Source: Caldisericales bacterium (lineage in GTDB: Bacteria; Caldisericota; Caldisericia; Caldisericales; Caldisericaceae). Taken from it: 35,431 nt of DNA. This document shows, piece by piece, positions 1 through 35,431 of this stretch. The stretch is taken from positions 1 through 35,431 of the forward strand of contig WFZA01000010.1 in the NCBI GenBank assembly GCA_015489815.1. The letters run 5' to 3'. The notes beneath the pieces are model-generated. The model saw only the letters and a list, made by a program, of their open reading frames with translations, was not told the DNA's origin and searched no databases. Positions within the stretch are counted from its first letter, which is position 1, and every line of letters starts with the position of its first letter. Both the position numbers and the translations under genes were made by a program.

Positions 1-4
1 CGAA

Positions 5-47
5 TTGCCTCATCAAAAATCTATGTGAAATGGTATCGTTGCCTCAT
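5..47 (+). repeat. Left IS end: two copies of TTGCCTCAT
   Basis: TTGCCTCAT occurs at 5-13 and 39-47, 34 bp apart start to start. Both are in the same orientation and are inverted relative to the right end. The spacing is about three helical turns, which suggests two transposase-binding sites per end; that role is inferred. Confidence 0.8.
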
Positions 48-92
48 GTAAAAATCTATTCAAAACATATAGAATGAAGGAGGTAGAAGAAA

Positions 93-1511
93 ATGAAATT
101 AGATACAATTTTGGATGTCTACCAGAGAGGTGATTTCATGAGCTTATCATTAAAGGAAAGAAGAGCAGTGGTAAGGGAAGTATCAAAGAGGTATAAGAAG
201 ACAAAGAAGAAAGAAAAAGGAAAGATATTAGATGAGTTTGTTAAATTAATAGGATACAACAGGTGCTATGCTGCTTACCTATTAAGGATGTATGAGAAGA
301 AGGTAGATATCTATGGTAAAGATGGTAAAAGGAATGTATTCATTGCTGATAATGGGTATGTAGGAAGAAGGGATAAAAGGAATAAGGAACTCAGGCTAAG
401 GAAAAGAAAGAGAAATAGAATATATGGAGAAGATGTATTGAATGTGTTAGTATATCTCTGGCAGTTATCTGACTTTATCTGTGGCAAGAGGCTTGTTCCA
501 TACATAAGGGAAGTATTGCCTCATCTAAAGAAACAAAGCATTGGTAATCTATACATTGATAAGGATATAGAAGAAAAGCTGTTAAGGATAAGCCCTGCAA
601 CAGTGGATAGGTTACTAAGGAAAGAGAAGGAGAAGTATAGGTTAATAAAGAGGAGAGGGTTATCACATACAAAACCGGGTACTCTGTTAAAGCACAGCAT
701 ACCAATAAGGACATTTGCAGATTGGAATGAAAAGGAATTGGGATTTGTAGAAGTAGACTTAGTAGGACATGACGGAGGTATTTTAAGAGGAGACTTTATC
801 TATTCGTTAGATGTAACTGATGTATACAGCGGATGGACAGAAACAGAAGCAGTAAAGAATAAAGCACAGAGGTGGGTATTCAGTGCACTAAAGGATATTA
901 GGAAGAGATTTCCATTTGATATAAAGGGTATTGATTCTGATAATGGCTCTGAGTTTATCAATGCACACTTACTAAACTATTGTGAAAGAAAACATATTAC
1001 ATTTACAAGGTCAAGGCCATACAGAAAGAATGACAATTGTTTTATTGAACAGAAGAACTACTCTGTAGTGAGGAGAGCAGTAGGATACCTGAGGTATGAT
1101 ACGGATAAAGAGCTAAGGGTAATAAATGAACTGTATGGTGTATTAAGACTATATACCAACTTCTTCCTGCCTTCTATGAAGCTTATAGAGAAAACAAGAA
1201 TAGGGAGTAAGGTAATAAAGAAGAGATATGATACACCTAAAACACCATACAGAAGGATTATGGATGAAGATGATGGTAAAGTACCTAAAGAGGTAAAGGA
1301 AAGATTAAGAAAACAGTATGAGAAACTAAACCCTATAGAACTCAAAAGGAAGATTGATAAGTTACAGGAAAAGCTGTATCAGCTATACAAAAAGAAACAG
1401 AAGGAGAGAAAACAGAATGATAAACCAAAATCTCTATCTTCAAATATTCCAAATAATATATCTATGAAACAGACTGATTTCGTATATAATCTTAATGAGG
1501 CAACCAAGTGA
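93..1511 (+). CDS. IS transposase, rve/DDE integrase core
   Basis: This 472-residue protein catalyses movement of the surrounding insertion sequence. The N-terminal part (about 20-110) is very basic and contains a helix-turn-helix-like stretch near YNRCYAAYLL (55-64), expected to bind the element ends. The RNase H-like core gives acidic residues D222 (VEVDLVGH), D283 (DSDNGSEF) and E319 (CFIEQKN), with 35 residues between the last two: the classical D,D(35)E pattern. A Lys/Glu-rich coiled-coil-like tail follows. A strong ribosome site (GAAGGAGGT, 76-84) supports the ATG at 93. The frame is intact, so the element could be active. The last codons (NEATK, stop) are written by the inner right-end motif, so coding sequence and terminal repeat overlap. 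Confidence 0.92.
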   Translation: MKLDTILDVYQRGDFMSLSLKERRAVVREVSKRYKKTKKKEKGKILDEFVKLIGYNRCYAAYLLRMYEKKVDIYGKDGKRNVFIADNGYVGRRDKRNKELRLRKRKRNRIYGEDVLNVLVYLWQLSDFICGKRLVPYIREVLPHLKKQSIGNLYIDKDIEEKLLRISPATVDRLLRKEKEKYRLIKRRGLSHTKPGTLLKHSIPIRTFADWNEKELGFVEVDLVGHDGGILRGDFIYSLDVTDVYSGWTETEAVKNKAQRWVFSALKDIRKRFPFDIKGIDSDNGSEFINAHLLNYCERKHITFTRSRPYRKNDNCFIEQKNYSVVRRAVGYLRYDTDKELRVINELYGVLRLYTNFFLPSMKLIEKTRIGSKVIKKRYDTPKTPYRRIMDEDDGKVPKEVKERLRKQYEKLNPIELKRKIDKLQEKLYQLYKKKQKERKQNDKPKSLSSNIPNNISMKQTDFVYNLNEATK

Positions 1512-1540
1512 TATTTCGTATAGAAAATTAAATGAGGCAA
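1495..1540 (+). repeat. Right IS end: two copies of ATGAGGCAA
   Basis: ATGAGGCAA lies at 1495-1503 and 1532-1540, 37 bp apart, as the inverted counterpart of the left end. The inner copy is inside the transposase reading frame, whose stop codon is at 1509-1511; the outer copy is outside it. Confidence 0.8.
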
Positions 1541-1609
1541 CACGGTAAGAATTGAACATATATAAAATAGTCATCAGGTAATGCTGCACAAATCGTAACC
1601 TATCAAAGA

Positions 1610-1981
1610 TTACAAAAACAAATAAATTACTAAAAGGAGAACAAACAATGTTGTAGAAACAGAAAGGAAGAATATCGCTGTTCCCTTACGACTGTTATCA
1701 TCTTTTCTTTCGTTTTTCATTTCAAATCCCCAGAACTGTGTTCCTTTAGATGCAGAATAATAACTATAAACACTCCTATTGCCTGCAGTAAAAAATGTCG
1801 CAGAAAGAATTAAAAAATTATAGGCCCGACAAACAGAAAGTTTATATAATTAACGACTCTAAGAATTTTGTAAAAATACATTACTGCCGCAGTTCCAACA
1901 GCAACAACAATGCACAAAGGAATAACTCTTTTTAAATAAACATTTTTAAGAAATAAATAAAACTATGTTTACTTTTTTCAT
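1610..1981 (-). pseudogene. Decayed small membrane protein gene (two compensating frameshifts)
   Basis: No intact gene fills the 541 bp between the transposase stop and fpg, but the minus strand holds a protein-like reading in three pieces. It starts at the ATG at 1981 (MKKVNIVLFIS, stop at 1948-1946), shifts frame to KNVYLKRVIPLCIVVAVG and on to a stop at 1812-1810, then returns to the first frame for FLILSATFFTAGNRS through to a TAA at 1612-1610. The second shift sits at a T-run (coding strand), consistent with a one-base loss. The joined product would be about 123 residues with roughly three hydrophobic segments and a charged loop (KNERKDDNSRK). The layout loosely recalls small DUF3899-type membrane proteins, but that is a guess. 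It lies directly downstream of fpg and beside an IS. Sequencing errors in homopolymers are an alternative explanation. Confidence 0.6.
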
Positions 1982-2052
1982 CCGTAAGAAAACATTTCCT
2001 TTAATATAAAATAAACTGAATCTTATAGATTGAAGACAGACCTTATTTAACA

Positions 2053-2871
2053 TTATTTCTGGCAATGAGGGCAAAAGTACGCACTTCTTCCACCTATTTT
2101 TGTTGCTTGAATAGGTGTGCCACACACTAAACACGGTTTACCAGCTCGTTTGTGCACAAAAAAGTGTTTATGCGCTTCACCTTTTTTCCCATCCAGGTGG
2201 ACAAATGTAAGTTCACTTGCCCCACCGTACTTCTCAGCAGTTCTAAATACTTCACCAAAAGATTTATACAGATTGTCTATTTCGTTTCCGTTTAATGAAG
2301 AAGCCTTGCGCATCGGAAGGATCCCTGCCTTAAACAATATTTCGTCAGAATACGCATTGCCTATGCCAGAGATAATACTTTGATCCATAAGAACTTGCTT
2401 GATTTTCTTTTTGCCATTCTTAATTAAAATTTTTTTTAGTTCATCTTTTGTAAAAGCAGGACTCATTGCATCAATGCCTAATTTCTTAAGAGTAGGGTCC
2501 TCAAATACCTTTGCGCTATCCAGTGCTTTTACAAATCCACCCCGCATAATGCCCTTTATCGCGAGACATTTTCCATCATCAAAAATAAAACCTACCTGAA
2601 CTTTATCCTGATCACATTTTTCAACAAGCCTCATAAACCCCGTAAGCAAAAAATGAATTGCGAGGGAAACATCATTTGAAAGGTCAATTACAAGAACTTT
2701 TCCTTTTCTGCGCGCATTTACTATTCTATTACCTACAATGAGCGGAGAAAATTCCTCTCCGCTCATATTTAAAAGACTCTCTTTATTAATTATGACTTCG
2801 TTTATTGTTTTGCCACTGAGTTGATCAATAACTTCCTTACGCAGGATCTCTATCTCAACTATTTCCGGCAT
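2053..2871 (-). CDS. fpg: Formamidopyrimidine-DNA glycosylase (Fpg/MutM)
   Basis: This 272-residue base-excision repair enzyme removes oxidised purines and nicks the strand. The mature N-terminus Pro2-Glu3 (MPEIVEIEIL) supplies the Schiff-base nucleophile and the acid typical of the Fpg/Nei family. The hairpin lysine is in RRKGK (about K58). The helix-two-turn-helix segment reads SGIGNAYSDEILF, and a C-terminal four-cysteine zinc finger ends the protein (CLVCG...CPHC). The usual HLGMSG loop reads HFLLTG, so Leu takes the place of the intercalating Met, a conservative variant. The ATG lies 2 bp after the eno stop codon without a clear ribosome site, so translation is probably coupled to eno. 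Nei-like specificity cannot be excluded from sequence alone. Confidence 0.93.
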   Translation of the reverse strand: MPEIVEIEILRKEVIDQLSGKTINEVIINKESLLNMSGEEFSPLIVGNRIVNARRKGKVLVIDLSNDVSLAIHFLLTGFMRLVEKCDQDKVQVGFIFDDGKCLAIKGIMRGGFVKALDSAKVFEDPTLKKLGIDAMSPAFTKDELKKILIKNGKKKIKQVLMDQSIISGIGNAYSDEILFKAGILPMRKASSLNGNEIDNLYKSFGEVFRTAEKYGGASELTFVHLDGKKGEAHKHFFVHKRAGKPCLVCGTPIQATKIGGRSAYFCPHCQK

Positions 2872-2873
2872 AA

Positions 2874-4163
2874 TTATTTATTAGAGAAATTCCTGTAAAT
2901 ATCTTTACCTGCAAATTTTGCAGCTTCTCCAAGAGACTCCTCAATTCTCATAAGCTGGTTATATTTTTCTACTCTTTCGATTCTTGCAGGCGCACCACTC
3001 TTTATCTGGCCAATGTTCATACCTACAACAAAATCTGAAATAAATGTATCAGCAGTTTCGCCAGACCTATGAGAGACAACTGCAGTAAAGGATGCATTCT
3101 TTGCGAAGTTTACCGTATCCATAGTTTCAGTAAGAGTACCAATCTGGTTCAGTTTAATAAGCACTGAGTTAGAAGCTTTTAGTTCGATACCTCTGCGCAG
3201 CCGCTCAATATTTGTTACATATATATCATCGCCGACAAGCTGCACTTTTTTACCGAGTCTTTCTTCTAATTTTACCCAGCCATCCCAATCTTCTTCAAAT
3301 AAGCCATCCTCAATAGAGATCATGGGATATTTTTCAACAAGCATTTCATAGTAGTCAATCATTTCTTCGGAAGTGCGCTCTTTCCCCTCAAATACATACT
3401 TCTTTTTATTCTCGTCATAGAAGTATGAAGGTGCCGCGTCTATGCCGACATAGATATCTTTTTTAGGAGTATAGCCCGCCTCTTCGATTGCTTTAACAAT
3501 ATATTTTATTGCATCTTCACTGGACTTAAGATGCGGAGCAAATCCTCCCTCGTCTCCAACGCTTACTACATAGCCGTCTTTCTTTAAGAGGTTCTTTAAA
3601 GTATGATAAACTTCTGCTCCATAGCGTAATGCCTCTCTAAAATTAGGAGCACCTGCCGGGATAAGAAGGAATTCCTGAATGTCAATGCCTGAGTCAGAAT
3701 GTTTTCCGCCGTTTAATACATTAAACTGCGGAACAGGAAGAAGCGTAGCATTAATTCCTCCAATGTATTGATACAAAGGCAAACCAAGCTCCTCTGCTGT
3801 TGCTCTTGCCACAGCAAGTGAAACACTAAGAATTGCATTTGCACCAAGTTTCGCCTTGTTGGGCGTTCCATCAAGTTCGATCATTGCATGGTCTATTTCT
3901 GCCTGTTCTTCAGAGAGCATGCCAATAACACGCTCTGCAATTGGGCCATTGACATTTTCAACAGCCTTTAACACACCTTTTCCGCCAAAACGAGATTTAT
4001 CCCCATCTCTGAGTTCGACTGCTTCGTGTTCTCCTGTGGACGCACCAGAAGGGACATCCGCTACCCCAATTACACCACTTGCAAGTTCTACTTCCGTTTC
4101 TACAGTAGGATTACCTCTTGAATCAAGAATTTCTCTTGATCTTACTGCTATTATTTCACTCAT
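2874..4163 (-). CDS. eno: Enolase
   Basis: Cytosolic glycolytic and gluconeogenic enzyme interconverting 2-phosphoglycerate and phosphoenolpyruvate. The 429-residue length is normal. All key residues are visible: E205 in GDEGGFAP, metal ligands D242, E285 (MISIEDG) and D312 (GDDIYVT), the catalytic base K337 in [11 protein letters not shown], and K388 in GQIKSGAP. The substrate loop [17 protein letters not shown] is intact. A strong ribosome site (AGGAGGT) sits about 9 nt before the ATG at 4163. An extended -10 promoter lies in the 68 bp gap after recR, so eno and fpg can be expressed apart from the dnaX-ybaB-recR group upstream. Confidence 0.98.
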
Positions 4164-4203
4164 GTTTACTACCTCCTATTCGTTTATTTTATTAACACTA
4201 TTA

Positions 4204-4212
4204 ATTATAGCA
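4204..4212 (-). promoter_or_regulatory. Extended -10 promoter for eno-fpg
   Basis: The minus strand reads TGCTATAAT (TGn plus a perfect -10 box at 4204-4209). The region 16-18 bp upstream is T-rich but a poor -35 match (TTTTGT), as expected for an extended -10 promoter. The eno ribosome site and ATG follow about 40 bp downstream. Confidence 0.6.
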
Positions 4213-4231
4213 CAATGCAAAAAAAACAAAA

Positions 4232-4834
4232 CTATTTAATCTCTTTTCTATCCTTTATCGCCATAATTAAAGTTACAGAATCTACAAAATCAATCTCAGT
4301 GCCCTTTGGCAGCCCAGTTGCAATTCTACTTATTTTTACACCAAAAGGCTTTAATACTTTTTGCAAGTAAAGACTCGTAATATCACCATTAAAATTTGGA
4401 TTCGTTGCAATAATGACCTCTTTTACGCCACCTTTTGCAACTCTTTCAACGAGTTCCTTTATCTTTAAATCCTCCACGGAGATATGATTCATTGGGTCTA
4501 TTCTTCCGTGCAAAACATGATAAACACCTCTATATTCACCACTTTTTTCTATAGCATAGAGATCACTAACTTCTTCAACAACACAAATTGTTGAATGATC
4601 TCTTTTTGAATCTGAACAAATATCACATACCTCCTTGTCCGTAAGATTAAAACAAATTGGGCATAGGTGAAGATTTTTTCTTGCATCTTTTATAGCATTG
4701 ACAAGACTGTCCACTTTATAGTCATCCATTGAAATTATGTGCAAAGCAATACGCTCTGCACTTTTTGGACCGATACCTGGCAATTTAGATATTTCAGTTA
4801 TGAGATTTTCGATTTTCTTTGGAAACCCTGCCAT
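4232..4834 (-). CDS. recR: Recombination mediator RecR
   Basis: This 200-residue DNA-binding protein works with RecF/RecO to load RecA at gaps. Domains in order are a helix-hairpin-helix (LPGIGPKSAERIALH, about 18-32), a C4 zinc finger (C58, C61, C70, C73), and a Toprim domain from about residue 83 (STICVVEEVSDLYAIE) that includes HGRIDPMN. The ATG shares one base with the ybaB stop (TAATG, 4836-4832) and no good Shine-Dalgarno precedes it, so termination-reinitiation coupling is likely. The order dnaX-ybaB-recR is a widely conserved bacterial operon and supports the call. Confidence 0.97.
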   Translation of the reverse strand: MAGFPKKIENLITEISKLPGIGPKSAERIALHIISMDDYKVDSLVNAIKDARKNLHLCPICFNLTDKEVCDICSDSKRDHSTICVVEEVSDLYAIEKSGEYRGVYHVLHGRIDPMNHISVEDLKIKELVERVAKGGVKEVIIATNPNFNGDITSLYLQKVLKPFGVKISRIATGLPKGTEIDFVDSVTLIMAIKDRKEIK

Positions 4835-5157
4835 TAATTAGGAAATCCCAGCCCAGGAAAACCTCCCAGTCCTCCACCAATTTCAGCAAACTTTTCTTCA
4901 GCGATGCGTTTTGCTTTATCCTGCGCTTCTCTAATTGCAGCAACAATCAAATCTTCCAACATCCCTTTATCTTCTTTGTCAATTACATCTTCAGAAACAT
5001 CTACAGATATGACATCGAGTTTGCCAGATACAGTCGCCTTCACAGCCCCGCCACCTGCTTCACCTACGACTCTCAATGCGTCAAGTTCGGCTTCTATTTC
5101 TTCCATTTTCTTTTTCAATTCCTGCGCTTTTCTCATCAAGTCATTAATGTTTCTCAT
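4834..5157 (-). CDS. ybaB: YbaB/EbfC nucleoid-associated protein
   Basis: This 107-residue dimeric DNA-binding protein belongs to the YbaB/EbfC family. The N-terminus is a charged helix (NINDLMRKAQELKKKMEEIE). The family core GGGAVKATVSGKLDVISVDV follows, and then a helical segment and a Gly/Pro-rich tail (GGGLGGFPGLGFPN). It starts inside the last codons of dnaX (14 bp overlap). Its ribosome site GGAGGAT is provided by the dnaX codons for Glu-Glu-Asp. It is co-transcribed between dnaX and recR, as in many bacteria. Confidence 0.95.
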   Translation of the reverse strand: MRNINDLMRKAQELKKKMEEIEAELDALRVVGEAGGGAVKATVSGKLDVISVDVSEDVIDKEDKGMLEDLIVAAIREAQDKAKRIAEEKFAEIGGGLGGFPGLGFPN

Positions 5158-6883
5158 TATTATCCTCCTCGTCTATTTTTTTAACTTCTGATATGGTTCC
5201 GTCGAACAAAGTCAATATTTCTTCAACATGCTTATTTTTTTTAACTTCCTCTGTGATAGAGATTTTAAGCTCGTTTACTTCTTCATCAGGTCTTTTATTT
5301 TCGTCACTCTCACCTTCAGTATACTTAATACGAATGTCTGAATGAAATACTTTTTTTAAAGCATCCCTTAAAATGCTTATTTTCTCTTCCGTATTTAACA
5401 TATGAAGATAAAATTTCTTTTCGGAATAAAGAGTAAGCAATCCGTTTTCAAATTTTACAGGATGTACTCTCTCAAGCATTGCGAAAAGAGGTTTATCAAC
5501 TTTTTCTACTTCAGCAATTACACTATCCCATCGTTCCATAATTGCATCAAGGCTGTCAGAAGAGACCCCTGGCTGTTCGACTGCAGCAGGTGCAGGAACA
5601 TTGCCTACTTGTTTATCCTTGTATGTGGCTTTCTCTAACCTGCTTTTTACTGCTTTTACTCCATATTCTTTAGCATTCTCTTGTTCTAATGTGCTTCTAG
5701 TTTTTTCTTTACCAACCACAGTTTCCTCAGAAACACCTTTAGCTTCCGTAATCTTTTCAGGCGGCTTAACAAAAGAAGACCTAACACTTTCCGAAACAAC
5801 ATCCAGATCCATACACTTTAATGCAGTAAGTTCTACCGCAAAAAATGGGTCTGGAAACAACTTTATACTGTTAAGAGCGGACGAGAATTCTAAAGAAATA
5901 TTTACAATCTGTTTAATTGAAGCATACCTGGCCTGTTCTTTTAAATTTTCGTTAAATGCTTCGTCAAAAGTGGAATCTTTAGAAACAGCGCCAATAATTT
6001 TTACATTCAACAGATCCTGCAAGCAGTTAAGAAACTCGTTAACAAAGACTTTACTATCTTTACCACTATCCTTCATTTTTTTAATTACGGCAAGAGCTCT
6101 TACGGGATCCTTATTAACAATACTTAAAAATAGTTCTATTAAAATGTCGTTGCCTGGCACTCCGATAAGCTCTCTGATCTTCTCTTCAGTAATGTCAGAA
6201 AATGTCGTAATAGCTTGATCAAGAAGACTTAAAGCATTCCTGAGAGAACCGCTCGAAAAACGCGCAATAAGCATAGCGGCTGGCTCAGTAATTTTTACAT
6301 TCTCTTTTTGAGATATCTCTATAATTTTTTTGAATAACCCATTTAAAGAAATTGGTCTAAAGTAAAAACGCTCGCACCTTGATACAATTGTTGCAGGAAT
6401 CTTTTCAGGTTCAGTTGTTGCAAGAATAAATACCACATTTTCCGGAGGTTCTTCCAGAGTTTTTAATAGCGCATTAAATGCCTGCATAGTAAGCATGTGC
6501 GCTTCGTCTATAATGTAAACTTTGTAACGCGCAGAAACAGGAGCATACTGGACTTTCTCCTTCAAATCCCGGATCTCGTCAATTCCCCTATTGGATGCAG
6601 CATCAATCTCGATAACATCTAGATTAGTACCATTAGTAATGGTAAGACATTGCTCGCACTTCATACAGGGATGCGGTGTTGGCCCATTTACACAGTTCAA
6701 CCCTTTTGCAAAAATTCTTGCAATTGAAGTCTTGCCAGTCCCCTTAGGACCCGCAAATAGATACGCATGAGCAATCTTATTTTGTTTCAACGCTTCCTGC
6801 AAAATTTTTACGACGGTGCGCTGCTCCACTACATCCTCAAAAACCTGAGGACGGTATTTTCTGTAAAGTGCTATGTATCCCAT
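5144..6883 (-). CDS. dnaX: DNA polymerase III subunit gamma/tau
   Basis: Clamp-loader ATPase of the replisome, 579 residues. The AAA+ part shows Walker A GPKGTGKT (45-52), a four-cysteine zinc module (C64, C73, C76, C79), Walker B DEAH (126-129), sensor 1 ILATTEPEKIP and the SRC arginine-finger motif. After about residue 370 comes a variable, charged tau-type extension. The N-terminus MGYIALYRKYRPQVFEDV matches the family start, so the ATG at 6883 is secure. No Shine-Dalgarno precedes it, and a TATAAT box ends only 6 bp upstream, implying a leaderless message. Two A-runs in the last quarter of the gene (complement of 5351-5357 and 5235-5242) could shift frame to an early stop, which is relevant to making a shorter form. 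Confidence 0.97.
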   Translation of the reverse strand: MGYIALYRKYRPQVFEDVVEQRTVVKILQEALKQNKIAHAYLFAGPKGTGKTSIARIFAKGLNCVNGPTPHPCMKCEQCLTITNGTNLDVIEIDAASNRGIDEIRDLKEKVQYAPVSARYKVYIIDEAHMLTMQAFNALLKTLEEPPENVVFILATTEPEKIPATIVSRCERFYFRPISLNGLFKKIIEISQKENVKITEPAAMLIARFSSGSLRNALSLLDQAITTFSDITEEKIRELIGVPGNDILIELFLSIVNKDPVRALAVIKKMKDSGKDSKVFVNEFLNCLQDLLNVKIIGAVSKDSTFDEAFNENLKEQARYASIKQIVNISLEFSSALNSIKLFPDPFFAVELTALKCMDLDVVSESVRSSFVKPPEKITEAKGVSEETVVGKEKTRSTLEQENAKEYGVKAVKSRLEKATYKDKQVGNVPAPAAVEQPGVSSDSLDAIMERWDSVIAEVEKVDKPLFAMLERVHPVKFENGLLTLYSEKKFYLHMLNTEEKISILRDALKKVFHSDIRIKYTEGESDENKRPDEEVNELKISITEEVKKNKHVEEILTLFDGTISEVKKIDEEDNNEKH

Positions 6884-6889
6884 GCTTTA

Positions 6890-6917
6890 ATTATAAAAGA
6901 TTTAACAAAAAACTCAA
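6890..6917 (-). promoter_or_regulatory. Promoter for dnaX-ybaB-recR
   Basis: The minus strand has TTGAGT (6917-6912), a 16 bp spacer, then TATAAT (6895-6890). Only 6 bp separate the -10 box from the dnaX ATG, so the predicted start is at or within about 2 nt of the ATG. It sits in the 41 bp gap after the mscS-like gene. Confidence 0.7.
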
Positions 6918-6924
6918 TTAGAAT

Positions 6925-8007
6925 TTACTTCTTAGCGCTATCCTGCTTAACAGAATTACCGTTGAGATAAACTACCTGCGTAGGATACGCAAACGAAATG
7001 CCTTCCTTCTTAAACTGTTCTGCGATACCTAAATTTATAGACTGGTGGATGTTCATATAGTGCAAGTAATCACTATCGTTCACATAATAAACTGCTTCAA
7101 AGTCAAGACTAAAATCCCCAAAGTTTACAAAGTGGCACCTATCAAATGTCGTACCCTCTATTGATTGGATTACCTTTTTTACGATGACCGGGATTTTTCT
7201 TAACTTCTCCAGAGGAGTTTCATAAACGACGCCAAACTTAAATACAACTCTCCTCGTCTTCATTCTCTTAAAGTTCTGTATTTTTTCGTCTATAAGATTT
7301 GTATTGGAGACTACGATTTCCTCACCGCTAAGGCTTCTAATTCGCGTCGACTTAAGCCCTATGTGCTCAACTGTTCCCGCAAAGTCACCAAATACGATAA
7401 AGTCACCTTCTTCGAATGGTTTATCCAATACGATCGTAAAGTAATTAAACAAATCTCCCAGAATCTTTTGTGCAGCAAGTGCAACTGCAATACCTGTAAT
7501 GCCCAGACCCGTAATAAGCGCCGTGACATCAATGCCAAGATTATTTAGAATTAAAACCGCACCAAATGAATATACTACCAATTTTGCTATAACAATAACG
7601 CCTTTCAAGGAACGAGTTTTAAGTTTTGATTGACTTTTATTTAGTGCGCCTTCCATAAACCAATCGATTAACACTACAACAATGTAAATAACATAAATAG
7701 ATATGAGTAACTTCAAAGAAACAACCACTAAGTGCTCGACTTTGCGGGGAAGGCGTATCTGATACAATCCAACATAGATAGCAAATACATACAAGAAAGC
7801 GGCACTTTTGCCTATAAGAAATACAACCAGGTCATCAATTACATTCTTCGTATTTTTGGCATATCTCAACCACTTATTAGCAGTAAAGTATAAAAACAAT
7901 TTTATCAATAAAGCCGTGACGAAAAAAGAAATGATCGCGGCTAATACCTCAGCAAAAATTCCAGAAGAGCGTATGTATCTAAGATATGCACTAACAATCT
8001 CTCTCAT
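6925..8007 (-). CDS. MscS-family mechanosensitive channel
   Basis: This 360-residue inner-membrane protein is expected to open under membrane tension and release solutes during osmotic downshock. About four N-terminal hydrophobic segments (roughly 18-41, 60-80, 93-118 and 135-155) lead into the pore-lining helix (ALITGLGITGIAVALAAQK). The conserved MscS beta domain follows (KPFEEGDFIVFGDFAGTVEHIG, with STRIRSLSGEEIVVSN). It begins 3 bp after the stop of the erythrin-VIT gene, with GAGGT before the ATG, so the two genes form one unit. A GA-rich pore helix supports channel function; ion selectivity cannot be told. Confidence 0.93.
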   Translation of the reverse strand: MREIVSAYLRYIRSSGIFAEVLAAIISFFVTALLIKLFLYFTANKWLRYAKNTKNVIDDLVVFLIGKSAAFLYVFAIYVGLYQIRLPRKVEHLVVVSLKLLISIYVIYIVVVLIDWFMEGALNKSQSKLKTRSLKGVIVIAKLVVYSFGAVLILNNLGIDVTALITGLGITGIAVALAAQKILGDLFNYFTIVLDKPFEEGDFIVFGDFAGTVEHIGLKSTRIRSLSGEEIVVSNTNLIDEKIQNFKRMKTRRVVFKFGVVYETPLEKLRKIPVIVKKVIQSIEGTTFDRCHFVNFGDFSLDFEAVYYVNDSDYLHYMNIHQSINLGIAEQFKKEGISFAYPTQVVYLNGNSVKQDSAKK

Positions 8008-8010
8008 AGT

Positions 8011-8874
8011 CTATACCTCAATGTGGAAGACTCTTCTTGCAACTATACCTATTAAAAAGGAAATAACGCCAACAGAAATAGTAATAAAAAACATTTCAAA
8101 AAAACTTCCTTTAAATGTCCTTTCCTGAACCACAGACACGAAAACTGAGAAAACAGCAATAACAACTACTCCCATAGAAATAGATAACAGGAATGCCAAA
8201 AGATAGCGATGCAAAAGAAAATAAGGTATAACTAAGACAAAAACCACTGTTAAATAAGCGATGAAAGTATACAGTGAAGCCTTTAAAGGATTTCTATTAC
8301 CGTTTTCTGCTCTTTGGGAAAGGTATTCTGATGCAGCCATAGAAAGGGAAGCAGCCGACCCAGTGATAAGCCCTGCAACACCTATGGTAGTTGCATTCCT
8401 TAAAGCAAAAGTAAGTCCTGCAAGTGTTCCAGTAATCTCAACGAGCGCATCATTTAAACCCAATACCATTGAACTAATGTATCCAACTTTTTCCTCTCTA
8501 ATCATATTTACAAGCATTTTTTCGTGAATTTCTTCGTCGTTAAGGATTTCTTTCGATTCAGGAAATTCGGATACGATCAACTTATAGGTCGTTTCAGCAA
8601 CTTTTTCACCGTTCTCCATTAGCTTTATAGCAAATGTAATACCGAATACCCTTGAAAGAATGACAAACTTCCATATTTTAAATTTATCTGGTTTCACATC
8701 ACTGCCGGTATACTTTTTCCACTCCCTGTAATGTTTTAATTCATCCTGACCAATTTTTTCTAATATTTTTTTGTTTTTGCCTTTTGTTCTTCTTGAAAGA
8801 TATCTATATATAAGGTGCTCTGTAATCTCATTCCTTTGGAATTCTAATATCATCTGTTTTACACTTTCAGCCAT
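8011..8874 (-). CDS. Ferritin-like (erythrin) domain fused to a VIT1/CCC1 iron-manganese transporter
   Basis: This 287-residue fusion has a cytosolic di-iron type domain (about 1-120) and a VIT1/CCC1 membrane domain. Ferritin-like ligands are visible: E16 (NEITEHL), E45-x-x-H48 (DELKHY) and E114/E115 with H117 (DEEIHEKM). The membrane half opens with SSMVLGLNDALVEITGTLAG and the family motif SAASLSMAASEYLSQRAE, then three hydrophobic segments. The domain order matches erythrin-VIT1 proteins such as MbfA, which export iron; the exact metal is not shown here. A start 63 bp upstream (8937) is possible, but the ATG at 8874 is preferred because AAAGGAGGAT precedes it and the domain begins there. 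It leads a two-gene unit with the MscS-like channel. Confidence 0.88.
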   Translation of the reverse strand: MAESVKQMILEFQRNEITEHLIYRYLSRRTKGKNKKILEKIGQDELKHYREWKKYTGSDVKPDKFKIWKFVILSRVFGITFAIKLMENGEKVAETTYKLIVSEFPESKEILNDEEIHEKMLVNMIREEKVGYISSMVLGLNDALVEITGTLAGLTFALRNATTIGVAGLITGSAASLSMAASEYLSQRAENGNRNPLKASLYTFIAYLTVVFVLVIPYFLLHRYLLAFLLSISMGVVVIAVFSVFVSVVQERTFKGSFFEMFFITISVGVISFLIGIVARRVFHIEV

Positions 8875-8893
8875 TATGCATCCTCCTTTTAGT

Positions 8894-8899
8894 ATTATA
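8894..8899 (-). promoter_or_regulatory. Probable -10 box for the erythrin-VIT/mscS unit
   Basis: A perfect TATAAT lies on the minus strand about 20 bp before the ATG at 8874, just upstream of the ribosome site. No good -35 hexamer is found at 16-18 bp (TTCCTG/TTTCCT), so an activator or a weak promoter is possible. Confidence 0.4.
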
Positions 8900-8978
8900 C
8901 AAAAATTCTCCGAAACAGGAAAAATTAAAACACACAAATACCATTAAAACTTACGACAGAAATGAAAAACTAAAAGTT

Positions 8979-9008
8979 AAAAAAGAAAGGAGCAATTTAT
9001 AGCCCCTT
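8979..9008 (-). terminator. Rho-independent terminator after the lipoprotein gene
   Basis: On the minus strand AAGGGGC (9008-9002) pairs with GCTCCTT (8993-8987), with one G-T pair and an 8 nt loop. It is followed by TCTTTTTT. It lies about 50 bp after the lipoprotein stop and upstream of the erythrin-VIT promoter. Confidence 0.7.
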
Positions 9009-9057
9009 AATAAGAAAAGAATCTCGAAAAATTACATTCAAAGTTTAGAAAAATATT

Positions 9058-9549
9058 CTATCCCTTTAATAAGAATTGCGTACGGGAAGTAATGTGTCCG
9101 CTCCCTAATGCATCTTTAACCTTTATGATGGTCGTGTACTTTCCGTTCTTTGCATCTGAAGGCATAGTAACATTTAACGGGAAATAAAGATATTGTGCAG
9201 GGTGACTACCTCGTATTTCTTTATCAATCACTGTAGTTTCTGGAATTACTATATTCCCATCTGTATCTGTAATTTCTACACTAACGACAGGATGATATAC
9301 GACCTGATTCCCATCTTTCTCGTACTTTAGTCCAGTAACCTCAAAATAAATGTAGAATGTTTCTCCTGGAGCAAAAGTTTTATCTGTCTTTTCAATATAA
9401 TCTCTATCACCATTTACAGAAGAGCAGTAAGCAAAATGATTCATCTGAAGACCAACTTGGACATTACTACTCGTCGTAACGCCATTGCAACCACTGAATA
9501 AAACAGTGATAAGCATTGATAGCACGATCAAAGATAAAATTTTCTTCAT
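9058..9549 (-). CDS. Predicted lipoprotein, beta-rich (Ig-like) extracytoplasmic domain
   Basis: This 163-residue protein has a lipoprotein signal: MKKILS, a hydrophobic core, and LFSGC with C21 as the acylated cysteine. The mature part looks like a single beta-sandwich. It has alternating polar/hydrophobic strands, FAPGETFYIYFEVTGL, a VVSVEITDTDGN strand pair and a C-terminal GKYTTIIKVKDALG strand, as in Ig-like or intracellular proteinase-inhibitor (BsuPI-like) folds. No catalytic motif is seen and the function is unknown. It is a single-gene unit with its own TTGAAA-17-TATAAT promoter and terminator. The ribosome site AGGGGGATGAGG precedes the ATG. Confidence 0.8.
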   Translation of the reverse strand: MKKILSLIVLSMLITVLFSGCNGVTTSSNVQVGLQMNHFAYCSSVNGDRDYIEKTDKTFAPGETFYIYFEVTGLKYEKDGNQVVYHPVVSVEITDTDGNIVIPETTVIDKEIRGSHPAQYLYFPLNVTMPSDAKNGKYTTIIKVKDALGSGHITSRTQFLLKG

Positions 9550-9580
9550 TGCCTCATCCCCCTAATTTATTTGTTGTTTT

Positions 9581-9609
9581 ATTATAAAATTAATAAAAAA
9601 TTTTTTCAA
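9581..9609 (-). promoter_or_regulatory. Promoter of the lipoprotein gene
   Basis: The minus strand has TTGAAA (9609-9604), a 17 bp spacer and TATAAT (9586-9581), about 32 bp before the ATG at 9549. It is divergent to the tsaE promoter about 70 bp away. Confidence 0.65.
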
Positions 9610-9679
9610 CTATCAAGAAAAAAGAAAACGGCCATCCTCTTTAATAGAATCTCTCACTTCTAAAACCAGCATATAATAA

Positions 9680-9708
9680 TTGACAACATTGCTCCATTCA
9701 GTTAAAAT
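9680..9708 (+). promoter_or_regulatory. Promoter of the tsaE operon
   Basis: Consensus TTGACA (9680-9685), 17 bp spacer, TAAAAT (9703-9708). The tsaE ATG starts at 9718, only 9 bp after the -10 box. The expected transcription start (about 9714-9716) leaves a leader of 2-4 nt. No Shine-Dalgarno sequence is present. Confidence 0.75.
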
Positions 9709-9717
9709 ACAACTGAT

Positions 9718-10143
9718 ATGGAGAAATATATAACCAAAAACGACGAAGAAACAAAACAGGTGGCTGGCAAAATTATAGAAAAATACCTCGATAAAAAGAC
9801 AACCGTAATTTTTCTATCAGGCGAACTTGGCGCTGGAAAAACAGTATTCGTAAAAGGATTAGCACGGAAACTTGGGATTCAAAAACAGGTTGAAAGTCCA
9901 ACATTTATATTCGTTAGAGAATATCCATCAGAAATTCCTTTATACCACTTCGATTTATACAGAATAAATAACACTGACGAATTAGACGAATTAGGATTTT
10001 TTGACTATTTTGGAAAAAACGGAATAATAGCAATAGAGTGGGCAGAAAAAGCAGAAGATTTAATTAAACCAGATATAAAGGTACAAATAAAAAAAGTTAG
10101 CAAAAACGAACGAGAAATTGTAGTAGAGGAGTATACTGAATGA
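9718..10143 (+). CDS. tsaE: TsaE, ATPase of tRNA t6A synthesis
   Basis: This 141-residue P-loop protein supports the TsaB-TsaD complex that puts threonylcarbamoyl on A37 of ANN-decoding tRNAs. Walker A is GELGAGKT (35-42). SPTFIFVREYP, LYHFDLYRI and AIEWAEKAEDL are family motifs, including the Trp-containing C-terminal block. Length and the about 34 residues before the P-loop match family members, so the ATG at 9718 is right even though it lacks a ribosome site. The gene overlaps tsaB by 4 bp (ATGA). It is the first gene of a t6A operon that also holds rimI and tsaD; tsaC, which makes the threonylcarbamoyl-AMP donor, is not in this window. Confidence 0.95.
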   Translation: MEKYITKNDEETKQVAGKIIEKYLDKKTTVIFLSGELGAGKTVFVKGLARKLGIQKQVESPTFIFVREYPSEIPLYHFDLYRINNTDELDELGFFDYFGKNGIIAIEWAEKAEDLIKPDIKVQIKKVSKNEREIVVEEYTE

Positions 10144-10763
10144 ATATTTTAGGAATAAACAACGCATTTACACCTATACAAATCGTTTTCGGAAGTAACG
10201 ATGAAGTACTTTTCTCAATAAAAGAGAATCCTCCGTCAAGATATCCTAATAATATCCTGTTTTTGATAAATGAGTTTTTCATTGCCTTTCGTCTAAGCAC
10301 AAATGATATTGAAGCAATTTCTGTTGTAAATGGTCCAGGCAGCTTTACAGGAACAAGAATAGGCGTGGTTGAAGCAAAAATTATGGCACACTTCCTAAAT
10401 GTTTCCCTCGTTACGATAAACAGCCTTGATATTATAGGCTCTGCAATTAATGAAGGTTGGGCAGTACTCTCTGCAGGAAGAGGACAAATATTTGCAGCAA
10501 AGTTTCAAAATGGTAAAAGAATTTCTAAAAACTTGTGTATCTTTCCTGAAGAGATAAAAGACAACTTACCGCTATATACACCTAAAAGCAGAATGATAGA
10601 AAAACTCGGCATTAAAAACATTAACTTTATCTCTCCGTCAAATAATTCATTTCTCCGAATTTCTCATGAAAAGATTAAATCAGGAAGGACAGTAAAAGAC
10701 CCACTTACAATATCGCCTATTTATTTAAGAAGCACAGATCTAATTTTCAGGAAAAGGAAATGA
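10140..10763 (+). CDS. tsaB: TsaB, t6A complex scaffold subunit
   Basis: This 207-residue protein is an inactive paralogue of TsaD that forms the TsaB-TsaD heterodimer bound by TsaE. The ASKHA-fold N-terminus is MNILGINNAF, and the hallmark GPGSFTGTRIGV is at about 65-76. The C-terminal half is divergent, as is usual. It overlaps tsaE upstream and rimI downstream by 4 bp each (ATGA), so the three are translated together. No peptidase activity is expected. Confidence 0.92.
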   Translation: MNILGINNAFTPIQIVFGSNDEVLFSIKENPPSRYPNNILFLINEFFIAFRLSTNDIEAISVVNGPGSFTGTRIGVVEAKIMAHFLNVSLVTINSLDIIGSAINEGWAVLSAGRGQIFAAKFQNGKRISKNLCIFPEEIKDNLPLYTPKSRMIEKLGIKNINFISPSNNSFLRISHEKIKSGRTVKDPLTISPIYLRSTDLIFRKRK

Positions 10764-11227
10764 TTGAATTATCCGTAAAAATTACAAAAGCTACGACAAA
10801 AGATATAGATTCTATGTACGAAATAGAAACACTTAGCTACGAAATGCCGTGGCCAAAAGAAATGTTTGTGCTTGATTACCTCTTTGACGGTAAGGCACAT
10901 TACTATGTAGCAAAGTGGATGCGTAAAAATATAGGATTTTTAGGTATATGGAACGAAAACGATAAATTGCACATAGTAAACATTGCAGTACACCCTGATT
11001 ACAGAAAAAAAGGAGTAGGGAGTAAGCTTATGCAATTTGCAATAGATCTTGCTAAGAAATTACACAAAAAAGAAGTATACCTCGAAGTAAGGGAATCAAA
11101 CATGATAGCACAAAAAATGTACAAAAAGTTTGGGTTTTACATTAGCGGAAGAATAGAAAAGTACTATACTAATGGAGAAGACGGGCTTATTATGAGGAAG
11201 GCAATAAATGAAAATACTGGGTATTGA
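10760..11227 (+). CDS. rimI: RimI-type N-acetyltransferase (GNAT)
   Basis: This 155-residue GNAT enzyme is likely to acetylate the N-terminus of ribosomal protein S18 or other proteins. The acetyl-CoA loop RKKGVGSKLM is preceded by the strand IVNIAVHPDY, and EVRESNMIAQKMYKKFGF is the typical C-terminal GNAT block. The position between tsaB and tsaD is a common arrangement and supports RimI over another GNAT. Its 3' end overlaps tsaD by 20 bp. Confidence 0.9.
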   Translation: MIELSVKITKATTKDIDSMYEIETLSYEMPWPKEMFVLDYLFDGKAHYYVAKWMRKNIGFLGIWNENDKLHIVNIAVHPDYRKKGVGSKLMQFAIDLAKKLHKKEVYLEVRESNMIAQKMYKKFGFYISGRIEKYYTNGEDGLIMRKAINENTGY

Positions 11228-12215
11228 AACATCCTGCGACGACACTGCTTCAGCGGTTATAGACGAAAATGGGAATGTCCTAAGTAATGTCCTTTCGTCA
11301 CAAACACAATTTTATAAAGACTTTGGGGGTATTGTTCCAGAAATCGCGTCCCGCAAACATGCAGAACTTATTGGGTATGTGATACAGGAAGCACTAAATA
11401 TTGCAAACACAGATATAACAAATATAAATCTCGTATCCGTTACCTACGGTCCCGGGCTCGTAGGCTCACTTATCGTAGGAGTAGAAGCTGCAAAAGCAAT
11501 TTCGTTTGCAAAAAACATTCCCTTAATTGGAGTTAACCACTTAGAAGGGCACATTTACTCTTTATTCATAAATAACAAACCATTAAAAATAGATTCACCG
11601 CCTTTCCCGATGTTGTTTCTCATTGTATCAGGAGGACACACAGAACTCGTCTTTGTAAAAAATCATTTACAGTACAAAGTAATCGGAGAAACACGAGACG
11701 ATGCTGCAGGCGAAGCATTGGACAAATTTGCCAGGGCTTTAGGCTATGACTATCCAGGAGGCCCAATCATACAAAAATTAGGCGAAAAAGGTAATCCTTA
11801 TTTTTATAAATTTCCTCGCCTTTCTATAAAATCTCCGTATGAATTCAGTTTTAGCGGGCTAAAAACAGCAGGAGTTTATTATTTGCAAAAACATCAAGAC
11901 GAAGTAAAAACACACCTTGGCGACATCTGCGCAAGTTACGAAGAAGCACTCACCGATATACTCGTAAAACGGACACTAAAGGCAGCAAAAGATCTCAATG
12001 TAAAAGCAATTGGTGTTGTAGGAGGCGTATCCGCAAACAAAAGATTAAGAGAAAAGTTTAATAAACAATCCAAAATTCCTGTTTACTTCCCGGAAAAAGG
12101 TTTTTCGACAGACAACGCTGCAATGATAGCAATTGCAGGACTTTTACACTATAAAAACGGAGAACAGAGCAACTTACTCCTCGACGCATCTTCAACACTA
12201 TCGCTACCAAAATAA
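11208..12215 (+). CDS. tsaD: TsaD, tRNA A37 threonylcarbamoyltransferase
   Basis: This 335-residue catalytic subunit transfers threonylcarbamoyl to tRNA A37. MKILGIETSCDDT opens the ASKHA fold. The metal-binding HLEGH supplies H111 and H115, and VSGGHTELV, the FSFSGLKTA block, GGVSANKRLR and the STDNAA acidic motif are all present. It is full length with nothing missing. It starts inside the 3' end of rimI. The t6A genes end here; a 122 bp gap follows with no clear terminator. Confidence 0.97.
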   Translation: MKILGIETSCDDTASAVIDENGNVLSNVLSSQTQFYKDFGGIVPEIASRKHAELIGYVIQEALNIANTDITNINLVSVTYGPGLVGSLIVGVEAAKAISFAKNIPLIGVNHLEGHIYSLFINNKPLKIDSPPFPMLFLIVSGGHTELVFVKNHLQYKVIGETRDDAAGEALDKFARALGYDYPGGPIIQKLGEKGNPYFYKFPRLSIKSPYEFSFSGLKTAGVYYLQKHQDEVKTHLGDICASYEEALTDILVKRTLKAAKDLNVKAIGVVGGVSANKRLREKFNKQSKIPVYFPEKGFSTDNAAMIAIAGLLHYKNGEQSNLLLDASSTLSLPK

Positions 12216-12337
12216 TTTCGTTTAAATTTAAGAAAAAAGTCAAATAATTACAGGGTTCGTATAAAGACTTGCATAATTTTCTATTTTCTATAGACTATCA
12301 AGGTTATGCTTTTATTTATTTATTTGGGTGACGCATT

Positions 12338-12988
12338 ATGAATGTTAAAACTATAAAAGGCGCATTGTTAAAGGCAGAGCGTACAATTAAAAAAATATAC
12401 AATGAAAAGATTATAAGTAAGGCAGTACTTGGAAAGCAGGATGCACTACTCGAGTCAGAGTTTTCTGTATACTTAGTGCACTATACACCAGATGTTGATA
12501 AAAATTTTGGCAAGTTTTTTCCAAATATCGCCAGGCAAATTTTATGGAGCGAAGGCATACGCATAAAGAAAAAAACTGTTATAGACTTCGCAAATAGAAA
12601 AAGTAAGTATAGCAAGAAACTTGCCGTTCTATTTGTTCTTCCAGGAGGTAGTATCTTCCAGATCTCTCCAATATCTATAATTAGTTTTTGTGAAGCATTA
12701 AACCTGGAGATAGAAAGGGACAGTGTGTATTACTTCTTCCCTACGATCTTACTTTCACGACTTAGCGGAACCCCCTCAAAAAAAGAAGTAGTAGCAAAAG
12801 GAAAGCTCTCATTAATTGCACAGATAAACAACATTGAAGAACAAACAGATACTATATCGGACAGCCCAGTATTTAGCCTGTCAGATTTTGACACAGATGT
12901 AATAAGTGAAGTCATCCAACTCTTAAAAAGTATAAACGAAAGACTTAAAAACATAGAAAAGAAATTAGACAGGAGGCATAAAAAATGA
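12338..12988 (+). CDS. Hypothetical protein with C-terminal coiled coil
   Basis: This 216-residue protein is not recognised. It has no signal peptide or membrane segment. The N-terminal half is basic and mixed alpha/beta (GALLKAERTIKKIYNEK at the start). The middle has hydrophobic strands (KKLAVLFVLPGGSIFQISP). An acidic linker follows from about 165 (EEQTDTISDSPVFSLSDFD). The last 35 residues are a heptad-like helix ending in a very basic tail (LKNIEKKLDRRHKK). GGGTGA-like ribosome sequence (GGGTGACG) precedes the ATG. The stop overlaps the next gene by 4 bp, tying it to the 3D-domain protein and rsmA. Function unknown. Confidence 0.8.
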   Translation: MNVKTIKGALLKAERTIKKIYNEKIISKAVLGKQDALLESEFSVYLVHYTPDVDKNFGKFFPNIARQILWSEGIRIKKKTVIDFANRKSKYSKKLAVLFVLPGGSIFQISPISIISFCEALNLEIERDSVYYFFPTILLSRLSGTPSKKEVVAKGKLSLIAQINNIEEQTDTISDSPVFSLSDFDTDVISEVIQLLKSINERLKNIEKKLDRRHKK

Positions 12989-13953
12989 AAAAAACAGCAA
13001 AAATTATCAGTATCGTCCTCCTGCTCTCCTTTGCATTTGTATTAGTAGCAAACTCTTATGCAGTAGTTGACGGAAAAACTATCCGCACAGTAATATCTTT
13101 TAAAAAGCTCGCCCCAAGAGAAGTAGTCGAAAAAGCAAAGATTCCCATAAGTGCAAACGACATCGTACTTGGCACGGATAAAACACCGTGTAGAGTAATA
13201 CGGGTAGTGAGAGCAATAAGCATTCAACTGAGTATTAACGGAAAACCAATACTTTTAAACACGACCAAACGGAGAGTAGGAAACATACTAAAAGACGCAG
13301 GAATCAAATTGGGACCAAAAGACTTAGTAAAACCCTCCCTAACGAGTACAGTAGAGAATGGGGATAAAATTACAGTCCAGACTTATAGAACAGTTGTTAA
13401 AACAGTAAAAATCGTTATTCCGTATAAAACTATTTATCAGGAGAACGATAAATTAGCAAAAAACAGAGCAATTAAATTCAGAAAGGGAATAAACGGTGTT
13501 TTAGAGAAAAAATTCCTCGTTAGTTATCTTGGAAGCAAAAAAGTAGGACAAAAAGAAATTTCAGAAAGAGTCATAACACCATCTGTATCTGCTGTATACA
13601 TGATAGGAAAAGCACAATTTAATTATCACTACATCAAGAAATTAAGAGTTGTAGCAACTGCATATTCTCCAAGAGTAATAGAAACAGACGGAAACCCATG
13701 GAGAACAGCCACAGGCATGAGAAGTGGATTTGGCGTCGTCGCCGTCGACCCAAAAGTAATCCCTTTAGGAACGCTTATGTATGTTCAGGGATATGGTTAC
13801 GCTGTTGCAGGCGATACAGGAAGTTTAATAAAAGGTGACAAAATAGATGTATTTTTCTACTCCACCCAAGACGCATACAATTGGGGCAGGAGAACGGTTA
13901 CCGTCTACATACTCCCAGGTAAATGGAACTTTCCAAAAGAGTTAAGTTATTAA
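12985..13953 (+). CDS. Exported protein with DUF348, G5 and 3D domains (YabE-like)
   Basis: This 322-residue protein has an N-terminal signal peptide ending near NSYA. A DUF348-like repeat region (about 30-115), a G5 domain (about 120-200, YRTVVKTVKIVIPYKTIY) and a C-terminal 3D domain follow. The 3D domain carries RVVATAYSP, a conserved Asp pair in VAVDPKVIPLGTLMYV, and GDTGSLIKGDKIDVFF. Such proteins are cell-wall hydrolases or resuscitation-type factors related to MltA-fold lytic transglycosylases. In Bacillus, yabE lies just upstream of rnmV-ksgA, and the same 3D-rsmA neighbourhood is seen here. AGGAGG lies before the ATG. Its 3' end overlaps rsmA by 31 bp. Confidence 0.9.
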   Translation: MKKTAKIISIVLLLSFAFVLVANSYAVVDGKTIRTVISFKKLAPREVVEKAKIPISANDIVLGTDKTPCRVIRVVRAISIQLSINGKPILLNTTKRRVGNILKDAGIKLGPKDLVKPSLTSTVENGDKITVQTYRTVVKTVKIVIPYKTIYQENDKLAKNRAIKFRKGINGVLEKKFLVSYLGSKKVGQKEISERVITPSVSAVYMIGKAQFNYHYIKKLRVVATAYSPRVIETDGNPWRTATGMRSGFGVVAVDPKVIPLGTLMYVQGYGYAVAGDTGSLIKGDKIDVFFYSTQDAYNWGRRTVTVYILPGKWNFPKELSY

Positions 13954-14732
13954 TAAAGAAATATAGAATTTTTCCTTCAAAAACGATGGGGCAGAACTTC
14001 CTGATAAAGGAGTCTGCCCTTTATTTTATCAGAAATAGCATATTGCCAGAAAAATCTAAAACATACATAGAAGTAGGACCTGGCTTTATGTTTCTTACAA
14101 AACTCGTCGCAAAAGAGGCAAAAAAAATAATTGCAATTGAAAAAGACAGACGCTTTGCAGAATATTACAAAGAAATTCAAAACACAAATATAGAAGTAGT
14201 TTTTGAAGATGCATTAAAAGTAAATTTTGATGCATTTGAAGCAGAAGAACTTTTCGGAAATATCCCTTACAGTATAACGACTAATCTCATCGTAAAGATT
14301 ACAAAAAGCAAGAGAATTAAACGCTCCATCCTGCTGCTACAAAAGGAATTTGCACAGCGGCTTCTCTCGCCTCCAGGCACAAAGGAGTACGGTGCCATAA
14401 CCGTATTCGTAGACTTCTTTTTTAAAAAACGCTTTTTAAAAACATTCCCTCCGCACTTTTTTTACCCAAAGCCAAAAGTAAGCTCTTCACTTATAGAATT
14501 AAGACAAAAAACCGTTAAAGAAAGCATTGATAGAGATCTTCTTTTTGAAGTAGTGAGAGCTGCGTTCAGTAAAAGGCGCAAGCAAATAGTAAATTCTTTA
14601 TCTTCTGCGTTTGAGAAAGAAACCGTAATTAAGGCCTTAAAAGAAGCAAAGATAGATTTTTCAAGAAGGGCAGAAACCTTAAATCTCGAAGATTTCGAAA
14701 GAATATACAATTTTCTAAAAAATTATTATTGA
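13923..14732 (+). CDS. rsmA: 16S rRNA dimethyladenosine transferase RsmA (KsgA)
   Basis: This 269-residue SAM-dependent enzyme dimethylates the two adjacent adenines in the helix 45 loop of 16S rRNA. FPSKTMGQNFLIKES is the N-terminal signature, EVGPG starts the SAM motif, FEDALKV gives the acidic base contact and GNIPYSITT is the catalytic NLPY-type motif. In the SAM loop the usual GPGxGxLT reads GPGFMFLT, so the second glycine is replaced by Met, which is worth noting. The start at 13923 is 31 bp inside the preceding gene. The stop codon overlaps the -35 box of the gcv promoter. Confidence 0.95.
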   Translation: MELSKRVKLLIKKYRIFPSKTMGQNFLIKESALYFIRNSILPEKSKTYIEVGPGFMFLTKLVAKEAKKIIAIEKDRRFAEYYKEIQNTNIEVVFEDALKVNFDAFEAEELFGNIPYSITTNLIVKITKSKRIKRSILLLQKEFAQRLLSPPGTKEYGAITVFVDFFFKKRFLKTFPPHFFYPKPKVSSSLIELRQKTVKESIDRDLLFEVVRAAFSKRRKQIVNSLSSAFEKETVIKALKEAKIDFSRRAETLNLEDFERIYNFLKNYY

Positions 14733-14756
14733 AAATAAGCATAGAAACTGTATAAT
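14729..14756 (+). promoter_or_regulatory. Promoter of the gcvH-gcvPA-gcvPB operon
   Basis: TTGAAA (14729-14734), 16 bp spacer, TATAAT (14751-14756). The -35 box overlaps the rsmA stop codon. The predicted leader is only about 30 nt and holds the ribosome site GAAAGGAGG, leaving no room for a glycine riboswitch. Confidence 0.7.
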
Positions 14757-14791
14757 TTAAACAAACAAATTAACGAAAGGAGGCAGTAGAT

Positions 14792-15178
14792 ATGGGATAT
14801 AAAGTAATAGAAGGGCTTTACTATACAAAAAATGACGAATGGATTAAAGTTGAAGGCGATATAGGAACTGTGGGAATTACAGACTATGCCCAGGACAAAT
14901 TAGGAGACATCGTGTATCTTGAGGAGATAGAAAAAGGTAAAAAGATTAAAGCGGGGGAAACATTAACGACAATAGAATCAGTAAAAGCAGCATCAGATAT
15001 ATATGCACCTATTTCTGGAGAAGTAATTGAAGTAAACAGTGAAGTAATCAAAGAACCCTCAATAATTAACAAAGATCCTTACGGTAAAGGCTGGATAGCA
15101 AAAATAAAAATTGAAAATCCTGAGGAGTTAAAGGAATTAATGAAAGCAGAGGAATACAGTAATTATAGAAAAGAGTGA
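14792..15178 (+). CDS. gcvH: Glycine cleavage system H protein
   Basis: This 128-residue lipoyl carrier shuttles the aminomethyl group between the P, T and L proteins. The lipoylation site is K65 in TTIESVKAASD. YYTKNDEWIKVEGD and GITDYAQDKLGDIVYLE are typical H-protein segments, and GKGWIAKI ends the domain. AAAGGAGG precedes the ATG. It leads the operon, and gcvPA follows after 6 bp. The T protein gene, often placed just upstream, is not here. Confidence 0.97.
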   Translation: MGYKVIEGLYYTKNDEWIKVEGDIGTVGITDYAQDKLGDIVYLEEIEKGKKIKAGETLTTIESVKAASDIYAPISGEVIEVNSEVIKEPSIINKDPYGKGWIAKIKIENPEELKELMKAEEYSNYRKE

Positions 15179-15184
15179 TAACAT

Positions 15185-16513
15185 ATGAGATACATTCCAA
15201 ATACAAAAGCAGACAAAGAGGAAATGCTAAAAGAGATTGGCGTTTCCTCTTTTAATGACTTACTAAAAGACATTCCTGAAGAAGTTATGCTTAAAAAAAC
15301 ACTGGATATACCCACACTCAGCGAAGAAGAACTCACTGAAAAAATTTTTAAAATCAGTAAGAAAAATTTGGGCTTTCGGTTTTTTAAACCACTTATTGGA
15401 GCAGGAGCATACAGACACTTTGTTCCAGAAGCAGTAAAAGCAGTAATTTCGAGAGAAGAATTTTACACATCGTACACTCCATATCAGCCAGAAATTAGCC
15501 AGGGTAATCTGCAATCAATGTTTGAATATCAGACACACTTGTCTAGACTTACAGGAATGGATGTAATCGTACCTTCGATATACGATGGTGCGTCGGCAAC
15601 AGCAGAAGCAACACTTATGGCAATACGACTTACACACAAAAATAAAGTTATTATATCTCCCCTTCTCCATCCGCACTATGCAGAAACAGTTAGAACCTAT
15701 ACAGCACCACACCAAACAGAAATACACATAGCAGAATATAAAAATGGTTTAAGCGATCTCAAGTCTATAGAAAGTGCAATCGACGAGAATACTGCAGCAG
15801 TTATTGTGCAGAGTCCTAATTTCTTCGGGGCAATAGAAGACATAGAAAGTATTACAAGGATTGCTCACAAAAAAGGCACATTAATTATTCAAGTAATCGC
15901 AGAAAGTTTATCACTCGGACTATTGAAGTCTCCCGCAGAAATGGATGTTGACATTATTGCAGGCGAAGCCCAATCTTTCGGAATGGATCTAAATCTTGGA
16001 GGTCCATACAACGGATACTTAGGTAGTAAGATGAAGTACATTCGCCAAATTCCAGGTAGAATTGCAGGAGAAACTACAGACAAAAACGGAAGGCGCGGAT
16101 ATGTAATGACTTTCCGAGCAAGGGAACAGGACATTCGTAGAGAAAAAGCGACTTCAAACATCTGTTCGAACCATGCGTTAAATATCGTTGCAGGCAATGT
16201 ATACCTGTCTCTTCTAGGTAAGAATGGGATTAAAAAAATCGCAGAACTAAACATAAAGGCTGCTCACTACTTACGCACAAAACTCATAGAAACAGGAAAG
16301 TTTAGTGGCTTTAAATATCCTTTTTTTAATGAATTCGTTTTGGAAGTAAAAGACAAAGAAAAAATTAAAGATCAACTGATCAACAATGGTTTTATTCCAC
16401 CATTCGACCTAGGAATCTATTATCCTGAATTAGAAGGACACATGCTATTTGCAGTAACTGAAATACTTACGAAGAAAGAACTTGACTTCGTCGTTAATCT
16501 TCTGGAGAGGTGA
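15185..16513 (+). CDS. gcvPA: Glycine dehydrogenase (decarboxylating) subunit 1
   Basis: This 442-residue alpha half of the split P protein supplies one fold of the heterotetramer, with the PLP lysine on subunit 2. RYIPNTKADKEEMLKEIG is a typical start. FIGAGAYRH appears here as LIGAGAYRHFVPEAV. YTPYQPEISQGNLQ, YDGASATAEA and GGPYNGYLG are conserved, as is QDIRREKATSNICSNHAL near the end. It starts 6 bp after gcvH with only a weak ribosome site, so coupling is likely. Split P proteins are common in thermophiles and Firmicutes. Confidence 0.97.
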   Translation: MRYIPNTKADKEEMLKEIGVSSFNDLLKDIPEEVMLKKTLDIPTLSEEELTEKIFKISKKNLGFRFFKPLIGAGAYRHFVPEAVKAVISREEFYTSYTPYQPEISQGNLQSMFEYQTHLSRLTGMDVIVPSIYDGASATAEATLMAIRLTHKNKVIISPLLHPHYAETVRTYTAPHQTEIHIAEYKNGLSDLKSIESAIDENTAAVIVQSPNFFGAIEDIESITRIAHKKGTLIIQVIAESLSLGLLKSPAEMDVDIIAGEAQSFGMDLNLGGPYNGYLGSKMKYIRQIPGRIAGETTDKNGRRGYVMTFRAREQDIRREKATSNICSNHALNIVAGNVYLSLLGKNGIKKIAELNIKAAHYLRTKLIETGKFSGFKYPFFNEFVLEVKDKEKIKDQLINNGFIPPFDLGIYYPELEGHMLFAVTEILTKKELDFVVNLLER

Positions 16514-16518
16514 AGACT

Positions 16519-17958
16519 ATGAAACTAATATACGAGAAGAGTAAAAAAGGAAGACATGGATTTTCTCTTCCTGAAGACCAATTCAAAGAAATAAACCTGA
16601 AAGATTGCATACCTCAGTACGCAAAAGAGGAAAAAGAAAAAGAACTCCCCGAAGTTTCAGAAGTAGAAGTGATCAGACACTTTACGAAACTTTCCAAGTT
16701 GAACTATGGAGTGGACGATGGGTTATATCCACTTGGTTCCTGTACGATGAAGTACAATCCAAAAGTTAACGAGAAACTTGCAACTATTGACAGTTTCGTA
16801 TATGCACACCCTTTCGCTGACGAAAAATACATACAAGGTAGTTTACAAATTATGTATGAACTTGGAGAATTACTTTCTAAAATTACTGCTATGGATAAAT
16901 TTTCCCTTATGCCAGCTGCTGGTGCACACGGCGAACTAACAGGCGTATTAATGATTCGGAAATACTTTGAAGACAGAGGTGAAAAGCGTCACAAGATGCT
17001 GATACCCGATTCTGCACACGGTACAAATCCTGCATCGTCCGCAATGGCAGGCTTTAAAGTCGTAGAAGTAAAGTCAAATGAGCGAGGCGGCGTTGACATT
17101 AATGAGCTTGAAAGGCTAATGGACGAAGACACGGCAGGGCTAATGCTCACAAACCCAAATACGGTAGGTCTATTTGACGAAAACATTCTAAAAATTGCTA
17201 AAATTGTCCACAGTAAAGGTGGCCTTCTGTACTACGATGGAGCAAATTTAAATGCACTGCTTGGTATAGTAAGACCGGGAGACATCGGATTTGATGTGTT
17301 ACACCTTAACTTGCACAAGACCTTCTCTACACCACACGGAGGTGGAGGCCCTGGTGCAGGTGTCGTTGGTGCAAAATCGCATCTGGTAGAATTTCTTCCG
17401 TCTCCTATAGTGTGTACAGACGACGGTAAATACTTCTTCGAATACCCCAAAAAAACTATTGGAAGAGTGCGAGCATTTTATGCTAATTTCCCCGTACTCG
17501 TGAAAGCATACGCATGGATACTATCCGTTGGAGGAGAGGGCTTAAGAGAGGTTTCAGAAGCAAGTATAATAAATGCAAATTATATTTTAGACAAACTAAA
17601 AAAATATTACAGGCCGGCGTACGACAGAATCTGTATGCACGAGTGTGTGCTTACGGGCAGAGAATACAAAGAATACGGAGTAAAAACACTCGATATCGCT
17701 AAAAGGCTTATGGATTACGGATTCCATCCACCTACGATATACTTCCCACACTTTGAGCCGTACGCAGAAGAAACAATTATGGTAGAGCCGACAGAATCTG
17801 AAAGTAAGGAAACGCTGGACGAATTTATTAATGCTATGATCAAAATTGCGAAAGAAGCCAAAACTAAACCTGAGTTACTTAAAGGGGCTCCACATAATAC
17901 CCCAGTAGGTAGATTGGACGAAGTAAAAGCAGTAAGAGAGCCTAAATTGCACGCATAA
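16519..17958 (+). CDS. gcvPB: Glycine dehydrogenase (decarboxylating) subunit 2
   Basis: This PLP-carrying half of the split P protein decarboxylates glycine and passes the aminomethyl group to GcvH. The PLP lysine is in HLNLHKTFSTPHGGGGPG (K267 from this start). YPLGSCTMKYNP, PAAGAHGELTG and DSAHGTNPASSAMAGF are family motifs. The ATG at 16519 (479 residues) is preferred because GGAGAGG (16504-16510) is well placed for it; a GTG at 16510 would add three residues and overlap the gcvPA stop. It is followed 12 bp later by argS. Confidence 0.96.
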   Translation: MKLIYEKSKKGRHGFSLPEDQFKEINLKDCIPQYAKEEKEKELPEVSEVEVIRHFTKLSKLNYGVDDGLYPLGSCTMKYNPKVNEKLATIDSFVYAHPFADEKYIQGSLQIMYELGELLSKITAMDKFSLMPAAGAHGELTGVLMIRKYFEDRGEKRHKMLIPDSAHGTNPASSAMAGFKVVEVKSNERGGVDINELERLMDEDTAGLMLTNPNTVGLFDENILKIAKIVHSKGGLLYYDGANLNALLGIVRPGDIGFDVLHLNLHKTFSTPHGGGGPGAGVVGAKSHLVEFLPSPIVCTDDGKYFFEYPKKTIGRVRAFYANFPVLVKAYAWILSVGGEGLREVSEASIINANYILDKLKKYYRPAYDRICMHECVLTGREYKEYGVKTLDIAKRLMDYGFHPPTIYFPHFEPYAEETIMVEPTESESKETLDEFINAMIKIAKEAKTKPELLKGAPHNTPVGRLDEVKAVREPKLHA

Positions 17959-17970
17959 GGAAAAGGTTAA

Positions 17971-19587
17971 ATGCTAAAAAGAATAAGAGAAACAATAAAA
18001 AATGCTATTTTAAACACATACGGAGATGTCGAACTTCCCAGGTTAGAATTAGACACGGCTCCCGAGGGGATGGGAGATGTAGCTACTCAAGTTGCATTCA
18101 GGCTTGCAAAAACTCTACGAAGAAGCCCTTTTGAGATAGCAAATCGCATTACACAAAATATTAAATCTCCATACATTAGAGATGCAGTCGCAGTAAAACC
18201 AGGATACATAAATATATTTCTGGATAATCTATTTTTCGAAGAATTTATCAAAAAAATAGAAGATGAAAAATTATCCTATTTTCAAGAACCAAGAAAAAAT
18301 ATCAAGATACAGGTAGAATTCGTCAGCGCAAACCCAACAGGACCGCTCCATGTCGGAAATGGAAGAGGCGGAATAATAGGAGATGTATTGAGTAATCTAT
18401 TAAAATTAGAAGGTTACGATATTAGTAGAGAATACTATGTAAACGATGCAGGTAGTAAAATGGATCTGTTTACTGATTCTATTGCATATTACTACGGAAA
18501 ACTCTGTGGCATCGACTCCAAATTTCCAGAAGAAGGATACAAAGGCGATTACATAAAGAACATAGCAGAAGATATATACTTTAAGTTCAAAGACAGATAC
18601 GCAAAGAATGGGAAAATTAATAAAGAAGCAATAAGAGACCTTGGAAAAGATTTTATGATCTGGCAAATTCAAAAGTCTCTTGCACGGTTTGGAGTATTTT
18701 TTGATAACTGGTTTTACGAAAGCACACTATACAAAAATGGCGATGTAGAAAGAACAATAGAGACCTTCAAAAAAAGTGGGTATACATACGAAAAAGACGG
18801 AGCACTATGGTTTAGGACCACTGCTTTCGGAGACGACAAAGACAGAGTTTTAGTAAGAAAGAATGGAGAACCTACCTACACACTGGTAGATGCAGCATAC
18901 CACAAAAACAAGTGGGAACGAGGGTTTAGAAAAGCAATAGACATATGGGGAGCAGACCACTTTGGACACATAATCCCAATGAAAGCACTTATCCAGGGTC
19001 TTGGTATACCTGAAAACTTCCTTGATGTAATTATCTACCAGATAGTGCATCTTTACGAAAATGGCAAAGAAGTAATGATGTCAAAACATACGGGTACTTT
19101 TATTACTCTAGACGAACTCGTAAGTGAAGTAGGGAAAGATGCAGCAAGATTCTTTTTCCTTCTAAAGAGTGCAGACACACACTTAAACTTTGACATGACG
19201 CTTGCAAAAAAGGAATCAGTAGATAACCCCGTATTCTATGTGCAATATACCTACGCCCGGCTTTTAAACATACTCAAAAAATCCGGTGTGCCGGTCGAGG
19301 ATAAATCATTTAACGCAAACAAATTGTCAGAAAGAGAAGAACAAGCGCTACTAAACGAACTTATTTTTATAAAAGAAAATCTAGAAAATATTTCAAGGAC
19401 TTATTCAGTAAATAAGCTGCCGTTCCTTGCAATAAACCTGTGCAAAAGCGCTAATTCTTTTTATCAAAAGCACAAGGTCATAGGAGCAGATAACGAAACA
19501 GAAAGATTACACCTCGTAAATGCAACTATCACAGCATTATCGATACTTATGGATTTAATGGGAATCGAAAAGAAAGAAAAAATGTAG
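17971..19587 (+). CDS. argS: Arginyl-tRNA synthetase
   Basis: This 538-residue class I synthetase charges tRNA-Arg. It has an N-terminal Arg-tRNA Add1-like domain (1-90) and VEFVSANPTGPLHVGN at the catalytic core. The HIGH box reads HVGN (127-130), with Asn in place of the last His. The KMSKS loop reads MMSKHTG (369-375). A C-terminal DALR anticodon-binding domain spans about 430-538 (VQYTYARLLNIL at its start). It lies 12 bp after gcvPB and its stop overlaps the ribosome site of the next gene, so it is likely read from the gcv promoter. Confidence 0.96.
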   Translation: MLKRIRETIKNAILNTYGDVELPRLELDTAPEGMGDVATQVAFRLAKTLRRSPFEIANRITQNIKSPYIRDAVAVKPGYINIFLDNLFFEEFIKKIEDEKLSYFQEPRKNIKIQVEFVSANPTGPLHVGNGRGGIIGDVLSNLLKLEGYDISREYYVNDAGSKMDLFTDSIAYYYGKLCGIDSKFPEEGYKGDYIKNIAEDIYFKFKDRYAKNGKINKEAIRDLGKDFMIWQIQKSLARFGVFFDNWFYESTLYKNGDVERTIETFKKSGYTYEKDGALWFRTTAFGDDKDRVLVRKNGEPTYTLVDAAYHKNKWERGFRKAIDIWGADHFGHIIPMKALIQGLGIPENFLDVIIYQIVHLYENGKEVMMSKHTGTFITLDELVSEVGKDAARFFFLLKSADTHLNFDMTLAKKESVDNPVFYVQYTYARLLNILKKSGVPVEDKSFNANKLSEREEQALLNELIFIKENLENISRTYSVNKLPFLAINLCKSANSFYQKHKVIGADNETERLHLVNATITALSILMDLMGIEKKEKM

Positions 19588-19596
19588 GAGGAAAAA

Positions 19597-21615
19597 ATGA
19601 ACCTGTCTAACACTAAGAGGATCCTTGTAGGATTTATTGCTATTTCTATATTTGCAGCTATATTCCAGATAGGGTTCAGAATACATGCCGAAAAAAAAGA
19701 GGACACAATAAATATAGCAGCAGATTATTACACTTTTCAAACATTTGCAAACTCTTACGGACATCCCGTACTTGACGCGATTAGTGAACTTTCTAAACAT
19801 CACTTAACATCAATTTCTGTACCTGAACAAAATGTCAACGACCTGATAAGCAAAGGCAAAGTTTTACTATACAGTGGAAGTGATTTACTTAACGACGATC
19901 TTCCGGAAAAAATAACAGATAAAATCAACTTAGCAAAATATAAGAATAGAATTAAACCTTTTTACTCTGTTATCTTCACTCGATCTCCCGAAATTGCAGA
20001 TAGAATAAAATCCACTCTTGTCGACGGTACATTCGAAGTGCAGGGAAACGGCATATATGCAATAATCACACCAATCAACCAGACTAACTTACAAAACTAT
20101 GGCGTAGGATTTGACGAAAAGCAAATTCAGCAATTTAAATCATTGGGTCTCAAAATAGTTCTACGGCCAAGATACGCACCAGGAAATAGAAACCTTAAAA
20201 TTCTTGAGAATACACTGGATAAATTTGGAATTAAATCAGTAATGTTCCATGGAAACATGATAAATGGCTCAGACAATCCGAATAATTTGAACGAACTTGC
20301 AAATTTCTTCAATAAAAACAAAATAGTTACCTACATCATAGAGTTGCCTATTCAGAAGGGTATATATAATCAAGAAGGTATTAAATCCCTCATTAAAAAA
20401 ACGCATTACTATGTGGCTCGCGTCTATTCTATTTATCCAGCAGAACAAGCTAAATTAAAACCATTTGAGATTTTTAATAGATGGTTTAGGGCCGTATCAG
20501 ACAGAAATATTAGAGTAATATATGTAAAGCCAATTGTAGACCCAGGTAAAACATATGCAAAGAATATGGCTGTAAACGATTACTATGTTAATAAATTTTA
20601 CAACTTGTGGAAAAACAAGGGAATGCAATTTGGAACGCCAAATCCGATGCCTGAAGTAAACAGAAATAAAATTGTCGACATTTTCATTATTCTCGGCATA
20701 ATGGCATTACTTATGTTGTATATAGCAATAATCGTAAATGTAGAGGAAAATACGGTATGGATATGGTTTGTAGTGTTCTCATTACTCGGTATAGCTGGTA
20801 TATTAGCAAAGCCTTCATCTACAGAAAAAATACTCGCTTTAACTGCAGCAATTCTCATAACGGGCGTATTTTCTCTTATACTGTTTTCGTTATTAAAGAA
20901 AATCTACGGCAATAAAAATAAAACATTAACTAATGTATTAAAAAACGGGACAAAGTATGCTTTATTAATGTTTAGTTTTTCTTTGATTGGCGGTATCTGG
21001 ATCGGAGCATTGCTTGGTTCGAGTCCCTATATGCTTAACCTTGACATGTTCAGGGGAGTAAAACTTCTCTACCTTACTCCATTTATTTTTTTAATTATCA
21101 ACTATCTATACGAATTTGGAGCAGACTTCAATAATAGCCACTTACCTAAAGAAAAATACAACATTATAGAAGAAATTAAAAGAGCATGGCACATCCCTGT
21201 AAACTGGGGACATATAATTATACTTATATTGCTTGCAGGAATTTTCCTTATTTACCTTCTTCGCTCAGGGAATACAGGAGTCTCAATTCCATCCATCGAG
21301 CTAAAATTTAGGGCAATGCTTGAGCACACAATTGTAGCCCGCCCTCGAATTAAAGAGTTCGTCGTAGGATATCCTTCTTTATTTATAACAATTCTTTTTG
21401 CATACTTAATGCGAAAAAAGTGGCTCATTGCTTTTTCTATGCTTTCCATAATGGGCTCTATATCCGTAGTAGACACATTTTCACACTTAAGAGATACATT
21501 CCTAATGTCTCTTTACCGTGGATTGTATGGAATATTATTCGGAACAATAGTCGGCACCATTACAATCGCAATTCTGTACATCCCCATCAAGAAATTATTC
21601 CAACATGCAAACTAA
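19597..21615 (+). CDS. DUF5693-type membrane protein
   Basis: This 672-residue protein has one N-terminal membrane anchor (about 8-28) and an extracytoplasmic domain to about residue 355 that looks like a TIM-barrel-type fold. It includes TSISVPEQNVNDLISKGK, GLKIVLRPRYAPGN, SVMFHGNMI and RVIYVKPIVD. Many membrane helices fill the C-terminal half (from about 362). This layout fits the DUF5693 family, whose biochemical function is unknown and which often lies near envelope polysaccharide genes. Its 3' end overlaps murJ by 11 bp, which suggests a role in cell-envelope building. AGGAGG (19587-19592) supports the start. Confidence 0.8.
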   Translation: MNLSNTKRILVGFIAISIFAAIFQIGFRIHAEKKEDTINIAADYYTFQTFANSYGHPVLDAISELSKHHLTSISVPEQNVNDLISKGKVLLYSGSDLLNDDLPEKITDKINLAKYKNRIKPFYSVIFTRSPEIADRIKSTLVDGTFEVQGNGIYAIITPINQTNLQNYGVGFDEKQIQQFKSLGLKIVLRPRYAPGNRNLKILENTLDKFGIKSVMFHGNMINGSDNPNNLNELANFFNKNKIVTYIIELPIQKGIYNQEGIKSLIKKTHYYVARVYSIYPAEQAKLKPFEIFNRWFRAVSDRNIRVIYVKPIVDPGKTYAKNMAVNDYYVNKFYNLWKNKGMQFGTPNPMPEVNRNKIVDIFIILGIMALLMLYIAIIVNVEENTVWIWFVVFSLLGIAGILAKPSSTEKILALTAAILITGVFSLILFSLLKKIYGNKNKTLTNVLKNGTKYALLMFSFSLIGGIWIGALLGSSPYMLNLDMFRGVKLLYLTPFIFLIINYLYEFGADFNNSHLPKEKYNIIEEIKRAWHIPVNWGHIIILILLAGIFLIYLLRSGNTGVSIPSIELKFRAMLEHTIVARPRIKEFVVGYPSLFITILFAYLMRKKWLIAFSMLSIMGSISVVDTFSHLRDTFLMSLYRGLYGILFGTIVGTITIAILYIPIKKLFQHAN

Positions 21616-23182
21616 AAAATTCCTAAAGCAAAACGCAGTCCAGGCATCTCTTATATTTATGGCGGCCGCCGTAATTAGCAGGCTGTTAGGGCTTGCACGG
21701 GATATGCTGTTTAGCGCATACTTTGGTACGACTCATGCAGCGGATGCTTTGAATGCAACCTTTCCTATTACATCAGTTACGCTAAACATTACTGCAAGTG
21801 CAATTGCCGTGTCATTTATTCCATTATACATAGAGAAGTTAAACAAAAATCGTGAGGAAGCCTTAAACGACCTAAGTATAGTGTTTAACTACATCGTTGC
21901 AGGACTTTTCATTTTTATGGTTTTGCTAATCGCATTTTCACTTCCACTCGTACACATATTCACCCCAGGATTTAAATCTTCAGAACTCATATTGATAACT
22001 GCACACTTAATAGACCTTTTTGCTATTACATCATTTATGTGGGGAATTGCAAACTTCTTGTACGCAGTAGCACAAGCAGAAAAACACTTTCTTATAACGG
22101 CTATCGTAGCATTGATACTTAATACATCGATAATTATTTTCCTTATATTATTCCACAATAGTTTAGGCGTTGCTTCGTACGCCGTAGGAATGTTATTCGG
22201 AGCATTCTTGCAAAGTGCGATTATGCTTATTTATGAAAAGTTAGAGCTCGGCATGAAGTTTACTTTTAACTTTAACCCCAAAGGCACGATTCTTCCAATG
22301 CTTATCTACCTCTCCACTCCTCTCATAGTGCAGCAACTTGCAACATATACTGTAACGGTAGTAAGTAATAACGTAGCATCAAGTCTGATAGAAGGAAGTA
22401 TTGCAGCATTAGGATACGCAAATAAATTGAGGCAATTTTCGTTAGGCGTGCTCACCGTCCCGCTTGCAACTTCATACTATCCGTTTTTGTCAGAGGCAGC
22501 AAGTAAAAAAGACTACAAGAAATTAGAAGAAATTTTTTCAAAAAGCATCAGGTTTGCTTCATTTTTTATCATACCTGTAACATTTATTTCGATCGTTTTC
22601 AGTAAACAAATTGTTGCAATTGTATTTCAACGAGGTGCATTTAATTTGACAGCGGTAAACCTTACGGCGTCTCCATTTGCATATTATTCTATAGGGATAT
22701 TTGCCGCTATGGTTTCTATCGTAATAATGAGAGTCTTCTTTGCAATGAAAGATATGTGGACTCCAACGATCCTTACGATAATCTCTGCCTTAATTAACAT
22801 CGCGATCATTAATCCTTTAGTACACTTATACCAGCACTCCGGCATTGCACTTGCAGTGAGTATAGGATTATACATAGACATGCTATTTCTTATGATTTTT
22901 ATGAAGAAAAAAATAGGGACTCTTGGCAACAAAAAGATTATTTATTCCATTATAAAGCTAACATTAGGCTCAATTGCAGGAATCATCGTAATGTACTTCT
23001 CATACATTAAACTTTTAAATTTATTTCCAAAGACGAATCTGTATGTTGCAATAAACCTAACAGGAACATTTATATTATTCAGTATTGTATATGTGCTGTC
23101 TCTAAAAGTCCTAAAAGCAGAGGAAATAACTACCGCCTACTTCGTACTTAAAAAAAGTTTAGCAAAGTTTAAAAAACACTAA
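21605..23182 (+). CDS. murJ: Lipid II flippase MurJ (MVIN family)
   Basis: This 525-residue membrane protein of the MOP superfamily flips the peptidoglycan precursor lipid II to the outer face. AAAVISRLLGLARDMLFSAY and FGTTHAADALNATFPI are the N-terminal hallmarks. About 14 membrane helices are visible. FQRGAFN and the charged R24/R29-type arginines of the central cavity are present. It overlaps the DUF5693 gene and lacks its own ribosome site, so it is probably coupled. It is the last gene of the long plus-strand run; the following 106 bp to the convergent permease gene show no clear terminator. Confidence 0.95.
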   Translation: MQTKKFLKQNAVQASLIFMAAAVISRLLGLARDMLFSAYFGTTHAADALNATFPITSVTLNITASAIAVSFIPLYIEKLNKNREEALNDLSIVFNYIVAGLFIFMVLLIAFSLPLVHIFTPGFKSSELILITAHLIDLFAITSFMWGIANFLYAVAQAEKHFLITAIVALILNTSIIIFLILFHNSLGVASYAVGMLFGAFLQSAIMLIYEKLELGMKFTFNFNPKGTILPMLIYLSTPLIVQQLATYTVTVVSNNVASSLIEGSIAALGYANKLRQFSLGVLTVPLATSYYPFLSEAASKKDYKKLEEIFSKSIRFASFFIIPVTFISIVFSKQIVAIVFQRGAFNLTAVNLTASPFAYYSIGIFAAMVSIVIMRVFFAMKDMWTPTILTIISALINIAIINPLVHLYQHSGIALAVSIGLYIDMLFLMIFMKKKIGTLGNKKIIYSIIKLTLGSIAGIIVMYFSYIKLLNLFPKTNLYVAINLTGTFILFSIVYVLSLKVLKAEEITTAYFVLKKSLAKFKKH

Positions 23183-23288
23183 TCCTTCAGATTAAAATAT
23201 TAAATTGCCCAGCCAAATTTACATTAGCAACGAGGATTATAATTACGACATAACAAAAAGACTTACATTAGTATAGAATGAAACAATG

Positions 23289-24158
23289 CTACCCTTTTCC
23301 ACGAAGACGAGGGTCTATCGCATCCCTTAGACCATCGCCAAGTAGATTGAATCCCAGGACTGTTAGAGCAATTGCAATACCAGGAAATGTCTCCACCCAC
23401 CAGTAACCCCCAGTAATAGAATGGAAACTGTCTGCAAGCATTGCACCCCACTCTGGTGTAGGCGGCTGAGCACCAAGCCCTAAAAATCCAAGTGCTGCGG
23501 CATCAAGGATTGCACTACCAATGCTCAATGTGCCATAAACAATAATGGGAGACAGCACATTGGGCAAAATGTGTTTCCACATCGTAGTACCACTTGGAGT
23601 GCCAATTGCTTTTGCAGCCTCAACATACTCGTTGTTCACTACTGAAAGAGTTTCTGAACGCACAATCCTTGCAATTTGAGGTGCATATGTAATACCAATT
23701 GCAATCATCGCTTTGTCAAGCCCTCTTCCTAATACTGCAACGATAACAATTGCAAGTAAGATTGACGGAAGAGAAAACATTACATCAACCGTTCTCATAA
23801 TTACTTCGTCAATCCATCCTCCAAAAAATCCTGCAAGAATACCAAATGTTGCGCCTAACAAAACTCCTATTAAAACAGCGATAAACCCAACAGTCAAAGA
23901 AATACGAGAACCAAATATAATCCTACTCAATAGATCCCTGCCGAATTCGTCTGTCCCGAGGAGGTTTTTAGTATTATGCGCCCAAAAACCCGGTTTAAGA
24001 TTATTACTAAGATTCTGTGCAAGAGGGTTAAGCGGAGCCATTTTATCAGCAAAAATAGCCATAAAGACAAATAACACTATAATTATTAAACCCAGCATAG
24101 CAGCCTTATTACGACGCAAACTTCGCATTGTATCTGAAGCAAAAGAATAATGACGCAT
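23289..24158 (-). CDS. Peptide-type ABC transporter permease (DppC/OppC family)
   Basis: This 289-residue inner-membrane subunit imports peptides or related solutes together with the neighbouring DppB-like permease. The N-terminal DSDD-like cytosolic strand is followed by the first membrane helix (AAMLGLIIIVLFVFMAIFAD). The periplasmic GTDEFGRDLLSRIIFGSRISL motif is in the early part, and the EAA loop YVEAAKAIGTPSGTTMWKHI contacts the ATPases. GAQPPTPEWGAML ends the membrane domain. It is last in the binding protein-permease-permease operon. No ATPase genes follow before the convergent murJ, so they must lie elsewhere. Confidence 0.94.
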   Translation of the reverse strand: MRHYSFASDTMRSLRRNKAAMLGLIIIVLFVFMAIFADKMAPLNPLAQNLSNNLKPGFWAHNTKNLLGTDEFGRDLLSRIIFGSRISLTVGFIAVLIGVLLGATFGILAGFFGGWIDEVIMRTVDVMFSLPSILLAIVIVAVLGRGLDKAMIAIGITYAPQIARIVRSETLSVVNNEYVEAAKAIGTPSGTTMWKHILPNVLSPIIVYGTLSIGSAILDAAALGFLGLGAQPPTPEWGAMLADSFHSITGGYWWVETFPGIAIALTVLGFNLLGDGLRDAIDPRLRGKG

Positions 24159-24169
24159 TAATACCTCCT

Positions 24170-25174
24170 CTATTTGTAGTGAATTCTTGGATCTATGTAT
24201 GCATAAGCAATGTCAACAAAAAGGTTCACTATTGCAATCAAAAGAGCAACAAAGATGACCGACCCCTGAACAGCAGGATAATCCCTTGCATTTACTGCTT
24301 GAATTATATATGTGCCAATACCAGGCCACGAAAAAACTGTTTCCGTAAGAATTGCTCCTCCCATAAGCAGGGCAAACTCTGTTCCTGCAGCAGTTAAAAT
24401 TGGGATTAGGGCATTTCTCAGAGCATGCTTGCGAATAATCTTGCTCTCAGAGAGGCCTTTGGAGCGCGCAGTCCTAATATAATCCTGGTGCAAAACATCA
24501 AGCATGCTTGAACGGGTAATTCTTGCAATAAAAGCCATGGGTATCGTTCCAAGCGCAATAGACGGTAAAATTAAGTGCTTTATTGTATCCCAGAACGCAG
24601 GGAAATTGAGTTCAATCAAAGAATCTATTAGATAAAAGTGAGTAATTGGTTTTAAACTTATATATACGCTTAGTCTTCCACCTATTGGAAGCCAATTCAG
24701 CCAGATTCCAAAAATTAATAGCAGCATTATACCCAACCAGAATACGGGCATAGAAACTCCAAACAATGCAAGAACCATGCTGCCATAATCAAAAATTGAA
24801 TAACGCTTTACTGCAGAAACGATTCCTGCAGGAAGTCCTATGAGGAATGCGAAGATCATTGCAAACAGAGAAAGTTCAAATGTATTAGGAAAACGCAGAA
24901 GCAATTCCCTTAAAACAGATTCATGAGATTGAATAGACCTTCCGAAGTCGCCCCTTAAAGCATGAGCCAGCCAGATTATATATTGTTCTACGATAGGCTT
25001 GTCTAATCCCCACTGTTTTCGCATAGCAGCAAGTGCTTCTGGCGATGCATGCTCACCTGCCATAACACGCGCAGGATCACCCGGTGCGAGCCTGATCAAT
25101 AAAAAAATTAGTATCGAAACGACAAATAAAACTAAAAGTAAGTTAAGTGTTCTACGAATAATGTAGTTCCTCAT
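24170..25174 (-). CDS. Peptide-type ABC transporter permease (DppB/OppB family)
   Basis: This 334-residue inner-membrane subunit has about six helices. The N-terminus MRNYIIRRTLNLLLVLFVVS is typical of the family. RLAPGDPARV and the GDFGRSIQSHESVL segment are conserved. The EAA loop DYIRTARSKGLSESKIIRKH contacts the ATPase. GAILTETVFSWPGIG marks the C-terminal region. It follows the binding-protein gene after 53 bp that hold a strong stem-loop, and its own partner permease starts 11 bp later. Confidence 0.94.
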   Translation of the reverse strand: MRNYIIRRTLNLLLVLFVVSILIFLLIRLAPGDPARVMAGEHASPEALAAMRKQWGLDKPIVEQYIIWLAHALRGDFGRSIQSHESVLRELLLRFPNTFELSLFAMIFAFLIGLPAGIVSAVKRYSIFDYGSMVLALFGVSMPVFWLGIMLLLIFGIWLNWLPIGGRLSVYISLKPITHFYLIDSLIELNFPAFWDTIKHLILPSIALGTIPMAFIARITRSSMLDVLHQDYIRTARSKGLSESKIIRKHALRNALIPILTAAGTEFALLMGGAILTETVFSWPGIGTYIIQAVNARDYPAVQGSVIFVALLIAIVNLFVDIAYAYIDPRIHYK

Positions 25175-25189
25175 AAAGCCTCCTGCTCA

Positions 25190-25216
25190 GCGGGGAAAAA
25201 CTAAGTTTTTCCCCGC
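25190..25216 (-). terminator. Stem-loop between binding-protein and permease genes
   Basis: GCGGGGAAAAA (25190-25200) pairs with TTTTTCCCCGC (25206-25216) around a 5 nt loop, and the repeat is perfect. On the minus strand no T-run follows beyond the arm, so it is more likely a partial terminator or a 3' stabiliser that raises binding-protein mRNA over permease mRNA. That pattern is common in importers of this class. Confidence 0.65.
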
Positions 25217-25227
25217 ATTATTAGTAA

Positions 25228-26823
25228 TTACTTACTTCCCTGCTCTATGTATGTTGTATTGAAGTGGTAATCGCCCGTAGGATACAGAACGAAACCCTTC
25301 ACATTACTTCTAAATACAAGTGTTTGTTTTGCATGAGCAAGTGGAACCCAAGGTGCATCATTATGAATAATTACCTGTTCCTGTTTATAGATCTCAACTC
25401 TTTTTTCGTGGTCAGTCGTACTTTGCGCTTCCATATTTAATTCGTGAATTTTGGGATTACGGTAGAATGCTACATTTCCTGCAGAACCTACAGTAGCTGC
25501 ATCAGGATCAAGTAGCACATATAAGAAGTCGTCAGGATCTGCATAATCTGCCGTCCAGCCTAACAAACACATTGCATGCTCTCCGTTTTCAGTCTTCTGA
25601 AGATAAGTGCCCCAATCGTAACTTACAATCTGAGCGTCAATTCCAACTTTCTTTAAGTCTGCCTGAATAGCAGTTGCAATTTTCCTTGGGTCAAACATGT
25701 ACGGGCGGGAAACAGGCATTGCCCAGAGATTCGTCTTAAATCCATTTGGATAACCTGCTTCTTTTAAAAGTTCTTTTGCCTTCTCGGGATTATATTCGTA
25801 ATCCTGAATTTGATCGTTGTATCCCCAAAGCGTTGGAGGAATCGGATTCTTAGCAACAATTGCAGTTCCCTTATAGAGATTTTTCACAATATCCGCTTTG
25901 TTAATTGCATAGTTAATTGCACGACGCACACGGACATCAGCAAACGGCTTCTGGAAACCAGGCGTATCTTTTCCCATGTTCATAGCAAGGTAACCTACAT
26001 TAAGTCCAGGTTCACTAAGAATTGTGAGATTCGGATCGTCACTTATGCTCTTTAAGTCATCCGGATTCGGAAATTCCATTCCCTGAACCTCACCCTTTTT
26101 CAAAGCAAGTAAACGCGCTGATGGATCTGGAATTACTTTAAAGATAAGTTTGTCAATCTTTGGCTTTGGACCCCAATATCCATCCCATTTTTCCAGTGTA
26201 ATGTGGTCTCCTTTCACCCATTCAACAAATTTAAATGGACCTGTTCCTACAGGATGCATAAACCACTGGTCTTTCCACTTATTTGCTGCAGTAGGGCTTA
26301 CGACAAACATTGTAAACATTGCCATTGTACTGATAAACGGAGCAAATGGCTTACTAAGCGTAATTTTAACTGTATAATCGTCAACTTTTTCTGTTTTCTT
26401 AATTTCGCTGAAGCACCATCCCCAATACTCCCACTTTCCGTACTTATGGAATGGGTGGTTCTTGTCGCGCTGTCTCTCATATGAGAACACAACTGCATCT
26501 GCATTGAACGGTGTTCCATCCTGGAATTTAACGCCTTTTCTCAAGTGGAATGTCCATACGAGACCATCAGGTGAAGTATCCCAACTCGTTGCAAGACAGG
26601 GCTCTATGTCTGTTGTTCCAGGTTTATACTTTACTAGCCCCTCGAAGATGTTATCCATAACAGTAATAGACTCTCCATCCGTTACATCTGCGGGATCAAG
26701 CTCTACAGCATCACCAGCTTTTGCAAACACCAAGGTCACAGGTGTTTTTTCCTTCGGCGCACATCCTGCAAATGTTACAGCCACAAACGCTATAACAAGC
26801 AGAAAAACTAAAATTTTCTTCAT
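25228..26823 (-). CDS. Peptide-type ABC transporter substrate-binding lipoprotein (SBP_bac_5)
   Basis: This 531-residue extracytoplasmic protein captures peptides or similar solutes. The lipoprotein signal is MKKILVFLLV with FAGC and C21 as the anchor. The mature part shows family motifs LDPADVTDGESI, VWTFHLRKGVKFQDGTPFNADAV, MHPVGTGPFKFVEW and VRRAINYAINKADIV. The C-terminal lobe has the LLGWTADYADPDDFLYVLLD block. AGGAGG precedes the ATG. It is transcribed from a TTGACA-16-TATTAT promoter with a leader of about 155 nt. The substrate cannot be named; nickel, oligosaccharide and dipeptide proteins share this fold. Confidence 0.94.
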   Translation of the reverse strand: MKKILVFLLVIAFVAVTFAGCAPKEKTPVTLVFAKAGDAVELDPADVTDGESITVMDNIFEGLVKYKPGTTDIEPCLATSWDTSPDGLVWTFHLRKGVKFQDGTPFNADAVVFSYERQRDKNHPFHKYGKWEYWGWCFSEIKKTEKVDDYTVKITLSKPFAPFISTMAMFTMFVVSPTAANKWKDQWFMHPVGTGPFKFVEWVKGDHITLEKWDGYWGPKPKIDKLIFKVIPDPSARLLALKKGEVQGMEFPNPDDLKSISDDPNLTILSEPGLNVGYLAMNMGKDTPGFQKPFADVRVRRAINYAINKADIVKNLYKGTAIVAKNPIPPTLWGYNDQIQDYEYNPEKAKELLKEAGYPNGFKTNLWAMPVSRPYMFDPRKIATAIQADLKKVGIDAQIVSYDWGTYLQKTENGEHAMCLLGWTADYADPDDFLYVLLDPDAATVGSAGNVAFYRNPKIHELNMEAQSTTDHEKRVEIYKQEQVIIHNDAPWVPLAHAKQTLVFRSNVKGFVLYPTGDYHFNTTYIEQGSK

Positions 26824-26979
26824 AAAAACCTCCTTTGTTGTTTAAATTTAAATAAAAAGCAATAGTAACTTTTCAGGGAATTTATATAAGGCAGATCACC
26901 TCCCTCACATCGACACTGGATGTAAATTCCTTAATCTATTTGTATAGGTTAACCAGAAATTGAATGTATTCTCTTCCAT
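26824..26979 (-). promoter_or_regulatory. Long structured leader of the ABC importer operon
   Basis: The predicted 5' leader is about 155 nt. It contains an 8 bp inverted repeat (GGAATTTA at 26877-26884 with TAAATTCC at 26923-26930) that encloses 38 nt. Inside lies a smaller ACATC/GATGT hairpin. On the minus strand it also has GGAGGTGATC (complement of 26894-26903), a 10 nt match to the anti-Shine-Dalgarno tail of 16S rRNA, with no start codon just after it. The real ribosome site, AGGAGG, is next to the ATG. No known riboswitch class is recognised. Confidence 0.45.
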
Positions 26980-26985
26980 ATAGGG

Positions 26986-27013
26986 ATAATAAAAGAATAT
27001 TAAATCCTGTCAA
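26986..27013 (-). promoter_or_regulatory. Promoter of the ABC importer operon
   Basis: The minus strand has TTGACA (27013-27008), 16 bp spacer, then TATTAT (26991-26986). It sits 22 bp after the DUF89 stop codon with no terminator between, so some read-through from DUF89 is possible. Confidence 0.65.
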
Positions 27014-27035
27014 TACCCATAGAAGGATAAAGTAT

Positions 27036-27896
27036 TCACACCGTAAAGTTTTTTGACTTCAAAAGTACCATACTTCCTTTTGGAAGCCCTGTATCTTTAG
27101 AAATAGGATTGCACTTTACCTTAAACAAGAAAAATATAGGTGCCTGTTCATTAGAAAGAGTTTCATAATTTCCCTGGCCTTTTGCAATTATAAACGAAGC
27201 ACGAGAAAAAATACTCTTAAATTCTTGAGAACACGAAGAAAGAACAGTTCCAGCAATAGAAGAGCCTGTAGATATAATTTTACAGTCTATACCAGATTTC
27301 ACAGCATCCTCTCTCGTTGCATCGTTAATAATAGGATGCTCTTTCACCGCATATAACACGCGCTTTCCGTACTTCCTAAGTTCTTCAATTAACGGCCTAT
27401 CAAACACAGTCTCTCCTGCGTTATCCGATAAAAAAAGCACTTGCTCCGTTTTAAGCAGTTTTTCTCTAAAGAATTCAAAATCTTCCAATACAAAGCGGGC
27501 TTTCTCAATTTCATCAAACTCTTTTATAATATCAATTTGCTCCAGAGTGCTGCCCAGATCAATTGCATTTCCTACTATAGAAATTTTTACAGCTTCTTTT
27601 AAGGAATCGTTTGCACTTTTTACTTTCATCTGCATTCTAGGATACAGATTTAGTGCAGTTTTTATGTGTTCATCTTTTACCTTAAAGTAAGGATCAAAAT
27701 TTCTGGTATTTTCCTCTACAAGTTTATACATAGGCATTGCTGCTTCTGGAGGAGTGAGAGAAAGGTTAATTCTCTCAACGAATTTTCCTGCATCGTTTAA
27801 AATTTTGCGTATTAACTTTGCGTCATTTGTAGCTGACTTAGCAGCTCTATATGCCTGATTAAACATACATGGTATGCACTCTAACTTCGCCTTCAT
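27036..27896 (-). CDS. DUF89/ARMT1-like damage-control phosphatase domain protein
   Basis: This 286-residue protein is of the DUF89 family, metal-dependent phosphatases that are proposed to hydrolyse damaged or excess phospho-metabolites. The N-terminal C7-x-x-C10 pair (ECIPCMFNQ) is typical of the bacterial and archaeal subgroup. The metal and phosphate motif is DNAGETVFDRPLIEEL, followed by VKEHPIINDATREDA, and AKGQGNYETLSN near the C-terminus is also conserved. A ribosome site AGGAGG precedes the ATG at 27896. The gene stands between a terminator and the importer promoter. The substrate is unknown. Confidence 0.88.
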   Translation of the reverse strand: MKAKLECIPCMFNQAYRAAKSATNDAKLIRKILNDAGKFVERINLSLTPPEAAMPMYKLVEENTRNFDPYFKVKDEHIKTALNLYPRMQMKVKSANDSLKEAVKISIVGNAIDLGSTLEQIDIIKEFDEIEKARFVLEDFEFFREKLLKTEQVLFLSDNAGETVFDRPLIEELRKYGKRVLYAVKEHPIINDATREDAVKSGIDCKIISTGSSIAGTVLSSCSQEFKSIFSRASFIIAKGQGNYETLSNEQAPIFFLFKVKCNPISKDTGLPKGSMVLLKSKNFTV

Positions 27897-27942
27897 CTTA
27901 GCCTCCTATGTTTTGGATAGTATACAGAAACATGCTAAAAAT

Positions 27943-27974
27943 AAAAGCGGGAATAAAAGTCTCTTCCCGCTTTT
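27943..27974 (-). terminator. Terminator after the flavoenzyme gene
   Basis: AAAAGCGGGAA (27943-27953) pairs with TTCCCGCTTTT (27964-27974) around a 10 nt loop. On the minus strand it is followed by TTTTATTTTT. The mirrored arms also end in T-runs on the plus strand, so it could act in both directions. It lies 30 bp after the flavoenzyme stop. Confidence 0.8.
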
Positions 27975-28003
27975 TTAAAAACTAATTTGTGCAATAAATA
28001 GGA

Positions 28004-29923
28004 CTATATAAGTTTTGCTACCTCAAATCCTTCTCTTACCGCATCTATAATCTTGCGTGTTTTTACGGCGTCTCCTACAATGTACGATTCGTATTTCCCT
28101 CTGATACTATCGTACAAACTATGATCACTAATGCCCCCAAATGCTACGACAAAATAATCCACAGGGAACTCCCTACTACCCGCTATAACGACTCCTTTCT
28201 TAATTTCTTTAACAGGTGTATTCGTAAAGTACTGAACATTCTTTTCTTTTAATTCTCTCATTAAATAACTCTTACTGTTTGTTTCCATGTCTCGTGCGAT
28301 CTCAGGCAGCATTTCAAGTATAGTTACCTCATTTCCTCTCTCAGCAAGGTACAATGCCGTTTCACAGCCTACAAGTCCTCCGCCGCCCACTACAACTTTC
28401 TTTCCTTCAATTTTTACATCCCCGCGTAGAACTTTCCTGAATGTAACCACATTACCTCCGTCAATTCCTTTAATAGGAGGAACAAGACACTTTGAACCAT
28501 GGGCAAGGATTACTGCATCTGGATTAAAGGCAGAAATTTCCTCAGCATCTGCTTCTTTGTTCGTCACCAACTTTATGTCCAACTTTTTAAGAAGATACTC
28601 GTAATAATCAAGAAGCCATCTTAATTTATCTTTTCCGGGCGGCACAGCTGCAAGTGCTAAAGCACCACCAATTCTATCAGACTTTTCCCACACTTCTACT
28701 TCGTGACCTCTCATTTTTAAAGTCGTTGCAGCTTCAAGTCCGGCAGGACCACTCCCAACAACTAATACCTTCTTTTTAGCAGCTGCTTGTGGCAAGAATT
28801 CACTCCAATCAAGTTTACCAACGGAAGGATTCACTCCGCATCTGATTGCCGTACCCTCGTCGTGACGCGCCTTAATACATTCACTACATCCAATACACTT
28901 CTTAATTTCTTTCTCTTTGCCCAGCTCAGCTTTCAATGGCCAATCAGGATCAGCTATAAGTGTCCTTCCAAGAGCAACGAGATCCGCTTTTCTATTAGCA
29001 ATAATACTCTCTGCAACTTCAGGACTACGAATCATCCCAACAGCCACGACAGGTATGCTGACACCCTGCTTTTTAAGTTCCTCAGCAAAATTCGTTCTCC
29101 AGGCTTCCTTATACTGCATAGGTTCAAGCCTGTATTCTTTGTTTCCAAATCCAACATCCGCATGAACTGCCGCATATCCTATTTCCTCAAATGCTTTAGC
29201 AATTTTTGCCCCTTCTGCGATGTCTATCCCACCGTCAACAAAGTCTATTACTCCAAGCCTTGCAGTAACGGTAAAATTCTGTCCACACAGTTCTTTAATT
29301 CGCTCTATTATCATGCGGGCAAATCGTACTCGGTTTTCTAAGCTTCCACCAAACTTATCGGTTCTTTTGTTCGTAATTGGTGAAAGAAACTGATCTACTA
29401 ATAAAGCATGTGCTGCCTCTATTTCCACCCCGTCAAAAAGAGCCTTCTTAGCCCGTAAAGCGGACTGTGCAAAAATTTCAACAATTTCATTTATCTCATC
29501 CTCAGTTAACACATGCGGATGTAAATGGTCTTTTCGCAAATCCACATCTGAAGGCGCAACTGGAATTTTTCCTTCAGAATGCTCTAACTCAGAGAAAAGA
29601 CCGGGATGGGTAAGCTCCATAAACGCCAACGAATTATACTTATGGATTTCGTAAGCAACCCTGCTCAATCCAGGAATAAATTGATCGGAGTCAATTCTTG
29701 GCTGCGTAGCACCATGCCTGGCATCGGGATATTGGATACACATATTCTCAAGTGTTACAATCGCTGCACCACCCTTTGCCCTACGCGCATAATGGTACAC
29801 AAATTCCGGTGTTACTTCGCCTTTAATAGATGCTAGGTTCGTCGATATTGGGGGGAAGATAATTCTGTTTTTTAATGTTAAGCTACCTACACGCACTTCT
29901 GAAAATAAATTACTAAACCTCAT
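28004..29923 (-). CDS. Old-yellow-enzyme family NADH:flavin oxidoreductase with FeS cluster and NAD(P)H domain
   Basis: This 639-residue cytosolic flavoenzyme resembles 2,4-dienoyl-CoA reductase and related ene-reductases. The N-terminal TIM barrel (1-335) binds FMN. A four-cysteine cluster site follows: C343, C346, C349 and C362, for [4Fe-4S]. Then comes a flavin/NAD-binding region with the dinucleotide motif VLVVGSGPAGLEAATTLKMR near residue 385 and a second one, KVVVGGGGLVGCETALYLAE. The barrel loop that usually reads HGAHGYL here reads EAAHALLVDQFLSP, so substrate range may differ. It starts just after arsR with a ribosome site (GAAGGAGGT) inside the arsR end, so the two are one operon and regulation by ArsR is likely. 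The substrate is unknown. Confidence 0.92.
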   Translation of the reverse strand: MRFSNLFSEVRVGSLTLKNRIIFPPISTNLASIKGEVTPEFVYHYARRAKGGAAIVTLENMCIQYPDARHGATQPRIDSDQFIPGLSRVAYEIHKYNSLAFMELTHPGLFSELEHSEGKIPVAPSDVDLRKDHLHPHVLTEDEINEIVEIFAQSALRAKKALFDGVEIEAAHALLVDQFLSPITNKRTDKFGGSLENRVRFARMIIERIKELCGQNFTVTARLGVIDFVDGGIDIAEGAKIAKAFEEIGYAAVHADVGFGNKEYRLEPMQYKEAWRTNFAEELKKQGVSIPVVAVGMIRSPEVAESIIANRKADLVALGRTLIADPDWPLKAELGKEKEIKKCIGCSECIKARHDEGTAIRCGVNPSVGKLDWSEFLPQAAAKKKVLVVGSGPAGLEAATTLKMRGHEVEVWEKSDRIGGALALAAVPPGKDKLRWLLDYYEYLLKKLDIKLVTNKEADAEEISAFNPDAVILAHGSKCLVPPIKGIDGGNVVTFRKVLRGDVKIEGKKVVVGGGGLVGCETALYLAERGNEVTILEMLPEIARDMETNSKSYLMRELKEKNVQYFTNTPVKEIKKGVVIAGSREFPVDYFVVAFGGISDHSLYDSIRGKYESYIVGDAVKTRKIIDAVREGFEVAKLI

Positions 29924-29924
29924 T

Positions 29925-30251
29925 TTATTTACCTCCTTCTCTAATATGATTTAATGCGATATCGATCATCTCTTTTACATGCTTATCAGATATAGCATAG
30001 CGTATAAATCTCCCATCACGCTCAGTGGTAACGAGTTGTGCCATTCGGAGAACACGCATCTGCCACGAAACTGCAGGCTGATTTAATACCAATTTCTCTC
30101 CAATTTTAGTAACACATATAGGCCCTTCCTTTATTAAGAGAAGTAATATTCTTAATCTCGTAGGATCAGAAAAAATATTAAAAAATTCTGCAAGGTTTTT
30201 AAAATCTACTTCTTTACTACTCTTTTCTGAGAGGTTTTCGTTGTTTTGCAC
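29925..30251 (-). CDS. ArsR-family transcriptional regulator
   Basis: This 108-residue dimeric winged-helix repressor or sensor has a helix-turn-helix with LRILLLLIKEGPICVTKIGEKL and QPAVSWQMRVLRMAQLV, followed by the wing TTERDGRFIRYAI. Only one cysteine lies in the recognition region (GPICVTK), so a classical two- or three-cysteine metal site is not obvious; redox or small-molecule sensing is possible. The start is GTG at 30251 with AAGGAG upstream. A palindromic operator candidate lies just after a consensus promoter, and the flavoenzyme gene follows directly. Confidence 0.93.
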   Translation of the reverse strand: MQNNENLSEKSSKEVDFKNLAEFFNIFSDPTRLRILLLLIKEGPICVTKIGEKLVLNQPAVSWQMRVLRMAQLVTTERDGRFIRYAISDKHVKEMIDIALNHIREGGK

Positions 30252-30281
30252 GATAATACTCCTTAATTATATAATTTTCGT

Positions 30282-30297
30282 ATAAGCATATACTTAT
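30282..30297 (-). promoter_or_regulatory. Candidate ArsR operator
   Basis: ATAAG-n6-CTTAT is a perfect 5+5 inverted repeat. It sits about 8-23 bp downstream of the predicted start of transcription, a position where binding would block RNA polymerase. That it is bound by the arsR product is inferred from the usual autoregulation of this family. Confidence 0.5.
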
Positions 30298-30311
30298 GCA
30301 TTAACGACGGA

Positions 30312-30339
30312 ATTATACTAAAATTAAGTCCAATGTCAA
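30312..30339 (-). promoter_or_regulatory. Consensus promoter of the arsR operon
   Basis: The minus strand has TTGACA (30339-30334), 16 bp spacer, TATAAT (30317-30312): both boxes are perfect. Such a strong promoter is consistent with control by a repressor. Confidence 0.8.
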
Positions 30340-30514
30340 TAGAAACTGTTAAAAAGCAAAAACACCTAGCATTCACAGAAACTTTTGAGTAGAAAATTTT
30401 AACTAAAACATTGATTAATTCAGAAAAAATAATTTTTGTCAAACAAACAAAATAAATAATACAAATATTCAGGATAAAGCACAATATTTAATTAAAATTT
30501 TTATTGATATGCTA
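30340..30514. other. AT-rich intergenic stretch with no gene
   Basis: This is the middle of the 342 bp region between the arsR and hsp20 starts, holding the divergent promoters at its flanks. The middle is over 75% A+T with poly-A and poly-T tracts. No CIRCE element (TTAGCACTC-n9-GAGTGCTAA), no second operator copy and no convincing coding sequence were seen. Confidence 0.6.
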
Positions 30515-30542
30515 TTGACAAATTTAGAATATTTTTTATAAT
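30515..30542 (+). promoter_or_regulatory. Consensus promoter of hsp20
   Basis: TTGACA (30515-30520), 16 bp spacer, TATAAT (30537-30542), then a second TATAAT (30542-30547) overlaps by one base. Upstream A/T tracts could act as an UP element. The ATG is at 30594 with GAAGGAGGTGG before it. Confidence 0.8.
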
Positions 30543-30593
30543 ATAATTGCAAATAAAGAAAAAATAAAAAATGCGTAAGAAGGAGGTGGTAAT

Positions 30594-31070
30594 ATGGCAA
30601 TCTGGGATCCATTTGATGAAGTAAGAAAGTTAGAAGAAGCAATCGACAGCGTATTTAACGATTTCTGGAGGACTGAAGGTAGAAGAGCACTTCCTACCTC
30701 TAAAAGGAGCAAAGGTGGCGAAATAGCACGCACCGAAGAAATTATATGGTCTCCTGCAATTGATTTAATAGATAGAGATAAAGAAATCATTGTAAGAGCT
30801 GATCTTCCAGGTGTAAGCAAAGACGACATCAAAATCAAAATAGATCCAGAGAGCATCTCTATCTCCGGGGAGATCAAAAAAGAGAAAAAGGAAGAAAACG
30901 AAACATACTACAGAGAAGAAAGGGTCTACGGCAAGTTCAGTAGAGTAATTCCACTGCCTTCTGAAGTAGATCCTGAAAAAGCCGAAGCAAAATTTGAAAA
31001 TGGTGTTTTAGAAATCAAGGTTCCAAAAGTTAAACCTGCTAAAAAAGTAAAAGAGATTACATTGAAATAG
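30594..31070 (+). CDS. Hsp20/alpha-crystallin small heat-shock protein
   Basis: This 158-residue chaperone keeps unfolding proteins soluble in an ATP-independent way. It has an N-terminal arm (WDPFDEVRKLEEAIDSVFND), then the alpha-crystallin domain (about 48-145, SPAIDLIDRDKEIIVRADLPG to NGVLEIKVPKVK), which holds the conserved A-x-x-x-n-G-v-L motif (AEAKFENGVLEIKVP). The short tail ends KEITLK, with an I-x-L in place of the usual I-x-I/V. It is the only gene of its unit, read from a consensus promoter and stopped at a palindrome that includes its own stop codon. Confidence 0.95.
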   Translation: MAIWDPFDEVRKLEEAIDSVFNDFWRTEGRRALPTSKRSKGGEIARTEEIIWSPAIDLIDRDKEIIVRADLPGVSKDDIKIKIDPESISISGEIKKEKKEENETYYREERVYGKFSRVIPLPSEVDPEKAEAKFENGVLEIKVPKVKPAKKVKEITLK

Positions 31071-31100
31071 GAAAAAGGGGCTTAAGCCCCTTTTTCCTAT
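31067..31100. terminator. Bidirectional terminator between hsp20 and tldE
   Basis: A perfect 34 bp palindrome is centred between 31083 and 31084: arms GGAAAAAGGGGCTT and AAGCCCCTTTTTCC, extended by 3 bp on each side. It is G/C-rich at the core and A/T-rich at the ends, so it can stop transcription from both sides. It overlaps the hsp20 stop (31068-31070) and ends 1 bp before the tldE stop codon (31102-31104). Confidence 0.85.
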
Positions 31101-31101
31101 A

Positions 31102-32400
31102 CTACTTTGACGAAATGGAAACAGATGGAAGGTATATGTATGGCGCAATGTATTTATCAGTCCATATATTTTCTTTAGAAACCGCAATATCTTTTAGCAC
31201 ATCAAAAACATTGAAGTTAATCATTACATCTTTAACTCTGCCCACAATCGCACCATTTTCTACGAGATAGCCTAACTCTATATTTCCTGTAACGAATCCG
31301 CCTATAACATTCCCCATCATGGTACCCATAAGGTTTTCTATGATCAGGACCTTTTTAGGCACTTTAATCATATTGTTAAAAGGCGTTGACCCTGTTTGAA
31401 GTATAAGGTTGCTTGACGAAGGCTGCGGAATAGAAGATAAACCTCTCTGCGCATTACCTCCGTATATGTGGAGCTTAGATGCAGTATCCAGATCGGCAAG
31501 AAAATTCCTTACCTGACCTTTTGCAATTAATTCTTTTCTATGTGAAACTATGCCCTCGTCATCAAACGGAAACGAATAAGCACCTCCGGATAAAAGAGGA
31601 TTGTCAATCAGCGTTAGTTCAGAAGAGAAAATAGCTTGTCCCAATTTCCCCTTAAGCATGGAAAATCCTTTTAGTACATTCTGGCCGTTTAATGCAATAA
31701 GAAGTGGCCGCAAAACTTCACCAATTGAGAACGGAGTAAAGATAACCGGATACTTACCAGAAGGCACCTTCACATTCATATTGGCTGCAAGTACATTTGA
31801 CTTTAGTTTATCTTTCATTGTTTCCAAATCGAAAGTGCCGTTAAGCGATCGTGCTTCACCTGCGCTTACCTCCAGAAAATTGCCTTCTTTTGTGAAAACT
31901 CCTCCAGCAGATACCGACTTTACAGTTTTCTTAAATGTACTTTCAAACCCTTCACTTGTAACGATAGATTCTTCGAATACACTTCTTTGCATAGAAAAAT
32001 CTGCTTGTAAACCGTCCTTCAAGCTACGAATAAACTCCACAAATTCTCTTCCTAATTCTATCGCAACATTTCTATTTTCATTAACTATAGATTCGTCAAA
32101 ACACTGGACGCTTGGTATTTTATCCACATGGTGTGCAAATTTAAAGCTAACCTCTTTCGAGAATTCTGCAGATCCTAAAGCTAGTTCAATCAATTCCTTT
32201 AAATTTTCTTTACCCGTAGAATACGCAAATCCTATCTTATTATTTTTCATTACGCGTACAGCAAAACCGTTAGTCTCGCCTTCGTCAATTCCTTTAAATT
32301 TATTGTTTTCAAAATCAACTGAAAGTCTATACGATTTTAATTGAAACAGTTCACCCGAAATATTGTTCTCCTTTGTAAGCCTAATAAATTCTTCTTTCAT
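31102..32400 (-). CDS. tldE: TldE (PmbA) subunit of the TldD/E metalloprotease
   Basis: This 432-residue non-catalytic partner of TldD forms the heterodimer that cleaves peptides, including in the maturation of microcin B17-type peptides and the control of toxin/antitoxin proteins in E. coli. The family core GGAYSFPFDDEGIVSHRKEL and the tail GGFVTGNIELGYLVENG are recognisable, while the HExxxH motif of TldD is absent, as expected. Its ATG shares a base with the TldD stop (TAATG at 32400), so translation is coupled. The gene ends against the hsp20 terminator. Confidence 0.92.
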   Translation of the reverse strand: MKEEFIRLTKENNISGELFQLKSYRLSVDFENNKFKGIDEGETNGFAVRVMKNNKIGFAYSTGKENLKELIELALGSAEFSKEVSFKFAHHVDKIPSVQCFDESIVNENRNVAIELGREFVEFIRSLKDGLQADFSMQRSVFEESIVTSEGFESTFKKTVKSVSAGGVFTKEGNFLEVSAGEARSLNGTFDLETMKDKLKSNVLAANMNVKVPSGKYPVIFTPFSIGEVLRPLLIALNGQNVLKGFSMLKGKLGQAIFSSELTLIDNPLLSGGAYSFPFDDEGIVSHRKELIAKGQVRNFLADLDTASKLHIYGGNAQRGLSSIPQPSSSNLILQTGSTPFNNMIKVPKKVLIIENLMGTMMGNVIGGFVTGNIELGYLVENGAIVGRVKDVMINFNVFDVLKDIAVSKENIWTDKYIAPYIYLPSVSISSK

Positions 32401-33773
32401 TATTGCTTTCCTCCAACTACTACCTTCTTAATGTAAATGTGTGGTGCACCGTGGCTTACAGGTAAAGGCCACTGCCCTGCTTTGCCGCATCCACCACCAG
32501 AATCTCTAATCTCAAAGTCATCCGCTATGCCAACGATGTTTTTTAATGTTTCAAATACATTTCCAGATAACGACACATTTTTCAAAAGATCTGTAATGTG
32601 TCCATTTTCAATTAAATACGCTTCTTCAGAGATAAAGGTAAACAATTCCCCATTTGTCTGACCGCCAAAAGAACCTTTTGCATATATCCCTTTCTTTATG
32701 TCTCGAATAAAGTCCTCAAACTTATCCCTTCCGCTATCGATGTAAGTAGTTCGCATTCTTGGAATTGGCGCAAAGTTAAAATTTACAGCACGAGCGTTTC
32801 CTGTAGGACTTTCTCCCATTTTGTAAGCAGTTTCTCTGGAATGCAGGTGTCCACTTAAAACACCGTTTTTAATGAGTTGAACTTTTTTTGCCTTTACACC
32901 TTCGTCGTCATATTCAAGATGTCCGCGCAGCCCCTTTATATCACCAGTATCGTAAACATTTAATATCTCTGAGCCTATTTTATTCCCAATTCTCATTATT
33001 CTTTGAAGGTTCTCATTCTCAAAAATGAAATCTGCCTCGCTTAAGTGCCCAAATGCTTCATGTATAAAAACGCCACCCAAGTGTTGGTCTATAATGACTG
33101 GATATTCTCCGCCTTGAGGTATACTCGCATTAAGCAAAGAAATGGCGAGTTTCGACTTTTGAACTATCTCATCATCCAAGCTTTCCAGAACTGCATAATT
33201 AGAGGAGCTGCCAAATGGCACCATTGTTCTCTGAATTTCTTTCCCATTCCCAGCTATCGGCATTACATAGCCGCCTAAATCAAGAATGTGCTGTTCAATG
33301 TATGTTCCTTCAGAATTAGTAAAGTAAAGCACTTTCTTCTTATCCGCATATACAACTCTCGAATTTACAATTTTTTTATCAGTAGACAAAGCAACCTCCG
33401 AATAGTGTCTCAGTAATCTTACCTTTTCTAAGAGCGGCACAGAATAAGGATCTTTTTTAATACTATACTTTACAACTTTCTCAACAGGTGCAATCTGCGC
33501 AAGCCCAGACTTCCCTCTTACAAGTCCTCGCAAAGTCTTTGCCTGTTGGACTGCTGATTCAATTTTATCCTTAAGTGTATTGAGTTCCGTAAAATAAATA
33601 AAACCCCATACTCCGCCTACGAGAACACGCACATTACCACCAAAAAATTTACCTGTTTTTATAGAGTCGACATTCTTGCCAGTAATACTAATGTTCGTTT
33701 CCACACCCCTTTCAAGACGAATTTCCATATAATCGACATCTTTCCTTTTTGTAAGTTCTCTAATCCTCTCCAT
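32400..33773 (-). CDS. tldD: TldD zinc metalloprotease subunit
   Basis: This 457-residue catalytic subunit of TldD/E carries the motif H238-E239-AFG-H243 (HEAFGHLSEAD), the HExxxH zinc site of this family. The glycine-rich C-terminal SGGGCGKAGQWPLPVSHG is the conserved family tail, with the cysteine in GGGCGK likely another zinc ligand. The length matches known TldD. It lies upstream of tldE in a two-gene, one-base-overlap arrangement and follows an unknown membrane protein by 4 bp. The substrate here is not shown; no candidate precursor peptide gene was found in the window. Confidence 0.95.
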   Translation of the reverse strand: MERIRELTKRKDVDYMEIRLERGVETNISITGKNVDSIKTGKFFGGNVRVLVGGVWGFIYFTELNTLKDKIESAVQQAKTLRGLVRGKSGLAQIAPVEKVVKYSIKKDPYSVPLLEKVRLLRHYSEVALSTDKKIVNSRVVYADKKKVLYFTNSEGTYIEQHILDLGGYVMPIAGNGKEIQRTMVPFGSSSNYAVLESLDDEIVQKSKLAISLLNASIPQGGEYPVIIDQHLGGVFIHEAFGHLSEADFIFENENLQRIMRIGNKIGSEILNVYDTGDIKGLRGHLEYDDEGVKAKKVQLIKNGVLSGHLHSRETAYKMGESPTGNARAVNFNFAPIPRMRTTYIDSGRDKFEDFIRDIKKGIYAKGSFGGQTNGELFTFISEEAYLIENGHITDLLKNVSLSGNVFETLKNIVGIADDFEIRDSGGGCGKAGQWPLPVSHGAPHIYIKKVVVGGKQ

Positions 33774-33777
33774 TAAG

Positions 33778-34275
33778 TTACCTCACTTTCCATACAAAAA
33801 TTAAAACTATTATTAAAGTAAAAAAAATGACTTTCCTGAGTTCAGTCTTCTTGTTTTCTTCGATAAACTTTTTAGCAATCTCGTCGTCAATAATTCCTGA
33901 AATAAACTTATTTTTTCGTAAACTGCGCATTATAAAGTCAGAAAACAGCAGCCCAAATACAGTATCACACAAAATTTTAACCACTCTAAAAACAATGGGA
34001 TCCTCAACAAACAAAAAGAAATTCATAGGAAATTCAAAACCTGTGAAAATAATCCATACAAAGTCGAGAGGGAGTAGAATTAATACCGTTACAATTGAAA
34101 CAGGCAAAAGGTAGATAATAAAAACTGTTGACCAGAATTTGGGGCGAAGAATTCCAATTACTAAATAGCGGCGTACATGCACGATAACAATAAGAAATAG
34201 TATTAAGAATAAGAAAAGTATCCTTATCGGAACAAAGCTTAAGGAAAATCTTGAGATAATCTGGTTAATCTCCAT
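33778..34275 (-). CDS. Hypothetical multi-pass membrane protein
   Basis: This 165-residue protein is not recognised. It has about four hydrophobic segments: 17-34 (IRILFLFLILFLIVIVHV), 48-76, 100-116 and 147-162. Charged residues between the third and fourth (RKNKFISG to FIEENKKTELRK) suggest a cytosolic loop of about 30 residues. It starts inside the end of the thioredoxin-like gene (11 bp overlap) and its stop is 4 bp before tldD, so all four genes look like one operon. Function unknown. Confidence 0.8.
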   Translation of the reverse strand: MEINQIISRFSLSFVPIRILFLFLILFLIVIVHVRRYLVIGILRPKFWSTVFIIYLLPVSIVTVLILLPLDFVWIIFTGFEFPMNFFLFVEDPIVFRVVKILCDTVFGLLFSDFIMRSLRKNKFISGIIDDEIAKKFIEENKKTELRKVIFFTLIIVLIFVWKVR

Positions 34276-34834
34276 TTTTTCTCACATACTCAAACATATC
34301 CATAAGAGAAGACTCTCTAAATCCCTCAATGTATATTTTTACTTTTCTGTCTTTTCCTACGACCATGTATGCCGGTATTTTCGAAATGCCTAACTTTTTC
34401 ATAATGCCATTTTGCAAAACATAAAGGGGTAAGTGGATATTCATATCTTTTTCAAATTGTGAAATAAAATCTCTGCCTTCTGGAACTAAGAAATAAAAAG
34501 CACAATCTTTGGGCACCTTATCCAATAGGTGATTTTTTTCAAATATCTTATATTCATTATGGCAATTTTCACAGTATATGCTACCAAACGATAGTATTAC
34601 AAATTTGTGATTTTTCAAAACATCAGAAAGATATATCTTTTTCCCATCAGGACTTATAAAGTAGAAGTCTGGCAAAGACACAGTACCATTCTTAATGTCT
34701 TGCACATAAGCAATTGAAGAAAATTGTTTCCTAAACTGCACAAAAGATATAATGTTCTTCGTTAAAGCAAATGCACCGTATACAGCAAGAAATAATATAA
34801 TAGCAGTAATAAATACGAGTAAAACTTTTTTCAT
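34265..34834 (-). CDS. Membrane-anchored thioredoxin-like (TlpA/AhpC-TSA type) protein
   Basis: This 189-residue protein has an N-terminal membrane helix (about 4-24) and a thioredoxin-fold domain from about 50. The CxxC pair is C88-EN-C91 (YCENCH), and the later cis-proline loop reads SKIPAYMVVG. PDGKKIYLSDVLKNHKFVILSFGS is the typical TlpA/ResA strand before the active site. It probably faces outside the membrane and reduces or oxidises thiols of exported proteins. It is first in an operon with an unknown membrane protein and tldD/E, with GGAGGTG before the ATG. Confidence 0.87.
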   Translation of the reverse strand: MKKVLLVFITAIILFLAVYGAFALTKNIISFVQFRKQFSSIAYVQDIKNGTVSLPDFYFISPDGKKIYLSDVLKNHKFVILSFGSIYCENCHNEYKIFEKNHLLDKVPKDCAFYFLVPEGRDFISQFEKDMNIHLPLYVLQNGIMKKLGISKIPAYMVVGKDRKVKIYIEGFRESSLMDMFEYVRKNGD

Positions 34835-34873
34835 AAGTACACCTCCAGGAACAATTTAAAACTCGACATTTTT

Positions 34874-34883
34874 GTTATATAAT
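34874..34883. promoter_or_regulatory. Overlapping divergent -10 boxes
   Basis: Plus strand: TATAAT (34878-34883) with TTAAAA 16 bp upstream (34856-34861), for the histidine phosphatase. Minus strand: TATAAC (34879-34874) 16 bp after a poor TTGTAT, for the thioredoxin-like gene. The two boxes share two base pairs. The plus-strand box is the better supported. Confidence 0.4.
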
Positions 34884-34934
34884 ATCACATAACCAATACA
34901 AAGAAAATATTACAAAAGTACTTAAGAGGTGGAA

Positions 34935-35431
34935 ATGGTATACTTAGTACGGCACGGAGAAACAGATTGGAATGTCCAAAGAATTATCCAGGGAAAACGC
35001 AATGACATACCATTAAATAGAAAAGGAAGAGGTCAGGCAAACAAACTTGCATTATACTTCAAAACGAGACACATTGACTCCGTTATATCGAGCCCCCTAA
35101 AACGCAGCTTACAAACGGCAGAAATTATTGCAAAAGTTAAGAATCTAAGTGTCATAACGAGAGAAGAGCTTTCAGAAGTCGATTACGGAGAATGGGGAGG
35201 AAATAAAAGTAACGAAGTACCTATTAAATTTCCAGAACAGTGGAAAAAATTTATCACAAATCCAGAACTTTTTACTTTCCCAGGTGGTGAATCTTTACAA
35301 GATTTTTACGAAAGAGTTACAAACTACTTTAAAACGATACCTGTAAATAAAGACATTCTCATCGTTACGCATGTAAATCCAATTCGAATGATAATTAAAT
35401 ACATCCTTAATGTAGAATTCAAAAGCATTTA
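34935..35431 (+). CDS. Histidine phosphatase family protein (partial, runs off the window)
   Basis: The first 165 codons are present; the 3' end is outside the window. MVYLVRHGETDW carries the phospho-accepting RHGE motif (RHG at 6-8). The second catalytic histidine is in IVTHVNPIRM and the substrate Arg/Ser block is SSPLKRSLQTAE. VDYGEWGG is also typical of the GpmB/CobC-type branch. The reaction could be a phosphoglycerate mutase, alpha-ribazole phosphatase or another phosphomonoester hydrolase; sequence alone does not decide. AAGAGGTGG precedes the ATG at 34935. Confidence 0.9.
   Translation, partial: MVYLVRHGETDWNVQRIIQGKRNDIPLNRKGRGQANKLALYFKTRHIDSVISSPLKRSLQTAEIIAKVKNLSVITREELSEVDYGEWGGNKSNEVPIKFPEQWKKFITNPELFTFPGGESLQDFYERVTNYFKTIPVNKDILIVTHVNPIRMIIKYILNVEFKSI

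Follow-up and report, generated by a model that had tools for sequence, protein, structure and literature searches.

A Shine-Dalgarno sequence without a start codon in a two-part leader found before exported and membrane protein genes of Caldisericaceae

The window, i.e., the whole stretch of 35,431 nucleotides analysed here from a Caldisericales bacterium (contig WFZA01000010.1), carries a full complement of the 16S rRNA tail in the leader of a solute-binding protein gene. By comparison of leaders, this 10-mer is recognized as the upstream half, SD1, of a dispersed and unstructured leader with two Shine-Dalgarno (SD) sequences. Within Caldisericaceae, the genomes point to a module that occurs almost only before genes of membrane or secreted proteins. 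In the aligned leaders, SD1 is complementary to the 16S tail almost throughout and is usually not followed by a start codon that could serve it. A GAAAAG box comes next at fixed spacing, and after the box come an A-rich spacer and then SD2 and ATG. SD1 may be a docking site for the 30S subunit that guards the 5' end of mRNAs for exported and membrane proteins and possibly feeds SD2, a reading in which we place slightly less than even confidence.

SD1 (GGAGGTGATC) was located at 26894..26903 on the minus strand. It is the single copy in the window (26903-26894), where 0.04 copies were expected by shuffling and at least one match arose in 4 of 100 shuffles. The 16S tail of the same genome reads GGATCACCTCCTTTCT (L046), so the pairing is full, and the 10 nt anti-SD match reported in an earlier note on this DNA is real. 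Three copies were found in the genome, i.e., the window copy, C32:22631, and the complement of the 16S gene (C64:7426-7435, inside the 16S match C64:7423-8987). The duplex energy with the genome's own 16S tail was -23.5 kcal/mol for SD1 and -13.3 kcal/mol for the working SD2 of the window, so the earlier description of the 10-mer as stronger than any ribosome site nearby holds against SD2. The same note was correct that ATG, GTG and TTG are absent at normal distance, here 4-12 nt past the GGAGG of SD1, and that the real start is distant (about 70 nt by its count). The first of these codons, a TTG, has spacing 36, and the true ATG has spacing 75; however, a CTG stands at spacing 4.

The whole leader element covers 26825..26906 on the minus strand. 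The GAAAAG box was placed at 26869..26874 (-), 29 nt 3' of the SD1 start, by pattern matches, spacing statistics and a permuted-hexamer control. It is followed by an A/T-rich unstructured spacer (26837..26868, minus strand), seen in the alignment and the base profile and given 0 pairs by RNAalifold; in other members, the spacer holds an AAAAATY box. SD2, the working ribosome site of the gene (AAAGGAGGT), lies at 26828..26836 (-). The gene itself (25228..26823, minus strand) encodes an extracellular solute-binding protein of family 5 with 531 aa, i.e., the binding lipoprotein of a peptide-type ABC importer (PF00496, E 1.1e-120). The promoter scan predicted a -35 element TTGACA at 27008..27013 (-) with score 11.6 and, after a spacer of 16, a -10 element TATTAT at 26986..26991 (-). 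The predicted -10 and SD1 are 82 nt apart, which places SD1 of the window away from the predicted 5' end. Two other candidates in this region were set aside. An open frame of 24 aa ending just 5' of SD1 (about 26979-26905) had no counterpart past the sister genome when the leaders were read. For a programmed frameshift, in which an SD precedes an A-rich slippery stretch, inspection of the window found no slippery heptamer and no ORF entering the region.

The 10-mer had been described as enclosed in an 8-bp stem (26877..26930, minus strand; arms 26923-26930 and 26877-26884). The stem exists and forms when these 54 nt are folded in isolation (z -1.74). However, it is not conserved, and the whole predicted leader of the window showed no more structure than shuffled sequences (z +0.82). 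Covariation in the stem had been proposed as a check, and RNAalifold detected 0 conserved pairs in 11 leaders of the binding-protein gene, as it did in 39 leaders of the module. The stem was judged incidental. The proposed switch that hides the site is unsupported, with neither a conserved pair nor an excess of structure in the leader. No Rfam family matched in the window at the gathering score, and a permissive scan of the leader returned matches only far below that score, e.g., snoRNA and coronavirus models. The predicted mean unpaired probability was 0.43 for SD2 versus 0.49 for the whole leader, and 0.36 for SD1 versus 0.69 for GAAAAG.

The leaders of orthologous binding-protein genes in related genera have diverged nearly everywhere except in an upstream GGAGG-like site, GAAAAG and the working SD. 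The upstream GGAGG was exact in 11 of 20 orthologous leaders, at 45-80 nt 5' of the start, while it carried one mismatch in 4 and was missing in 5. Lack of conservation in relatives had been named as refuting the earlier proposal, and the opposite was found. In two leaders of the orthologous gene (L018 and L020, from G009 and G012), SD1 is missing, GAAAAG is kept, and a TATAAT lies at about the place of SD1; the mRNA may therefore start between TATAAT and GAAAAG there.

A plain double-SD pattern recovered the same GGAGGTG-GAAAAG-GGAGG layout before unrelated genes in 18 family genomes. The order of the module is GGAGGTGR (SD1), about 20 nt, GAAAAG, an A-rich spacer, AAAGGAGG (SD2) and ATG. The pattern GGAGGTGN{8,30}GAAAAGN{10,40}GGAGG gave 44 matches in these Caldisericaceae genomes versus 6 when reversed, and the permuted hexamer AGAAAG in place of GAAAAG gave 4, of which 3 were inside the same kind of leader. 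These controls and the following model test matter because GAAAAG was chosen post hoc, from the first list of matches. To build a sequence-only model (R2), 32 leaders from other gene families were used and those of the binding-protein family were all excluded. Its best match in the window was the element at 26825-26906 (-), which scored 30.1 bits (E 1.7e-8); the runner-up site scored 12.2 bits. On leaders of the binding-protein gene in relatives it scored from 36.1 to 13.5 bits, and spaced stretches of G009, 400 kb in all, scored 14.2 at best. This match of a model that had left the family out disfavours a chance 10-mer. The earlier note had treated a single leader and had not noticed GAAAAG; that leader is one of a family with GAAAAG as a second conserved box, present at about 8 loci in the genome.

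The distribution across the phylum was surveyed with an earlier model (R1), whose source leaders include that of the window; R1 was not used as evidence for the window. The module was clear in Caldisericaceae and weaker elsewhere. Clear matches in other families were found in G001, G003, G004, G043 and G036 (best E 8e-7 to 5e-5), and most remaining genomes of the phylum gave a best E of 6e-4 to above 0.1 or no match. A similar GGAGGTG-GAAAAG-GGAGG layout was seen in more distant relatives, i.e., L113 (G049:C15), G049:C17:143 and G050:C47:5948, at weak best R1 scores, and L113 stands before what looks like a binding-lipoprotein gene. The genomes are for the most part metagenome bins, and orthologues inflate the counts.

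The spacing within the module is rigid on one side. From the start of GGAGG to the start of GAAAAG, 40 of 45 distinct instances measured 26-29 nt when 15-37 was allowed, and the distance from GAAAAG to SD2 varied from 24 to 41 in the same 45. A second GAAAAG was found in 6 of 49 non-redundant leaders, always 25-30 nt past the first. The genes behind three of these (L177, L247 and L267) look like relatives of one protein, so the independent cases are about four; the survey required a hydrophobic N-terminus and is therefore uninformative on export. The longer leaders L239, L247, L254, L256 (the same element as L177), L267 and L234 read as SD1-GAAAAG-GAAAAG-SD2 arrays with steps of roughly 27 nt. 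GAAAAG with SD2 and without SD1 gave 24 matches in the genome of the window versus 9 reversed, before genes of mixed types, one of which reads as rplL. The specificity is therefore carried by SD1.

The target genes were surveyed with the pattern GGAGGTGN{18,23}GAAAAG, which demands neither SD2 nor a gene. It gave 79 matches versus 15 reversed in the 18 Caldisericaceae genomes. Among the 79, 52 were leader-type matches before exported or membrane proteins and 1 was a leader-type possible exception (L270), while the rest were 13 ordinary gene starts, 6 matches inside ORFs and 2 unassignable ones (L257 and L263); this class assignment omits five matches (G021:C109; G022:C84, C119, C139 and C142). 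At the ordinary starts, SD1 directly serves an ATG or GTG and GAAAAG is coding. Thus, 52 of 53 assignable leader-type matches stand before exported or membrane proteins, versus a background of 26%.

The same was seen in 45 instances defined by the pattern and a following ORF of about 100 aa or more, a rule that dropped matches such as L084, L092 and L101-L104. By reading, all 45 stand before proteins with a signal peptide or membrane segment, export being judged by hydrophobicity, Pfam and inspection. A hydrophobicity threshold was passed by 39 of 45, versus 97 of 369 genes (26%) in a sample of G009, and the six that failed are uracil permeases (PF00860 for one). Among the rows set apart before the counts, L098, L099 and L176 are matches formed by the first codons of a gene with a cytosolic-looking product. 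The eight SD1-GAAAAG matches in the genome of the window all precede exported genes, and the reversed control gave 0. By Pfam, these genes are two CstA, the binding protein of the window, an SLH protein fused to SBP_bac_5, a sugar-type binding protein, a uracil permease, a pilin and a Bmp lipoprotein. About 20 protein families, counted by Pfam and N-terminus, lie behind the module, and the chance that all would be exported at the 26% background is, as a rough figure, of the order of 1e-12. Among the targets, L123:3-1475 (-) encodes a protein in which S-layer homology domains are joined to a solute-binding domain of family 5. Two cstA genes that closely resemble each other (G000:C2:1361 and G000:C3:1359, L064 and L082) share the same leader at nearly equal distance from two contig ends and are either paralogues or an assembly effect.

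The 16S complementarity of SD1 exceeded that of SD2 in 36 of 44 leaders, i.e., the 45 instances minus one with short context (mean -18.4 vs -15.0 kcal/mol), and SD1 retains the complement past the minimal GGA (GGAGGTGR). Start codons were counted in 47 leaders (45 rows minus 6 near-duplicates or members outside the family, plus 8 added; L164 is two bases short). An ATG, GTG or TTG at spacing 4-10 after SD1 was present in 10 of 47 (shuffled 8.4) and absent in 37, and ATG alone was present in 2 (shuffled 2.9). The three codons are neither enriched nor avoided, which fits a role without translation from SD1. When CTG was included, an NTG at this spacing was found in 17 of 47 leaders (shuffled 9.4 +- 2.5; 2 of 500 shuffles as high), and the enrichment comes largely from SLH (S-layer) orthologues.

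Of 62 leaders, 26 had a strong predicted sigma-70-like promoter 5' of SD1, against a mean of 2.2 and a maximum of 6 in shuffled sequences; in 10 of these 26 the -10 lay within 35 nt of SD1 (shuffled 0.6). SD1 would therefore often be near the mRNA 5' end. Some members lie within operons instead, where the preceding gene ends (e.g., L115 and L129). The uracil-permease leaders L117, L122, L125, L127, L091 and L055 have a hairpin just 5' of SD1 in dissimilar sequences (z -2.2 to -6.1), and in L117, L122 and L091 it comes directly after the predicted -10. RNase J was over the cut-off in 15 of 18 family genomes, and a full-length copy was not found in the bin that holds the window (77.9% complete). 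CsrA was found in 0 of 18 genomes, with three control genomes positive, and Hfq in 0 of 18 over the cut-off, with one weak match in G008.

The reading that we favour is that a 30S subunit binds SD1 without initiating. The parked subunit would block 5'-3' decay by RNase J, so that mRNAs for exported and membrane proteins would be long-lived, and it may move on to SD2. If a 30S subunit occupied SD1 in the manner of an ordinary initiation complex, GAAAAG would be at about its leading (downstream) edge, and the box may be an added contact point for it. Docking is favoured because the leader anatomy, i.e., a strong SD1 often near a promoter in hosts with RNase J, is that of stabilising leaders in Bacillus. 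Against it stand the 5 of 20 orthologous leaders without SD1, the lower predicted accessibility of SD1 than of GAAAAG, the 82 nt from the predicted -10 to SD1 in the window, and the lack of a full-length RNase J in its bin.

According to PMC3997798, a strong SD stabilises mRNA in Bacillus even without an initiation codon, and the title of a reference therein reports a 5' stem-loop plus ribosome binding for aprE. The stabilisers described there (ermC, atpE and aprE) resemble SD1 in that the SD is strong and the start codon unneeded, and the uracil-permease hairpins just 5' of SD1 recall the aprE stem-loop. However, those cases are described gene by gene, whereas here one module is common to about 20 gene families. 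The STAB-SD of Bacillus thuringiensis cry3A, as presented in PMC4113751, is a non-initiating SD-like sequence in the 5' UTR of an RNase J organism. This sequence is able to pair with the 3' end of 16S rRNA, is bound by 30S and halts RNase J1. SD1 likewise is a 16S 3'-end complement, has no ATG, GTG or TTG at normal spacing as far as sequence tells, and belongs to RNase J-type hosts (15 of 18 family genomes). Unlike the cry3A element as described there, it has GAAAAG at a fixed distance, several loci per genome and exported or membrane targets; also, SD1 of the window is away from the predicted 5' end, and stabilisation is here a proposal from sequence.

A plain roadblock leaves unexplained why GAAAAG stands at 26-29 nt, why it repeats at 25-30 nt and why the module is restricted to exported proteins. 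Both the rigid placement of GAAAAG and the restriction to export are new features. A wider reading, possible though doubtful, is a leader code of SD1, GAAAAG at about 27 nt (repeated after a further 25-30 nt in long leaders) and SD2, phased roughly to the ribosome footprint and reserved for exported and membrane mRNAs. Through such a code, subunits would be loaded or parked ahead of translation, in the service of stability, priority or delivery to the membrane.

The main rival to a docked 30S subunit is a dedicated binding factor. SD1 and GAAAAG would then be the two-part site of an RNA-binding protein or small RNA that governs a regulon for envelope and uptake functions (S-layer, binding proteins, permeases and pilin), and the likeness to an SD would be a means to compete with or recruit 30S. 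The rigid spacing of 26-29 nt, the repetition of GAAAAG at roughly 27 nt and the single functional class of targets do look regulon-like. However, the best-known candidates, CsrA and Hfq, are missing at the counts given above, no candidate protein or sRNA was found, and SD1 keeps its 16S complement beyond GGA. We regard this explanation as rather unlikely. It is less probable still that SD1 serves as the ribosome site of a short upstream ORF, mostly with a non-AUG start, and that this ORF is translationally coupled to the exported protein. The NTG excess speaks for it, as do the long open frames found in leaders of SLH and CstA genes; however, 30 of 47 leaders lack an NTG, ATG is not enriched, and the excess is largely due to SLH orthologues. 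In addition, every one of the three frames is used across GAAAAG (LKS, FRK and FEK), the close orthologues L125 and L127 differ by frame-breaking indels, and no conserved start codon with an open frame after SD1 was found, the frames being not conserved. In the window, a CTG-started frame of 24 codons runs from SD1 (26894-26820, minus strand) and ends in a TGA that overlaps the binding protein's ATG; L001 has an ATG-started frame that resembles it.

The earlier note had offered a ribosome standby site among its readings. Ribosome docking is still the leading type of explanation, with SD1 conserved in many leaders and no start codon behind it. The classical form is not supported and seems improbable, i.e., that 30S waits at SD1 until a structured SD2 opens, as an initiation aid that leaves decay unaffected. 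The A-rich spacer between SD1 and SD2 without conserved pairing would suit it. However, SD2 is not specially hidden (leader z +0.82; SD2 unpaired 0.43 vs 0.49 for the leader), RNAalifold found no conserved structure, and a ribosome site sequestered in conserved structure was not seen in these leaders. Standby sites are not known to be defined by 16S-complementary sequence. The standby site of tisB shares with SD1 an upstream 30S entry point, although, according to PMC7708055, it needs a sequestered RBS and 5' structure, neither of which is conserved here. A chance 10-mer in an incidental stem, or the structural switch of the earlier note, is very improbable. In its favour, the isolated stem does form, and a reader who views many 10-mers may meet a striking one by chance; the leave-family-out match (E 1.7e-8) and the 8 of 8 exported targets in the genome, with 0 for the reversed pattern, argue the other way.

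Orphan SDs that stabilise mRNA were already known in individual Bacillus genes, and no description of the SD1-GAAAAG-SD2 module was found in the open-access literature searched by title or abstract. The SD1 module is one common sequence module across a bacterial family, with many genes, a fixed geometry and almost only exported-protein genes behind it. If SD1 docks 30S, the leaders would be a natural, repeated test bed for non-initiating parked ribosomes that control mRNA life. If the module marks exported messages, it would be a sequence-defined bacterial link between the mRNA leader and the destination of the protein.
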